A stretch of DNA of 64,000 bases from Bartonella apihabitans (GTDB taxonomy: Bacteria > Pseudomonadota > Alphaproteobacteria > Rhizobiales > Rhizobiaceae): assembly GCF_030758755.1 (NCBI RefSeq), contig NZ_CP132387.1, positions 2,409,001-2,473,000 on the forward strand, read 5' to 3'. Of this stretch, positions 1 to 64,000 are shown piece by piece. Positions within the stretch are counted from its first letter, which is position 1, and each line of letters begins with the position of its first letter. Position numbers and translations under genes: made by a program. The notes under the pieces were generated by a model. It was not told where the DNA came from and ran no database searches. It saw nothing but the letters and a program-made list of their open reading frames with translations.

Positions 1-149
1 CAAAAACCGATAATTGCGGTGAGAAGTGGTATAAGTCCGATCAAGCCAAACCAGCGCGCGCCACTATCAAGAAAGAAAATAAGAGAAAGTAGAACAATAC
101 CGATGATGATACGGATAATGCGATCAACGCTACCAAGATTTTGTGTCAT
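1..149 (-). CDS. DUF2892 inner-membrane protein, partial (3' end cut by window)
   Basis: The minus strand from 149 reads an ATG, then a short polar start (MTQNLGSVDR) and hydrophobic stretches rich in Ile and Leu, broken by a DSGARWFGLIG turn. The frame is open to the window edge. An N-terminal NxGxxDRxIR motif followed by two membrane helices is typical of the small DUF2892 (YgaP C-terminal-like) membrane proteins, which are about 60-70 residues long. An AGG ribosome-binding sequence sits just upstream. The function of the family is poorly defined. Only 49 complete codons are visible. Confidence 0.65.
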   Translation of the reverse strand, partial: MTQNLGSVDRIIRIIIGIVLLSLIFFLDSGARWFGLIGLIPLLTAIIGF

Positions 150-373
150 CTAAGAAGCCTTTCCAATTTAGTTCTTTTGTAGATTTAGGCTTGCGGATTG
201 GAAAAAACAATCCTTCAGCCGGTAATTTGGGGCCTTTCACCTTGGCACTTGGGATGAAACGCGTTTGGTTATCATTATCGGTATTTTTTTGTTTTGCAGG
301 AATGTATTAACGACGTAACTTGCCGGATTTGGCCGGATTTGGAGACGACAAAAAGGCTATGCTAAGACAATAA

Positions 374-403
374 AAAGCTCCGGAAAATTCATTCCGGAGC
401 TTT
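374..403 (-). terminator. Rho-independent terminator of argG
   Basis: A perfect 12-bp inverted repeat (374-385 with 392-403) encloses a 6-base loop. Read on the minus strand it is followed by a run of five T. It lies 23 bases beyond the argG stop codon, as expected for that gene's terminator. Confidence 0.8.
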
Positions 404-426
404 GGTAAAATCATAAATAAAAATGC

Positions 427-1647
427 TTATTTGCGGTCGCGCGCAGCAAGAGTGCGAAGACGCAAAGCATTCAATTTGATGAAGCCGGCAGCATCTTTCT
501 GGTTATAGGCACCGTGGTCATCTTCAAATGTAACAAGCGAACTCGAATAAAGCGATTTGTCACTCTTGCGACCTTCAATAATGACATTGCCCTTATAGAG
601 TTTCAGCTTGACTTCCCCTTCAACATTTTCTTGCGACAGATCTATTGCTGCCTGCAACATTTTGCGTTCCGGAGAGAACCAGAAACCGTTGTAAATCAAC
701 TCGGCATAACGCGGCATCAACTCGTCTTTCAGATGAGCGGCACCGCGATCAAGTGTGATCGATTCAATTGCGCGGTGGGCTGCAAGTAAAATTGTACCAC
801 CGGGGGTTTCATAGACACCACGTGATTTCATACCGACAAAGCGGTTTTCAACCAGATCGACACGACCGATTCCGTTATCGTGACCATATTTATTGAGTTC
901 GGTCAGCAATGTTGCCGGCGACATTTGTTTGCCATTGATTGAAACAGCGTCACCTTTCTTGAAGCCGATGGTGATAATTGTCGGTTTATCAGGTGCATTT
1001 TCAGGCGAGACAGTGCGCAAATGCACATATTCGGGAGCCGGAAGTGACGGGTCTTCCAACACTTTGCCCTCTGAAGACGAGTGAAGCAAATTCGCGTCGA
1101 CCGAAAACGGTGCTTCGCCCTGTTTATCTTTCGTCACTGGAATCTGGTGTTTCTGGGCAAAATCCAGAAGTTCTGTACGGCTCTTGAAATTCCAGTCACG
1201 CCATGGCGCAATGATCTTGATATCGGGGTTCAAAGCATAAGCTGAGAGTTCGAAACGAACCTGATCATTGCCTTTACCGGTGGCGCCATGAGCAATCGCA
1301 TCTGCACCGGTTTTTTTGGCAATCTCGATCAGATGTTTTGAAATGAGCGGGCGGGCAATTGATGTTCCAAGAAGGTAGACACCTTCATAAACTGCGTTGG
1401 CGCGAAACATCGGAAATACGAAATCGCGAACAAATTCTTCGCGCAGATCTTCCATAAAAATCTGTTTGGCACCGAGCATTTCGGCTTTGCGGCGTGCCGG
1501 CTCAAGCTCTTCGCCCTGCCCCAGATCGGCTGTGAATGTGATAACTTCAGCACCGAGTTCGGTTTGCAACCATTTCAATATGATTGAAGTATCAAGGCCG
1601 CCTGAATAGGCCAGTACAACTTTTTTAACGTCTTTCCACTTTTCCAT
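427..1647 (-). CDS. argG: Argininosuccinate synthase
   Basis: Joins citrulline and aspartate with ATP to argininosuccinate, the penultimate step of arginine synthesis, in the cytosol. The ATP-pyrophosphatase loop AYSGGLDTS lies near residues 13-21, and the conserved [13 protein letters not shown] segment is present. The length of 406 residues matches alphaproteobacterial ArgG. The frame is open 29 codons further upstream, but the ATG at 1647 has a GGACAG ribosome site and gives the family N terminus, so the longer form is rejected. argH lies 8 kb away and argB at 52 kb, so arginine genes are scattered as in related Rhizobiales. Confidence 0.95.
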
Positions 1648-1825
1648 TTTTTCTGTCCGATAATTAATGGCCCCAATTGATTGACCCGATTGAATTGATA
1701 TGAGCTGTTTTATCAGGAGATAGCAACCATGCAAGCAATCAAAAATTTTTTCTTACATAAAACTTATAAAAACAGATTGAAATGGTTTGATAAAACAATA
1801 AGACAAAGATGATTAACGAGAGATC

Positions 1826-2473
1826 ATGATCATGTCTTTCTTGCCAGACGCCCATGTGTTTTTGGAATTTGCCGGTGCAGCAATCATTTTGACACTCATT
1901 CCGGGGCCTGATATGGCGCTTTTTGTTGGCCGCGCCATATCGCAGGGAAAAGCGGCTGGCCTTGCCTGTATTGCCGGTTGTACAACCGGCATTATCATTC
2001 AGGTTTTTGCGGTCTCTGTCGGCCTCTCGGCATTGATAATAGCTTCGCCAATGGCGTTTTTTATTCTCAAAGTGGCGGGCTCGGTCTATCTCCTATGGCT
2101 TGCTCTACAAGCGCTTTTGAACCGGTCGAATTTTTTGGTCGACGGAAAAAAGCAGAAGAAACTCAGTGTAAAACGGAATTACCTTACCGGTCTTGCGATC
2201 AATTTGTTAAATCCGAAAGTTCTTCTCTTCAATTTGACCTTTTTACCGCAATTTGTGGATGCACTCGACCCGCATGCGCCTGAAAAGATATTTTTTCTCG
2301 GAGCTTCTTTCATTCCGATATCTCTTCCCTTCACGGTTTCGATGGTTTTAGCTGCCGACAAATTTGCGAGAGCCTTAAAAGAAAACCCGCATTTTGTAAG
2401 AATACTTGATTTTTTAATGGCCGGAATTTTCACAGCCTTTGCAGTCCGGCTGATCGTGACCGAAGTTAAATAA
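1826..2473 (+). CDS. LysE/RhtB family amino-acid exporter
   Basis: A 215-residue membrane protein with about six hydrophobic segments. The family signature TLIPGPDMAL is at residues 23-32, and a GLAINLLNPKV segment lies near residue 127. LysE/RhtB proteins export amino acids or their derivatives; the substrate cannot be read from the sequence. The start could be the ATG at 1826 or the one two codons later at 1832; a GAGAG ribosome site precedes both. The gene is divergent from argG, leaving about 180 bp of AT-rich shared upstream DNA. Confidence 0.85.
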   Translation: MIMSFLPDAHVFLEFAGAAIILTLIPGPDMALFVGRAISQGKAAGLACIAGCTTGIIIQVFAVSVGLSALIIASPMAFFILKVAGSVYLLWLALQALLNRSNFLVDGKKQKKLSVKRNYLTGLAINLLNPKVLLFNLTFLPQFVDALDPHAPEKIFFLGASFIPISLPFTVSMVLAADKFARALKENPHFVRILDFLMAGIFTAFAVRLIVTEVK

Positions 2474-2637
2474 ATATCGGCTTCATCTCGTCGGGGAAAA
2501 TGGCTATAAATTTGAAAATTGCAAACATGTGTATTCGGAAAAACGGCTAAAAACTTTATAAAGTTTGATCTTCCATTGAAGCCGGTCATCCGGTTTTTCC
2601 GGCCGCGAAAATTTCTTTTAAACGAGAGGATAAAGAA

Positions 2638-3324
2638 ATGAGTGATTTCATATTTACGCCCCCTGCAACTGTCGGCATCCCGATCAAAGGGAGCAGCAAA
2701 GTTTTTCCGGTTCACAGAATTTATTGCGTTGGTCGTAATTATGCAAATCATGCAATAGAAATGGGGCATGACCCGTCAAAAGAAGCTCCATTCTTTTTCC
2801 AGAAAAATCCGGATAATCTGGTATTTGATGGTGTTTTCCCTTATCCCCCGAAAAGCCATGATGTCGAACATGAGATAGAGCTTGTTGTTGCTCTTAAAAA
2901 AGGTGGACAAAATCTGACAACAAAAGAGGCGCAAGATTGTGTGTTCGGCTTTGCTGTCGGCCTTGATATGACGCGACGTGATTTGCAGGCCGAACTTAAA
3001 AAAGCGGGGCGTTCATGGGAAACGGCGAAAGCTTTTGAACATTCGGCACCCTGTTCTCATTTAATTGAAAAATCTGAAACCAAAGACATGAAGGAAGGAG
3101 CGATTACCCTTTCGGTAAATGGAAAAGGTCGCCAATCGGGCAATTTGAACGAGATGATCTGGAAAATTCCTGAAATGATTGCCTATTTGTCGCAATTATT
3201 TGTGTTGCAGGCGGGAGATATTATCATGACGGGAACGCCGGCTGGCGTGGGACCGGTGCAAAAAGGTGACAAATTGGTAGGCCATATTGACGGGCTGGAT
3301 GATCTGGTCGTGAAAGTGGGTTGA
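2638..3324 (+). CDS. Fumarylacetoacetate hydrolase (FAH) family protein
   Basis: A 228-residue single-domain FAH fold enzyme of the FAHD1/fumarylpyruvate-hydrolase class. Visible family motifs are CVGRNYANHAIEM near residue 30, a metal-binding HDVEHEIELVV segment near residue 78 (acidic ligands E-x-E), GFAVGLDMTRRDLQ near residue 107, and the C-terminal GDIIMTGTPAGVGP. Members hydrolyse C-C bonds of beta-diketo acids or decarboxylate oxaloacetate; which applies here is unknown. A GAGAGG ribosome site precedes the ATG. It is transcribed alone and followed by the 58-bp tandem repeat. Confidence 0.9.
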   Translation: MSDFIFTPPATVGIPIKGSSKVFPVHRIYCVGRNYANHAIEMGHDPSKEAPFFFQKNPDNLVFDGVFPYPPKSHDVEHEIELVVALKKGGQNLTTKEAQDCVFGFAVGLDMTRRDLQAELKKAGRSWETAKAFEHSAPCSHLIEKSETKDMKEGAITLSVNGKGRQSGNLNEMIWKIPEMIAYLSQLFVLQAGDIIMTGTPAGVGPVQKGDKLVGHIDGLDDLVVKVG

Positions 3325-3344
3325 GGAGTGAGGGGATCACACGC

Positions 3345-3475
3345 ACATCCCAAAAAGTGTGAAACGGTTTTTGGACAAGATGTGCGTGCACTTGAAAAAG
3401 CTACATCCCAAAAAGTGTGAAACGGTTTTTGGATAAGATGTGCGTGTACTTGAAAAAGCTACATCCCGAAAAGCC
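3345..3475. repeat. 58-bp intergenic tandem repeat, two full copies plus a partial third
   Basis: Full copies begin at 3345 and 3403 and differ at two positions; a third, decayed copy begins at 3461. Each unit starts with ACATCCCAAAAAGTGTGAAA and continues through a CGGTTTTTGGA-type imperfect complement, so each copy can fold partly. I recall similar CCCGAAAAGTGTGAA-type intergenic elements in Brucella and Rhizobium genomes; that link is from memory, not a search. Confidence 0.8.
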
Positions 3476-3604
3476 GGTATGGTTTTTTTTTGAAAATAGC
3501 GAGTGTTAAACCGGTTTCCTGAAACTATATGACTGCGGATGGACATCAAAACCGGATGATTCTGGCGGCCGCAATTTGAAATCGGTTAATCAAGTGGCAG
3601 AATA

Positions 3605-4198
3605 TCAGTTCTTGACGGTCTCGCCGGGATAGGCTCCCCAAAGTTGATCCTGCGCTACATAGCCGCGTGTATGGTTGACATCAAGTTCGCACCATTTACC
3701 GTCGCATTTATGAATTGTAGCGATGACACCGGGCTCAAGTTCGGCAGCAAGCGGTGCATTTTCGCTTGGTTCCCGACGCATGGGGGCAAGCTTGGATTTG
3801 TCTTTTTGCCAAGGCGTTATCATTGCTGTGCGATGGCCTGATAAAAGGGACTGGTAAACCCAACCTTCATCACCATCCGAGTCGCGAATTTTACGCCATT
3901 GGTCATATTCCTGTGTAATTTCCACAGGCAATCCCTGTTTTTGATAAGAGAACACAACCGTATAATTACGTCCGGGACCAACGCGTACATTGACACGCGC
4001 CGGTTTGATAGAAACAAAACGCGGCAATGGCAAACCGCTAGGACCCACATTTTGGGAAGCTTCTTGCGCCGCTTCTTCTTCTGCAAAGCCGGAAGCGGAA
4101 AAAAATAACAAACACAAACCCGTCAAAACCGAACAAATGCTTGCCAGGCAAAACATTCTTCCGAGGTTTGAAAAACGGAATTTGCTGAAACTGTCCAC
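3605..4198 (-). CDS. Secreted SH3-domain protein (DUF1058-like)
   Basis: An exported protein of about 197 residues: a hydrophobic signal segment (LASICSVLTGLCLLFFSASGFA) followed by two bacterial SH3-like repeats. The first has the NVRVGPGRNYTV signature near residue 75; the second has a GxWCELDV pattern near the C terminus. Bacterial SH3 domains of this type often bind peptidoglycan; no enzyme domain is visible. The start is uncertain: a TTG at 4231, a GTG at 4198 (AGAGG upstream, chosen) or an ATG at 4156 are all possible. Divergent from the dehydrogenase gene at 4348. Confidence 0.8.
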   Translation of the reverse strand: MDSFSKFRFSNLGRMFCLASICSVLTGLCLLFFSASGFAEEEAAQEASQNVGPSGLPLPRFVSIKPARVNVRVGPGRNYTVVFSYQKQGLPVEITQEYDQWRKIRDSDGDEGWVYQSLLSGHRTAMITPWQKDKSKLAPMRREPSENAPLAAELEPGVIATIHKCDGKWCELDVNHTRGYVAQDQLWGAYPGETVKN

Positions 4199-4347
4199 CG
4201 TATGTGCCTCTCTTCTCTTGTGTTCAATCAATTCTTTTCTGCTATAAGCAGACCAGACTCATGACAGCCTGTTGATCCTATGCCATAGTGCTGGTTAAAG
4301 AGGTCTCAATAATCGCGAAAAATATTGGAAATATTTCGAGGTTTTCT

Positions 4348-5355
4348 ATGCAGGGGAAAAAATTACCGTTGGTCATTTTGACACGCAAGCTTCCGGAACA
4401 GGTTGAAAGACGCATGTGCGAGCTTTTCAATACCGAGGTTGTCAAACAAGATCGGCCGATGTCACGACAGGAACTGGTTGATGCTGTAAAACGTGCAGAT
4501 GTTCTGGTGCCGACAATTTCCGATATCATCGACAAGGATCTTATCGATCAGGCGGGAGATAATCTCAGGATGATTGCCAATTTCGGCAATGGTACCGATA
4601 ATATCGACATTAACGCGGCAACCGGTCGTAGTATCCTTGTAACCAACACCCCGAATGTTCAAACAGAAGATACCGCCGATATGGCAATGGCACTGATACT
4701 GGCGGTGCTGCGTCGCCTTGTCGAGGGTGCCAATGTATTGAATGAAAGCGGTATCTGGCCGGGTTGGTCGCCGGACTGGATGTTGGGACGGCGTATCTAC
4801 GGAAGAAAACTCGGCATTATCGGTCTCGGGCGCATCGGTACAGCGGTTGCGCGCCGCGCCAAGGCATTCGGTCTTTCGATTCACTATCATAATCGCACGC
4901 GCGTTAGCGAAAAAATTGAAGAACAGCTTGAAGCGACCTATTGGGCCGATCTTGATGATATGTTGAAGACGATTGATATTCTTTCAATCAATTGCCCGCT
5001 TACCGAGAAGACCTATCATCTCCTTTCAGCCGAACGTCTTGCTTTGATGCAGGAAACAGCCTACGTCGTTAACACGGCTCGTGGTGAAATTATTGATGAA
5101 AATGCTCTTGCCCGACAGATTGAAAATGGCAAACTTGCCGGCGCAGGTCTTGATGTCTTCGAAAAAGAACCGAATTTCAGTCCGTCGCTCGCAAAATTGG
5201 CAAAGCAAGGCAAGGTGGTGCTTTTGCCACATATGGCATCGGCGACGGTCGAAAGTCGGATCAATATGGGGGAAAAAGTCATCATCAATATCAGAGCTTT
5301 TATCGACCACCATCGTCCACCCGATCGCATTATCCCTGAAAAATTGCGTAACTGA
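4348..5355 (+). CDS. D-isomer-specific 2-hydroxyacid dehydrogenase (glyoxylate/hydroxypyruvate reductase type)
   Basis: A 335-residue NAD(P)-dependent oxidoreductase. The Rossmann fingerprint GLGRIGTAVARR lies near residues 157-168. The catalytic set is visible: Arg in VNTARGEIID, Glu in DVFEKEP, and His in LLPHMASAT. Members reduce glyoxylate, hydroxypyruvate or related 2-keto acids; the exact substrate is not determined. The ATG at 4348 is chosen because GAGG lies seven bases before it and the homologous N terminus begins there; an earlier in-frame ATG at 4288 lacks this. Confidence 0.85.
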   Translation: MQGKKLPLVILTRKLPEQVERRMCELFNTEVVKQDRPMSRQELVDAVKRADVLVPTISDIIDKDLIDQAGDNLRMIANFGNGTDNIDINAATGRSILVTNTPNVQTEDTADMAMALILAVLRRLVEGANVLNESGIWPGWSPDWMLGRRIYGRKLGIIGLGRIGTAVARRAKAFGLSIHYHNRTRVSEKIEEQLEATYWADLDDMLKTIDILSINCPLTEKTYHLLSAERLALMQETAYVVNTARGEIIDENALARQIENGKLAGAGLDVFEKEPNFSPSLAKLAKQGKVVLLPHMASATVESRINMGEKVIINIRAFIDHHRPPDRIIPEKLRN

Positions 5356-5839
5356 TTCGTTTTTTACCGAGTCTTCGACCTTTGTAAAAAGCGGTTTGGA
5401 TGCCAATTACGGCACACGGTTTAACGCATCTTGCCAAACTTTATGACTTGAAAACGCTTGAGTTTAGTGACCTATGTTTTGTCGCTAGCCGGTTTTAAAA
5501 GTGACCGATGTTTTGTTTTGGCCGTTAAGTTGAACAGCACAAGTCATCAGCTTTCTCGGTCAACAAGCTTTCCGAAATGAAATATCTACGGATTTTAAAA
5601 AATGCAGGATTGAAAGGCCCTTTGGAAAAGGCTTTTTAGACGGATCTTTTTGTTTTTCAAAAACGGGTCGTTGAAGAATTTTGTCCGGAAACCGGAAAAG
5701 AGCGGCCTTAACTCTTTTCTTAGGCACAAGGGTCTCTTTTAAGCATTATGAATTGTGAGATTTCTGAACTCCAAAGTCGTTATTTTAGCGTCTTTGATTT
5801 TTTGATTGGGCTTTACGCTCTCTCGCTTTTCAAGAAAAC
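5356..5839. other. Intergenic region with a short direct repeat
   Basis: No gene is visible in these 484 bases between two converging genes. Two near-identical 17-base words (AGTGACCTATGTTTTGT at 5466 and the same with one change at 5500) lie 34 bases apart. They could be remains of a mobile-element end or protein-binding sites; neither is established. Confidence 0.5.
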
Positions 5840-6712
5840 TCAACGCGTGGGGACAGGTGTTTCACCGCTATAGTCGTAAAAACCGCGGCCACTTTTGCGC
5901 CCCAACCAGCCGGCTTCGACATATTTTATCAATAACGGGCAAGGACGATATTTCGAGTCTGACAATCCCTGATGCAAAACGTGCATAATAGCAAGACAGA
6001 CATCAAGCCCGATAAAATCGGCAAGTTCCAATGGCCCCATCGGATGATTGGCACCGAGTTTCAAAGCTGTATCAATTGCATTGACATCCCCCACACCCTC
6101 ATAAAGGGCGTAGATCGCCTCGTTAATCATCGGTACCAAGACACGATTGACGATAAAGGCCGGAAAATCTTCGGTAACAGTAAAAGTTTTTCCGATTGAA
6201 GTGACAAAATCGCAAATTGTCGAGTAGGTCTCTTCGCTGGTTGCGATGCCGCGCACCACTTCAACGAGCTTCATTTGTGGCACCGGATTCATAAAATGCG
6301 TGCCAATGAATTTTCCCGGACGGTTTGTGGTTGCAGCAAGACGGGTAATCGAAATGGTTGATGTATTGGTGGCCAGAATGGTTGAAGGGGCAAGATTTTC
6401 GCATAGACTGATGAAAATATCTCTTTTGATATTCTCGTCTTCGCTTGCCGCTTCAATGATAAGGTCGGCATTTTTCAACTCATCCAAAGTCAGTCGGGTC
6501 GAAAGCCTTTTGATTGTATCAAGGCGGCTTTGCTCGCCCATTTTTCCAGCTTTGACGAGATGGGCAAGGTTTGATTTTATCGTCGAAATGGCATGTTCAA
6601 TCTGTTCGGACGAAATATCGTAAAGAAGAACCTCGAAACCGGCAGTCGCAACAGCTTGGGCAATTCCTCCCCCCATTTGTCCTGCTCCGACAATAGCGAC
6701 CGTCTTTATCAT
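5840..6712 (-). CDS. 3-hydroxybutyryl-CoA dehydrogenase
   Basis: A 290-residue NAD(H)-dependent 3-hydroxyacyl-CoA dehydrogenase of the short Hbd/PaaH type, interconverting acetoacetyl-CoA and 3-hydroxybutyryl-CoA. The N-terminal dinucleotide motif GAGQMGGGIA is at residues 9-18. The catalytic His lies in THFMNPVP near residue 140, and the C-terminal domain contains NHPMGPLELADFIGLD. The ATG at 6712 has a strong GAGGAGG ribosome site that overlaps the stop codon of the adenosyltransferase gene upstream, so the two form an operon. In related Rhizobiales etfB and etfA commonly sit between these two genes; they are absent here. Confidence 0.92.
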   Translation of the reverse strand: MIKTVAIVGAGQMGGGIAQAVATAGFEVLLYDISSEQIEHAISTIKSNLAHLVKAGKMGEQSRLDTIKRLSTRLTLDELKNADLIIEAASEDENIKRDIFISLCENLAPSTILATNTSTISITRLAATTNRPGKFIGTHFMNPVPQMKLVEVVRGIATSEETYSTICDFVTSIGKTFTVTEDFPAFIVNRVLVPMINEAIYALYEGVGDVNAIDTALKLGANHPMGPLELADFIGLDVCLAIMHVLHQGLSDSKYRPCPLLIKYVEAGWLGRKSGRGFYDYSGETPVPTR

Positions 6713-6727
6713 GTGCTGATTCCTCCT

Positions 6728-7289
6728 CTAGCGATTCTTTCCCGGTATCCATAATACATCATTTTTACCACAATCATTAGCATAACGGGCAGCAACAAAC
6801 AGAAAATCCGAAAGCCGGTTGATATAGCCCAGAACATCCTTGCTGACATGTTCCTGTTTACTCAATGCAACAATGGTGCGTTCGGTACGTCTTGCAACAG
6901 TGCGGGCAAGGTGTAGAAAGGCGGATGCTTTGGAACCCGCCAGGTAAAACAAAGGATTTCAAGGGCGAGAGTTTTTCATTCAACTTGTCAATTTCATCTT
7001 CAAGCCGTTTTGTCTGGGTGGAGAGAACGCGTAAATCGGTTTTATTTTCGCTCTGTTCAGGGGTTGCAAGATCGGCCCCGAGATCGAACAGGTCATTTTG
7101 TATTTCTTCGAGCATTTTGTCGAGCTCGCTTACCGTTTCGAGACGGGCAAGTCCGATTGTTGCATTGGTTTCATCGATCAGGCCATAAGCATCAACGCGC
7201 AAATCGGCTTTCGAGCGTCTGGGGCCATTAACGAGGCCGGTTGTACCATCATCACCTGTACGCGTGTAGATTTTATTGATTTTGACCAT
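6728..7289 (-). pseudogene. PduO-type cob(I)alamin adenosyltransferase, frameshifted
   Basis: Two reading frames together encode one complete ATP:cob(I)alamin adenosyltransferase of about 186 residues. The first, from the ATG at 7289 (GAGGAG upstream), carries IYTRTGDDGTTGL and runs to FVLPGG. The second resumes with SKASAFLHLARTVARRTERT and ends at 6728. The frame changes at the CCC run at 6936-6938 (GGG on the coding strand), which has one base too many. The enzyme makes adenosylcobalamin, the cofactor of the methylmalonyl-CoA mutase at 39.6-41.8 kb. As written the product would lose the conserved C-terminal RRxER and cobalamin-binding region. A sequencing error is possible because three other genes here show the same kind of defect. 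Confidence 0.88.
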
Positions 7290-7486
7290 TTTGGACTCCT
7301 CGGGAAATCATCTGTCTCAGTTAAAAATATAGATAGATTTGCCTGTGGCAAAGTCCATTAAAGCAGTGTGATGTGATCAAATGACGGGAAAACATTGAAA
7401 TCGCTATTGTAACGCTTGTATAGATTGCGTTCTCAATTAAAATAATTTTATTACGGTAGTCTGTGCGTTTAGCCCGTTAGTACGGG

Positions 7487-8458
7487 TTGATTAACGGGAA
7501 AGACATTGATTTGACGCTGAGACCCTTACGCTTTTGTTGGCGCATTTTATATAACGCTGTCAGCCATTATTTCCGTGATTCTGGCAGTGCTTTTGCCAGT
7601 CATATAGCTTTGTCGGGTTTGATGGCGCTGTTTCCTTTCCTGATTTTTGCAACATCACTTGCAAGTTTTATCGGTGCACGTGCCTATACCCAGCAAAGTG
7701 TCAATGCGCTTTTGAAAATGCTTCCCGATGCAATTGCCGGTCCGATTGTCAAGGAAGTCGTCAATGTCATGACCATTCAGCGCGGTGGTCTGTTGACCAT
7801 TTCGGTTATCGGAACAGCCTATTTTGCTTCAAACGGCGTGGAAGCATTACGAACCGCACTCAATCGTGCCTATCGCGTGGTCGATCGGCGCAGCCTGTTT
7901 TTCTGCCGGTTTCAAAGTCTGTTTTTCGTGATCGTCGGCACGATAGGATTGATGGTTATCAGCTTTCTTCTGGTGCTCGCACCGCTTGTTATCAATATTC
8001 TTCAACATGATTATCCGGTTATCGGCCAATATGTCGGCACAATCCGCTTCTGGCGTTATGCCATTGCCGTTGTTGTTCTGTTAATCAGTCTGTTGATTGC
8101 CCATAAATGGCTACCTGCCGGAAAGCGGAAATTGGCCGATATTTTGCCCGGTATCGGTGTAACCATGGTGGTTTGGGTCTTGGCCTCGATGCTCTTTGCA
8201 CAATATCTGGCGACATTTGCCAATTATGTTTCCACTTATGCAGGGCTTGCCTCAATCATGGTGGCAATCATTTTCCTTTATATGTTGAGTGCCATTTTTA
8301 TTCTCGGTGGAGAAATCAACGCAGCGATTATGTTTTATCGCAACCGCCAGCAACAGCCTGGCCAATTGGTGCGCGCCATTGAACAAAAAGAGGAAAAAGA
8401 AGAAGGTCTCAAACAGCAAAACGATGACGGAGAAAATGATCATAAAGTTGTTTCTTGA
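7487..8458 (+). CDS. YihY/BrkB family inner-membrane protein
   Basis: A 323-residue protein with about six transmembrane segments and the family motif DSGSAFASHIALSGLMALFP near the N terminus. It belongs to the YihY (UPF0761) family, once misnamed ribonuclease BN; the molecular role is unknown. The C terminus is a charged Glu/Lys-rich cytosolic tail. The start is weakly supported: a TTG at 7487 is the best candidate and no ATG lies nearby. Its end overlaps the downstream yaiI-like gene by 23 bases, suggesting coupled translation. Confidence 0.82.
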   Translation: MINGKDIDLTLRPLRFCWRILYNAVSHYFRDSGSAFASHIALSGLMALFPFLIFATSLASFIGARAYTQQSVNALLKMLPDAIAGPIVKEVVNVMTIQRGGLLTISVIGTAYFASNGVEALRTALNRAYRVVDRRSLFFCRFQSLFFVIVGTIGLMVISFLLVLAPLVINILQHDYPVIGQYVGTIRFWRYAIAVVVLLISLLIAHKWLPAGKRKLADILPGIGVTMVVWVLASMLFAQYLATFANYVSTYAGLASIMVAIIFLYMLSAIFILGGEINAAIMFYRNRQQQPGQLVRAIEQKEEKEEGLKQQNDDGENDHKVVS

Positions 8459-8921
8459 TGGTGATGCCTGTCCCGTCAAAACCGAAGCCTATCGGGTAGC
8501 CGAACGTTATCATATCAAGACTTTCATCGTCTCGAACAGCTTCATGAGGATACCGAATGAGGATTTTCTCGAAGCTGTCATTGTTGATCAAGGGTTGAAC
8601 AAAGCAGACGACTGGATTGCAAAAAAGGCTAATGAGGCCAGTATTGTTGTTACCAATGATGTGCCGCTTGCCGATCGTGTGGTTAAAAAGGGTGGAGTGG
8701 CGATTTCCCCCTCCGGCCGGCTTTTTGATGCAGCCACAATCGGCGCGGCATTGGCCACACGCAATCTCTTTGAAAATTTGCGGGAAAGCGGTGTTGTAAC
8801 CGGTGGACCGCGACCGTTTTCCGACCGTGACCGCTCGGCATTTCTGGGCGCACTCGATTTGGCTGTGCAACGCAAAAAACGTCAAGGTTTTGAGCCTGAT
8901 TTTAGCAAAAACCGGCTTTGA
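8436..8921 (+). CDS. YaiI/YqxD (DUF188) family protein
   Basis: A 161-residue protein starting with MIIKLFLDGDACPVK, the family signature for YaiI/YqxD proteins, which have a PIN-like nuclease fold; a nuclease role is suspected from the fold but not proven. IVVTNDVPLADRVV and the GGP-R-F-x-DRDRSAFL segment near the C terminus are also conserved. The ATG at 8436 is chosen because GGAG precedes it and homologues begin there; it overlaps the end of the yihY-like gene. Longer in-frame extensions upstream are translations of the neighbour in another frame. Confidence 0.88.
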   Translation: MIIKLFLDGDACPVKTEAYRVAERYHIKTFIVSNSFMRIPNEDFLEAVIVDQGLNKADDWIAKKANEASIVVTNDVPLADRVVKKGGVAISPSGRLFDAATIGAALATRNLFENLRESGVVTGGPRPFSDRDRSAFLGALDLAVQRKKRQGFEPDFSKNRL

Positions 8922-8991
8922 CCGGTTTTCGACCAGTCAATTTTCTATTTTGATTAATTTAAAAGTGCCGTTCTGGATAGAGAACCGATGA

Positions 8992-9696
8992 TCAGTCTTT
9001 TTTATCGGCTTCCATGGCAGCTTTCATCAGTTTTTCCGAATCGGCATTGCTCCATGGAGCCGAACCGTTATAGGAACCGAGCAGGCAGCCATTTTTATCA
9101 ATCAACATGGTGACAGGAAGCCCCATAGCGAGACCCTGTTTGCGCACTTCATTAAAAACATCCATCGACTGGTCGCGATAGAAAACAATATTGTCGGCTT
9201 TTATGCTCTTTAAAAAGTCTTTCACTTTTTCATCGCTTGCTGTTTTATCAATATTGATTGCTATGACATCGAATGTGTCATTACCAAGAGAACGTTTGAG
9301 ATTGGCAAGTTCCGGCATTTCGGTGCGGCAGGGTATACACCAGCTTGCCCATAGGTTCAGAAGTAAGGTTTTTCCGGAAAATTCTGCCAATCTATGATCT
9401 TTACCCGCTTCATCTTTGAAGGTGAGTTTGGTTGCATCATAAGGCTCTTCGGCAAAACGCATATTCTTGAAAAAGCCGTCTGCCGATTGCTTCAGTTTAT
9501 CGATTTTTCCGGAATTTGCTGCGCACCCCGAACCGGTTTCGGCTTGAGCCACAGAAATCAGTGATGGAAAAGAGTAAACTTGGTTGTCAGAGGCCGTCAT
9601 TATCGCGTATATGCTCAGAGTACCAAGTGCAATCTTGGAAATTATTTTCCGGAATTTTCTAGAAAATTTCAGGTTTTCGGGAATTCTTGCAACCAT
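8992..9696 (-). CDS. tlpA: TlpA/ResA-like periplasmic thiol:disulfide protein
   Basis: A 234-residue membrane-anchored thioredoxin. It has an uncleaved or cleaved hydrophobic segment around residues 20-40, then a thioredoxin fold with the active-site WCIPC preceded by LLLNLWAS. TlpA proteins act as periplasmic reductants, for example in cytochrome oxidase copper-site maturation in Bradyrhizobium. The ATG at 9696 has an AAAGGACG site. The gene is divergent from argH, a conserved arrangement in Rhizobiales, with only about 30 bp between start codons. Confidence 0.88.
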   Translation of the reverse strand: MVARIPENLKFSRKFRKIISKIALGTLSIYAIMTASDNQVYSFPSLISVAQAETGSGCAANSGKIDKLKQSADGFFKNMRFAEEPYDATKLTFKDEAGKDHRLAEFSGKTLLLNLWASWCIPCRTEMPELANLKRSLGNDTFDVIAINIDKTASDEKVKDFLKSIKADNIVFYRDQSMDVFNEVRKQGLAMGLPVTMLIDKNGCLLGSYNGSAPWSNADSEKLMKAAMEADKKD

Positions 9697-9727
9697 TTTT
9701 TCGTCCTTTCGATGGGGGCTAACATAT

Positions 9728-11129
9728 ATGAATAACAGTGGATCAAGCAACCAGATGTGGGGTGGACGTTTTGCCTCGGTTCCGGCCAGCCATTATGGAA
9801 GAGATCAACGCTTCGATCGATTTCGATAAAAAGCTTTATAAAGAAGACATAAAAGGTTCATCGGCCCATGCGGCTATGTTGGCCGCACAAGGCATTATAT
9901 CGGCAGCCGATTATGACGAGATAGAAAAAGGTCTGAAAACGATCCTTTCCGAAATTGAAAGCGGCAAATTTGCTTTTTCCCGAAAGCTTGAAGATATTCA
10001 TATGAATATCGAAGCCCGCCTTGCCGAACTTATCGGTTCCGCCGCCGGAAGGCTCCATACAGCCCGTTCGCGAAACGATCAGGTCGCGTTGGATTTTCGC
10101 CTTTGGGTGAGAAATGAAACAGACAAGACCATTCAATCCATCAGGCATTTAATCGAGACACTGTTGCAGCGAGCCGAACAGGAAGTTGAAACGATTATGC
10201 CGGGCTTTACCCATTTGCAGGTTGCTCAACCGATAACTCTGGGTCACCATTTAATGGCCTATGTCGAAATGTTCGGGCGGGATTTATCCCGCATGTATGA
10301 TGCCCGCGAAAGAATGAACGAATCACCTTTGGGTGCGGCAGCTTTGGCTGGTACCAGTTTCCCGACAGACCGTTTTATGACCGCTAAAGCACTTGGTTTC
10401 AGGGAACCCACCAGAAATTCGATAGACAGTGTTTCCGACCGCGATTTCGCATTGGAATTTCTGAGTGCATCGGCAATTTGCGCGGTTCATCTTTCCCGTC
10501 TCGCCGAGGAAATTGTCATCTGGTCGACAGCACAGTTCAATTTCATCCATTTGCCTGATTCTTTTTCGACCGGTTCGTCCATTATGCCGCAAAAGAAAAA
10601 TCCCGATGCGGCAGAACTGGTCCGTGCGAAAACCGGACGGATCAATGGGTCACTGATTGCTTTATTGACCATTATGAAAGGCCTTCCGCTTGCCTATTCG
10701 AAAGATATGCAAGAAGATAAAGAACAGGTTTTCGATGCAGCTCAATCGCTTGAATTGTCGCTTGCTGCAATGGCCGGTATGATTGCTGATATAGAAATCA
10801 ACAAAAACGTAATGAAAAAGGCGGCCGGTACCGGTTATTCGACGGCAACCGATCTTGCTGATTGGCTTGTTAGAAAATTGGGAATACCCTTCAGAGAGGC
10901 TCATCATATAACCGGTCACGCTGTGGCTTTGGCAGAAAAGAAGAAGTGCGATCTTGCTGACCTCACCCTTGAAGATCTGAAGACAATTAATCCCGATATT
11001 ACGGCAGATGTGTTTGACGTTCTGAGCGTTGAAAAATCGGTTCAGAGCCGCAAGAGTTATGGCGGTACAGCCCCTCAGGAAGTACGTCGCCAAATCGACT
11101 ATTGGAAAAAACGCCTTGCCAAAGCTTGA
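9728..11129 (+). CDS. argH: Argininosuccinate lyase, with a frameshift near the 5' end
   Basis: Splits argininosuccinate into arginine and fumarate. The expected start, an ATG at 9728 with a GGGG site, reads [16 protein letters not shown] and then runs out of frame. The rest of the enzyme, from [10 protein letters not shown] on, is in the next frame. One extra base lies within 9777-9789, probably in the CC at 9786-9787. Downstream everything is intact, including the catalytic loop [12 protein letters not shown]. Corrected length is 466 residues, the family norm. A GTG at 9738 or the ATG at 9795 could start the main frame, but the product would lose the conserved WGGRF segment. Real mutation or sequence error cannot be separated here. 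Confidence 0.9.
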
Positions 11130-11214
11130 ATTTGACCATTACACAAAGAGTAGATTAAATAGAGAATAGATCAGATAGAGCGTAAAGCTTGCTATTTTTG
11201 AAAGAGACGCGATC

Positions 11215-11403
11215 ATGAAAAAAACTCTGACCGGTTTGGTGGTTGTCACAATCTGTGGCGTGGCTTTGGCCGGTTGCGGACGTAAAGGTCCGCTCGAACC
11301 TCCGCCGTCCACGATGATTGAGGACTCTAACGGCAAAATGGTTCAAAAACCGAAAGTAGAAAAACCGTTTATTCTTGATCCATTGATTAAGCAGAGGCAC
11401 TAA
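11215..11403 (+). CDS. Small lipoprotein, LptM (YifL)-like
   Basis: A 62-residue lipoprotein: signal segment MKKTLTGLVVVTICGVALAGC with the lipobox LAGC, followed directly by GRKGPLEPP, the hallmark of the LptM/YifL family that assists assembly of the LptDE lipopolysaccharide translocon. A protein of this type between argH and lysA is a conserved neighbourhood. Its stop codon abuts the lysA start, so lysA is probably translationally coupled to it. Confidence 0.85.
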   Translation: MKKTLTGLVVVTICGVALAGCGRKGPLEPPPSTMIEDSNGKMVQKPKVEKPFILDPLIKQRH

Positions 11404-12678
11404 TTGCAGGCTTTTCAATATTCTAACGGTCATCTTTATGCCGAAAAAATTGCTGTCGCTGATTTGGCAAAAAAGGTGGGAACGCCGTTTTATTGTTATT
11501 CGGCTACAGCCATTCGGCAACAATTTGAACAGTATCGTCAGGCCTTTGCCGACACCAATGCGCTTGTCGCTTTTGCGCTGAAAGCCAATTCCAATCAGGC
11601 TGTTCTGACCCTTCTTGCAAAACAAGGCGCCGGTGCAGATGTTGTGTCTGGCGGAGAAATGCGTCGGGCGCTTGAAGCCGGTATTCCTGCCGACAAGATA
11701 GTTTATTCCGGCGTTGGCAAAACCGTTGAAGAAATCGACTTTGCCCTTGGTCACGATATCCACTGCTTCAATGCCGAATCGGAACCGGAATTACAACAAT
11801 TGTCTGCACGCGCCGTAGCGATGGGGAAAAAAGCACGTGTTTCTTTGCGCATAAATCCGAATGTTGACGCAAAAACACATAAGAAAATTGCCACCGGCAA
11901 ATCCGAAAACAAGTTTGGTATTCCTATTGCGGTCGCACGCGAGGTTTATGAACAGGCAGCAAAACTCCCCGGTCTTGATGTTCATGGCGTTGATGTTCAT
12001 ATCGGCAGCCAGATTTGCGAATTGCAGCCGTTCGAGGATGCTTTTTCACTCGTTGCAGATTTTGTCCATGTTCTGCGGGGCGAGGGGCACGATATTCGCC
12101 ATGTTGATGTCGGTGGGGGACTTGGTATTGTTTATCGCAAGGATAACTTGCCCCCGCCCTCGCCGGCCGAATATGCAAATGTTGTCAAAAAACATTTCGC
12201 GCCTCTTAATGTCCAGATCATCATGGAACCGGGGCGTAATATCATCGGTAATGCCGGCATTCTGGTTACATCCATCATCTATATAAAACACGGAGCCGGA
12301 AAAAATTTCGTTATTGTCGATGCAGCAATGAATGATCTTATTCGTCCGACTTTATATGATGCCTGGCATGACATCGTACCGATTAAAGAACCGAATCAAA
12401 ATGATGAACCGATGATGGCCGATATTGTTGGTCCCGTTTGCGAGACGGGTGACTATATGGGGCTTGCCCGCTATCTTCCTTCTCCAAAAGCCGGAGATTT
12501 ATTGGCTGTTTGGAGTGGGGGAGCATATGGTGCGGTTATGGCAAGTACCTATAATACACGTCTGTTGGTACCGGAAGTGTTGGTGATTGATAGCCGTTTT
12601 GACATTGTTCGTCCGCGTATTTCATATGGAGAGCTGATAGGGTTTGACCATGTACCGGAATGGGTGAAAACCTCTTGA
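11404..12678 (+). CDS. lysA: Diaminopimelate decarboxylase
   Basis: A 424-residue PLP enzyme that decarboxylates meso-diaminopimelate to lysine. The PLP lysine lies in FALKANSN near residue 58, the phosphate-binding glycines in VDVGGGLG near residue 238, and the catalytic cysteine segment is GPVCETGD near residue 343. The start is a TTG placed immediately after the stop codon of the small lipoprotein gene; no ATG is close. Together with dapD at 57.6 kb it shows the succinylase DAP/lysine route. Confidence 0.93.
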   Translation: MQAFQYSNGHLYAEKIAVADLAKKVGTPFYCYSATAIRQQFEQYRQAFADTNALVAFALKANSNQAVLTLLAKQGAGADVVSGGEMRRALEAGIPADKIVYSGVGKTVEEIDFALGHDIHCFNAESEPELQQLSARAVAMGKKARVSLRINPNVDAKTHKKIATGKSENKFGIPIAVAREVYEQAAKLPGLDVHGVDVHIGSQICELQPFEDAFSLVADFVHVLRGEGHDIRHVDVGGGLGIVYRKDNLPPPSPAEYANVVKKHFAPLNVQIIMEPGRNIIGNAGILVTSIIYIKHGAGKNFVIVDAAMNDLIRPTLYDAWHDIVPIKEPNQNDEPMMADIVGPVCETGDYMGLARYLPSPKAGDLLAVWSGGAYGAVMASTYNTRLLVPEVLVIDSRFDIVRPRISYGELIGFDHVPEWVKTS

Positions 12679-12795
12679 GGTTTGAAACAAATATTTTCGA
12701 GTGAAGGTGATATAAAATATTTGCAAAGGGTCTCGCTTTTGCTTGTTTCATTGCTATGATGTGGCAAAACCGGTGCGAAGAGAAGAACATATATC

Positions 12796-15234
12796 GTGCG
12801 GAATGATAAAGGCCCTTTTCATGGAACTATGACAGCGCTTGTAAGAGCAAGGGCATCGGCGTGGTGTATCCTGACAATCGAACGGTTGTGGCCACGCATT
12901 CTTCCAAGCATTCTTGCTTTGTTGATTTTGTTTTCTTTGGCATGGCTCGGCATTTTCGATCGCCTCTCCTATTGGCCGCATGTTATCCTGTTATGGATTT
13001 TGCTTTTTATCGCTGTCGGTTCTTTATTCTTTGTTTCCGGTTTCCATTTTCCCGCTTTAAGCGAAATCGATCGGCGGATAGAAAAAGCGAGCGGACTGCA
13101 AAATCAGCCACTCGAAGCGCTTTATGATGCACCGGCAAATAGTGATGCGAATGATTTTGTAAAAGTTCTATGGAAAGAACATCAGCGGCGTATGGCTGCC
13201 GAACTCAAAAATCTGGAAGCAGGTATGCCCGACACCGGAATTGCCCGTGTCGACCCTTTGGCACTGCGTTCATTGGTTGTCCTTTTTGCTGTTACAGCTT
13301 TTGCCTTTTCATTTGGTCCGTCCGGTGGGCAAATAGGTGATCTCTTGGATTTTTCGCAACCGGTCGATTTATCAAAAATGCGCGTGGATGCTTGGGTCAC
13401 TCCTCCCACCTATACCGGTGAAGCCCCTGTTTATTTGACCGAAGCCAATATCCGGAACGCCAAAGTGCCGGAAGGGAGCAAACTGACTATTCGTGTGGTC
13501 GATGGCGGCGATGCGACATTGAAGTCGACTGAAAGCCAATCCGGCAAGACTGTCAATATTACTGCACAAGGTAGCTCTGACACTATAAAACAGAATAGCA
13601 AAACATTCGAGACTGTGCTCGCCAAGTCGAGCAATGTGACATTGAGAACGCGCCATTATGACAGGAATTGGCATTTTGATGTTGTTGCCGACCGTGCCCC
13701 CACAATCAAATTGACCAAGGAACCGGGGCGTATTCTCAATGGGTCGCTGGAACTCAATTATGTTCTTGATGATGATTATGGTGTCGAGAAAGCTTACGTC
13801 GAAATAACGCCCACATCCACTATCAAGGAAACGGGACACCCTCTTTATGATGCACCGGAAATCAAATTGATGATTCCGCGTGGTGGTAAAGGGGATGCGC
13901 GTACCGTGCAGGATGTAAGTATCCATCCTTGGGCAGGTTCGGAAGTGCGTTTGACACTGGTTGCAGAAGATGGCGCCGGTCATCAGGGAAGAAGTGAAAC
14001 CCGAACCATGACATTGCCGCAAAGAAATTTCGGCAATCCGCTTGCCCGTGCGGTGGTTGAACAACGTCGACTTCTGGCTCTTGATACACTTTCTCGCAAT
14101 CGGGTTCTTGATATGTTGTCGGCTTTAACGTTACGGCCGGAAGAAACGATCGATAATTTTACCCATTATCTGGCATTGCGGAGCATATGGACGCGACTCC
14201 ATCTCGCAGAAACCGACGAAGATCTGAAAAATGTTGCCGATTTTATGTGGCAGACAGCCATCGGTATCGAGGGAGACAATGTCAATCAGGCTGAAAAAAA
14301 CTTGAAAGCGGCTCAAGCGGCCTTGCGTGATGCTTTGAGAAATGGTGCTTCGCCAGAGGAAATTGAACGTCTGACAGACGCTTTGCGTCAGGCGATGAAT
14401 GACTATATTGCCGCCCTTGCCGAACAACAACAAAACGGCGGTCTTGGCCAAAAGCCTTCTCAACAGGCGCAAAATCTTTCACCTAATGAACTCGCCGAGA
14501 AACTGAAACAACTTGAAGATATGGCCAAATTGGGTAACCGCGCTGGTGCCGAACAGCTTTTGTCCGAGCTAGAACAACTCATGGATAATCTTCAGGTAAG
14601 TCGTGGCGGATCGGGAGAAGGGGGAAGCCAAACAGGCGAAATGCAAAAGCAGCTTGACGAGCTTGGTAATTTGATGAGGAAACAACAAGAAACCCTCAAT
14701 GATACGCATAAGCTTGAAGCTGATCGTGAACGCGGCGAAAAAACTCCGGAGGAATATCGCAAAGATCTTGATGACCTGAAAAAGAGACAAGATGAACTGC
14801 AGCAGGAATTGAAAAAATTCGGCAAGGATTTATCCGATAAAGGGTTCAAGTCGGGCGAGGGATTAAAAGAGGCTGAAAAAAAGATGGACAAATCCGGTGA
14901 GGCTCTTCAACAGGGAGATGCTGCCGGATCCGAAGGTCAGCAATCGCAGGCTTTGGATGCGATGCGCGATGGCGCGAAAGAACTGATGCAAGAAATGCAG
15001 GAAGCCATGAAAAAAAATGGCGAAACAGGAAAAGACGGAGACGGCTCGTCCAAAGATCCACTCGGACGAAAACTTGGCTCTGCCGGACACCAGTCGGAAA
15101 AAGATGGACTTTCTCAAGAAAGTGAAATGCAACGGGCAAGACGCATTCTCGATGAAATCCGGAAAAAATTGGGGCAATCCGCGCTGCCTGATAGCGAAAA
15201 AGACTATCTTGAAAGATTACTGAAATTTTATTGA
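12796..15234 (+). CDS. DUF4175 / TIGR02302 family large membrane-anchored protein
   Basis: An 812-residue protein with two N-terminal transmembrane segments (about residues 34-55 and 65-85) and a third hydrophobic stretch near residue 160. A beta-rich region with a VDAWVTPPTYTG motif follows, then a long Gln/Glu/Lys-rich helical C-terminal part (about residues 490-790) of low complexity and coiled-coil character. It belongs to the alphaproteobacterial TIGR02302/DUF4175 family, of unknown function, which regularly follows lysA. The start is a GTG at 12796; an ATG at 12829 is an alternative. Confidence 0.85.
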   Translation: MRNDKGPFHGTMTALVRARASAWCILTIERLWPRILPSILALLILFSLAWLGIFDRLSYWPHVILLWILLFIAVGSLFFVSGFHFPALSEIDRRIEKASGLQNQPLEALYDAPANSDANDFVKVLWKEHQRRMAAELKNLEAGMPDTGIARVDPLALRSLVVLFAVTAFAFSFGPSGGQIGDLLDFSQPVDLSKMRVDAWVTPPTYTGEAPVYLTEANIRNAKVPEGSKLTIRVVDGGDATLKSTESQSGKTVNITAQGSSDTIKQNSKTFETVLAKSSNVTLRTRHYDRNWHFDVVADRAPTIKLTKEPGRILNGSLELNYVLDDDYGVEKAYVEITPTSTIKETGHPLYDAPEIKLMIPRGGKGDARTVQDVSIHPWAGSEVRLTLVAEDGAGHQGRSETRTMTLPQRNFGNPLARAVVEQRRLLALDTLSRNRVLDMLSALTLRPEETIDNFTHYLALRSIWTRLHLAETDEDLKNVADFMWQTAIGIEGDNVNQAEKNLKAAQAALRDALRNGASPEEIERLTDALRQAMNDYIAALAEQQQNGGLGQKPSQQAQNLSPNELAEKLKQLEDMAKLGNRAGAEQLLSELEQLMDNLQVSRGGSGEGGSQTGEMQKQLDELGNLMRKQQETLNDTHKLEADRERGEKTPEEYRKDLDDLKKRQDELQQELKKFGKDLSDKGFKSGEGLKEAEKKMDKSGEALQQGDAAGSEGQQSQALDAMRDGAKELMQEMQEAMKKNGETGKDGDGSSKDPLGRKLGSAGHQSEKDGLSQESEMQRARRILDEIRKKLGQSALPDSEKDYLERLLKFY

Positions 15235-16073
15235 GCTTTTGACCGCCTGTCGACACAGCAGGTTCTTTTAATAATAGGCTTTTTTATATTCTCGCCGTTC
15301 GGCTTCTTATCGTAATTTCAGTTTTCTAAAAGAGGGTAGCCGCGCTTTTTTCATCAAGCGACGCAAAATTAAACAAAAATTCAAGCGGCAATTTCAAGCC
15401 GGTTCCGATATATTGGATAAACCACCTAAAGAATAGTTATGTCTGCATAAGCGAAAGAAAAGTTTATTTTTTATTCATTAAACATATTTCAAGTTCAATA
15501 AAAATAAAATTACATAAAATTTTTCAATAACTTTATTTAAGTGGATGTTTTTAAATAACTTAGCATTATTCGCGTTGATAAATATATAGAACGGATAAAC
15601 ATTATATTAAAACCTATATTCCGTCAGTTTTGCTTATATATGAATAATGTCGTTCGAAAGTGATTTTTACTAGATTTCGAGACGTACGCACCCATAGAAG
15701 TCGTGCGATAATGACTGTTAAAAAATGTCATTATAAAATTCGTGTGGCATTTCGGGTAAAATCGTTATGATTTTTTAGAAAACCAATGGAAGCCGATCTT
15801 ACGAAAAATAGCTGACCTGTTGAAACCGCGGATTCATGTTGGCTACTGCGTGAGAGAAAGTTTAGGCGGTTTCGAATGTGGACGCGCTTGAAAACAACCT
15901 AAGAAAGCACAAGAAAAAGGGCATTTTTTGAAAATTGATCTTCAATTCGATTTTGCCGAAAATTTTAATACAAATCTGAAATGAATATGAATGGACAAAT
16001 AAATTGCATTATTTTGCTCTAAATATGGAACTATATTCTGTTCAACGTGTTTAACTGGAAAGAGGATTTGAAA
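15235..16073. other. AT-rich intergenic region, about 840 bp
   Basis: No coding frame or RNA gene is recognised. Much of it is strongly AT-rich (about 15460-15650), with poly-A/T tracts suggestive of curved DNA. The last part carries the ribosome site of the DUF305 gene. Confidence 0.5.
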
Positions 16074-16457
16074 ATGAAAAAATTTATTGCAGCCTTATGC
16101 ATTTGTTGTGCCTCAGTCAGCTATGCAGCAGCGCAAAGTGAGAACAGTAATATGATGGACAAGGCAAAAAGTGCAGCTTCCACAGCATCTCAGGCTTTAT
16201 CGGCTTCCTCGTCGGCTTTGGATAAAGTCAATGAAACGATGATGAAAAACATGTCGATCAAGATGAGCGGCGATGCTGATGTTGATTTTATAAAGATGAT
16301 GTTGGCTCATCACCAAGGTGCCGTCGATATGGCAGAGGTTGAGTTGAAATATGGCAAAGATCCCGAAGCCAGAAAGCTCGCCGAGACGATTATTGCAGCT
16401 CAACAAAAAGAAATTGCCCAAATGCAGGATTGGTTGAAGGCGAACGAAAAGAAGTAG
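16074..16457 (+). CDS. Periplasmic DUF305 protein
   Basis: A 127-residue exported protein: signal peptide MKKFIAALCICCASVSYAAAQ, a Ser/Ala-rich linker, then a DUF305 helical domain with the diagnostic MMLAHHQGAVDMAE motif near residue 80. DUF305 proteins are ferritin-like-fold periplasmic proteins often found near copper-handling genes; metal binding here is inference. The ATG at 16074 is preceded by GAGG. It stands alone after a long AT-rich region. Confidence 0.85.
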   Translation: MKKFIAALCICCASVSYAAAQSENSNMMDKAKSAASTASQALSASSSALDKVNETMMKNMSIKMSGDADVDFIKMMLAHHQGAVDMAEVELKYGKDPEARKLAETIIAAQQKEIAQMQDWLKANEKK

Positions 16458-16477
16458 TTTTCCTGAATTTCCTGAAC

Positions 16478-16503
16478 AAGCCTACATGCTGGGGAGGCTT
16501 TTT
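16478..16503 (+). terminator. Probable terminator after the DUF305 gene
   Basis: AAGCCT (16478-16483) pairs with AGGCTT (16495-16500) across an 11-base loop and is followed by T residues. It lies about 20 bases after the stop codon. The stem is short. Confidence 0.5.
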
Positions 16504-16561
16504 AAAATGACAAAACGTCGAACTTCTCCAGTTATGAAAGGCCATGTTTCATGGATAATAA

Positions 16562-16738
16562 AACACGCTCCTCACAATTATACTCCGACCAACAAGTGCT
16601 ACGCCCGAACCTCACCACTTTCTCGAGGGGAAATGCAAGGCAATTCCGCCCGAGGCGTTCGCTGACGACAAACCGTATCGGGTCGTCTATTTCGGTAAAG
16701 TCTTTTGTTGGTCAAGCAGGACGGATCAATGGGCGTAA
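16562..16738 (+). pseudogene. Possible fragment of an unidentified protein
   Basis: A frame open from 16562 to a stop at 16736-16738 has no usable start codon. It reads ...PEPHHFLEGKCKAIPPEAF followed by ADDKPYRVVYFGKVFCW, a composition that looks like real protein rather than random sequence. I do not recognise the family. It may be the tail of a decayed gene; the rest of the 16458-16777 gap shows nothing else. Confidence 0.25.
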
Positions 16739-16777
16739 GCGGTTGAAATCCGCCCGTGAAGTTTGACCGGCAAAGTT

Positions 16778-17749
16778 TTAATCGAGTCCTTCAAATAATT
16801 GGGTTGAAAGATAGCGCTCGGCAAAATCCGGAATAATGATCACTATATTTTTTCCGGCATTTTCGGGGCGCTTTCCTATTTCGATTGCTGCTGTTAACGC
16901 CGCACCGGCTGAAATTCCGACAGGAATACCTTCAATATGCGATAGATCGCGGGAATTTTGAAAAGCATCATCGCTTGAAACGGTAACAATTTCATCGATA
17001 ATTTTTGTATTCAGTATCTTTGGAACAAATCCTGCACCGATGCCCTGAATTTTATGAGGCCCCGGTTGCCCACCCGACAACACCGGCGAGTCTTTAGGCT
17101 CTACCGCCACAACTTTGAAATCGGGTTTGCGTTGCTTGATGACTTCTCCGATACCAGTGATAGTACCACCTGTACCGAATCCGGCTACGAGAAAATCGAC
17201 ATTGCCATCCGTATCGTTCCAGATTTCCTCGGCCGTTGTCTGGCGATGGATTTCAGGATTTGCCGGATTTTCAAACTGTTGCGGAATGACTGCATCCGGA
17301 TTATTGGCGGCCAGTTCTTCGGCTTTGGCGATAGCGCCTTTCATGCCTTTTGCACCTTCGGTCAATACCAGTTCGGCACCGAGAAACTTCAATAATTTGC
17401 GACGTTCGACGGACATGGTTTCCGGCATTGTCAAAATCAGTTTATAACCTTTTGCTGCCGCCACAAATGCGAGCGCAATTCCGGTATTGCCCGATGTCGG
17501 TTCAATCAATACGGTTTTTCCCGGCTTTGCTTTTCCTTGTTTTTCAAGGGCTTCGATCAGAGCAAGACCGATACGGTCCTTGACACTGGCCAAAGGATTA
17601 AAAAATTCAAGCTTTGCAAGAAGATTGGCTTTGACACCTTTCTTTTTGGCGAATTTGTCAATCCGGACGAGTGGTGTATTGCCAATTGTCTCCAAAACAG
17701 AGCTATAAATAAAGCCGCGTCCTTTGCGAGATGAATTTTTATCAGTCAT
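16778..17749 (-). CDS. cysK: Cysteine synthase A (O-acetylserine sulfhydrylase)
   Basis: A 323-residue PLP enzyme making cysteine from O-acetylserine and sulfide. The Schiff-base lysine is in [11 protein letters not shown] near residue 58. The substrate loop PTSGNTG is near residue 84-90, and the PLP phosphate loop GTGGTITG near residue 193. The ATG at 17749 starts an N terminus a few residues longer than usual ([17 protein letters not shown]). It is transcribed alone; the following 250 bp toward the DUF305 gene hold no clear terminator. Confidence 0.95.
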
Positions 17750-17957
17750 GACCGGTCTCCCTGGTGAAATTATCCGGATTAATCAAATAGGCTTCGAATT
17801 GCGATAGCCCTTGTTTTGATAAATACGTGTCTTGATAAATATCAGGATAGAACCAATTCCTAGAATGATATAGCGATTATATACTTTACAGACGATTATA
17901 ATAAAAATTTTTTCTACAAAATTCGGAAAAGTAAGAAAATTAACCCTGATTAAAAGA

Positions 17958-17987
17958 ACGGGGAAGTTACCGGATTGTTTTCCCCGT
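17958..17987 (-). terminator. Terminator of the aldo/keto reductase gene
   Basis: ACGGGGAA (17958-17965) pairs with TTCCCCGT (17980-17987). On the minus strand the stem is followed by TTCTTTTAAT, 30 bases after the reductase stop codon. Confidence 0.7.
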
Positions 17988-18015
17988 CCTTTCCTATGTG
18001 ATGTTTGGCAGAGCT

Positions 18016-18972
18016 TTAATAGCTGCTTGCCTGATTTAGAGCCTCAATATCCTCTTTACTCAAATTTATCATTGTTGCTTTGACGAGGCTATAAAGTTGG
18101 TCAAGCTTTGTGGCACTCGCTATTGGTGCCGTTACGGCAGGTTGTGCAATGAGCCACGCCAAGGCAATCTCGGCTTGTGTCACATTATGTTTTTCACTGA
18201 TCGTATCGAGAGCGTTCAGAATACGCATCCCGCGTGGATTGATATATTGTTCAACTCTCGAGCCGCGTTTATGCCCTGCAAGATCGGCTTTTGAACGATA
18301 TTTGCCCGAGAGAAATCCGGAAGCAAGGCTATAATAGGTGATAACACCGAGACCGTATTTTTGTGCGGTATCGGCCAACTTTCCTTCGAATGTGTTCCGG
18401 TCGTAAAGATTATATTCGGGTTGCAATGTTTGATAACTTGGAAGATTGTTCTTCTTGGCTGTTTGCGTTGCATTTTCAAGTTGCTCTGCCGTTATGTTGG
18501 AGCAGCCGATAGCGCGGATTTTCCCTGCTTTCAAAAGCTTGCCATAGGCCTCGAGAGTTTCTTCGAATGGTGTATCAGGATCGAACCAGTGTGACTGATA
18601 GAGATCAATGACATCGATATTCAAACGGCGTAAAGAATCTTCCACAGCCTGTTCTATCCAGCGGGCGGAAAGGCCTTTATGGCCGGCTATGCCCATATCC
18701 GAACCGACTTTGGTGAAAATATAGAATTTATCTCGTTTGGACGGATTTTGTTTTAACCACTTCCCGATGATGGTTTCCGATTCGCCACCTTTGTTGCCTT
18801 CAACCCATGTCGAATAGGCGTCGGCTGTATCAATGGCATTCAATCCGCTTTCGGCAATTGCATCTAGCATTGTGAAAGATTGCTTCTCATCCAGAGTCCA
18901 ACCAAAGACATTGCCTCCAAAAACGAGCGGAACAATATTAAAACCTGTATTTCCTAAAGCGCGATGTTTCAT
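18016..18972 (-). CDS. Aldo/keto reductase
   Basis: A 318-residue NADPH-dependent aldo/keto reductase of the TIM-barrel family. The catalytic tetrad is visible: Asp and Tyr in AIDTADAYSTW, Lys in IFTKVGSD, and His in LYQSHWFD. The ATG at 18972 (MKHRALGNTG) has an AAAGGACG ribosome site and matches the usual N terminus; an ATG five codons earlier is less likely. Substrate unknown. It stands alone with its own terminator. Confidence 0.88.
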   Translation of the reverse strand: MKHRALGNTGFNIVPLVFGGNVFGWTLDEKQSFTMLDAIAESGLNAIDTADAYSTWVEGNKGGESETIIGKWLKQNPSKRDKFYIFTKVGSDMGIAGHKGLSARWIEQAVEDSLRRLNIDVIDLYQSHWFDPDTPFEETLEAYGKLLKAGKIRAIGCSNITAEQLENATQTAKKNNLPSYQTLQPEYNLYDRNTFEGKLADTAQKYGLGVITYYSLASGFLSGKYRSKADLAGHKRGSRVEQYINPRGMRILNALDTISEKHNVTQAEIALAWLIAQPAVTAPIASATKLDQLYSLVKATMINLSKEDIEALNQASSY

Positions 18973-19230
18973 AGAACGTCCTTTCATTGTTTGTTGGCTG
19001 TAACCGAACGCAAATTAATCGCGAGCAACGGCGTCTTTTAAAGGTAGTCACGGTTTTGGCTTGAGGGAAAGTGTTTCACAGTGTTTTGATAGTTTTCATG
19101 GTTTTGTCAGAATTTAACCTTAAATTGACGATTATTTTCTTTTTCGAATAAAGTTTGGTATGGTCACGCGAGTAAAATGCGTGAAAGTCGAATGATTGGA
19201 TTAAATTTCATGGGCAGGCTGGATAGTTTT

Positions 19231-19557
19231 ATGTCTGTTAAAACATTGGTTCTTCCGTGCCTTTTGATGTTTGCCGGTTGTGCAACACAAGCCACGGCAT
19301 GGACCGAGAAAATCACCACTCAAAAAGTTGAACTGCCAACAGAATGTGCCGGCTGGCAGAAAATCGACGTAAAGACAAGGACGCGCTATTTTATGATGAA
19401 AGAAGATCAGCGTGCTCTGGTCGATATTGATGCGCATAATTTACGAGGGAAAAATCTTGGCTGTTGGGACAGGAATGTGCAGTCATCCTCGGCACAGCCT
19501 TTGATACAAAGTCCTCAGACCCAGTCAGGTGCGTTGACTTCAAGTCAGGCACAATAA
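19231..19557 (+). CDS. Small putative lipoprotein
   Basis: About 108 residues, with signal segment MSVKTLVLPCLLMFAGC and lipobox MFAGC, then a short cysteine-containing domain (PTECAGWQKID, LGCWDRN) and a Gln/Ser-rich tail. I do not recognise a named family; two Cys in the mature part could form a disulfide. In-frame ATGs at 19177 and 19210 would lengthen the N terminus; 19231 gives the most typical lipoprotein signal. It lies 17 bp before the methyltransferase gene, so the two are probably co-transcribed. Confidence 0.7.
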   Translation: MSVKTLVLPCLLMFAGCATQATAWTEKITTQKVELPTECAGWQKIDVKTRTRYFMMKEDQRALVDIDAHNLRGKNLGCWDRNVQSSSAQPLIQSPQTQSGALTSSQAQ

Positions 19558-19574
19558 CGCTTTAGGGTTGCTAT

Positions 19575-20348
19575 TTGGACATATTGACGTTCAGATCATT
19601 CTACGAAACACCACTTGGCGAAAAGGTTTTTTCGACCATTACCAATAAGCTTGGATTAAAAGACCGTGATGTTTCCGGTGAGCGGGTGATGGGACTGGGT
19701 TATGTCACCCCTTATCTTCAATGGCTTAAACCACGGGCAGAGAGGTGTTTTGCTTTTATGCCGGCGCGTCAAGGAGCCTGTGTGTGGCCTTCTGCAGAAA
19801 AAGTTGCAACGGCCTTGGTCTTTGAAGAAGATTTGCCCTTGCCGGATTCTGCTGTTGACCGGATTATGCTCGTCCATTCACTGGAATTTGCCGAAAATGC
19901 CCGCGAAATGCTCAGTGAAATGTGGCGTGTATTGGCACCGAACGGACGCATTATCATCGTTGTACCCAATAGACGCGGTCTTTGGGCCAGAAATGATCAT
20001 ACGCCCTTTGGCAGTGGCCAACCTTATAGCCGCCAGCAATTATTATTATTGTTACACGAAACCAATTTTAGCGTCGTCAATATTGGCGAAGCGCTCTATT
20101 TTTCCCCGTCCGGTCGTGCATTGGCTCGCGGTTTTTCAGCAATTTATGAGCCATTGGCGAGGAACTTTTTCCCGTATTTTGGCGGAATTATCGTCTGTGA
20201 AGCCCAAAAACGCCTGTTTCAGGGATTGCCGGTACATCGTCGCCAGTCGCGTCGTGTATTTATACCGGCTTTGTCGCCCCAGATTACCAATCGTAAACCT
20301 TCTCATGCTGTCGAAATCAGAAGCGACCACGAGAGTTCGGATTGGTAA
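19575..20348 (+). CDS. Class I SAM-dependent methyltransferase
   Basis: A 257-residue protein with a methyltransferase domain. It has an acidic strand LPLPDSAVDRIMLVHSLEF near residue 95, then the MWRVLAPNGRIIIVVPNR segment near residue 115-132, which corresponds to the conserved post-IV to VI region of UbiE/BioC-like enzymes. The glycine-rich motif I is weak, and the substrate is unknown. The start is a TTG at 19575; no ATG is close. The gene follows the small lipoprotein gene. Confidence 0.78.
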   Translation: MDILTFRSFYETPLGEKVFSTITNKLGLKDRDVSGERVMGLGYVTPYLQWLKPRAERCFAFMPARQGACVWPSAEKVATALVFEEDLPLPDSAVDRIMLVHSLEFAENAREMLSEMWRVLAPNGRIIIVVPNRRGLWARNDHTPFGSGQPYSRQQLLLLLHETNFSVVNIGEALYFSPSGRALARGFSAIYEPLARNFFPYFGGIIVCEAQKRLFQGLPVHRRQSRRVFIPALSPQITNRKPSHAVEIRSDHESSDW

Positions 20349-20597
20349 AACCCTGCTTGATTGGCCCACCGATAGGCCGTACCTATTTTATTGATTTTGC
20401 GGGTGCGAGATAGGAAACGCCCAATGAAATTCCTCTATTTTTTTAAAGGGGGTTTGCCCTATTTTATCGGGAAGACCGGCTTTTAACCCAGAGGCTTATT
20501 TTTTAAAGGTGCGCTGCTTTTTTGAATTTGTCGCGATTTTTCGTTTCGCAAACATGTTACATCCGGTCTTTTTTGTTTCGAAAAGCCGATTTCGGCC

Positions 20598-21047
20598 CTA
20601 TTTCAGTTCGGGCATCCGGTTGATATTGTTGGCAAGCTCGTGAATCCGGTCGTTCACATAGTCATAAATATAACGGGTAATGTCAGGAAACTCCTTTATT
20701 AACCGAAGGAAGACTGTGCGTTTGATTTCCAAAACTTTTGAATTGGATTGTGCGATCGCTGTAAATGGACGATTGATCTCGGTTACCAAAGCAAGCTCGT
20801 TAATGAGCGCATTTCTGTTGATGATGTCGATCGGTTGTCCGGAATTGTTGTTTTGCCGGTAAAGATTGACAGTTCCTGAAAGAACAACATAGGCACTTTC
20901 GGCAAGTTCGCCTTCTTTGAAAATCATTTCTCCTGAAGCAAATTCCTGTCGCTCGGCTCCGAATATCAACAGGCGCAGTTGTTCCGGTGTCATTTTGTTG
21001 AAAAAGTCGAACTTTTTCAATAAAATAATGTCATCATTAATTGCCAC
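20598..21047 (-). CDS. Cyclic-nucleotide-binding domain protein (Crp-like sensor domain only)
   Basis: A 149-residue protein made of one cNMP-binding beta-barrel: EFASGEMIFKEGELAESAYVVLSGTVNLY corresponds to the first half of the roll, and INELALVTEINRPFTAIAQ to the phosphate-binding cassette. No helix-turn-helix follows, so it is not a DNA-binding Crp/Fnr. The GTG at 21047 with a GGGAG site gives the usual VAINDDI start; an ATG at 21101 would add 18 residues. It lies downstream of the response regulator on the same strand, probably in one operon. Confidence 0.8.
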   Translation of the reverse strand: MAINDDIILLKKFDFFNKMTPEQLRLLIFGAERQEFASGEMIFKEGELAESAYVVLSGTVNLYRQNNNSGQPIDIINRNALINELALVTEINRPFTAIAQSNSKVLEIKRTVFLRLIKEFPDITRYIYDYVNDRIHELANNINRMPELK

Positions 21048-21160
21048 CGAAAACTCCCGACTTTCATAAACTGGCCTTTTATTGTGGCCAATCCATTTCA
21101 TGAGATTTCTTTGGAGCGTAAGCTTAGGTGAATAAATTCGTTAACAGCATTCACCAATGT

Positions 21161-21844
21161 TTACGGATTCAATCTATAGCCACCGCTATCGGTTATCAAG
21201 ATTTGCGCATTGGCGGGATCTTTCTCGATTTTTTGGCGGAGGCGATAAACGTGAGTTTCCAAAGTATGGGTTGTTACGCCTGAATTATAACCCCAAACTT
21301 CCTCCAGTAGAGTATCACGGCTTACAACACTGTCTCCTGCACGATAGAGGAATTTTATGATGGCGGCTTCTTTTTCGGTCAAGCGGATCTTGCTGCCCTT
21401 TTCGTCAATAAGCAATTTTTGTCCGGGCTTGAATGTATAAGGCCCTACCTGGAAGGTTGCATCTTCGCTCTGTTCATGTTGGCGCAATTGCGCACGGATA
21501 CGAGCCAGCAAAACAGCAAATCTGAACGGTTTTGTTACATAGTCATTGGCACCGGCTTCAAGACCGAGAATAGTATCCGAATCGGTATCGTGACCCGTTA
21601 ACATGATGATCGGTGCGCGGAATCCTTCCTGACGCAATTTTTTTACAGCTTCACGGCCATCAAGATCGGGTAGACCGATATCCATAATAATAAGATCTAC
21701 ATTTTCGTTTCTGGCGGTTTCAAGACCTTTTGCAGCCGTACTTTCCTGAAGAACATTGAATTCTTCATGCATTTGTAGTTGCTCTACCAGAATAGAGCGC
21801 AGATCCTCGTCATCATCTACAATCAAAAGGGTGCGATCGGTCAT
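21161..21844 (-). CDS. OmpR-family response regulator (CenR-like)
   Basis: A 227-residue two-component regulator. The receiver domain has acidic DDDED at residues 10-14, the phospho-acceptor Asp55 in LIIMDIGLPD, Thr in MLTGHD and Lys in YVTKPF. The C-terminal winged helix has the TLETHVYRLRQKIEKD recognition-helix signature. The overall sequence recalls CenR, the essential envelope regulator of Caulobacter and Brucella, but that name is from memory. No sensor kinase is adjacent. It is followed by the cNMP-domain gene and is divergent from a YkuD-domain gene. Confidence 0.88.
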   Translation of the reverse strand: MTDRTLLIVDDDEDLRSILVEQLQMHEEFNVLQESTAAKGLETARNENVDLIIMDIGLPDLDGREAVKKLRQEGFRAPIIMLTGHDTDSDTILGLEAGANDYVTKPFRFAVLLARIRAQLRQHEQSEDATFQVGPYTFKPGQKLLIDEKGSKIRLTEKEAAIIKFLYRAGDSVVSRDTLLEEVWGYNSGVTTHTLETHVYRLRQKIEKDPANAQILITDSGGYRLNP

Positions 21845-21917
21845 TTTCTGTCCTTATAAAAAACGCTATCGGGCGTTATGTAATAATTGCAGTCACAATC
21901 ACGAAAAACTGAACATC

Positions 21918-22532
21918 ATGCAAGTGCCTTTAATCAGAAATCCGTTAAAAACACCAAAAATTGTTTCGTTTATCGCTGTGCGCAAGAAATGCGGTACAAC
22001 AACAAAAGGAATTTTGGCAATTGGCCAATATCGTTTTTTGTGCGCCTTGGGCAGAAACGGTTTTTCAGCCCGAAAACGCGAAGGTGACGGGGCAACACCC
22101 ATTGCTGTTATGCCAATTCTTGGCGGTTTTCGAAAGAATAGTTTTCATAGTCTACCACATCATCCGTTAATGCTCCACCGTGTAAAATTATCTGATGGAT
22201 GGTGCGATCAGCCATGGGATGCCAATTATAACCGTCCGGTCAAGCTGCCTTACAGAAATAGCGCTGAAAAACTTTGTCGTAGAGATGACCTTTATGACAT
22301 GGTATTGATACCGGATTGGAATATCCGTTGCAGAATTCAAAACAATGGTAGTGCCATTTTTTTTCATCTGGCAAGGCCGGATTTTGCTCCGACAGAAGGT
22401 TGTATTGCTGTCTCGCGGCGCACAATGGAGCGAATTCTGCCTTTTATATCGCGCAAAACAAAAATAATGACATTGGGAACGATAACAAGGTCAAAACCTG
22501 CGGGTGGACTTGCGAGAAGTCGTAAACGATAA
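21918..22532 (+). CDS. L,D-transpeptidase (YkuD) family protein
   Basis: A 204-residue protein with a YkuD catalytic domain. The GDGATPIAVM segment lies near residue 56, and the active site FHLARPDFAPTEGCIAVS near residue 150 holds the catalytic His and the T-x-GC cysteine. YkuD enzymes make 3-3 cross-links or attach proteins to peptidoglycan. No signal peptide is obvious at the chosen ATG (21918), as in several short alphaproteobacterial members. The gene is divergent from the OmpR-type regulator, 73 bp away, so a shared control region is likely. Confidence 0.85.
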   Translation: MQVPLIRNPLKTPKIVSFIAVRKKCGTTTKGILAIGQYRFLCALGRNGFSARKREGDGATPIAVMPILGGFRKNSFHSLPHHPLMLHRVKLSDGWCDQPWDANYNRPVKLPYRNSAEKLCRRDDLYDMVLIPDWNIRCRIQNNGSAIFFHLARPDFAPTEGCIAVSRRTMERILPFISRKTKIMTLGTITRSKPAGGLARSRKR

Positions 22533-23151
22533 TATTCGCGCTTGATTTGGGCAAGAACTCCCTCTCCGTTATCGGTCGCGATATTTGACCAGAATAACGT
22601 GACCGACCCTTCCTGTTCATTTCACAATCCACATTGGAAAGCAGCAATAATGTCGATGAGATTGAATGGCCAATTCGCAAGATTATTATCGAGATTTTGG
22701 ATAAATCTATTTTTGAATTGGAAATTCAAAAGATGATGAATATTCACCATTGAATGAATTTATGAAATTTTCTTAGTGCACTTTCACTATAAAACAGGTG
22801 GGTGAGAAAACTAGTCTATGCAAATTCTATTTTTGAATGATCGATATTTTATAGATAAAATTTAACGATAAAATTGTTATTTTACATGACAATTTTTCTA
22901 TCGGGAAAACAGAATTGAACAGAATAATAGTGTCACACCCTGCCGGTTCGATAATCAGATATCTTTGAAAACAAATCACTCTATGGATAAAGTGCTGATC
23001 GGGAAGTTTCCCAACCCGATGTTTTCACGTGAAACACAAGAATAATAATCCTGAACCGGGATCATAAAGGATAGATGTCGGCTTAGCCGACATAGAAATA
23101 GTCGCTTCGATTATTTCAGGCTAATCAACATTATTTTGCAAGTGACCGGCA
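22533..23151. other. Intergenic region with a parS-like site and a hairpin
   Basis: No gene is seen in these 619 AT-rich bases. They contain a parS-like palindrome (23021-23036), a hairpin of ATGTCGGC with GCCGACAT (23075-23093) and a 21-base tandem duplication that includes the accA stop codon (23129-23170). Confidence 0.6.
23021..23036. promoter_or_regulatory. parS-like ParB-binding site
   Basis: GTTTTCACGTGAAACA matches the bacterial parS consensus TGTTTCACGTGAAACA at 14 of 16 positions. The whole right half and the CACGTG centre are perfect; the differences are the first two bases. parS sites usually cluster near oriC, which fits the near-origin gene content (dnaK-dnaJ). One site only was found in the window. 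Confidence 0.55.
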
Positions 23152-24111
23152 TTATTTTGCAAGCGAGCGGCCAATTTCCAGATATTTATCCCAGCGTTCC
23201 CTTTTCAGAGTGTCGCCATCTTTTTCAGCCATGCCCTTCAATGCCGCTTCGATTACTTGACCGGTTGCGTCAATGGCTTCTTTTTTATTGCGATGTGCAC
23301 CGCCCAGAGGTTCAGGAATAATACCGTCAATAATTTTCAATTTATAAAGATCTTGAGCGGTAATGTGCATAGATGTCGCGGCATCTTTTGCCCGTGTGGC
23401 ATCGCGCCACAAAATGGAAGCCGCTCCTTCGGGAGAGATGACAGAATAGATTGCGTGTTCAAGCATATAAACTTTGTTGGCAGCCGCAATTGCAATAGCA
23501 CCGCCAGAACCGCCTTCGCCTATAATAACAGAAACGACAGGCACTTTTAACCGCAAGGTTTCTGCTGTCGATTGGGCAATGGCTTCGGCTTGTCCGCGTT
23601 CTTCTGCACTTACTCCCGGATAGGCACCGGCGGTATCGACAAGGGTGATAACAGGAAGTGAAAAACGATCGGCCAATTCCATGATGCGCACAGCCTTGCG
23701 GTAGCCTTCCGGTCGTGCCGAGCCGAAATTGTAGCGCAATCTCGATTGGGTGTCGTAACCTTTTTCTTGTCCGAGATAGGCTATTGCCTGACCGTTGAAA
23801 CGGGCAAAACCTGCTTGAATCGCTTCATCTTCGCCATATTTCCGGTCACCGGCCAGAGGTGTCACATCGGTAAAGAGTTCTTTTGAATAGTCCAGAAAAT
23901 GCGGCCTATCCGGATGGCGCGCAACCTGCGCCTTTTGCCAGGGTGTAAGTTTTTTATAAAGATCACGCAAGGCCGCCTGTGAGCGTTCTTCAAGACGGGA
24001 TATTTCGTCCCCCATATCGACGCTACCTTTTTCCTGGGCTATTTTCTTCAGTTCGAAGATTTGCCCTTCCAGATCAGCAACCGGCTTTTCGAAATCAAGA
24101 TAATTATACAT
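23152..24111 (-). CDS. accA: Acetyl-CoA carboxylase carboxyltransferase subunit alpha
   Basis: A 319-residue subunit that, with AccD, transfers CO2 from carboxybiotin to acetyl-CoA, giving malonyl-CoA for fatty-acid synthesis. The conserved N terminus MYNYLDFEKPVADLEGQI starts at the ATG at 24111 with GGAG upstream; an ATG three codons earlier is less likely. The LVDTAGAYPGVSAEERGQAEAIA and GEGGSGGAIAI motifs of the crotonase-like active site are present. It lies downstream of xerD on the same strand. Confidence 0.95.
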   Translation of the reverse strand: MYNYLDFEKPVADLEGQIFELKKIAQEKGSVDMGDEISRLEERSQAALRDLYKKLTPWQKAQVARHPDRPHFLDYSKELFTDVTPLAGDRKYGEDEAIQAGFARFNGQAIAYLGQEKGYDTQSRLRYNFGSARPEGYRKAVRIMELADRFSLPVITLVDTAGAYPGVSAEERGQAEAIAQSTAETLRLKVPVVSVIIGEGGSGGAIAIAAANKVYMLEHAIYSVISPEGAASILWRDATRAKDAATSMHITAQDLYKLKIIDGIIPEPLGGAHRNKKEAIDATGQVIEAALKGMAEKDGDTLKRERWDKYLEIGRSLAK

Positions 24112-24191
24112 CGGCTCCAACTTTTTATGATACCATTTTTGTGGTTTGTTTTAAGCTTTAACGGTGTCTTATAAATAACATAACATTTTCT

Positions 24192-25127
24192 TTACTCTGC
24201 ATGAGAGCGCTCGGCAAGCGGGTGATGTTCATTTACAAGACTTTGCAGCTTTTCTTCAAGAACGTGGGTATAGATTTGTGTCGTAGATATATCCGAATGT
24301 CCCAGCAATTGTTGGACAACGCGCAAATCGGCACCATGCTGTAACAAATGGCTGGCAAAAGCATGGCGGATAACATGTGGTGAAATGTTATGGGCATTGA
24401 TTCCGGCATCTATTGCAAGGATTTTAAGCTCGCGCGCAACAACCTGTCGCGCAATATAACCCTGTTCGCTATGGGCAGGAAAAAGATAGGGACTGTTGCT
24501 ATCCGTTGATTTATCCCGCAATTCAAGCCAATTTTTGATTGCTTCCTTGGCTTTTCCGGATAAGGGCACCATTCGTTCTTTTGACCCTTTACCGCGGACG
24601 AGCAGAAAATCCGGCGCACCACGAACAATGCGGACAGGCATAGTAACGAGCTCGCTGATACGTAAGCCTGTCGCGTAAAGCAGTTCGACAATGGTATGAA
24701 GCCGCATCGCTTTTTTATGTTCGGACTCAGTCAAATCGGCACGTTGAGCATTTTTTTCAGCAAGATCACGCAGATTGTCCACCTGTTTTTCGCTGATTAT
24801 CTTCGGTAAATTCGGGTGTTTGCGCGGGGATAGAAGGTCGCCTGACGGGTCGTCATTGCGTAAACCTTCTGCGTAGAGAAACTGGAAAAACTGACGCAAT
24901 GTAGACAAACGCCTTGCTTGGGAAGTGGCAGCAAAACCGTCATTTTGCATAGATGCCAATATTTTTGTAAGTTCTCTGCCAGTATCAATCAGAGATGTTC
25001 CCGCTCCTGCCAGTTCTTCATTTGCCCATAAAAGATCGCGTCGATAGGCTTCAAGTGTATTTTTCGAGGCGCCGCGTTCGGCGCTCATCATTTCAAGAAA
25101 ATTGTCGATTGTTGCAAAGAGATTCAT
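24192..25127 (-). CDS. xerD: Tyrosine recombinase XerD
   Basis: A 311-residue site-specific recombinase that, with XerC, resolves chromosome dimers at dif. It has a SAM-like N-terminal core-binding domain and a C-terminal catalytic domain. The catalytic residues are visible: Arg in YATGLRISEL, His-x-x-Arg in SPHVIRHAFASH, His in LLGHSDISTT and Tyr in QIYTHV. Its start codon overlaps the stop of the upstream small membrane-protein gene (ATGA), indicating coupled translation. The accA-xerD|aroK-aroB order is conserved in Rhizobiales. Confidence 0.93.
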   Translation of the reverse strand: MNLFATIDNFLEMMSAERGASKNTLEAYRRDLLWANEELAGAGTSLIDTGRELTKILASMQNDGFAATSQARRLSTLRQFFQFLYAEGLRNDDPSGDLLSPRKHPNLPKIISEKQVDNLRDLAEKNAQRADLTESEHKKAMRLHTIVELLYATGLRISELVTMPVRIVRGAPDFLLVRGKGSKERMVPLSGKAKEAIKNWLELRDKSTDSNSPYLFPAHSEQGYIARQVVARELKILAIDAGINAHNISPHVIRHAFASHLLQHGADLRVVQQLLGHSDISTTQIYTHVLEEKLQSLVNEHHPLAERSHAE

Positions 25128-25561
25128 TTATTATCCTTCTTGGTATTCGAAGGCGTGGACATGTCTGGAGTTTCCGGACGGGAAGGCAAATTTCCGGCAG
25201 GCTGTGGAGCTTTCCGGACATTAACATTATTCGAACCGTGGTCCGTCCCGTCATTCGGCTTTGTGTTAGCCGCTTTGCTATCCTGGTCACTGGACAATTG
25301 CCCCACGTTTTCTTGATCGGTTGTATTTTCTTGATCGGTTGTATTTTCCTGATCATTTGCGGGCTTTTGATCGCCTGAAGCTTGAGACCCCGATACCTGA
25401 GACAGCGCCGAGCGATCACGCAAATGCAGATTTTCCGGTTGAATTTCGATTGTTATATCGGTGGTTACCGGTTTTACGATATAAACAAGTCCGACCATTG
25501 CAGCATAAACAAGTGCAACCAGAATGGCAAAAGCGATGAATAAACGAGTAAGAGTGGGCAT
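25124..25561 (-). CDS. Small membrane-anchored protein with DQENTT repeats
   Basis: A 145-residue protein: one N-terminal transmembrane helix (about residues 6-28), a short conserved-looking segment (TTDITIEIQPENLHLRDR), then a long hydrophilic Gln/Asn/Asp-rich tail. The tail holds an exact 18-bp DNA repeat encoding DQENTT twice plus DQEN (about 25310-25362). A small protein in this place before xerD occurs in related genomes, but I know no function. The tail is predicted to be disordered and periplasmic. Confidence 0.7.
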   Translation of the reverse strand: MPTLTRLFIAFAILVALVYAAMVGLVYIVKPVTTDITIEIQPENLHLRDRSALSQVSGSQASGDQKPANDQENTTDQENTTDQENVGQLSSDQDSKAANTKPNDGTDHGSNNVNVRKAPQPAGNLPSRPETPDMSTPSNTKKDNK

Positions 25562-25665
25562 ACCAGCGCAAAATTATCCAAAATTGAAAAAGTTTTAAAC
25601 ACTATCATGCCTTATAAAGATTAACAGGGATTGACTTATTCCGAGATAAATGTCGAAACGAAATT

Positions 25666-26265
25666 ATGAAAAGCAGATTTTCAAAAACTGGTCCAATGGC
25701 AAAAACCGCGCATCGACTGTTGTCTCATCTCGACGGTCGCTCGCTTGTTCTTGTCGGGCTCATGGGGGCGGGCAAATCCACAATTGGCAAGCGTGTTGCG
25801 ACCATGTTGGAGCTTCCTTTTCATGATGCGGATTACGAGATCGAGCAAGCAGCACGTATGACAATTCCGGAATTGTTCGAAAGTTATGGCGAGCCTGCTT
25901 TTCGTGATCTCGAACGGCGGGTGATTCTCCGTTTACTGAAAGACTTGCCCATGGTGCTTGCGACCGGCGGCGGTGCTTATATGAACGGGGAAACACGTAA
26001 AGCCATTGCCGAGAAGGGTATTTCTATCTGGCTTCACGCCGAGCTTGACGTTTTGATGGAGCGGGTTTCCCACCGTCAAAATCGCCCCTTATTGCAAAGG
26101 CCCGATCCGCGTGCCTTTATGGAAAAATTGATGGCCGAACGCTATCCCGTCTATGCTTTGTCAGATATTCGTGTAAGCAGTCGAAAGACGCGTCGCGACG
26201 TGGTTGCACGTTCTGTTATACGCTCTGTCGAAAGCTATCTTTCAAAACCTGAAAAACCGCAATAA
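25666..26265 (+). CDS. aroK: Shikimate kinase
   Basis: A 199-residue kinase phosphorylating shikimate in the aromatic pathway. The P-loop GLMGAGKST is at residues 31-39. The shikimate-binding [15 protein letters not shown] and ATGGGAY segments and the LID-region RQNRPLLQ follow in order. The start may be the ATG at 25666 or one at 25696. It is followed by aroB 13 bases after its stop, forming the usual aroKB operon, and is divergent from the xerD operon. Confidence 0.94.
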
Positions 26266-26278
26266 AAGGCAGCTAAAA

Positions 26279-27394
26279 ATGGAAAATCAGACAGTTCAAG
26301 TAACACTGGGGAAACGTAGTTACGATATTCTGATAGGCCCCGGTCTGGTTGTCTCGGCAGGTCACGAGATTGCCCGTCGTTTTCCGGGAAGACGTGTTGT
26401 TGTTGTAACAGACGAAAATGTTGCAGCCCTGCATTTGGGAATGTTGACACAAAGTTTGCATGATGCCGGAATTGATGTGGTTCCGATAGTGGTCAAAGCC
26501 GGTGAAAAATCGAAATGTTTCGAAACACTGCAAAATGTAACAAATGATATTCTTGATAATCGTCTGGAGCGCGGCGATTTTGTTATTGCGTTCGGTGGTG
26601 GTGTTGTTGGTGATCTTGCAGGATTTGCTGCCGGAATTGTGCGCCGTGGAATGAATTTTATCCAGATACCAACGTCACTGCTGGCACAGGTTGATTCGTC
26701 GGTTGGCGGGAAAACCGGTATCGACACACGTCAGGGAAAAAATCTGATTGGTGTATTTTATCAGCCGAAACTTGTCATTGCCGATACAGAGATTCTCGAC
26801 ACTCTCCCCGAACGGGAATTCAGAGCCGGTTATGCCGAAGTTTCCAAATACGGATTGATCAATCAACCGGACTTTTTTTCGTGGCTTGAAAAAAATTGGC
26901 AAAAGATTTTCCTCGGTGGGCATGAACGGATCGAGGCGATAGCCCGCTCCTGTCGTTCAAAAGCCGATGTGGTCGCCCATGATGAACATGAGGCGGGAGA
27001 ACGTGCATTATTGAATTTGGGGCACACTTTCGGTCATGCCTTGGAAACGGTTACAAATTATGATTCGAATCGCCTTGTCCATGGAGAAGGGGTCTCTATC
27101 GGCATGGTTCTCGCGCACCAGTTTTCAAATTATCTCGGTCTTTGTCCTGCCGATGTTGCAACGCGGGTGGAAACCCATTTGAGTTCTGTCCGTCTTCCTG
27201 TGGCATTGCAGGATGTTCCGGGCGGCGTGCCGGATGCCGCAACATTGATGAAAATTATCGCTCAGGACAAGAAGGTCGAACATGGCAGTCTGACCTTTAT
27301 ATTAACACGCGGGTTGGGCCAGTCATTCATTGCCAAAAACGTACCGCCGGAAAAAGTATTGGCATTTCTTAAACAGAAACTTGGCGAAAAATGA
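26279..27394 (+). CDS. aroB: 3-dehydroquinate synthase
   Basis: A 371-residue NAD- and metal-dependent enzyme converting DAHP to 3-dehydroquinate. The NAD loop [15 protein letters not shown] is near residue 103, and [19 protein letters not shown] near residue 128 carries active-site residues. The metal-binding set includes E in EVSKYG, H in [11 protein letters not shown] and H in LVHGEGV. The ATG at 26279 is the homologous start; a longer open frame overlaps aroK and is rejected. The intron-bearing tRNA-Arg gene begins 45 bp downstream. Confidence 0.95.
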
Positions 27395-27438
27395 TTGATC
27401 GAAGCCGCTATATTGTTTAATGCTTCCACTGCGATGAA

Positions 27439-27747
27439 GTCTGCGTAGCTCAGCAGGATAGAGCACAGGATTCCTGAAACATTGAAATTGGGCGCTTCTG
27501 AAGGAAACTTTTGAAGCGGATCTGCTCAAAGTCGGGGAACGCTTATGACTTTTCAAAGTCATTGCCAATCCCGAGCCAAGCCCTCAAAAAGGGAAGGTGT
27601 AGAGACTGGACGGGCAGCACCTTACGGGTCAAGCCGATGGTGAAGGGACAGTCCAGACCACAAACGGTCATAGCGTGTTGACCGGCGGTGAAAGCCGAAG
27701 TGGTATGAATCCTGGGGTCGTGGGTTCGAATCCCACCGTAGACACCA
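27439..27747 (+). tRNA. tRNA-Arg(CCU), interrupted by a group I intron
   Basis: Exon 1 (27439-27475) gives the acceptor strand GTCTGCG, a D-arm (GCTC...GAGC), the anticodon-stem strand CAGGA and the loop bases TTCCT. Exon 2 (27708-27747) gives AATCCTG, the TpsiC arm GTGGGTTCGAATCCCAC, acceptor CGTAGAC and an encoded ACCA end. Joined, they form a complete 77-base tRNA with a seven-base anticodon loop TTCCTAA and anticodon CCU (Arg, reading AGG). The break falls after U36, directly 3' of the anticodon. The gene lies just after aroB on the same strand. Confidence 0.93.
27476..27707 (+). ncRNA. Group I (IC3-type) self-splicing intron in the tRNA anticodon loop
   Basis: The 232-base insert starts after an exon U and ends in G, as group I introns do. 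It carries the conserved core. GAGCCAAGC (27573-27581) belongs to the P4-P6 region. GGTGTAGAGACTGGACGG (27596-27613) with the partner ACAGTCC (27648-27654) forms P7 and the guanosine site, with CAGTC able to pair with GACTG. A GGG at about 27491-27493 could pair with exon CCU as P1, giving a U-G pair at the splice site. The core closely resembles the Azoarcus tRNA-Ile and Agrobacterium tRNA-Arg(CCU) introns. No homing endonuclease is encoded. Intron boundaries come from folding the tRNA by eye. Confidence 0.9.
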
Positions 27748-28590
27748 TCGTCATGATATTAGAAAATTATTGTTTAAACGAATTATCCGGAAATTGTTCC
27801 CCCTCTTTTTCCGTCATGAAATACGGAACACACAGGGGCAATCGCCTTTATTGCAGAGACTAAGATACAGTTATCTCAAGGATAAATTGTTGAAGGCCAT
27901 TTCCTTCACAGAAGGTAAAATTTTGTTCCGATTATGAGGATCATCCCGTTTGATAGAAAATCGTTCCTTTTATGAAGATTAAATGAAAAGAAGGCTTCTT
28001 CGCTTTATCTTTTAAAATATTTTCCCTCGATTACCAGCAACAAAACCTTAATTGCCATTATGCACATTAAGCCGATTGTTTGTTTTTTTAATCTACAGGA
28101 AGTTTCGAATATCGAATTTCAATATCTTTTATAGGAGTTCGTTTTCCGAAATCATGGATTGAAAGCATATAATAAGGTTTATAGGCTCTATATCAGGGAA
28201 TTTTTATCAAATTGAAACTATGATATAGATCGAAGAAGTGAAATTTTAATAATTTTCCATTCGAAAAAATGATTTCATGATAAGAGTCATAAAAAATAGA
28301 ATATTAATAAAAAATTAATAAGTATAATTTTCTTAAAATAATAAAAAATAAATTTTTGAGCGTTATTGCGTTATACGCGCGTAACGCAATGACAGAACCC
28401 TCTGGTTGATTATCATCTTGAATCCTGTATAACTGATTTTAAGGGTTATGAGCGTTTCAACGTTATTTACTGAAAATTAACGTTGTTACATGGCAAGCTA
28501 TTAACGTTGTCATTCATATGCCGCATGATGTAACCGGTTTTGTTGTTTGCGTATATTTTTGTATTGCTTCATTTCAGGCAGGGAAGACTG
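27748..28590. other. AT-rich intergenic region with a palindrome and AACGTT repeats
   Basis: No gene is recognised in these 843 bases. Close to the carboxypeptidase gene lie a 9-bp inverted repeat ATTGCGTTA/TAACGCAAT (28365-28390) and three AACGTT words (28458, 28479, 28503). The last two are inside identical 11-base words ATTAACGTTGT spaced 24 bp apart. Confidence 0.5.
28365..28390. promoter_or_regulatory. Inverted repeat upstream of the DD-carboxypeptidase gene
   Basis: Perfect 9-bp arms ATTGCGTTA and TAACGCAAT flank an 8-base GC-rich spacer. The position, about 200 bp upstream of the ATG in otherwise AT-rich DNA, suggests a regulator site or a hairpin. The binding protein is unknown. Confidence 0.4.
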
Positions 28591-29958
28591 ATGCGTTTTT
28601 TTAAGGTTTTACGGTTTTCGGTCGCGGTACTTATTGCAGTTGCGAGTGTTCTATTTTTTGCGCTGGCACCGGTGCAAGCCAAGTCCAATGCGGTTGAACT
28701 TCCGGCAATTGTTGTCGATGCGAATACCGGCAATGTCTTGTTTGCAAACCGTGCTGATGAAATACGCCCGCCTGCATCGATCACCAAAGTAATGACGCTT
28801 TATCTCGTTTTTGATGCAATACAGAGCGGTCGTTTGAACTGGAATACCGAAATGCCCGTCTCCCGACATGCAGCCAGCAAACCGAGAATGAAGCTCGGTA
28901 TGCCTGCCGGTTCAAAGCTTTCGGTTCGTGATGCAGTCAATTCCATGATTGTTCTTTCAGCCAATGATGCGGCTGTTGTCGTGGCTGAATATCTTGGCGG
29001 AAGCGAAGAGAATTTCGCCCGTGTTATGACCTTGAAGGCAAGAAGCCTCGGTATGCGCAATACCACTTTCAAAAATCCGAACGGGCTTCCTGCACAGGGG
29101 CATGTTTCGACAGCCCGTGATATTGCTTTGATGTCGATTGCCATGCGTGAACATTTTCCGCAATATTATCATCTCTTTAGCCAACGTGAATTTGTTTACC
29201 ACGGTCAGGTCTATAAAGGCCACAATCGTGTTCTTGACAGGATTGACGGAGCAGACGGGTTGAAAACCGGCTTTACCGGTCTTGCCGGTTTTACCATTAC
29301 CACCACAATTGCCAAGGACGGCAAAAAACTGGTTATCGTTGTTCTTGGTGGAACGTCGGGTCGCCAGCGTGATGACGTCGTTGTCTTGTTAGCCAATGCT
29401 TATATGGATAGTGCCAGCCGCTCGACCAAAAAACGTATTTTTGCCCAATGGAGTGTGGCTCAATCAGCCTGGCGTGGTCAGCCCCAACCGGCAATTGCGC
29501 AATCGGATAAAAGAAACGCGGAAATCGTAACCGCTTCTGTTAATTCACGTAGTAATCGGGCGGTCGAACCTGCAAAGACAGTTACCGAAACACGGTCTAC
29601 CATATCCATTCCGGTCAAAAAAACAGTCAAAATGGAAACCGCTCCGACAACCATGGCTTATGCCGATGAAGGCAAAAAGACTGTTACCGAGATTTTGAAA
29701 AATGAAATACAGGTAAGCTACATTGTACAGGTGGCGGCACTACCGGATAAAGCTTCTGCCGACGGATTTTTGAAAACAATACAAAAGGCTTTGAAAGATT
29801 CGAAAGTCGCTTCGCTCGGACATGTCGAACCAGCCAAAATTGATGGCAAACAAGTCTATCGGGTGCGCTTTGGTTCATTCGGTAGCGAAAGTGAAGCAAA
29901 TGCTGCATGTGGCAAGATAACAGCGCAAGCATATTCCTGTTTTGTTGTCGCAAACTGA
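28591..29958 (+). CDS. D-alanyl-D-alanine carboxypeptidase with C-terminal SPOR domain
   Basis: A 455-residue penicillin-binding protein of the DacA/DacC type that removes the terminal D-Ala of peptidoglycan stem peptides. The signal peptide is residues 1-30. The catalytic motifs are S63-x-x-K66 (PASITK), S123-A-N125 and K225-T-G227. After a Ser/Thr/Lys-rich linker (about 300-370) a SPOR domain, which binds denuded septal peptidoglycan, ends the protein with a CFVV terminus. The ATG at 28591 begins a clean signal peptide; an upstream in-frame start at 28540 is rejected. Confidence 0.92.
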   Translation: MRFFKVLRFSVAVLIAVASVLFFALAPVQAKSNAVELPAIVVDANTGNVLFANRADEIRPPASITKVMTLYLVFDAIQSGRLNWNTEMPVSRHAASKPRMKLGMPAGSKLSVRDAVNSMIVLSANDAAVVVAEYLGGSEENFARVMTLKARSLGMRNTTFKNPNGLPAQGHVSTARDIALMSIAMREHFPQYYHLFSQREFVYHGQVYKGHNRVLDRIDGADGLKTGFTGLAGFTITTTIAKDGKKLVIVVLGGTSGRQRDDVVVLLANAYMDSASRSTKKRIFAQWSVAQSAWRGQPQPAIAQSDKRNAEIVTASVNSRSNRAVEPAKTVTETRSTISIPVKKTVKMETAPTTMAYADEGKKTVTEILKNEIQVSYIVQVAALPDKASADGFLKTIQKALKDSKVASLGHVEPAKIDGKQVYRVRFGSFGSESEANAACGKITAQAYSCFVVAN

Positions 29959-30125
29959 ACACACAAAGCGTCAGTTCGAGTAGAAAACAAAATCGCACTG
30001 CTGTTCGAGTGTGTCCTGCTTCTAACCCGCTATCATGACACCGGTTATTATGGCATTTGCCATTATTGCAGCGGTTTTTCTCAGGTGTAAAACGGGTTTC
30101 AACTCGGCTATCGTGAACACATAAT

Positions 30126-30158
30126 GCCTTGAAACCTTGTGAAGGTTTCGGGCTTTTC
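30126..30158 (+). terminator. Possible terminator of the carboxypeptidase gene
   Basis: GAAACCTT (30131-30138) pairs with AAGGTTTC (30142-30149) across a three-base loop. The helix is extended by GCC/GGC and followed by CTTTTC. It is about 170 bases after the stop codon, so the assignment is moderate. Confidence 0.45.
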
Positions 30159-30320
30159 TATCGCCGATTAAAAACTTGTGACGATTCGAACCAATTGATG
30201 AGATTTGAGACAATCCGACTTTCACTTCAATATTTTATCGGGTTAGATATTTGACTTCTCACCGGCGTATGAAACCGTCGCCAGATTTTTAAGCGGCACA
30301 ATTAGTCGGAATGACCTATA

Positions 30321-30347
30321 AAAAAGGCGGGGAAAGCCCGCCTTTTT
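30321..30347 (-). terminator. Strong terminator after grpE (bidirectional)
   Basis: AAAAAGGCGGG (30321-30331) pairs perfectly with CCCGCCTTTTT (30337-30347) across a five-base loop, with A/T runs on both sides. It can stop transcription from both directions and lies about 70 bases after the grpE stop. Confidence 0.8.
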
Positions 30348-30415
30348 AGAAGTAAAATGTGAATTAGGAGAAATTCTTAACTTCTATTACCGATCCTGAT
30401 TGAACAAAAACCAAT

Positions 30416-31099
30416 TCATTCCGGCTTTTTATCGTTTTGTTGTTCGGTTTTTGCCGTTGCTTCTTTTGGGCCGCCCTTGGAAACACCAACCATTGCCGGT
30501 CGCAATACGCGGTCACCGATAACATATCCGGCCTGAACAACCTGTTGTACGGTATTGTTCGGAACCTCGGTATTCGGAATTTCAAACATTGCCTGATGAA
30601 AATTCGGGTCGAATTTCTGCCCTTCAGGTTCAATTTTTTTGACGCCATTGCGCTCCAGAGCAGCCATCATGGCGCGTTCTGTCATTTCGACGCCTTCTGC
30701 CAAAGCATTTAGCCCTGAATCCTTCTCGCGAGCTTCGGGGATAGCCTGCAAGGCGCGGTTGAGATTATCCGAAACCTGAAGCATATCACGCGCGAAATTG
30801 GCAACAGAATAAGCCCTCGCATCGGCAACATCACGAGCCGTACGGCGGCGTAAATTTTCCATTTCGGCAGCAAGGCGCAGAACCTGGTCTTTCAGCTCGT
30901 CATTTTCGGCTTGCATTGCGGCAACCGGATCAGCACCTTCATCGGCAACCTGATCATCTTCGACTTCGGCTTTTGCTTCTTCCTTACGCTGTTTCAAAAA
31001 ATCATCGGCCGCACGTTTCAATGCATCTCTGTCAGCCGGATTCTTTATGTCGCGGTTATTGATATCACTTTCAGCAGATTGCTTTTTTTCCTCAGACAT
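30416..31099 (-). CDS. grpE: Nucleotide exchange factor GrpE
   Basis: A 227-residue co-chaperone that releases ADP from DnaK. It has an acidic/charged N-terminal region (about 1-65), a long coiled-coil (about 65-125) with [17 protein letters not shown], then the beta-domain with the GrpE signature. The C-terminal [23 protein letters not shown] is diagnostic. In many Rhizobiales grpE directly follows hrcA; here an ABC importer operon and hemC lie between. Confidence 0.94.
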
Positions 31100-31250
31100 A
31101 GGATTCCTACTTTTCGATAATAGTTGTTAAATTCGATATCGAAATTTTAGCGAGAAAAATCAAGAGGCAAACCGCAAAAGGAACGCTTAAATAGGTTCGC
31201 CTCCCTGCTTTTAACCGATAAATGACAACCGGATGGAAATTTCACCCAAT

Positions 31251-32204
31251 TCAGGCCTTTAGCAGGCTTTCAACCTTTTTTTTATTACTATTGACTGTGC
31301 AGGCCCGAAGCAGTTCGCCAGCGCCCTTATCAAGGAGCCGTTCTGCCAGAACCTTGCCCATTTCTTCAACGCCATAAGTACAAGTTGTCGCGTAATCGAC
31401 AATCTGCTTCAAACCGTCAACGCCTGTTACAGTTGCTTTCATATAAAGCATAGTGTTTTTCCACGTCGAGCAAACGCCGACAGGCAAGTTGCATCCGGCA
31501 TTGAGATATTTCATCAATGACCGTTCTGCATCGGTCTCCGCACGTGATTTTTTGCATTCAATTGCTTTGAGAAGCCGCAAAATATCTCTGTCACCTTGAC
31601 GGCATTCTATACCAAGAGCCCCTTGGGCAACGGCATAAGGGAATATTTGCGGATTGAGACATTCCATGCTGTCTTCAAAAAGGCCAAGCCGCTTCAATCC
31701 TGCAGCCGCAAGAATTGTTGCATCAATGCCGTTTTTATCGACAGCGCGGCGCAATCTTGGTGGTACATTGCCACGAACCGGCACAATTTCGATATCCGGA
31801 AAAAACGACCTGAGCTGGGCGGCACGACGAATGGAACCGGTGCCGATTTTGTGATGATTGCTGCGAATATCGTCAAATTTCAAGCCGCATAGAACATCAC
31901 GCGGGTCCTCGCGTTTTGGCACAGAGGCAAGAACAAGTCCTTCCGGCTGAACAGTCGGTAGATCTTTCAAAGAATGGACAACAACATCGACTTCACGGTT
32001 CAAGAGAGCCTCTTCACCACTTTTGGTGAAAACTCCGACATTACCGATATCCTGAAAACTTGTGTGCTTATCTTTGTCACCTACACAGCCAAGCAAAACA
32101 GTTTCGACTGTTAATGTAGGATCAAGCTCCCGCAACAGCTTAGCCACACTTTCCGCTTGCACGCGCGCTAACGCACTTTTCCGTGTTCCAAGCCTTATCC
32201 GCAT
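31251..32204 (-). CDS. hemC: Hydroxymethylbilane synthase (porphobilinogen deaminase), divergent
   Basis: A 317-residue protein that should polymerise four porphobilinogens to hydroxymethylbilane. It keeps the start GTRKSALA, the catalytic Asp81 in HSLKDLP, the GSIRRAAQLR segment, and the dipyrromethane-cofactor cysteine Cys238 in NAGCNLPVG. It departs from usual alphaproteobacterial HemC in having IGNVGVFT where GGKGLFT is typical, and RGNVPPRLRR for RGNVxTRLRK. No hemD is adjacent, and the usual tsaD neighbour is missing. It may come from another lineage. Located between an ABC importer operon and grpE. Confidence 0.82.
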   Translation of the reverse strand: MRIRLGTRKSALARVQAESVAKLLRELDPTLTVETVLLGCVGDKDKHTSFQDIGNVGVFTKSGEEALLNREVDVVVHSLKDLPTVQPEGLVLASVPKREDPRDVLCGLKFDDIRSNHHKIGTGSIRRAAQLRSFFPDIEIVPVRGNVPPRLRRAVDKNGIDATILAAAGLKRLGLFEDSMECLNPQIFPYAVAQGALGIECRQGDRDILRLLKAIECKKSRAETDAERSLMKYLNAGCNLPVGVCSTWKNTMLYMKATVTGVDGLKQIVDYATTCTYGVEEMGKVLAERLLDKGAGELLRACTVNSNKKKVESLLKA

Positions 32205-32459
32205 AACTCTAAGCCTATTCCATAAATTCCAATAATCAAACTCTACACTCTTTAGAGCGTTTCTAAGAGTATCTAACTCAACTTGCGCATAAAAGAAAGT
32301 TCTCTTCGCTTAAATTGTGTTTCGAGGCGTCATTTTCAAATTTTTAGGCAGTTTTTCCTTAAAATGTCAGGAAAAGAAACAAATGATTCTACGCTTTGCG
32401 TGTCGATTATAACGTTTTTTTGAAGAGATATGTTGCAGGGCGAATGCGAAAATTCCGGA

Positions 32460-33227
32460 TTATCTTTGTCCATCCCAGAAAATGATTCTGTGTTTTGCAA
32501 AACCGACCATCAAATGCATGATAACGCCAATAAATGCCAGAATGACAAGAATGGCGAATTGACCGGCAATATTGAACTGCTCGTTGAATTGCATAAGCAT
32601 TTTGCCCAAACCCTTTTGTGCACCGACAAATTCGGCAACAATTGCGCCAATCAGGGCAAAGATAATGCCAAGGCCGAGACCGGCAAACACAAATGGCAGG
32701 GAAGCCGGTAATTTTACTTTCAGCAAAATCTGTATTTCGTTGGCACCGAATGCCTTGAGCATCTGGATTTCTTCGCGTCCTGCCGATTGTAAACCGGCAA
32801 TCACGTTGATGAGCATCGGGAAAAACGAAATAAGCGCGGCCATAACAATCTTTGATGCAATGCCATAGCCGAACCATTGCAGAAAAATCGGTGCAAGGGC
32901 AACGGTCGGTATCGTCTGGAAAGCAATGATATAGGGCAAAAACGCAAGCTGGAAAACGCGAACCTGCGAAATAGCAACGCCAAGAATTGCCGCAAGCACC
33001 ATGCCGCAAATAAAGCCAAGCAAAACTTCAGCCATGGTAACACCGAGATTATCCCAGAAAAGAGCCGACTTTATCAGCCGGACAAGCTGGTAGAAGATGA
33101 GGCTGGGGGGCGGCAAAAGATAGGCAGGAACCTCCCATAGCCGGACCGATGTTTCCCAGAAACCGACAACGAGAATAAAAACAACAACAACAAGCAATGC
33201 TTGAAGCGTTTTTTCATTTTTAAACAT
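32460..33227 (-). CDS. ABC transporter permease (SsuC/TauC/ThiX type)
   Basis: A 255-residue inner-membrane protein with about six transmembrane helices. It has the permease EAA loop motif (LKAFGANEIQILLKVKLPASLPFVFAG, about residues 160-186), characteristic of the binding-protein-dependent family that includes sulfonate, nitrate and thiamine-precursor importers. It is the third gene of a three-gene operon with the ATPase and binding protein upstream. A long frame on the same strand at 32407-33009 is a shadow of this gene. Confidence 0.9.
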   Translation of the reverse strand: MFKNEKTLQALLVVVVFILVVGFWETSVRLWEVPAYLLPPPSLIFYQLVRLIKSALFWDNLGVTMAEVLLGFICGMVLAAILGVAISQVRVFQLAFLPYIIAFQTIPTVALAPIFLQWFGYGIASKIVMAALISFFPMLINVIAGLQSAGREEIQMLKAFGANEIQILLKVKLPASLPFVFAGLGLGIIFALIGAIVAEFVGAQKGLGKMLMQFNEQFNIAGQFAILVILAFIGVIMHLMVGFAKHRIIFWDGQR

Positions 33228-33292
33228 TGCCAGCCTTTCTGCGGTTTTGCCGATTTCTCAATCACAGGATTTGATGGATATGCAACAGCAGT

Positions 33293-34078
33293 TCAACAAT
33301 TCATACTAAAATTTTCAAAATGCTGTCTTATTTGACCTAAAATTTTTCCGACCTTTTTATCTGTCAATTCCTGAAGCTCGCGCGGACGGGGCAGTTTAAC
33401 ATCGACAATTTCCTCGATATGACCGGGGCGCGGGCTCATCACCACCACTTTGTCGGCAAGAAATACCGCTTCGGGAATGGAATGGGTTACAAAAAGAACG
33501 GTTTTTTTGCTTTCAAGCCAGATATTTTGCAATTCGCCATTTAAAACTTCGCGGGTCATTGCATCAAGCGCCCCGAATGGCTCATCCATAAGCAGAACTT
33601 TCGGGTCACGAATAAGCGCACGGCAAATTCCCGCACGTTGTCGCATTCCGCCTGAAAGCTCGGTCGGCAATTTGTTTTCAAATCCTTTAAGTCCCACCGT
33701 TTCCATGAGCATCAAAGCGCGGTCATGGTACTCTCTTTTGTCAAGATGCATCAATTCGACCGGCAAGAGGATGTTTTGCAGGATTGTACGCCACGGAAGC
33801 AGTGTAGGATCCTGAAAAACAAAGCCCACTTCCGGCGAAGGACGGGTAACGGCAACGCCGTTAAGCATCACATCACCGACAAAATTGTCCACAAGACCGG
33901 CAAGGATTTTGAGTAACGTTGTTTTGCCGCAGCCGGATGGCCCAACAAGTGCAATAAAAGCGCCTTCGGCAATTTCCAGATTGACATTCTTCAACGCATC
34001 AATCGTGCCGTCTTTTTTGCTTATATAGCTTTTGTGCAATCCCTTGATGGTGATAAGCGGCTTTTTGATAGACGGCAT
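33293..34078 (-). CDS. ABC transporter ATP-binding protein (SsuB/TauB type)
   Basis: A 261-residue ATPase with Walker A GPSGCGKTT near residue 45, Q-loop FVFQDPTLLPW, signature LSGGMRQRAGICRAL, Walker B VLLMDEPFGALD and the H-loop THS. The LLPWRT segment after the Q-loop is typical of the nitrate/sulfonate/taurine subfamily. It lies between the substrate-binding-protein and permease genes and energises import by them. The substrate is not determined. Confidence 0.92.
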   Translation of the reverse strand: MPSIKKPLITIKGLHKSYISKKDGTIDALKNVNLEIAEGAFIALVGPSGCGKTTLLKILAGLVDNFVGDVMLNGVAVTRPSPEVGFVFQDPTLLPWRTILQNILLPVELMHLDKREYHDRALMLMETVGLKGFENKLPTELSGGMRQRAGICRALIRDPKVLLMDEPFGALDAMTREVLNGELQNIWLESKKTVLFVTHSIPEAVFLADKVVVMSPRPGHIEEIVDVKLPRPRELQELTDKKVGKILGQIRQHFENFSMNC

Positions 34079-34125
34079 AGACGTTTTCTCAATCCTTCAG
34101 AACGACAGCCTTCGCTTTAAACGGG

Positions 34126-35196
34126 TTAGTCCTTTTTAACAATTGTCTTGATATCGAAATTATAAATTTCCCCCATCAAGGAATTGCTCCAGACATCCTT
34201 TACCTGAAGCAGGCGTTCGGTTGAACCTGTTTGATGAGCAAAAGATAAAACTGCTTGCCAGCGTTCATCAGGAATATCAAGCCATTTTCCCCAACTTGCC
34301 GGATCCGGTTTGTCAGCCGGTGTCGAATCGGCAAGTGCTATGGCCATTGCTTCGGCAGTATTTTTGGCATCCTGTCCGGTCGGATTATCAGAACCGCCCA
34401 GTTCGGGGAATTCCTTAAAAGCCAGTTTCAAGGCGCTATCGGGATAAAGTTTGGTATAGATCATGCCTTTATAGGCAGCGCGTGCAAAAGCTGAAAGTTC
34501 ATGTGGCTTGTCATTGAATATTTTCTGGCTTGTGACCATAGTAACGCTGAAAAGGCGGTTCATTTCTTCCGGTCGTTGCAGAAGATCGAATTCAACGCCG
34601 TTTTGACGCATAACGGTAAAACTATCCGAATAGCTGTCGACTGCGTCGATATCCTTCGCATTGAGCGCGGCTGCCGCGCGCGCACCTGCACCAACGGGGA
34701 CAATCGTAACGTCACTTTCTTTCAAGCCCGCAATTTTCAAATTCGCCCGTAAATCGGCATAAGAAGCCGAAGCGAGGCTGATTACGCCCACCCGTTTTCC
34801 TTTAAGATCGGCAATGGATTTGATAGCAGAGCCTTTCGGGACACCGATAAAATAAGGCCATCTGACCGTTATTCCGGCAAATGCCTTGAGTGGCACACCT
34901 TTATCAACGGCGGCTGCAATATTGGCAGACGACGCATAGGCAATATCAGCCGAACCTGATGCAACAGCCTGAAGAGCTGCTGTGGAGCCATCGGTAAAGA
35001 GCAATGACGGATTGATATTTTCTTCCTGAAAATAGCCGAGTTGTTTGGGAACGGCATAGGTAAATGTTTCTTCCGCCGGTGTTGTTGTACTGCGGGCGAG
35101 CGCCAGAACAAAATGCACAGGTTCGGCAAATCCGGATAGAGTGAAAAATAAAAACGCATTGAGTAGTACAACGGCATGGATGAAAGCGGCTTTCAT
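34126..35196 (-). CDS. ABC transporter substrate-binding protein (NMT1/SsuA-like)
   Basis: A 356-residue periplasmic protein: signal peptide MKAAFIHAVVLLNAFLFFTLSGFAEP, then an NMT1/THI5-like fold. Family segments are GYFQEENINPSLLFTDGSTAALQAVASGSADIAYASSANI and LKGKRVGVISLASASY, with a VDSYSDSF strand lining the pocket. Relatives bind aliphatic sulfonates, nitrate, taurine or thiamine precursors; none of these can be chosen from the sequence. The ATG at 35196 has AAAGGAGAG upstream. First gene of the importer operon. Confidence 0.87.
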   Translation of the reverse strand: MKAAFIHAVVLLNAFLFFTLSGFAEPVHFVLALARSTTTPAEETFTYAVPKQLGYFQEENINPSLLFTDGSTAALQAVASGSADIAYASSANIAAAVDKGVPLKAFAGITVRWPYFIGVPKGSAIKSIADLKGKRVGVISLASASYADLRANLKIAGLKESDVTIVPVGAGARAAAALNAKDIDAVDSYSDSFTVMRQNGVEFDLLQRPEEMNRLFSVTMVTSQKIFNDKPHELSAFARAAYKGMIYTKLYPDSALKLAFKEFPELGGSDNPTGQDAKNTAEAMAIALADSTPADKPDPASWGKWLDIPDERWQAVLSFAHQTGSTERLLQVKDVWSNSLMGEIYNFDIKTIVKKD

Positions 35197-35365
35197 GGGA
35201 TGCTCTCCTTTGTACTTTCCGTAAAACAAATGCAGCCCATAAAACAGATGTGGCTTGCGGAAAGAGCGGACAATGACAGGGCCTATCCGGAAAGTATCCC
35301 ATCTCCAGCCGATAAGTGCAATAGATGGAGAGGTTTTAAGGCATATACCGGCGTTTTATTTACGT

Positions 35366-36438
35366 CTATTTGAGAAGTCGCGAGACAAGTTGGGCAGTAT
35401 AGTCAACCATCGGAACAATACGGGCGTAATTCAAACGGGTCGGCCCGATAACGCCGAGAGCGCCAAGAACATGCTGGTTTGAATCGCAATAAGGCGCAAC
35501 GATGAGCGACGACCCCGATAATGAAAACAGTTTGTTTTCGGAACCGATAAAAATACGCACGCCTGAACCTTCCTCGGCAAGGTCAAGAAGCTGCATCATG
35601 CTTTCACGTGTTTCAAGATCATCGAAAAGATGGCGCAAACGTTCAATATCTTCTGCGGCTTTGACATCTTCCAGAAGGTTGCCGCGCCCGCGTACAATAA
35701 GCTGTGTTTTACGCCCCTGATCTTCGCCCCCCCAAACGGCAAGACCCTGATCGACGAGATGTTGCGACAATTCATCAAGAGCTGCCTTGGTTTCTTCTCT
35801 CTGCCTTGAGATTTCGGCTTTGGCTTCACTTAAAGTACGCCCTTGAATATGGGCGTTCAAAAAATTGGTGGCTTCGCTTAATTGCGACAATGTCACTCCT
35901 TCAGGCAAATTGACAATGCGATTTTCCACATCACCATTTTGCGTTACCAGAACTGCCATGGCGCGTGACGAATCGAGGCGCACAAATTCGATATGTTTGA
36001 GTGTTCCTTCGTTTTTCATCGACAAAACCAGTCCGGCACCGCGTGACAGACCGGATAAGATCTGGCTCGCACCGGTCAGGAATTGTTCGACCGATTGGCT
36101 ATGTCCTGCTTCTTCAACCTGTGTTTCTATGGCTTTGCGTTCATCTTCTGGAAGGTCGCCTACTTCGATAAAAGCATCGACAAAAAACCTCAAACCCGAT
36201 TGTGTCGGCATACGACCGGCAGAAATATGGGGCGAATAGATAAGCCCTAAATGTTCAAGATCGCTCATAATCGTACGGATGGTTGCCGGCGAGAGACTTT
36301 GTGGCAATTGTCGGGACAGATTGGCCGACCCGACAGGTCCCCCTCGTTCAGATAGGTTTCGACAATACGCCTGAATATATCGCGGGATCTTTCGTCGAGA
36401 CTTTTCAATTCATCCGGAATGGCGGCGTGTTTCATCAT
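35366..36438 (-). pseudogene. hrcA: Heat-inducible transcription repressor HrcA, frameshifted
   Basis: HrcA represses chaperone operons by binding CIRCE. The first part, from the ATG at 36438, reads MMKHAAIPDELKSLDERS and contains the start of the winged helix up to TYLNEG. It then loses frame at a CCCCC run (36339-36343; GGGGG coding strand). Restoring one G gives GGPVGSANLSRQLPQSLSP and joins the remaining 313 residues, including TIRTIMSDLEHLGLI. The total would be 357 residues, the family length. Without correction, a start inside the gene would lose half the DNA-binding domain. No CIRCE sequence was seen in the window. A missing base in a G run is a common sequencing error. Confidence 0.9.
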
Positions 36439-36542
36439 ATTCCTTCAATGATAGAATTTCTTTCCTTCTATATAAGTTTTGCCAAAGACGGGTCAAATGG
36501 TCTAAAGATGCTTGAAACAATACTTCTCGGAAAGGAAAATTT

Positions 36543-37262
36543 ATGCGTCCGTCCAATCGTGCCAGCAACGAGATGCGCGCCGTTTCATTTGAACGTCATG
36601 TGAACAAACATGCCGAAGGGTCATGTCTGGTCAAGTTCGGTGATACCCATGTTTTATGTACCGCAAGCCTTGAAGAACGTGTCCCCAACTGGATGCGCAA
36701 TTCCGGCAAAGGGTGGGTTACAGCCGAATATGGCATGTTGCCCCGTTCAACCGGTGAAAGAATGCGCCGCGAGGCTGCTTCCGGCAAACAGGGTGGGCGC
36801 ACCATGGAAATCCAGCGTTTGATCGGCCGTTCATTGCGTGCGGTTGTCGATTTGAAGGCGTTGGGCGAAATGCAGATTACGATTGATTGTGATGTCATTC
36901 AGGCAGACGGCGGAACCCGCACGGCATCAATCACCGGAGCATGGGTTGCCCTTTATGATTGTCTGGGCTTTATGGAAACGCGCCAGATGGTCTTGCGCAA
37001 TAAAGTGCTGAAAGACCATGTTGCAGCAATTTCCTGCGGCATTTATCAGGGAACACCGGTGCTCGATCTCGATTATGCAGAAGATTCCAATGCTGAAACC
37101 GATGCCAATTTTGTGATGACCGGCAAAGGCGGAATTGTTGAAATACAGGGCACAGCAGAAGGCGATCCGTTCAGTGAAGAGCAGTTTTCGACATTGATGT
37201 CTCTGGCTAAAAGCGGCATTCATGATTTGATTGAATTGCAGAAGAAAGTGATAGCTTCCTGA
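36543..37262 (+). CDS. rph: Ribonuclease PH
   Basis: A 239-residue phosphorolytic 3'-5' exoribonuclease that trims tRNA 3' ends. Conserved parts: [12 protein letters not shown] start, [20 protein letters not shown], the phosphate-site [34 protein letters not shown], and [19 protein letters not shown] near residue 115. It is divergent from hrcA with about 100 bp between, and is followed by rdgB and hemW on the same strand. Confidence 0.96.
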
Positions 37263-37275
37263 AAGGTGATTATCG

Positions 37276-37920
37276 ATGAGAAAGCTTGAAGGGAAAAAAC
37301 TGGTTGTTGCGACGCACAATTCCGGCAAACTCAGGGAAATAGCCGATCTTATTGGCCCGTTCGGGTTTGAAACCACATCGGCGGGTGAATTGGGACTGGA
37401 AGAACCGGAAGAAACCGGCACGAAATTTGAAGAGAATGCTTATATCAAGGCTTTTTTTGCAGCCAAATCGACGGGATTACCGGCATTGTCGGACGATTCA
37501 GGGCTCGAGGCAGATGCTCTTGACAAGGCACCGGGCGTTTATACTGCCGATTGGGCTATTCAACCTGACGGCCACCGCGATTTCGACAAAGCGATGAAAA
37601 AAGTTGAAGATGCATTGGAAAAGAAGGGTGCAACAACGCCTGATAAACGGCATGGCCGTTTTGTCTCGGTGCTTTGCCTTGCCTGGCCGGATGGTCATGC
37701 GGAATATTTTCGCGGTGAAATCGAAGGTACTTTGGTTTGGCCGCCGCGTGGCAAAAAGGGTTTCGGTTTTGATCCTATCTTCCAACCGGAAGGCTATGAC
37801 AAAACATTCGGTGAAATGACGGCAGAGGAAAAACATGGTTGGAAGCCGGGCGACAAACATGCTTTGTCCCACCGCGCACGGGCTTTCAAACAATTTGCCG
37901 AAGCATTACTGGAAAACTGA
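37276..37920 (+). CDS. rdgB: XTP/dITP diphosphatase (RdgB/HAM1)
   Basis: A 214-residue pyrophosphatase that removes non-canonical purine nucleotides (dITP, XTP) from the pool. The N-terminal [11 protein letters not shown], the metal-binding [31 protein letters not shown] and the GFGFDPIF and LSHRARAF motifs are intact. It begins 13 bp after rph and its stop codon overlaps the start of hemW (TGATG), so the three are one operon. Confidence 0.95.
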
Positions 37921-39080
37921 TGGACGAGCCTTTCGGTATTTACGTCCATTGGCCATTTTGTGCCGCCAAATGTCCTTATTGCGACTTCAATTCCTATGTC
38001 CGGTTAAAAGGCGTGGATGAAGACCGTTTTGCCAAAGCTTTTGCAAGAGAGATGGCAACGGTGCGTGAATGGACGGAGCCTCATAAGGCAACGACTGTTT
38101 TTATCGGCGGTGGTACGCCATCGCTGATGTCGCCAAAAACAGTCGAATCACTCTTGAAAAGTATTGATCGTTATTGGCCGATTGTGGACAATGCCGAAAT
38201 CACAATGGAGGCCAATCCTTCGAGCGTCGAGGCCGGGCGTTTTCATGGCTATCGTTCGGCAGGTGTCAACCGGCTTTCCTTGGGCGTTCAATCTTTAAAT
38301 GATGAAGAATTGAAGCGCTTGGGGCGTATTCATAATGTCAAACAGGCACGTTTTGCCATTGGTCTTGCACGCGAGATTTTCCCACGGCTTTCCTTTGACC
38401 TTATTTATGCGCGGCCCCACCAGACATTGCAATCATGGAAAAAAGAGCTGGAAGAAGCAATTGATCTCGCAGCCGACCATCTTTCGCTTTATCAATTGAC
38501 CATTGAAGAAGGGACGGGGTTTGACAGGCTCTATAAAGCCGGAAAACTCAAACTACCCGAGGCGGAATTGAGTGCCGATCTTTATGATCTCACACAGGAA
38601 ATAACCGAAAGTCACGGGCTTCCGGCTTATGAAATATCCAATCATGCGGCCGCCAATGCGCAGTCACAACATAATCTCATTTACTGGCGCTACCAGCAAT
38701 ATGTCGGCATTGGTCCGGGAGCACATGGCAGGTTTCTTCCCGTTTCAAATGTTGATTTTCCGGATAGGCGATTGGTAACGATCACCGAAAAAATTCCCGA
38801 GCGCTGGTTGGAACTCGTTGAAAAACAGGGCCACGGCATTGCGGAAGAAGAACATTTGACAAAAAGCGAGCAGGCAGAAGAAATGTTGCTCATGGGGATG
38901 CGGCTTATCGAGGGGCTTGATCTTGCCCGCTACGAGAAACTGGCAAATCAAGGATTGAACCAGAGCAAAGTTGCCGATCTTCAACAACAAGGCCTTTTAG
39001 AAATGGTGGGCAATAGCCGCATCCGTGCAACCAGAAAAGGCCGCGTGGTTTTAAACCATATTATCAGCGAACTTGCGTGA
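37920..39080 (+). CDS. hemW: Radical SAM heme chaperone HemW
   Basis: A 386-residue radical-SAM protein resembling HemN; the family inserts heme into respiratory enzymes. The 4Fe-4S motif CAAKCPYC is near residue 14, followed by the HemW-type HWPF and the FIGGGTPSLM glycine loop. LGVQSLNDEELKRLGRIHN and DLIYARPHQTL are also characteristic. The start overlaps the rdgB stop; an upstream in-frame ATG inside rdgB is rejected. Converges with the epimerase gene. Confidence 0.93.
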   Translation: MDEPFGIYVHWPFCAAKCPYCDFNSYVRLKGVDEDRFAKAFAREMATVREWTEPHKATTVFIGGGTPSLMSPKTVESLLKSIDRYWPIVDNAEITMEANPSSVEAGRFHGYRSAGVNRLSLGVQSLNDEELKRLGRIHNVKQARFAIGLAREIFPRLSFDLIYARPHQTLQSWKKELEEAIDLAADHLSLYQLTIEEGTGFDRLYKAGKLKLPEAELSADLYDLTQEITESHGLPAYEISNHAAANAQSQHNLIYWRYQQYVGIGPGAHGRFLPVSNVDFPDRRLVTITEKIPERWLELVEKQGHGIAEEEHLTKSEQAEEMLLMGMRLIEGLDLARYEKLANQGLNQSKVADLQQQGLLEMVGNSRIRATRKGRVVLNHIISELA

Positions 39081-39198
39081 GAAATTCTATCCGGTTTTCC
39101 GGATTTGATCGGTTTCTATTTAAAGCAAAATAGAAAATATCACTTTTATAAAAATTGCTTTTGAATTCATAAAGACAAGTTTTGAAAGCGTTCTGGCC

Positions 39199-39606
39199 TT
39201 AAACCTCTTCAAGCTCTACCAATGTTCCATCAAAGTCTTTCGGATGGATGAATAGAACGGGTTTCCCATGTGCGCCGGTTTTAGGATTTCCGTCGCCAAG
39301 AATTCGAATGCCTTCGGCAACAAGTTGGTCGCGCATTTTTAGAATATCATCGACTTCAAAACAGACATGGTGGAGGCCACCATTCGGATTTTTTTCAAGA
39401 AATTTTGCGATTGGTGAATTATCTCCCAACGGGCTCATCAGTTCGAGTTTTGTATTGGGTAGTTCGACGAAAACAATTCTGACACCATGTTCAGGCAAGT
39501 CCTGAACAGGCGAAACATCATTGTTGACAGAACGATAAAGTTCGGCAGCCTGTTCGATATCCGGTACGGCGATTGCGACATGATTCAGTCGGCCAAAGTG
39601 GTACAC
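39199..39606 (-). CDS. mce: Methylmalonyl-CoA epimerase
   Basis: A 135-residue vicinal-oxygen-chelate (glyoxalase-fold) enzyme interconverting (S)- and (R)-methylmalonyl-CoA. The metal ligands are recognisable: His in RLNHVAIAV near residue 8, His in NGGLHHVCFEV near residue 79, and Glu in TLVELEE near the C terminus. It follows the mutase gene by 42 bp on the same strand and supplies that enzyme with the R-isomer; it is the last gene of the pcc operon. Confidence 0.93.
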   Translation of the reverse strand: MYHFGRLNHVAIAVPDIEQAAELYRSVNNDVSPVQDLPEHGVRIVFVELPNTKLELMSPLGDNSPIAKFLEKNPNGGLHHVCFEVDDILKMRDQLVAEGIRILGDGNPKTGAHGKPVLFIHPKDFDGTLVELEEV

Positions 39607-39648
39607 TGGAAAACTCCCTATTGAGCGAAGAAATATAAACTGGTCTCA

Positions 39649-41787
39649 TCAGATATTACGTAATTTTCCTTGTAAAAGATCAAGGATTCTGCTGGCTGCT
39701 TCGACCACATTGGTTCCGGGGCCAAAAACCGCAGCAACACCATTTTCTTTCAAAAATTCGTAATCCTGCCGGGGCACAACGCCGCCACAAACCACGATAA
39801 TATTGGAATTGCGATTTTGCAACGCTTTGACAAGCTGTGGCAACAGGGTTTTATGACCGGCTGCCAGCGAAGAAACACCGATGAGTTGAACCTTGTTTTC
39901 AATAGCCATTTCTGCTGCTTCTTCCGGTGTCTGGAAAAGTGGTTCGGCAATGATTTCGAATCCCATATCGCCGAATGCCGAAGCAATGACTTTTGCTCCG
40001 CGATCGTGACCATCCTGTCCGAGTTTGGCAATCATAATGCGCGGGCGGTGGTCTGTTGTATCGGTGATATCGCTCAAGCGCTGTTTTAATGTTTTATATT
40101 CGGGCTCGTTCGAAAATGCGTTGCCATAGATGTTTTTGACCACTACAGGTTTTGCCGAATGGTCACCGAAAACTTTGCGCATTGCATCCGATATTTCACC
40201 AACCGTTGCGCGCGCCCGTGCGGCTTCCACTGCGGCTTCAAGCAGGTTACCCTTTCCGTTTCTGGCAATATTTTCCAGATTCTTCAATGTGTCAGTGACT
40301 TTCCGGCTATTGCGGGTTTTTTTGATCTTGTTCAGTCGGGCAATTTGTTGGGCACGGACTTTTGTATTATCAATTTCAAGGATATCGATTTTCTTTTCGT
40401 CATCGGAGCGGAATTTATTAACCCCGACGATAATCTCTTCCCCCTTGTCAACGGCCGCCTGACGGGCGGTTGCCGCTTCTTCGATGAGGCGTTTCGGCAA
40501 GCCGTCAATCACCGCTTTGGTCATGCCGCCCATGGCTTCTATCTTGTCAATGAGAGCGGATGCTTTGTCGACGAGTTCTTTAGTAAGCGTTTCGACATAA
40601 TAGGAACCGGCGAGCGGGTCGACGACCTTGGTAAGGCCCATTTCGTTTTGTAAAATCAATTGTGTATTGCGGGCAATGCGCGCCGAAAATTCGGTAGGTA
40701 ACGCGATCGCCTCGTCAAAAGAATTGGTATGAAGCGATTGTGTTCCGCCCAAAACCGCAGCCAATGCTTCATAAGCGGTACGAACAATATTGTTATACGG
40801 GTCCTGTTCTTGAAGAGAAACACCGGAGGTCTGACAATGTGTGCGCAGCATCAGGGAAGACGCTTTTTTAGGTGAAAATTCATGCATAATGCGCGACCAT
40901 AAAAAACGTGCCGCGCGTAATTTTGCCGCTTCCATGAAAAAATTCATGCCAATGGCAAAGAAAAATGAAAGTCGGCCGGCAAATTGGTCAACATCAAGCC
41001 CTTTTTTAAGGGCTGCACGCACATATTCCCGCCCGTCTGCAAGTGTGAAGGCCAGTTCCTGTACAAGCGTGGCGCCCGCTTCCTGCATATGATAACCGGA
41101 AATGGAAATTGAATTGAAGCGGGGCATTTCATTGGCGGTATATTCGATAATATCGGCAATGATGCGCATAGATGCTTCGGGCGGGTAGATATAGGTATTG
41201 CGTACCATAAATTCTTTGAGAATATCGTTCTGGATTGTTCCTGAAAGATCGCGCCTTGCAACGCCCTGTTCTTCACCCGCCACAATAAAATTGGCAAGAA
41301 TGGGTATGACAGCGCCATTCATCGTCATCGAAACAGACATTTTATCAAGCGGAATACCGTCAAAGAGAATTTTCATATCTTCGACTGAATCGATCGCAAC
41401 ACCGGCTTTTCCAACATCTCCCACGACACGCGGATGATCGGAGTCATATCCGCGATGAGTGGCAAGATCAAAAGCGACCGAAAGGCCTTTTTGCCCGCTC
41501 GCAAGGGCTTTCTTATAAAAGATATTCGATTCTTCGGCGGTGGAGAAACCGGCATATTGGCGGATTGTCCACGGCCTTCCGGTATACATTGTCGCTCTGG
41601 GGCCACGCAAAAACGGGTCTAGCCCTGGTAATGTGTCTAAAAGATCGTCGTGAGCGAGATCCTCTTTTGTATAAAGCGGTTTGACATCAATGCCCTCGGC
41701 TGTGTGCCAAACAAGCGTGTCGGGAGAAGCCTTAAGCTCCTTTTCAGCAAGTTTTTTCCACTCGCTTATATCTCCTTTTCCGGCCAT
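39649..41787 (-). CDS. scpA: Methylmalonyl-CoA mutase (single-chain, adenosylcobalamin-dependent)
   Basis: A 712-residue mutase converting (R)-methylmalonyl-CoA to succinyl-CoA. The N-terminal catalytic barrel contains [28 protein letters not shown] near residue 60, and the YDSDHPRV and CQTSGVSL active-site parts. The C-terminal cobalamin domain carries the lower-ligand motif DGHDRG at about residues 592-597 and the GVSSLAAGH and CGGVVP loops. Full length, with no frameshift. It starts 2 bp after the pccA stop. Activity needs adenosylcobalamin, hence the interest of the broken adenosyltransferase at 6.7-7.3 kb. No MeaB chaperone is seen nearby. Confidence 0.96.
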
Positions 41788-41789
41788 GT

Positions 41790-43796
41790 CTATTCGAACT
41801 CCATGATGGTTTCGTCAACACCGAGACTTTGTCCGACTTTCACCGAAATCTCGCCAATTTTGCTTTTCTTTTCCGACCTCAGCATATTTTCCATTTTCAT
41901 CGCTTCAACGATCGCAAGAGGTTGGCCGATTTCGACTTCATCGCCTTTTTTGACAAAAATCGCGGTAATGACGCCGGGCATCGGGCATAACAACATTTTG
42001 GATGTATCAGGCGGCAGTTTTTTCGGCATGAGTGCTGCAAGGGCAGCAATATTGGGTTCCCTGACATGGGCAATTGCGTCGATACCACCGTGGCGCAATC
42101 TTATGGATGTTCCCTTGACGTCGACCTTCACAACCATGTTTGACAGATCGGAAACAGAAAATTGACAAATAGTCATGCCGGGTAGCCAATGGCTTTCAAG
42201 GGTAATTTGTTCTCCATCGGCAAATTCCAATTTGGCTCCGGCTTTATCAACCTCAATAACCAAAGGAAAAGACTGGTCGAAGATCGACACGACCCATTCA
42301 TTTTTTACAATACGCCGGTGGTTGTCGAGCGTGCCGGAAATCATGGCCGCCCGTTCTTGCAATTTCCAATTGATAAATGCGGCAATAGCTGCAAAGGAAC
42401 GCGCTTCATCCGGCGTTGGCGAGACGCCATGAAAGCCATCGGGAAATTCTTCCGCAATATAGGCGGTGGTTAATTTTCCTTCCTGAAAGCGTTTTTGCCG
42501 CATAACAGCCGAAAGAAAAGGCAAATTGTTTCCGATGCCTTCAAGTTCGAAACTATCGAGCGCTTCTTGCATGGCTTGAATTGCCATTTGGCGATTTTTT
42601 CCCCATGTAACGAGTTTCGAAATCATCGGGTCATAATAGATCGAGATTTCTCCCCCTTCATAAACGCCGCCATCATTACGGATTCTTGTTTCATCATTGT
42701 CATCGGTTGCAACGGGCGGATTATAACGGGTCAGTCTTCCGGTCGAGGGGAGGAAATTCCGATAGGGATCCTCGGCATAAAGGCGGCATTCCAACGCCCA
42801 GCCATTCCGTTTGACGTCATTTTGGGAAAGCGGCAAAGCTTCACCGTCGGCAATACGGATCATCAGTTCGACAAGGTCAAGTCCGGTAATCATTTCGGTG
42901 ACCGGATGTTCAACCTGCAAGCGGGTGTTCATTTCCAAAAAATAGAAATTCCGCTTGCCATCAACGATAAATTCTACCGTACCGGCGGAGTGATAATTGA
43001 CAGCACGGGCGAGAGCAACCGCTTGTTCTCCCATGGCTTTGCGGGTTTTTTCGTCAAGAAAAGGAGAGGGAGCTTCTTCAATCACCTTCTGGTTGCGCCG
43101 CTGGATGGAACATTCTCTTTCATTGAGATAGATAATGTCGCCATGCTTGTCGCCCATGATCTGGATTTCGATATGGCGCGGTTCACTCACAAATTTTTCG
43201 ATAAAAATACGGTCGTCTCCGAAGGATGATTTGGCTTCATTCTTCGATGCTTGAAATCCTTCTCTTGCTTCTTCATCACTCCATGCAATGCGCATGCCTT
43301 TGCCACCACCACCGGCAGAGGCTTTAATCATGACCGGATAGCCGATTTCACGCGCGATTTTTACAGCATGATCTGCATCATCAATGAGCCCCATATGTCC
43401 GGGAACAGTCGAAACACCGGCTTCCGCTGCCAATTTTTTGGAAGTAATCTTGTCCCCCATAGCGCGCATGGCATTTGCCGGTGGCCCGATCAATATAATC
43501 CCTTCCTGTTCCAGACGATCGGCAAAAACAGGATTTTCCGACAAAAAGCCATAGCCCGGATGAACTGCATCGGCATTGCTTTGTTTGACTGCAGCAATGA
43601 TTTTTTCGATGTCGAGATAAGATTGGGATGAAGGCGAGGCGCCAATATGAATAGCCTCATCGGCTTGGCGGACATGAAGAGCATTGGCATCGGCATCCGA
43701 ATAGACAGCAACCGTTTTGATGCCCATTTGTTTTGCTGTACGAATGACGCGACAAGCGATTTCGCCACGATTGGCAATCAGGATTTTTTTAATCAT
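41790..43796 (-). CDS. pccA: Propionyl-CoA carboxylase alpha subunit (biotin carboxylase plus biotin carrier)
   Basis: A 668-residue protein: N-terminal biotin carboxylase ([15 protein letters not shown] start, [17 protein letters not shown]-grasp loop near residue 160, [14 protein letters not shown] near residue 290), a linker domain, and a C-terminal biotinyl domain with the attachment lysine K634 in EAMKMEN. With PccB it makes methylmalonyl-CoA from propionyl-CoA. The ATG at 43796 has a GAGG site; it lies just after the pccB stop. The next gene, the mutase, starts 2 bp after its end. Confidence 0.95.
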
Positions 43797-43804
43797 TTGA
43801 AGCC

Positions 43805-45336
43805 TCAAAGCGGGATAGTGTCATGTTTGCGATCACGATTTTCGACTTTTTTATTGCGAAGGGCGGCAAATGCCCGCGCCACTCTCTTGCGGGTGGAATG
43901 AGGCATAATCACTTCGTCAATAAAACCGCGCTCGGCAGCAATAAAAGGATTGGCAAAACGTTTTTCATATTCTTGCGTCAGGCGGGCAATCTCCTCTTTG
44001 TCATCAAGATGTGACCGGTGGAGAATTTCCGTGGCCCTTTTGCTCCCATGACAGCAATTTCCGCCGTAGGCCAGGCATAGTTGACATCCGCGCCAATGTG
44101 TTTTGATGCCATCACGTCATAGGCGCCGCCATAGGCTTTCCGGGTAATAACCGTCACCATCGGAACGGTTGCCTCGCTATAAGCAAAGAGCAATTTCGAG
44201 CCGTGAATAATAACGCCGTTATATTCCTGCGAAGTACCGGGCAGGAATCCTGGAACATCGACAAGTGTCAGGATCGGAATATTGAAAGCGTCACAGAAGC
44301 GTACAAAGCGTGCACCTTTGCGGGCAGTGTCAATATCAAGACACCCTGCAAGCACCATTGGCTGGTTTGCAACAACACCGATCGTGCGTCCTTCAATACG
44401 GATAAAACCGGTTATGAGATTTTTTGCAAAATTCTCTTTGATCTCGAAAAACGAGCCCTCATCGGCAACACTCAAGATAAGCTCTTTCATGTCGTAGGGC
44501 TTTGTGGATGAATCGGGAATGAGCGTATCAAGCTTCATATCAAGCCGTTCGGTATCATCGTAAAAAGGCCGCACAGGCGGCTTTTCTTTGCTGTTTAACG
44601 GCAAATAGTCGAAAAGCAACCGGATATTTTCCAGTGCTTCAATATCATTTTCAAAAGCCCCGTCAGCAACGGAAGACTTTTTGGTGTGGGTTGTTGCTCC
44701 ACCCAATTCTTCGGCAGTGACAATTTCATTGGTGACGGTTTTTACCACATCGGGTCCAGTGACAAACATATAGGATGAGTCACGAACCATAAAAATAAAA
44801 TCGGTCATTGCCGGTGAATAGACGGCTCCACCGGCACAAGGTCCCATGATAACGGAAATTTGTGGTATCACACCTGAAGCTTCGACATTGCGACGGAAAA
44901 CTTCGGCGTAACCTGCAAGCGAGGCAACACCTTCCTGAATGCGTGCACCACCGGAATCATTAAGGCCGATAACCGGCGCACCATTGCGCGCAGCCATATC
45001 CATGATTTTGCAAATTTTTTGCGCATGGGTTTCAGAGAGCGAACCGCCAAGAACGGTAAAATCCTGAGAAAAAACGTAAACCTGTCGGCCGTTGATTGTT
45101 CCCCAGCCGGTAACCACGCCATCGCCCGCGTATTTTTGATTTTCCATGCCGAAGTCGGTACAACGGTGATTGACGAACATGTCATATTCTTCAAAAGAAC
45201 CGGCATCGAGAAGAACCTCTATGCGTTCGCGCGCCGTGAGTTTGCCTTTTTTATGTTGAGCTTCTATGCGACGCTCGCCGCCGCCAAGGCGGGCACTTTG
45301 GCGTCGTTCTTCCAATTGTTGCAATGTTGCAAGCAT
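43805..45336 (-). pseudogene. pccB: Propionyl-CoA carboxylase beta subunit, frameshifted near the 3' end
   Basis: The carboxyltransferase subunit. The frame from the ATG at 45336 (GAGGGAG upstream) encodes the family sequence, including [14 protein letters not shown] and [12 protein letters not shown], up to [10 protein letters not shown]. There it shifts at a CCC run (44035-44037; GGG coding strand). Adding one G restores [20 protein letters not shown] and the remaining tail to a stop at 43805, giving 510 residues, the expected length. As written about 75 C-terminal residues are replaced by a 13-residue tail, which would remove part of the subunit interface. All other pathway genes are intact, so a sequence error is quite possible. 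Confidence 0.9.
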
Positions 45337-45564
45337 TGTTTCTCCCTCGGTTTTCAAAAATCGCTAAAGCGCATCCCTTTATGGTTTTTTGTGATGCTGT
45401 TATGCGAGGAATAGATACCGAAAAAAAAGAAAAGGCGCGTTTTCTCTTTCCGCAGCCTTTTCTTTTCCTCCCACATGTATTCGATCAATAAAGGCGAAGC
45501 CTTTTTCCTCCACAATTCAAAGCTATCACAGCGAAAAAAATAATAAAGCTTGATCGTGTGCGAA

Positions 45565-45610
45565 TGCATAAGTTATAAAAATGCAAATTGTAAATTGCGA
45601 AATTGTGAAA
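45565..45610. promoter_or_regulatory. Cluster of TTTGCAAA-like sites before the PccR-type regulator gene
   Basis: Between the divergent pccB and regulator genes, successive ATGCAAAT, TGTAAAT, TGCGAAAT and TGTGAAAA words repeat every 7-8 bases right up to the regulator start codon. The Rhodobacter PccR regulator is reported to bind TTTGCAAA-type sites, so these are plausible operators for autoregulation and pcc control. Assignment by motif resemblance only. Confidence 0.5.
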
Positions 45611-45611
45611 A

Positions 45612-47030
45612 ATGGCTATCGGGAAACTTTATATCGGGCGGAGAGTACGCAAATTGCGGGAAGACCAGCAATTGACGCAAGCCCATTTTGCCGAGCGTAT
45701 CGGCATTTCTACCTCATATCTCAATCAGATCGAAAATAACCAGCGGCCAGTTTCAGCTGCTGTTCTCCTTTCTTTGGCTGAAAAATTCCATATCGATATT
45801 TCCAGTCTTTCTTCCGGCGAGGATGACCGTTTGTTGTCGGCTTTGAGTGAAACTTTGAGCGATCCGCTATTTAGAAATAATCGGGCAGGCATGCAGGAAT
45901 TAAGGCTTATTACGCAAAATGCGCCGGGTCTTGCGCGTGCACTTATTACGTGTCATCAGGCCTATCGGCTGGCTTCCGAACAATTGGCAAGTACCGATGG
46001 CCGGTTACAGGCAAGTGGCCTCACGGAAGTTTTACCTTATGAAGAGGTGCGAGACTTTTTCCATTTTGTCGATAATTATATCGACGATCTCGACCGGAGC
46101 GCCGAATGGCTCGCCGCCGAAATCGGTATCGGTGAAAATGACAATCATTCCGCCATTATCCAGCGACTTGAAGAACGCCATCAAGTTCTCGTACGCTGGG
46201 GCACAGACGATAATGGCATGGTTCGTCAATTTGACCCCAAGAGCCGCGTTTTGACGCTAAATCCTTATGTCGCGCCACAGCAACGCACGTTCCAACTGGC
46301 GGTCCAGCTTGCACAGTTTGAAGCGGATTCACTTTGCGACGAGATTATCAAAAAAGCCTCATTCAAATCGGAAGAAGCCAACGAGATTTGCCGCATCGGA
46401 CTTTACAACTATTTCGCCGGTGCACTGGTTTTGCCCTATAAACCTTTTTTGCGCACCGCCAATTTGTTACGTCATGATATCGAATTGCTCGCTGCCCGTT
46501 TTAGTGTGTCATTGGAACAGGTTTGCCACCGGCTTTCGACCTTGCAACGCCCCGGTGAAAAAGGGGTGCCGATTTTCTTCGCCCGCATTGATCGCGCCGG
46601 CAATATAACCAAACGGCACAGCGCCGTGAAATTGCAATTTGGCCGCTATGGTGCGGCTTGTCCTGTCTGGAATGCCCATCAGGCCTTTGAAACTCCCGGA
46701 AATATCATACGACAACTTGCCGAAACGCCCGATGGCGTGCGTTATCTTTGTCTGGCTGTACAGGTAGTAAAACGGAACGGTGGCTATCACAGTCCGCATC
46801 CCCATTATGCTCTGGCTTTCGGTTGCGAAATATCGAATGCTTCGCAATTTGTTTATGCCGATGGTCTTAACCTCGAAAATAACGCAGCTTACGAGCCGAT
46901 AGGTATTTCATGCCGGATTTGTTCGCGGACTGCTTGTCCTAGTCGGGCAGCTCCACCGCTCAAGCATAAGCTGTCGGTCAATTATAATGAGCGCGATGTG
47001 TTGCCTTATAGATTGGAACAAATCGGCTAA
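45612..47030 (+). CDS. Short-chain fatty acyl-CoA regulator (ScfR/PccR type, XRE family)
   Basis: A 472-residue regulator. An N-terminal XRE helix-turn-helix (about residues 10-65, TQAHFAERIGISTSYLNQIENNQRPVS) precedes an IrrE-like DUF955 region without a clear HExxH zinc motif. A C-terminal DUF2083 domain with the cysteine cluster CRICSRTACPSR near residue 440 follows. This architecture is that of ScfR regulators such as PccR of Rhodobacter, which sense propionyl-CoA-type esters and activate the carboxylase genes. It is divergent from pccB, 275 bp apart, so it very likely controls the pcc operon and perhaps prpE. Confidence 0.9.
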   Translation: MAIGKLYIGRRVRKLREDQQLTQAHFAERIGISTSYLNQIENNQRPVSAAVLLSLAEKFHIDISSLSSGEDDRLLSALSETLSDPLFRNNRAGMQELRLITQNAPGLARALITCHQAYRLASEQLASTDGRLQASGLTEVLPYEEVRDFFHFVDNYIDDLDRSAEWLAAEIGIGENDNHSAIIQRLEERHQVLVRWGTDDNGMVRQFDPKSRVLTLNPYVAPQQRTFQLAVQLAQFEADSLCDEIIKKASFKSEEANEICRIGLYNYFAGALVLPYKPFLRTANLLRHDIELLAARFSVSLEQVCHRLSTLQRPGEKGVPIFFARIDRAGNITKRHSAVKLQFGRYGAACPVWNAHQAFETPGNIIRQLAETPDGVRYLCLAVQVVKRNGGYHSPHPHYALAFGCEISNASQFVYADGLNLENNAAYEPIGISCRICSRTACPSRAAPPLKHKLSVNYNERDVLPYRLEQIG

Positions 47031-47608
47031 ACTTGAAGTCAATTTATGGTGCTTTTGACAGGTTCAGCTTAAAAAAGCGGAACCGGCTGAATATGCTTGC
47101 TTTGGTCGTTTCAGAAAAATTGTTTTGAAGAAACGACGGTTCGGACGGGTTAAACAGAGTTTTAGAGTTTGCCCGTTGATTTTAATGCAAGAATAAACAA
47201 GTCGGACGTTCGAGCAGTTTTTGATCAATAAGGATGACAGTTGCGGCAATAAGCTGATTGATCGAAAGATTATGAAGGGAGAGATATATCTCCCTCGTAT
47301 TGTTAGCTCATATCATGCGCAAGGCATTAACTTTTCCGCACCGCATCTGGTATTTCTTTCCCCGCTGCATTTCGCATTTCCGAGTTTTAAAATACATGAA
47401 ACCGGTGCTGCTGCTTGTTGACATTTTATAGGTGCATAGCCGGAAATAGCATAGTGAACCGTTAAAACCGGCCTTGGAAGTTATAAAGCGAGAGTGTGAA
47501 TCTAATCATTTGAATGGTCATTCACACCCCCGATGATTTTCTAGTCAATTACGTGCCGTTGAAGGGTTAAAAAGCCCGATCAACCGGCTTTTCGAAATCG
47601 GATAACGG
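47031..47608. other. Intergenic region, no gene seen
   Basis: These 578 bases between converging genes show no credible gene. The only structure noted is a small hairpin GGGAGA/TCTCCC (47277-47294) that also resembles a ribosome-binding sequence. Confidence 0.45.
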
Positions 47609-48598
<990 letters not shown>

Positions 48599-48748
48599 GC
48601 TGAAACTCCTCTTAATTTTTTCGTGCGTTCAGGTTTTTAACGTATTTTGCTGTTGCCAAAGTTTTAGAGGAATATTTATTGTTTGTTTATACTATTTAAT
48701 TCGCTAAATATGATCTAAAAATTAGAACAATTGAAGGGCACGGGATTT

Positions 48749-49639
48749 ATGGACAGGCAACAACTCTCCCATTTGCTCATTTTCGAGACAGTGGTGGAAG
48801 AAGGTAGTTTCCGGACAGCGGCAAAAAGACTGAATATTGCGCCGTCTGCGGTATCTTATGCCATCGGAAAACTGGAAGAAAGTCTGGGTGTCCAACTTTT
48901 CAACCGTACAACGCGCAGTCTTGGCTTGAGCGAAGCAGGCAAGGTTCTTATGCACGAAACCGCTTCTGCTCTTAGAGTGATCGAGGATGGTTTTAATGCC
49001 GCCAAAGCAACCCATAACAAAATATCGGGTTTGTTGCGCATAAATACCGGCTATTCGGCAGCCAAGTTTGTGATCGCGCCCTATTTGGGGGCATTCAGTG
49101 AAGCTTATCCCGATATTACCCTTGATCTCGTCATCGACAATCGTTTTGTTGATATTGTCAAATCGGGTTATGACGCGGGCATCCGTATCCATGAACAAGT
49201 TGAGAAGGATATGGTCGCGGCAAAAATAGGGGGAGATTTGAAAAGCGTTCTCGTGGCAACGCCAAAATATTTCGAAACACATCCGGCTCCCCGCCATCCG
49301 ACCGATCTGAAAAATCATAAAGCAATTTTATACCGGTTTAACGAAAAGCGTACTTATGTTTGGGAATTTGAAAAGGGGCGGAAAAAATATACAGTCACAC
49401 CACCGGAACAACTTATTCTCAACAATCATCAATTGGTGGTTGATGCGGTGCTTCAAAATGCCGGACTTGCCTATGTTTTCGAAAATTATGTAAGGGACGC
49501 AATCAAGGACGGTAAGCTTATCAAAGTGATGGAAGATTGGACGCCACCTTTTCCCGGATTTTATATCTATTATCCGCAACAAAAAATGCGTGCAGCGCTA
49601 CGTGCTTTTATCGATTTTTTTATTGCGCATAATCGTTGA
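48749..49639 (+). CDS. LysR-family transcriptional regulator
   Basis: A 296-residue regulator with an N-terminal winged helix-turn-helix (about residues 3-62, SFRTAAKRLNIAPSAVSYAIGKLEESLGVQLFNRTTRSLGLSEAG) and a periplasmic-binding-like effector domain of the CrgA/DsdC-like group. The ATG at 48749 has a GGGA site; a TTG at 48731 would add six residues. It is divergent from the aldo/keto reductase gene, which it probably regulates through the shared 150-bp region. Confidence 0.9.
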   Translation: MDRQQLSHLLIFETVVEEGSFRTAAKRLNIAPSAVSYAIGKLEESLGVQLFNRTTRSLGLSEAGKVLMHETASALRVIEDGFNAAKATHNKISGLLRINTGYSAAKFVIAPYLGAFSEAYPDITLDLVIDNRFVDIVKSGYDAGIRIHEQVEKDMVAAKIGGDLKSVLVATPKYFETHPAPRHPTDLKNHKAILYRFNEKRTYVWEFEKGRKKYTVTPPEQLILNNHQLVVDAVLQNAGLAYVFENYVRDAIKDGKLIKVMEDWTPPFPGFYIYYPQQKMRAALRAFIDFFIAHNR

Positions 49640-50059
49640 TACGACATGTCTTAAAACTCTGAACGATTAAAAATTTAAATATTATAACCGTCGCGATGAC
49701 AATCTTCGATGATGATTTAAAAGTTATGGGCAACAGTTTTGATTGCAACAGGATGTCCACCAAGACATCAAAAAAATTGTTCAATCAAAATTTGTTCGAT
49801 CAAGTGTCACTATTTGCCGGTCATTTATAGTCGCAGATTTTTTGGTCATGACGAAAAGGAATTGAAATGGCAAACCGCCCGTCGGTTTTGATCAATTGAG
49901 ACGAGCGTGTCCAAAAACGTTTTAGACAAATTCCGTTCCTGAATTTTTGGCAAAATCTAACGCATGTTTGCGGTTCAAAGAGATAAAAGAGAAGGTAACC
50001 ATCGGGATTACCTTCTCTTTTTTCATTTTAATGAAGCCTGTTTAATTGACGTTTTATCA
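49640..50059. other. Intergenic region, no gene seen except a terminator
   Basis: About 420 bases between converging genes. No coding frame is supported. The hairpin at 49988-50018 ends the prpE transcript and possibly the LysR gene's. Confidence 0.5.
49988..50023. terminator. Bidirectional terminator between the LysR gene and prpE
   Basis: AGAGAAGGTAA (49988-49998) pairs perfectly with TTACCTTCTCT (50008-50018) over a nine-base loop, followed by five T on the plus strand and with A residues upstream serving the minus strand. It lies 37 bases after the prpE stop. Confidence 0.75.
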
Positions 50060-51970
50060 TCAAAAATGGCGGGTTCTCACTATTTCCTGAATTTCATCAA
50101 GCGTTGAAGGATCTTCAATCGTGCTTGGTATTGACCATTCGTCACCGTCAACAATTTTTCGTATGACAGCGCGCAGAATTTTACCCGAACGGGTTTTTGG
50201 CAATTTGTGTACTGTCATAACGAGTTTGAATGCTGCAACCGGTCCGATAATCTCGCGGATACGGGCAATGCATTCCTTTTCAATGACGGCATCTTCCCGT
50301 TCGACATTATGTTTGAGGACAATAAAACCGCAGGGAACCTGCCCTTTCAAATTGTCTCTAATGCCGATAACCGCACATTCGGCAATATCCTGATGACCTG
50401 CCAGTGCTTCTTCCATGCCACCAGTGGAAAGCCGGTGACCGGCGACATTGATGATATCATCGGTACGGCTCATGACGAACACATAACCATCTTCATCAAT
50501 ATAGCCCGCGTCCGACGAATTATAATAGCCGGGGAAACGTTCAAGATAGGTTTTTTCGAACTGTTCGTCAGCGTTCCACAAAGTCGGCAGGCAACCGGGC
50601 GGGAGCGGAAGGCGAAATGCCAGATTGCCGAATGTGCCAGGTGCGACCTTGTTACCGTCATCATCAAGAACATCGATGACATAACCCGGCATCGGGAGTG
50701 TCGGGGAACCGGGTTTAATAGGCAAAAGCTCCAATCCCAGCGGATTGGCTGCAATTGGCCAGCCGGTTTCGGTTTGCCACCAATTGTCGATAACCGGTAC
50801 GTGAAAAAGGTTGGTTACCCATTGCAAAGTATCGGGATCCGCCCGTTCTCCTGCAACAAACATGGCTTGCAAATTGGGTAATTTGTAAGGTTTTGCATAA
50901 TTCCCGTCAGGGTCTTCGCGTTTGATCGAGCGAAACGCAGTCGGAGCAGAAAAGAACGAGCGTACATTATATTCTTCACATATACGCCAAAATGTTCCCG
51001 GATCCGGTGTACCGACCGGTTTTCCTTCAAAAAGCACGGTTGTTGCACCGACGATGAGCGGTGCGTAAAGGATATAGGAATGCCCTACCACCCAGCCGAC
51101 ATCGGAGGCGGTAAACATAACCTCGCCAGGCTTGACGTTGAATACAGCCCCCATTGTCCATGCCAGTGCTACAATATAACCGCCAATGTCACGCATAACC
51201 CCTTTGGGTTTTCCGGTCGTACCGGAGGTATAAAGAATATAAAGCGGGTCGGTTGCGGAAAGCTCTGCACACGGGACTTTGCGCCCCATATTTTCTTTGA
51301 GTACTTTGGCGTAATCGAAATCACGCCCCTCTTTTAAAGTAAAAAGTCCCTCGGGGGCTTTTTGGGTAATCGGCCGTTCGTGAACAATGCAATGGTCCAC
51401 TTCATGTTTTGCCATGTCAATGGCCTGATTAACCATTGCCTGATAGGGAACAATACGGTTCGGTTCAATTCCGCAAGAGGCAGCAATGATTAGTTTCGGC
51501 TTGCAATCGTCAATGCGGATCGCAAGTTCTTTGGCAGAAAATCCACCAAATACAACCGAATGCACGGCTCCAATGCGAGTACAGGCAAAAACCGAAGTGA
51601 AAACTTGCGGAATCATCGGCATATAAATGAGAACGCGGTCTCCCTTTTTTATGCCGATATCCTGCATAAAGGCTGCGAGTGCCTGCACTTCTTCGTAAAG
51701 TTGCTGATAAGTAATTGCTCTTTTGGCATTGCTCACCGGACTATCATAATAGATAGCCACTTGAGCACCACGTCCCGCTTTGACGTGCCTGTCAACAGCA
51801 TTATAGCAAGCGTTTGTTTTACCCCCTGTGAACCAACGCCCATAGACTCCGGCATCTTTATCAAACACTTTGTCATAAGGTTTGAACCAGTCAATCAGAC
51901 GGGCAGCTTCACCCCAAAATTCGTCGGGATGTTTTAAACACTTGTCATAAACCTGTTTGTAAGACGACAT
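50060..51970 (-). CDS. prpE: Propionyl-CoA synthetase
   Basis: A 636-residue AMP-forming acyl-CoA synthetase that activates propionate. The N terminus (MSSYKQVYDKCLKHPDEFW) and FTGGKTNACYNAVDRHV are of the PrpE rather than the Acs type. The ATP loop is YTSGTTGKPKG near residue 250, the A5 motif is NWWQTETGWP, and the conserved Lys in PKTRSGKILR near residue 603 is the usual catalytic and acetylation-controlled lysine. It sits near, but not in, the pcc operon. A perfect TTTGCAAA lies 16 bp upstream of the start codon. Confidence 0.92.
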   Translation of the reverse strand: MSSYKQVYDKCLKHPDEFWGEAARLIDWFKPYDKVFDKDAGVYGRWFTGGKTNACYNAVDRHVKAGRGAQVAIYYDSPVSNAKRAITYQQLYEEVQALAAFMQDIGIKKGDRVLIYMPMIPQVFTSVFACTRIGAVHSVVFGGFSAKELAIRIDDCKPKLIIAASCGIEPNRIVPYQAMVNQAIDMAKHEVDHCIVHERPITQKAPEGLFTLKEGRDFDYAKVLKENMGRKVPCAELSATDPLYILYTSGTTGKPKGVMRDIGGYIVALAWTMGAVFNVKPGEVMFTASDVGWVVGHSYILYAPLIVGATTVLFEGKPVGTPDPGTFWRICEEYNVRSFFSAPTAFRSIKREDPDGNYAKPYKLPNLQAMFVAGERADPDTLQWVTNLFHVPVIDNWWQTETGWPIAANPLGLELLPIKPGSPTLPMPGYVIDVLDDDGNKVAPGTFGNLAFRLPLPPGCLPTLWNADEQFEKTYLERFPGYYNSSDAGYIDEDGYVFVMSRTDDIINVAGHRLSTGGMEEALAGHQDIAECAVIGIRDNLKGQVPCGFIVLKHNVEREDAVIEKECIARIREIIGPVAAFKLVMTVHKLPKTRSGKILRAVIRKIVDGDEWSIPSTIEDPSTLDEIQEIVRTRHF

Positions 51971-51994
51971 TATGCAACCCTCCCAGTTTGCAAA
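51971..51994 (-). promoter_or_regulatory. prpE leader: TTTGCAAA box beside the ribosome site
   Basis: On the minus strand TTTGCAAA (51987-51994) is followed at once by CTGGGAGGG, the ribosome-binding sequence, and TTGCATA before the ATG. The word is the palindrome expected for PccR-type binding. Occurrence by chance in AT-rich DNA cannot be excluded. Confidence 0.45.
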
Positions 51995-52175
51995 TTCCTC
52001 TGTCGCGGAATCTAACGGGTAAAAAATTCTTGTCTAGTGCTAAATTGTACCAATAGAAAAATATCTTGCATTACGATAACGTTATGTTGTGTTTTAACGG
52101 TTCCAGAGCATAAGATTTCTTGTTATTAAAATTGAAAGTATCTATTTTGCTGTACTTTCGAGGAGGGCGATTTTA

Positions 52176-53081
52176 ATGGATGAACCGACTACCAACGCTG
52201 CCGATATTGCAGAAAGACAGGCTGCACTGCTTTCCGCAGCTTTGCCTTATATGCAGAAATACGAGAATAAGACCGTTGTGGTGAAATATGGCGGCCATGC
52301 AATGGGAGATCCTGAACTCGGACATGCTTTTGCCCGTGATATTGCGCTTCTAAAACAATCAGGCATTAACCCGATTGTCGTTCATGGTGGTGGTCCGCAA
52401 ATTGCAAAACTGCTGGCTAAAATGGGAATTGAATCGAAGTTCGAAGGTGGACTTCGGGTAACAGATTCAAAAACTGTCGAAGTTGTCGAAATGGTGCTCG
52501 CCGGTTCGATCAACAAGGAAATTGTTGCGATGATCAATGCCGAAGGCGAATGGGCAATCGGTCTTTGCGGCAAAGACGGCAATATGGTTTTTGCCGAAAA
52601 AGCCAGGAAGACGGTTATCGATCCCGATTCCAATATCGAGCGCATTCTGGACTTGGGATTTGTTGGCGAACCGGTTGAAGTTGACCGCACACTTCTTGAT
52701 TTGCTTGCCCGTTCCGAAATGATACCGGTCATTGCGCCTGTTGCACCGGGAAGGGATGGCAATACCTATAATATCAATGCCGATGTTTTTGCCGGTGCCA
52801 TTGCCGGTGCCCTCAAAGCCAAGCGCTTGCTATTTTTGACAGATGTGCCCGGTGTTCTCGATAAAGCCGGAAAACTTTACAAAGAACTGACAGTCAAGCA
52901 ATGTGAAGAGCTTATGCGTGACGGAACCATATCCGGTGGTATGATACCAAAAGTCGAAACGTGTATTCAGGCGATCAATCGCGGCGTCGAAGGCGTTGTT
53001 ATTCTGAATGGTAAAACTGCCCATTCGGTTTTGCTTGAACTTTTTACTGAACGCGGTGCGGGTACGTTGATAGTGCCATGA
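52176..53081 (+). CDS. argB: N-acetylglutamate kinase
   Basis: A 301-residue amino-acid kinase that phosphorylates N-acetylglutamate in arginine synthesis. The phosphate-binding lysine is in [10 protein letters not shown] near residue 37, the glycine loop in [10 protein letters not shown] near residue 72, and the ATP-site [14 protein letters not shown] plus GGMIPKVE near residue 256. GGAGG precedes the ATG. The next gene overlaps its stop by 4 bases, as in related genomes. Confidence 0.95.
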
Positions 53082-53764
53082 TAAACGAAAAAATTCTGTC
53101 TAAGCTCACAACCGTCAATGTTTGGGTATTCGATCTTGATGACACACTCTATCCGAGAGAAAGTGGGCTTTGGGCGCAGATTGACAAACGTATCAGTGCC
53201 TATGTCAAAAAACAGCTCGAACTTGACGATGATGAAGAAGTTCAACGTTTTCGGCAATATTTCCGCAAGAATTACGGCGGTGCTTTGCGTGGTATGATCG
53301 AAGAATATTTTGTCGATGTTAAAGATTATCTGAAAGATGTTCATAATATCGACTATTCACCGTTGAAAAAAGATCCTCGACTTGCCGCCGATATTTCAAG
53401 TTTACCGGGTCGGAAATTCATATTTACCAATGGTGATCGGGCTCATGCGGAACGTGTGTTGGCGCACCGTGGCTTAACCGGATGTTTTGATGGCATTTAT
53501 GATGTCACATTTACCGATTTTCTCCCCAAGCCTTATCGGCAGGCTTATGACCGGTTTTTGGGACATTTTTCGATCGATCCGGAAAAAACGGCAATGTTTG
53601 AAGATAATCTTGCCAATCTTTCAACCTGTAAAGATCTCGGTATGACCACGATACTGGTTGGCCATAAAGAGGATAAAGAAATTCCGGCTTTCGTTGATAT
53701 TGAAGCACCGGCACTTGACAGTTTTCTCCATAGCCTTTCGGGTTACCTGAACAGGGCAAGCTGA
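53078..53764 (+). CDS. HAD-family pyrimidine 5'-nucleotidase
   Basis: A 228-residue HAD hydrolase. Motif I DLDDTLYP near residue 20 contains the nucleophile Asp, motif II FTNGD near residue 115, the Lys in FLPKP near residue 148, and motif IV FEDNLAN near residue 170. The family (SDT1/Phm8-like) dephosphorylates pyrimidine monophosphates; the actual substrate here is not proven. Overlaps argB by ATGA and abuts the next gene, so argB, this gene and the EamA gene are an operon. Confidence 0.88.
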
Positions 53765-54661
53765 ATGGCGGAAGCGAAGGGAAACGCGTTTTATCTCTTG
53801 TCGAGACAAGAACTTGCTCTGATCGGCATAACTTTTCTATGGGGCGCAACTTTTCTTATCATCCATCTGGCGATGCGCTCCTGCGGGCCATTGTTCTTTG
53901 TCGGTTTCCGCTTCGTTCTTGCCGGTATTTTTGCGAGCATCATATTTTGGCGAAGCCTCAAAAATATCAGTATGCATGATATTTTTGCCGGTACCGTTAT
54001 CGGCATTCCTATTTTTCTGGGGTATAGTTTGCAAACTGCCGGATTGAAAACCATTGCAAGCAGCCAGTCGGCTTTTATTACGGCCGTTTATGTTCCACTT
54101 GTACCGCTCTTGCAGTGGATAATTTTACGTAAAAAACCGCGTTTGACGAGTTTCATTGGCATAAGCTTTGCGTTTATCGGTTTACTTCTGATTTCGGGGC
54201 AAGGAATTCATGCAATAGATTTTTCAAAGGGCGAAATTCTCACACTTTTATCCGCTTTTGCAATTGCCTCGGAAATTGTCTTTATCAGCTTGTTTGCCGG
54301 TCGGGTTGATAGCCGGCGTGTCACTGTTGTGCAGCTTTTTGTTGCTGGCTTCCTTTCCTTTGTGGCAATGCCGGTTAATGGTGAAACTGTTCCGGACTTT
54401 TCTTGGGGCTGGGTGTCGGCAGGATTGGGCTTGGCTGCAATGAGTGCTCTCATCCAGCTTACAATGAATTGGGCGCAACGATCGGTTTCGCCAACGCGTG
54501 CAACAATCATCTATACCGGTGAACCGGTATGGGCGGGCCTCGTCGGCCGGATTGCCGGAGAGCGCCTGCCACATCTTGCAATTCTTGGAGCATTTTGCAT
54601 TATCGTTGGTATTCTTGTTTCCGAATTGAAGCCGAAAAAGCGGGTAACAGCGCAAGAATGA
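53765..54661 (+). CDS. EamA/DMT-superfamily transporter
   Basis: A 298-residue membrane protein with ten predicted transmembrane helices arranged as two EamA repeats: WGATFLIIHLAMRSCGPLFFVGFRF in the first, and TIIYTGEPVWAGLVGRIAGERL in the second. The C-terminal tail is basic. Such proteins export metabolites or amino acids; the substrate is unknown. It starts directly after the nucleotidase stop codon. Confidence 0.88.
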   Translation: MAEAKGNAFYLLSRQELALIGITFLWGATFLIIHLAMRSCGPLFFVGFRFVLAGIFASIIFWRSLKNISMHDIFAGTVIGIPIFLGYSLQTAGLKTIASSQSAFITAVYVPLVPLLQWIILRKKPRLTSFIGISFAFIGLLLISGQGIHAIDFSKGEILTLLSAFAIASEIVFISLFAGRVDSRRVTVVQLFVAGFLSFVAMPVNGETVPDFSWGWVSAGLGLAAMSALIQLTMNWAQRSVSPTRATIIYTGEPVWAGLVGRIAGERLPHLAILGAFCIIVGILVSELKPKKRVTAQE

Positions 54662-54952
54662 TAAAAAGCGCGAAAAAAATTCCCTTTTTAAAAACACATC
54701 CGGACTATAAAATGAAAGCGGCTTGCTTGAAAAGCCATGCTTTTTTATAAAAAACCGGAAACCGTGCTATTTCGGGTTTGAAGTGTTGTTTAAAGATGTT
54801 TTCTCAAAACGAAAAAAACAGTCCGAATTTCAGGTAAAAATCGGGCAATATCAATAAGCTCATCTGTGGAATGAAGAAGATTTCAGAAAACTTGCTTCCC
54901 GACATTCATTTCGGCTTTGCGTTTCTTTGCGTTCCTTGCTAAATCGCTTTTC

Positions 54953-56758
54953 ATGACAGTAGATCGCGACCATATTCGGAATTTCTCCATCGTGGCCCAT
55001 ATTGACCACGGAAAATCAACTTTGGCTGACCGGCTCATCCAGATGACGGGGGGTCTTGCCCAGCGGGAAATGAAAGAGCAAGTGCTCGATTCGATGGATA
55101 TCGAGCGCGAACGCGGCATCACCATCAAAGCGCAAACAGTGCGGCTCCATTACAAGGCAAAAAATGGTGAAACCTATATTTTGAATTTGATCGACACACC
55201 GGGTCATGTCGACTTCGCCTATGAGGTCTCGCGTTCTCTTGCAGCCTGTGAAGGGTCACTTCTTGTTGTCGACGCTTCGCAAGGTGTAGAAGCGCAAACT
55301 CTGGCCAATGTCTATCAGGCAATTGACAATAATCATGAAATTGTTGTTGTTCTCAACAAGGTTGATCTGCCTGCAGCCGAACCCGAACGTGTTAAAGAAC
55401 AAATCGAGGAAGTGATCGGCATTGATGCGAGCGATGCAATAGAGATTTCGGCAAAAACCGGCATGGGTGTCGACAAGGTTCTCGAGGCTATTGTCCATAA
55501 ACTGCCAGCACCCCGTGAAGGGGATCTCAATAAGCCGCTGAAAGCAATGCTGGTCGATAGCTGGTATGATTCCTATCTGGGCGTGATTGTTCTTGTGCGT
55601 GTGATCGACGGGGTTTTGAAAAAAGGCCAGACAATCCGCATGATGGGCACCGGTGCAAAATATCCGGTCGAGCGGGTTGGTGTTTTCACTCCCAAAATGG
55701 CAACGATTGAAGATCTGGGGCCGGGTGAATTGGGCTTCATTACTGCTTCTATCAAGGAAGTGGCCGATACCCGCGTCGGCGATACAATTACGGAAGATCA
55801 TCGTCCCTGTGACCAAGCTTTGCCAGGGTTCAAGCCCGCGCAACCGGTGGTTTTCTGCGGGCTCTTTCCGGTTGATGCGGATGATTTTGCCGATCTTCGT
55901 GCGGCAATGGGCAAGCTTCGTTTGAATGATGCCAGTTTTTCTTATGAAATGGAAACTTCTGCTGCATTGGGCTTCGGTTTCCGCTGCGGTTTTTTAGGGC
56001 TTTTGCACCTTGAAATTATCGAGGAACGGCTTGAACGCGAGTTCAACCTCAACCTTATTGCCACAGCTCCTTCTGTTGTCTATCGCATCAATATGACCGA
56101 CGGGTCGGTGAAAGAGCTGCATAATCCGGCCGATATGCCTGATGTTGTTAAAATTGCCTCCATTGAAGAGCCGTGGATACGTGCCACAATTATGTCTCCG
56201 GACGAATATCTCGGTGCAATTTTAAAACTCTGTCAGGACCGTCGCGGGATTCAGGTTGACCTTTCCTATGTCGGTACACGTGCGATGGTTACCTATGACC
56301 TGCCGCTCAACGAGGTTGTTTTCGATTTTTATGATCGTTTGAAGTCGATTTCCAAAGGCTATGCGTCTTTCGATTATCACGTAACCGATTATCGGGAAGG
56401 TGATCTCGTCAAAATGAGTATTCTGGTCAATGGTGAGCCGGTTGACGCACTTTCTATTCTTGTGCACCGCTCCGGAGCCGAAAAACGTGGTCGTTCAATG
56501 TGTGAAAAATTGAAGGAACTTATTCCTCAACACATGTTCCAGATTCCAATTCAGGCAGCTATCGGCGGCAAGATTATTGCGCGTGAAAATATCCGTGCAT
56601 TGCGTAAAGACGTCACAGCCAAATGTTATGGCGGTGACGTGAGCCGTAAACGTAAACTTCTTGAAAAACAAAAAGAAGGCAAGAAGCGTATGCGCCAATT
56701 CGGTAAGGTGGAAATCCCCCAAGAGGCGTTTATTCAGGCCTTGAAAATGAATGAATAG
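54953..56758 (+). CDS. lepA: Translation elongation factor 4 (LepA)
   Basis: A 601-residue ribosome-associated GTPase. G1 AHIDHGKST near residue 14, G2/RGITIK near residue 55, G3 DTPGHVDF near residue 80, G4 NKVD near residue 134, then domains II, III and V. The LepA-specific C-terminal domain ends with [39 protein letters not shown]. The ATG at 54953 ([16 protein letters not shown]) is the family start although its ribosome site is weak; an open frame upstream from 54917 is less likely. Confidence 0.95.
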
Positions 56759-57299
56759 CACTTGTGACAGTGTTCATTCTGAACGTCGGGCGATGTTGGA
56801 GTGATAATCCCTGGTGTCTATCAAGATCTCTGCATTCAATATGACCAGCTTAAGTAAGAATTGAATTTGCAGTGAGTCGATTCTCCACCATCTTTTTTTA
56901 AAAATCGGTCGAAAAAACCGAAACCGGTTTTGTGCAGAATATCGACATTGGCTTGAACGAAGCTCTTTTGCTGTTCAATGTCAGAGGATTATCTTTTTCC
57001 AAAGGAAAAACACAGGTTCGCAATCAGTTTTCGTTGGAAAACAGGAGTGATTCGATATGAATTGAAAATCGTTCAATTCGGTCAGAAATTGCCTGATCCG
57101 GGCCAAGAAAATTTTTTAATATTCCCAAAAATGCACTTTTTCGTTTATCCCAATTCAGAAGTTCAATCATAGGGTGTTTGTTTGGAAATTAATTCGCATT
57201 TGTTAACGTCTTTGAATGTTGACGCTTATTAATAAGCCGGTTAATAATAAGCCAGTTTATAATCGTTTAAAAAGTTTAAAAGCTACAGGTTTTCTCGCT

Positions 57300-57442
57300 C
57301 TTCAAGAGCCGGGAACGGGTTGGGCTTTGGTCTTTTTAATGGCCTTAGCCCGGCGCAGCAGAGTTACACCCCCGCATACTCTGCTGCACTCTATTCGCAA
57401 AGATAAGGCGAAGAAGTTTAAAACTTCTTCGCCTTTCTTTTT
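57300..57442 (+). ncRNA. Candidate small RNA with three hairpins
   Basis: Hairpin 1: GCCGGG (57308-57313) with CCCGGC (57349-57354), or alternatively GGGCT (57322-57326) with AGCCC (57347-57351). Hairpin 2: GCAGCAGAGT (57355-57364) with ACTCTGCTGC (57378-57387), a perfect 10-bp stem with a 13-base loop containing CCCCC. Hairpin 3: a perfect 15-bp palindrome (57405-57434) followed by T residues, a strong terminator. There is no protein frame with a ribosome site ending here. A TATAAT-like box at 57258 precedes it, without a good -35. I do not recognise the RNA; it is not tmRNA, SRP RNA or RNase P RNA. Confidence 0.45.
57405..57442 (+). terminator. Long perfect-palindrome terminator
   Basis: AAGGCGAAGAAGTTT (57405-57419) is followed at once by its exact complement AAACTTCTTCGCCTT (57420-57434) and then TCTTTTTT. 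lepA ends 650 bases upstream, so it more likely serves the candidate RNA just before it. It could also stop dapD transcription, which arrives from the other side. Confidence 0.7.
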
Positions 57443-57592
57443 TCCGGAATTTTCTATCATCTTGAATAGTCGGGTTCCCCGCTAATCCGGTTCTCCCCCG
57501 CCGGTTTATGATGACCGGATAAACTTGGAATTTTTATTCCATTTCCATTTATCCGGATTTTATAAACATGAGCGATTTTTTAACCGGATTTC

Positions 57593-58441
57593 CTAGTCGC
57601 GCAACAAGTCATTAACCGATGTTTTCGAGCGGGTTTTTTCATCGACCCGTTTGACAATGACTGCACAGTAAAGATTGGGACCGGCTTCTCCATTCGGAAA
57701 CGGTTTTCCTGGCATAGTTCCCGCCACAACGACCGAATAGGGTGGTACTTCGCCATAAGTGATTTCACCGGTTGCACGGTCGACAATCTTGGTTGATTTG
57801 CCGATGAAAACGCCCATGCCAAGGACTGCCCCTTCGCGGACGATGCATCCTTCCACCACCTCGGAACGGGCTCCGATAAAGCAATTGTCTTCAATAATGG
57901 TGGGACCTGCCTGTAAAGGTTCAAGAACGCCACCGATACCCGCACCACCCGACAGGTGGACATGTTTCCCAATTTGTGCACAAGAGCCGACTGTCGCCCA
58001 TGTATCGACCATTGTGCCTTCACCGACATAAGCACCGATATTGACGAATGAGGGCATCAAAACAACACTCGGCGCAATATAGGCCGAACGACGCACAATG
58101 GCATTGGGGACCGCGCGGAAGCCTGCTTTTTCGAAATTATCGGCATTCCAGCCGTCAAATTTCGAGGGCACTTTATCCCACCATGAAGATTGGTCAGGCC
58201 CGCCCGAAATAAGTCCCATGGCATTGAGGCGAAATGACAGGAGAACCGCTTTTTTCAACCATTGATGAACTTTCCAGTTGCCATTGGTTTCGCGTTCGGC
58301 AACGCGCAGTTCTCCTTTGTCGAGCTGATCAAGCACATGGTCAACTGCGTCACGTATTTCTCCCTTTGTCAGGATATTTACTTTTTCGCGTTCATCAAAC
58401 GCCTTTTCAATGATGGATTCCAGTTGGGACAGATTGGTCAT
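57593..58441 (-). CDS. dapD: 2,3,4,5-tetrahydropyridine-2,6-dicarboxylate N-succinyltransferase
   Basis: A 282-residue enzyme transferring succinyl from succinyl-CoA in the DAP/lysine pathway. It has a helical N-terminal domain, then a left-handed beta-helix of hexapeptide repeats ([26 protein letters not shown] to [16 protein letters not shown], about residues 115-175), and a C-terminal [16 protein letters not shown] segment. Its succinyl-CoA substrate is also the end product of the propionate route in this window. The ATG at 58441 starts the usual N terminus. Confidence 0.95.
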
Positions 58442-58539
58442 GGCATTAGGTCTCCGTTAAGTAAGTCGAAAGCATCAGCATTTATTCTATCCGGCCTAAT
58501 GCAAGAAACAATTGTGGTCAATGAAAAGGAAGATCCTGA

Positions 58540-59382
58540 ATGGTTAATGGCGAAAAAAACGGTTGGACACCTTTTCGGCACTCGAAAGAGGATGCCCGTA
58601 AGGTTCATGAAGTTCCCGATACTGCCCAAACGCGGTCACCTGCCTATCGCCTTGCCTATGTAGACGAAGATTTCATGATGCGGCGCGAGTTGCGTGCTGT
58701 ACGAATCGGTCTCGAATTGATGAAGCCCGAATTCAGTTTTGTTGAACACGGCATCAAATCGACTGTTGTATTGTTTGGCGGTGCGCGTATTCCGGAACCG
58801 GGTAAAGAACCGCGTGCGGCAAAAACCCCTGAACAGAAGAAAAATCTTGAAAACGCTTCCCGTTATTATGATGAAGCACGTAAATTTTCCCAACTTTGTT
58901 CGCAATATTCTGCGTCGACCGGTCATCATGAATTTGTCATTATAACCGGTGGTGGTCCGGGTGTAATGGAGGCGGGCAACCGCGGTGCAGCCGATGTTGG
59001 CGCGCCCAGTATCGGGCTTAATATCGTATTGCCTCATGAACAGGCACCAAATCCTTATGTAACACCCGATCTCTGTTTTGACTTCCATTATTTTGCAATG
59101 CGCAAAATGCATTTTCTCATGCGCGCGAAAGTTATAGCCATTTTCCCGGGAGGCTTTGGTACGCTCGACGAATTATTCGAAGCGCTCACCCTCATTCAGA
59201 CCGGTCGTATGAAACGTGTTCCTATTATAATGTTCGGACGTGAATTCTGGCAAAATGTATTGAATGTGAATTATCTCGCCGAACAGGGGACAATTTCACC
59301 GGATGATGCAAAGCTCTTTACTTATGTCGAAAGTGCTGACGAAGGCTGGTCGGTCATACGCCAGTTTTATGAACTGGGTTAA
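58540..59382 (+). CDS. LOG family protein (lysine decarboxylase-like fold)
   Basis: A 280-residue protein with a Rossmann-like LOG domain: TVVLFGGARIPEPG near residue 76, the phosphate-binding ITGGGPGVMEAGNRGA near residue 135, and the signature PGGFGTLDELFEALT near residue 204, with catalytic-type Arg and Glu in the MRKMHFLMRAK and GTLDE parts. LOG enzymes release cytokinin-like bases from nucleotides; many bacterial members are nucleotide phosphoribohydrolases of unknown role. The N-terminal ~70 residues are an extension seen in alphaproteobacterial members. Confidence 0.85.
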   Translation: MVNGEKNGWTPFRHSKEDARKVHEVPDTAQTRSPAYRLAYVDEDFMMRRELRAVRIGLELMKPEFSFVEHGIKSTVVLFGGARIPEPGKEPRAAKTPEQKKNLENASRYYDEARKFSQLCSQYSASTGHHEFVIITGGGPGVMEAGNRGAADVGAPSIGLNIVLPHEQAPNPYVTPDLCFDFHYFAMRKMHFLMRAKVIAIFPGGFGTLDELFEALTLIQTGRMKRVPIIMFGREFWQNVLNVNYLAEQGTISPDDAKLFTYVESADEGWSVIRQFYELG

Positions 59383-59811
59383 TCGAGAGAAAATCCTGAT
59401 TTTCCAATCTACCGACATCCGGAAAATGGATGATTGTTGCCAAATAGATTTGTCTGTCATTGCCGGTTCAGCTTCGCATATCCGGATAATCATAGTCGAT
59501 AAACATCCCTGCCCCGATCAACTGTCGAATGATTAATGTTTTGAACAGTATTCTTCGGGTTATCTTCAAGATAAATTGAATGAGTTTGACTATATCGCCT
59601 ATAGAACGGTCTATTGTTTATTGAGGCGTAAATTTAAATTCGCGTTTTTCCGATATGACTTCGGATGAGCTTTTTTTAAAAACCGCAGTTAACCGGTTTA
59701 TTGGCATTCTTCTGTCAGAAGAATTAACGCGAATTATAAACAGATTGAAATATATGAACAGATTAAAAGAAAAGGCGGGTAAAACCCGCCTCGCTTATTC
59801 ATAAAACCGAA
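59383..59811. other. Intergenic region, no gene seen
   Basis: Between the LOG gene and the small secreted protein gene. It contains only the terminator at 59773-59791. Confidence 0.5.
59773..59791 (-). terminator. Terminator of the EDSYV-repeat protein gene
   Basis: AGGCGGGT (59773-59780) pairs with ACCCGCCT (59784-59791) over three A. On the minus strand it is followed by TTTCTTTTAAT, 20 bases after the stop codon. Confidence 0.8.
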
Positions 59812-60117
59812 TTACTTACGCGGTGTACCGTCGTCAGATTCGCCTTTTTCATCATCCTGAATAACAGTCTTGTCCAATGGCGAATTTTTCTTTTCACCAG
59901 GAACATAGCTGTCTTCACGTGAACCATCACCATCGTGGCGACCGGCTTTGCCACCATGATCATGGTGAACTTTACCCTCGGGGGCTTTTGCCTTTTGGCC
60001 TTCTACGTAGCTATCTTCAACCGAACCGTCACCTGAAGCATTGCGGGCTTCAGCTGCCAATATCATCGATCCTGCTGCCAAAAGGCCAGCCAAAGAGACT
60101 GCAAGAATCTTTTTCAT
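59812..60117 (-). CDS. Small secreted protein with two GDGSxEDSYVxGxK repeats
   Basis: A 101-residue exported protein: signal peptide MKKILAVSLAGLLAAGSMILAAEA, then two copies of a 14-residue motif (GDGSVEDSYVEGQK and GDGSREDSYVPGEK) separated by a His/Gly/Lys stretch (HHDHGGKAGRHD), and an acidic tail. I do not recognise a family. The motif and histidines could bind metal; that is speculation. AGGAG precedes the ATG at 60117. It has its own terminator, and its composition suggests an abundant, simple periplasmic peptide. Confidence 0.75.
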   Translation of the reverse strand: MKKILAVSLAGLLAAGSMILAAEARNASGDGSVEDSYVEGQKAKAPEGKVHHDHGGKAGRHDGDGSREDSYVPGEKKNSPLDKTVIQDDEKGESDDGTPRK

Positions 60118-60648
60118 TTTAACTTCTCCTGTTTTGAAGCGTTGATGCTTCATGTCATCACACTGCTTGGTTAAACTATCCTGAATTGAATAAACAATAA
60201 AGAAATGTTCCAGACAGTGCTTTATTAAAGTCACAAAGCTATTCCGGGTCATTTAGTTTGTGACAATGGCATAGAAACATAATCGGATTTTATTTGCAAA
60301 CCGGATTTTTTAGACACCTCGTCGCAGGCGCCAGCCGGTTTTTATGCCTCATAAGCTTTGTTGGCTCTGAAATATCTTTGGCTCCAATGAAAACAGGGAG
60401 TTGGAGGAATGTTACTCAAACCGGAAACGGTTAAAGAGACGAAAATATTGGCAAAAAAACGCTTTCTCAAATGAATCTTTTCAACATCTCTTGCACCTCT
60501 ACTGGGGTGCCCTTATATACGCGTCAACGAGGTTCGTTATGGTTGCCGATTTTTGAGTGGCCATTACGGGCTTTTCATATGATAAGGAGCTGTCTGATTG
60601 GAATGCTCGGTAGAGGTCCCGACAGCTTGCTGAATGGAGAGTAGATAT
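60118..60648. other. Intergenic region holding the dnaK promoter
   Basis: 531 bases between divergent genes. A heat-shock-type promoter is seen at 60490-60519. No protein gene or RNA is otherwise recognised. Confidence 0.5.
60490..60519 (+). promoter_or_regulatory. RpoH (sigma-32)-type promoter of dnaK
   Basis: CTTGCA (60490-60495), a 16-base spacer, and CTTATATA (60512-60519) resemble the alphaproteobacterial heat-shock promoter form (CTTG with CYTATNT), about 130 bp upstream of the dnaK ATG. No CIRCE element was found, so dnaK is probably under RpoH and not HrcA. Motif match by eye. Confidence 0.6.
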
Positions 60649-62571
60649 ATGGCAAAAGTAATCGGTATTGACTTAGGTACGACAAACTCTTGCGTGGCTG
60701 TCATGGATGGCAAAAACGCGAAAGTTATTGAAAATTCGGAAGGTGCCCGCACAACACCTTCTATTGTAGCATTTGCAGAGGGTGGCGAGCGTCTTGTAGG
60801 ACAGCCGGCGAAACGTCAGGCTGTTACCAATCCTGAAGGCACTATTTTTGCGGTCAAGCGTTTGATTGGCCGTCGTTTTGACGACCCGATGGTTACCAAG
60901 GACAAAGAACTTGTTCCTTATAAAATCGTCAAAGGGGAAAATGGTGACGCCTGGGTTGAAGTAGAAGGCAAGAAATATTCACCTTCTCAGGTTTCTGCAA
61001 TGGTCTTGCAGAAAATGAAGGAAACGGCAGAGTCCTATTTGGGCGAAAAAGTCGAGCAGGCCGTTATTACAGTTCCTGCCTATTTTAATGATGCCCAGCG
61101 TCAGGCAACAAAAGATGCCGGCAAGATTGCCGGTCTTGATGTTTTGCGTATCATTAACGAGCCTACGGCTGCTGCTTTGGCTTATGGTCTTGACAAGAAA
61201 GACGGTAAGACAATTGCTGTTTATGACTTGGGCGGTGGTACATTCGATATTTCGGTTCTCGAAATTGGTGATGGTGTTTTCGAGGTTAAATCGACCAATG
61301 GTGATACATTCCTTGGCGGTGAAGACTTTGATATGCGTCTGGTTACCTATCTTGCCGAAGAATTTGAAAAAGAAAACGGCATTGATCTGAGAAAAGACAA
61401 ATTGGCTTTGCAGCGTTTGAAAGAAGCGTCCGAAAAAGCCAAGATCGAATTGTCATCTTCGCAGCAAACAGAAATCAATTTGCCGTTCATTACGGCTGAT
61501 GCAACCGGTCCTAAACACCTGACCATGAAATTGACCCGTGCAAAATTCGAGTCATTGGTTGAAGATCTGGTTCAACGCACAATCAATCCTTGTAAGGCTG
61601 CTTTGAAGGATGCCGGGTTGAGTGCTGGCGATATTGATGAAGTCGTTCTCGTTGGCGGCATGACCCGTATGCCGAAGATTCAGGAAATTGTAAAAACCTT
61701 CTTTGGCAAGGATCCGCATAAGGGCGTTAACCCGGATGAGGTTGTTGCAATGGGTGCTGCCATTCAGGGCGGCGTTTTGCAGGGCGATGTCAAAGACGTT
61801 CTATTGCTTGATGTTACACCGCTTTCTCTCGGTATTGAGACATTGGGTGGTGTGTTCACACGCTTGATCGAACGCAATACAACAATTCCGACCAAGAAGT
61901 CACAAACCTTCTCGACGGCTGAAGATAATCAGAACGCTGTGACAATTCGTGTCTTCCAGGGTGAACGCGAGATGGCAGCCGACAACAAGTTGCTTGCCCA
62001 GTTTGACCTTGTAGGCATTCCGCCGGCACCACGTGGTGTTCCGCAGATCGAAGTTACATTCGATATTGACGCGAACGGTATTGTCAGTGTTTCGGCAAAA
62101 GATAAAGGCACCGGTAAAGAACACCAGATCCGCATTCAGGCTTCTGGCGGTTTGAGCGATGCCGATATCGACAAGATGGTCAAGGACGCTGAAGCCCATG
62201 CTGCCGATGACAAGAAGCGGCGTGAAGGCGTTGAAGCCAAGAATCAGGCAGAGGCTCTTGTTCATACAACCGAGAAATCGCTTGCCGATTATGGTGATAA
62301 AGTCTCGGCTGAAGACAAGTCGGCCATTGAAGCTGCCATTGCGGATGTCAAGAAGGCCATTGAATCGGATGATGTTGATAGCCTTCCTGAAAAAACCAAG
62401 AAATTGTCTGAAGTCAGCATGAAACTTGGTGAAGCAATGTATGCCGCTTCAAAAGCTCAGGCAGAAGCTGATGCTGCCCATGATGCAGCAAAAGAAGAAC
62501 ATAAAGACGACGATGTTGTCGATGCCGATTTTGAAGAAGTCGACGACAACGACAAGAACAACAAGAAATAA
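60649..62571 (+). CDS. dnaK: Chaperone DnaK (Hsp70)
   Basis: A 640-residue Hsp70. Nucleotide-binding domain with [17 protein letters not shown] near residue 4, the second phosphate loop [16 protein letters not shown] near residue 193 and [10 protein letters not shown] near residue 337; linker [11 protein letters not shown]; substrate-binding domain and an acidic C terminus ([15 protein letters not shown]). The ATG at 60649 has GGAG upstream; an ATG five codons earlier overlaps that ribosome site and is rejected. Followed by dnaJ after about 200 bp and an intervening terminator-like hairpin. Confidence 0.98.
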
Positions 62572-62597
62572 TTGTTCTGATGTCTTTGTAAATTGAA

Positions 62598-62634
62598 AAA
62601 AGCCCGACCTTTTATCAAAAGGGCGGGCTTTTAT
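62598..62634 (+). terminator. Terminator (or attenuator) between dnaK and dnaJ
   Basis: AAAAGCCCGACCTTTT pairs with AAAAGGGCGGGCTTTT across a short ATC loop with one mismatch and is followed by ATT. It lies about 25 bases after dnaK; incomplete termination would lower dnaJ relative to dnaK. Confidence 0.65.
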
Positions 62635-62772
62635 TGTGGAATAGCCAATCCGCTCGTAACAAGAACTGAAAATAGAATTTGTTTGAATTAACAACGACAA
62701 CGGCCCGAGCGGAGCAAACTATGGCAAATGTCGTCTCATCAATGAACGGCAGAAGACCTGCAGGAATAAGTG

Positions 62773-63936
62773 ATGAAAATTGACTATTATGAAACATTGG
62801 GCGTTTCACGAGAATGCGATGAAAAAACGCTCAAATCTGCTTTTCGTAAACTTGCCATGCGTTACCACCCCGACAGAAATCCGGGCGACAAAGAGGCGGA
62901 ACAAAAATTCAAAGAAATTGGCGAAGCCTATGAGGTTTTAAAAGATCCTCAAAAGCGTGCCGCTTATGACCGTTTCGGCCATGCTGCTTTTGAAAATGGT
63001 GGCGGTGGCGGCGGAAATCCGTTTGGACGTGGTGGTTTTGCTGCGGGTGGTTTTTCCGATATTTTTGAAGATTTCTTTGGCGAGATGATGGGTGGTGCAC
63101 GACGCAAACGCGCCGATGGGCGCGAACGGGGTGCCGATCTCAGCTACAATATGGAAGTCACTCTGGAAGAGGCTTATCACGGTAAAACCGCACAAATCAG
63201 GGTGCCGGGTTCCATCACCTGTGATCTTTGTTCGGGAACGGGTGCCAAGAAAGGTTCAAAACCGCAGCCCTGTGCAACTTGTGGCGGAACCGGAAGAGTA
63301 CGTAGCGCTCAAGGCTTCTTTTCGATTGAAAGAACTTGCCCGACCTGTCAGGGACGCGGTGAAACCATCAAGGATCCTTGCCCGAAATGCCATGGTCAGG
63401 GGCGCATCGAAGAAGAGCGCACATTGACAGTCAATATTCCCGCCGGCATTGAAGATGGTACGCGCATCCGTCTTGCGGGAGAGGGGGATGCCGGAAGCCA
63501 TGGTGAACCGGCCGGTGATCTTTATATTTTCCTATCCATCAAACCGCATGAATTCTTCCAACGTGATGGTGCCGATCTCTATTGTCGTGTTCCTATTTCA
63601 ATGACAACTGCCGCACTTGGCGGAGAGTTTGAAGTTTCAACGCTTGACGGGTTGAAAACACGGGTCAAAGTGCCGGAAGGCACACAAAATGGCCGTCAGT
63701 TTCGCTTGAAGGGCAAGGGTATGCCGGTTTTGCGCCAACAGACAACCGGCGATCTTTATATTCAGGTTGCAATCGAAACGCCGCAAAAGCTGAGCAAAAG
63801 ACAACGTGAGTTGCTGGAAGAGTTCGAAAAGCTTTCTGTTGATGAAAACTCGCCGCAGTCACATGGTTTTTTTGCCCGTATGAAAGAGTTTTTTGAAGGC
63901 ATTAGCGGCAATAACACCGATAACAGTAAAAACTGA
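62773..63936 (+). CDS. dnaJ: Chaperone DnaJ
   Basis: A 387-residue type I Hsp40. The J-domain has the HPD triplet (YHPDRNPGD near residue 32), a Gly/Phe-rich linker follows ([14 protein letters not shown]), then four zinc repeats [24 protein letters not shown] and CPKCHGQG, and the C-terminal substrate domain. A GTG one codon before the ATG at 62773 is also possible. It stimulates DnaK ATPase; GrpE is encoded at 30.4 kb. Confidence 0.97.
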
Positions 63937-64000
63937 CAAGCTTTCCACACAAACGTCATGTTATGTGTGACTTGTTGGAAAACAAGAAAGGCGGAAACAT

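Follow-up and report, generated by a model that had tools for sequence, protein, structure and literature searches.

A stretch of Bartonella apihabitans DNA at 27439-27747 had been read, in a first-pass annotation, as a tRNA-Arg(CCU) gene interrupted in its anticodon loop by a group I intron. This raised the question of whether the gene is indeed split by an intron able to remove itself, and of whether such an intron was inherited vertically or had spread. We addressed it in the window, that is, the whole 64-kb stretch of DNA that was analysed, and in the genomes of the host and of its relatives.

A split tRNA-Arg(CCU) gene missed by default searches

With introns allowed, ARAGORN returned a tRNA-Arg(cct) precursor gene on the plus strand, [27439,27747] i(38,232), with an encoded CCA and an intron after gene position 37. 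Without the intron search, it found zero tRNA in the 64-kb window. The final bases of the 5′ exon (27439-27475) are the anticodon CCU, U36 being position 27475. The intron (27476-27707) is 232 nt long and has G as its last base, and the 3′ exon (27708-27747) follows, as read from the sequence and from ARAGORN. When 27476-27707 was omitted, ARAGORN folded the rest as a cloverleaf of 77 nt, whose anticodon is CCU and whose CCA is encoded. Thus, the first-pass annotation was exact as to coordinates, strand, insert length, the site after U36 and the terminal G, and it had rightly stated that the tRNA folds once the insert is removed and that a plain tRNA scan misses the gene.

The boundary was not fixed by folding alone, since all four splice points that we tried folded as tRNA-Arg, three of them reading CCT and one CCG. 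It was set from the rule of a U before the insert and a G at its end, from the invariance of U36 and of the terminal G in 49 aligned orthologs, and from the 5′ RACE published for B. bacilliformis, as given in excerpts of that paper (PMC7717549). Inside the insert we found no ORF of ≥60 aa with an ATG, GTG or TTG start, in agreement with the earlier claim that it encodes no endonuclease; its ends are overlapped by two ORFs, at 27323-27568 (minus strand) and 27675-27863 (plus strand). The homing endonuclease of mobile group I introns was thus missing here, and the introns of 70 Bartonella loci (see below) measured 220-278 nt. The GC content of the insert was 51.3% vs 45.7% for the window. Nothing usable came from scans for repeats, promoters and terminators near the gene.

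The gene falls in an annotation gap, being unreported both by default ARAGORN and by Rfam at its cut-off. In excerpts of their paper, the tRNAscan-SE authors state that their program was not designed for group I intron detection (PMC8450103). Annotation software easily overlooks a split tRNA gene of this kind.

The insert has the core and the splice sites of a group I intron

A covariance-model search, which the first-pass annotation had proposed as a check, gave a match to RF00028 (Intron_gpI) with 43.6 bits and an E-value of 7.8e-10 in a local search, the model being aligned from its first to its last position. In the whole genome (2.74 Mb) the intron was the sole RF00028 match at E ≤0.001, with an E-value of 8.2e-10. 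The Rfam default cmscan of the window at the gathering threshold of 50 bits was empty, this threshold being one of curation and not a biological feature. Of the 70 genomes in the genus that gave a match, 60 scored above 50 bits and 10, the source genome included, scored below. Five other matches in the permissive local Rfam search were read as partial tRNA-like stretches or chance and were set aside.

We wrote a structure of 13 helices and 66 pairs, with one helix each for P1, P2, P3, P4, P5, P6, P6a and P7, two for P8 and three for P9. Its pairing was counted in 49 Arg(CCU) genes, of which 47 were distinct, taken from 16 of the 70 Bartonella loci and 33 of the 36 others; L180, L195 and L248 were left out for their different tRNA body and long branches. 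Over the 66 pairs and 47 distinct orthologs, 91.2% of the cells were paired; shuffles gave 79.9%, and none of 500 reached the observed value. Sliding the partners by 1-3 columns brought this down to 29.8-44.5%, a comparison that favours our structure since it was drawn from the first alignment row. Changes on both sides occurred in 41 of the 66 pairs, including one in P3 (UA to CG, 13 rows) and one in P7 (GC to AU, 8 rows). Many P1, P3, P4 and P7 pairs were invariant and hence uninformative for covariation, and P5, the distal P8 stem and the inner P2 pairs were poorly kept on the alignment.

All helices lie on the plus strand. P1 (27473-27492) pairs exon CCU (27473-27475) with the guide GGG (27490-27492) over 3 bp, with a U·G at the 5′ splice site; it was found in 47 of 47 distinct rows and, being invariant, allowed no covariation test. 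A putative P10 strand, AUU at 27487-27489, is by sequence the complement of AAU in the 3′ exon (27708-27710). The P2 hairpin (27493-27518), with a GAAA tetraloop at 27504-27507, was paired at 81.1% and had changes on both sides in 10 of 10 pairs. P3 (27522-27527/27612-27617) was paired at 100%, with both-side changes in two of six pairs and four invariant. P4 (27532-27536/27570-27574), invariant and 100% paired, encloses P5 (27541-27565; 73.7%, both-side changes in eight of nine pairs). P6 (27575-27577/27596-27598) and P6a (27581-27584/27590-27593) were paired at 97.9% and 94.7%, respectively. P7, which by analogy would be the guanosine-binding helix, joins GACUG (27604-27608) to CAGUC (27649-27653) and was paired at 100%; four of its five pairs were invariant, and the last was G-C in 39 and A-U in 8 of the 47 rows. 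The basal P8 stem (27618-27621/27639-27642) was paired at 100%, with both-side changes in three of four pairs over the 47 distinct rows, and the distal one (27625-27627/27634-27636) at 74.3%. In the P9 region (27658-27703), the basal helix (27658-27661/27700-27703) and the arms at 27665-27684 and 27686-27697 (GAAA loop) were paired at 99.5%, 88.5% and 99.5%, respectively.

Thus, the pairing and the RF00028 match gave the group I core, namely, P3, P4, P6, P7 and P8 with the P3/P7 pseudoknot, and the expected splice sites were there, with the 5′ U-G in all 47 distinct rows and the 3′ terminal G invariant in 49 rows. The P4-P7 core words cited in the first-pass annotation were present in the sequence, and its claim of a group I intron in tRNA-Arg(CCU) is borne out by helices P1-P9, the RF00028 match and the covariation. 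The P2 GAAA loop and the small size would be compatible with subgroup IC3, a tentative assignment.

No second tRNA-Arg(CCU) was found in the genome

The Rfam tRNA search found 45 other tRNA genes in the genome, the Arg isoacceptors among them being UCU, CCG and one reading ACA. A separate intact tRNA-Arg(CCU), the alternative raised by the first-pass annotation, was looked for and was absent from these 45 typed genes. Thus, no tRNA-Arg(CCU) besides the split gene was found, and this gene completes the tRNA set of the genome.

While typing this set, we noticed that the expected Arg(ACG) tRNA (L021:1501-1577; G000:C3:1656956) reads ACA. Its counterparts read ACG in all nine typable of 11 relatives, one of them conspecific, so that ACA is likely an assembly error, or else a striking mutation. 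Another gene, L039 (G000:C3:1378655-1378726), looks like Lys(CUU) by eye, with an anticodon stem seemingly one base short, and is called Leu(taa) by ARAGORN. The assembly thus seems to hold single-base errors at these two places, away from the locus studied here.

Vertical inheritance within Bartonella

An RF00028 match at the same site was found in 70 of 71 Bartonella genomes, and all 70 loci typed as tRNA-Arg(cct). The intron is ordinary for the genus. Directly upstream of the tRNA lies aroB (26279-27394, plus strand), whose start we placed at ATG 26279, the ORF list starting at TTG 26204. In 67 of the 70 loci, a same-strand AroB match ended 47-113 nt upstream of the tRNA; it was absent from the flanks of L051 and L065, where about 1.5 kb was searched, and of L303, where 273 nt was searched. 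Distances between AroB proteins and between introns were correlated, with r = 0.931 in the 28 of 70 Bartonella loci that had a long enough flank and a long AroB match, and r = 0.910 in 36 aroB-linked loci (0 of 2000 permutations as high). Because the intron co-diverges with the adjacent aroB, we conclude that it is vertically inherited within Bartonella as part of an aroB-tRNA locus, without spread by homing.

The one exception, G002, had 38 tRNA genes found and typed, none of them Arg(CCU), and no AroB match. Its best RF00028 match was weak (21.5 bits, E 0.00195) and was not flanked by the halves of a split tRNA. These results led us to reject an intron-less copy in G002, where the whole locus, and not just its intron, seems to be missing. 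The retention in 70 of 71 genomes means that a group I intron without endonuclease can persist as a vertically inherited component of a lineage, here one with genomes of 1.4 to 2.9 Mb; this retention bears on why such introns persist.

A patchy distribution in the wider family

Across the family, RF00028 matches were found in at least 38 of 394 genomes (8 of them Bartonella) and 22 of 109 genera, a lower bound obtained under strict filters and mixing Arg and Leu hosts. An intron-less CCU anticodon arm was found in 35 of the 394 genomes, a count that leaves aside 30 Met-type arms and one intron start picked up by this search. Twenty stretches from the arm list gave 18 intron-less tRNA-Arg(CCU), one with an intron and one without tRNA call. 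AroB was near 10 of the 36 Arg(CCU) loci from outside the genus set, including L231, which is itself from Bartonella and whose intron is identical in the tree described below to that of L310 from genus member G057. In L317 (G142), aroB is followed about 60 nt on by an intron-less tRNA-Arg(CCU), that is, an empty site in synteny that may stem either from loss or from absence before gain. In an AroB tree, a constraint that grouped the 34 rows with an intron to the exclusion of L317, L178 and L132 was not rejected (p-AU 0.277).

The patchy distribution, the empty aroB-linked site of G142 and an AroB tree that leaves room for separate gains outside the genus would favour a recent arrival of the intron in this lineage, through horizontal transfer or homing instead of descent. 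Against this stand the co-divergence of the intron with AroB, the common aroB synteny, the near-universal presence in the genus and the lack of an endonuclease ORF in the insert, and we consider a recent arrival very unlikely. The question of vertical inheritance versus spread, which the first-pass annotation had raised, is thus largely answered, by descent within Bartonella and a patchy pattern across the family.

Splicing of the precursor

By analogy with other group I introns, the precursor would fold into P1-P9 after transcription. Exogenous guanosine in P7 would attack after U36, held by the 3-bp P1 helix of CCU and GGG with its terminal U·G. The freed U36 would then attack after the terminal G (27707), so that the exons would be joined and the intron released. 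This would yield the tRNA that has AGG as its cognate codon, seemingly the sole tRNA-Arg(CCU) in the cell. We observed the gene structure, the conserved and partly covarying fold, the orthology, the synteny and the co-divergence with aroB; by analogy, we infer that splicing of the B. apihabitans copy takes place and follows the mechanism common to group I introns, and that its mature tRNA is used.

One could suppose instead that the intron, though present, does not splice and that the gene is a decaying pseudogene, AGG being wobble-read by tRNA-Arg(UCU). Such a tRNA does exist in the genome, and G002 seemingly lives without tRNA-Arg(CCU). Yet this copy has intact exons, terminal G, P1, P3, P4 and P7, all of them conserved in 47 distinct orthologs, the intron is retained in 70 of 71 genomes, and excerpts of PMC7717549 report that the copy of a congener splices in vivo. 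Decay appears very unlikely. The anticodon-loop site is also one where protein-spliced introns occur, according to excerpts of PMC4033280, and a protein endonuclease might splice the tRNA in archaeal style. This is hardly conceivable for an insert whose group I core shows covariation and whose B. bacilliformis ortholog is described, in the same excerpts of PMC7717549, as self-splicing in vitro. Self-splicing remains our reading, and the insert almost certainly cuts itself out of the precursor. We thus hold with high confidence that it is a group I intron without an endonuclease gene, that it belongs to the tRNA-Arg(CCU) family of alphaproteobacteria, and that it is predicted to be self-excising and is vertically inherited in Bartonella.

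Related introns in several tRNAs carry matching guide triplets

Scanning one genome per species with a core pattern, together with the family, Bartonella and two plasmid loci, gave at least 210 typed hosts: 106 Arg(CCU), 82 Leu(UAA), 12 Ile(CAU), 3 Thr(UGU), 2 Thr(GGU), 2 Asn(GUU) and 3 others. The scan was a sample of 120 stretches, so these counts are lower bounds, and the labels were partly set by eye. No intron-bearing tRNA was called at 11 of 121 pattern places and 2 of 30 family loci, which were left out. For many relatives ARAGORN gave odd anticodons (Ser, Phe, His and others), which a reading of the exons showed to stem from misplaced splice sites; these calls were discarded.

In a tree of 152 introns, which took in 16 of the 70 Bartonella rows and from which L170, L128, L147 and L150 were dropped for long bodies, nine host labels needed nine changes, one above the minimum. 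All 52 Arg(CCU) rows, including the 16 from Bartonella, fell in one cluster of 53 (SH-aLRT 90), the extra row being the Leu(UAA) intron L162. The source intron, which shares the insertion after U36 of tRNA-Arg(CCU), groups with the alphaproteobacterial Arg(CCU) introns; such a tree placement had been suggested in the first-pass annotation as a check. The 52 rows as one clade had a p-AU of 0.883, and this constrained tree scored better than the free one, indicating that the free search was not thorough. The tree was quick and unrooted, and 66 of its 145 inner branches were weak.

The guide triplet tracked its target, being GGG in 103 of 106 Arg introns, GAG in 71 of 82 Leu introns and GUG in all seven scorable Ile introns, five of the 12 being unscorable; the remaining 3 Arg and 11 Leu introns had an unexpected triplet. 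This series across tRNAs amounts to a natural experiment on retargeting.

Same-core introns were also seen in a seeming tRNA-Lys(CUU) of an Acidobacteriota MAG (L205, Lys label by eye) and in tRNA-Asn(GUU) of two actinobacteria (L172 and L173). A stretch of Gordonia phage Daredevil (NC_048021, L356:1347-1624), about 570 nt from a phage integrase gene, is 76% and 75% identical to the intron-bearing tRNA-Asn(GUU) of Microbacterium and Tsukamurella, respectively, intron included; it is possibly a phage attachment site or a phage-borne tRNA. At L147:3523-4019 and L202:1625-2122, a complete tRNA-Leu(UAA) gene with its intron is preceded, at a distance of about 156 nt, by a 40-nt stretch resembling a tRNA-Leu 5′ half, which suggests tRNA genes carried by, or targets of, integrated elements.

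A plasmid-borne tRNA-Leu(UAA) with a related intron

A tRNA-Leu(UAA) with a related intron was found at L002:2925-3223 (NC_004464.2, plasmid pCTX-M3) and L003:1932-2228 (LR890263.1). In both records opened, it lies about 650 bp from aac(3)-IId (aac(3)-II). In L002 it adjoins a gene annotated as an AAA family ATPase, which we take to be tmrB. Matches to this tRNA gene occurred in 1293 of 72,556 plasmid records, 1272 of them at ≥99% identity; the gene table of these records contains no RNA genes. In E. coli, 635 of 5426 genomes had a match, 589 of 670 places being on plasmids, and among the five E. coli matches listed there was no annotated feature under the copy.

The plasmid gene is 90-95% identical over its whole length to copies from Enterovirga, a Bradyrhizobiaceae MAG, a Novosphingobium MAG, Camelimonas and others, and copies at this level of identity occur in different alphaproteobacterial families, pointing to a putative alphaproteobacterial source. 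If true, a predicted self-splicing intron would have reached clinical enterobacteria unnoticed, carried along within a resistance module. In the open-licence literature we found no paper with both "group I intron" and tmrB and, by title, among the matches listed, nothing on a tRNA-Leu intron of resistance plasmids.

Tentatively, and with confidence falling a little short of an even balance, we propose that one intron family retargets via its three-base guide, that the Arg(CCU) branch arose once from a Leu(UAA)-like intron and was passed on mainly by descent, and that Leu(UAA) genes travel whole on mobile DNA, including into clinical enterobacteria as resistance-module cargo. The direction from Leu to Arg is one that we infer.

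Comparison with known systems

The intron is already known, in that a paper of 2020 described an ortholog from a congener and demonstrated its splicing (PMC7717549, excerpts). BbgpI, the group I intron of the B. bacilliformis tRNA-Arg(CCU), splices in vivo and self-splices in vitro, and it was assigned to an intron family first found in Agrobacterium. The B. bacilliformis tRNA locus is given there as c42404-42711, and the RF00028 match of genome G007 (42483-42684, minus strand), which fits B. bacilliformis by these coordinates, falls inside it. BbgpI shares with our intron the genus, the tRNA, the CCT anticodon flank and the P1-P9 stems, and there too, as far as these excerpts go, no tRNA was annotated around the intron. 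G007 also has aroB directly upstream, as in B. apihabitans. Its intron is 230 nt long vs 232 nt here, and 176 of 243 alignment columns (72.4%) are identical. By all signs the B. apihabitans intron is the ortholog of BbgpI; splicing was observed in the latter (PMC7717549, excerpts), whereas the former is known from its sequence.

In our tree, the alphaproteobacterial Arg(CCU) introns found in this analysis fall with the B. apihabitans intron. Introns of tRNA-Arg(CCU) were reportedly described in Agrobacterium tumefaciens and other alpha-purple bacteria by Reinhold-Hurek and Shub in 1992 and by Paquin et al. in 1999. They sit in the same tRNA and are named as the founding family in excerpts of PMC7717549.

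Excerpts of two papers place tRNA-Ile(CAU) introns in Azoarcus (PMC3984707) and in Acidovorax and Burkholderia (PMC8450103). They are likewise small and located in the anticodon loop, and relatives were caught by the same core pattern, their Ile(CAU) labels being set by eye since ARAGORN calls most of them Met. These relatives, which do not include the Azoarcus sequence, differ in their tRNA, in the guide GUG for CAU and in their place apart in the tree. The tRNA-Leu(UAA) introns of cyanobacteria and plastids are anticodon-loop group I introns, as here (PMC4033280, excerpts). In a tree built without cyanobacterial members, the proteobacterial Leu(UAA) introns were related to, and mostly separate from, the Arg(CCU) set. 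To these known systems, our analysis adds vertical inheritance across the genus Bartonella and a wider family that is patchy and occupies several tRNAs.
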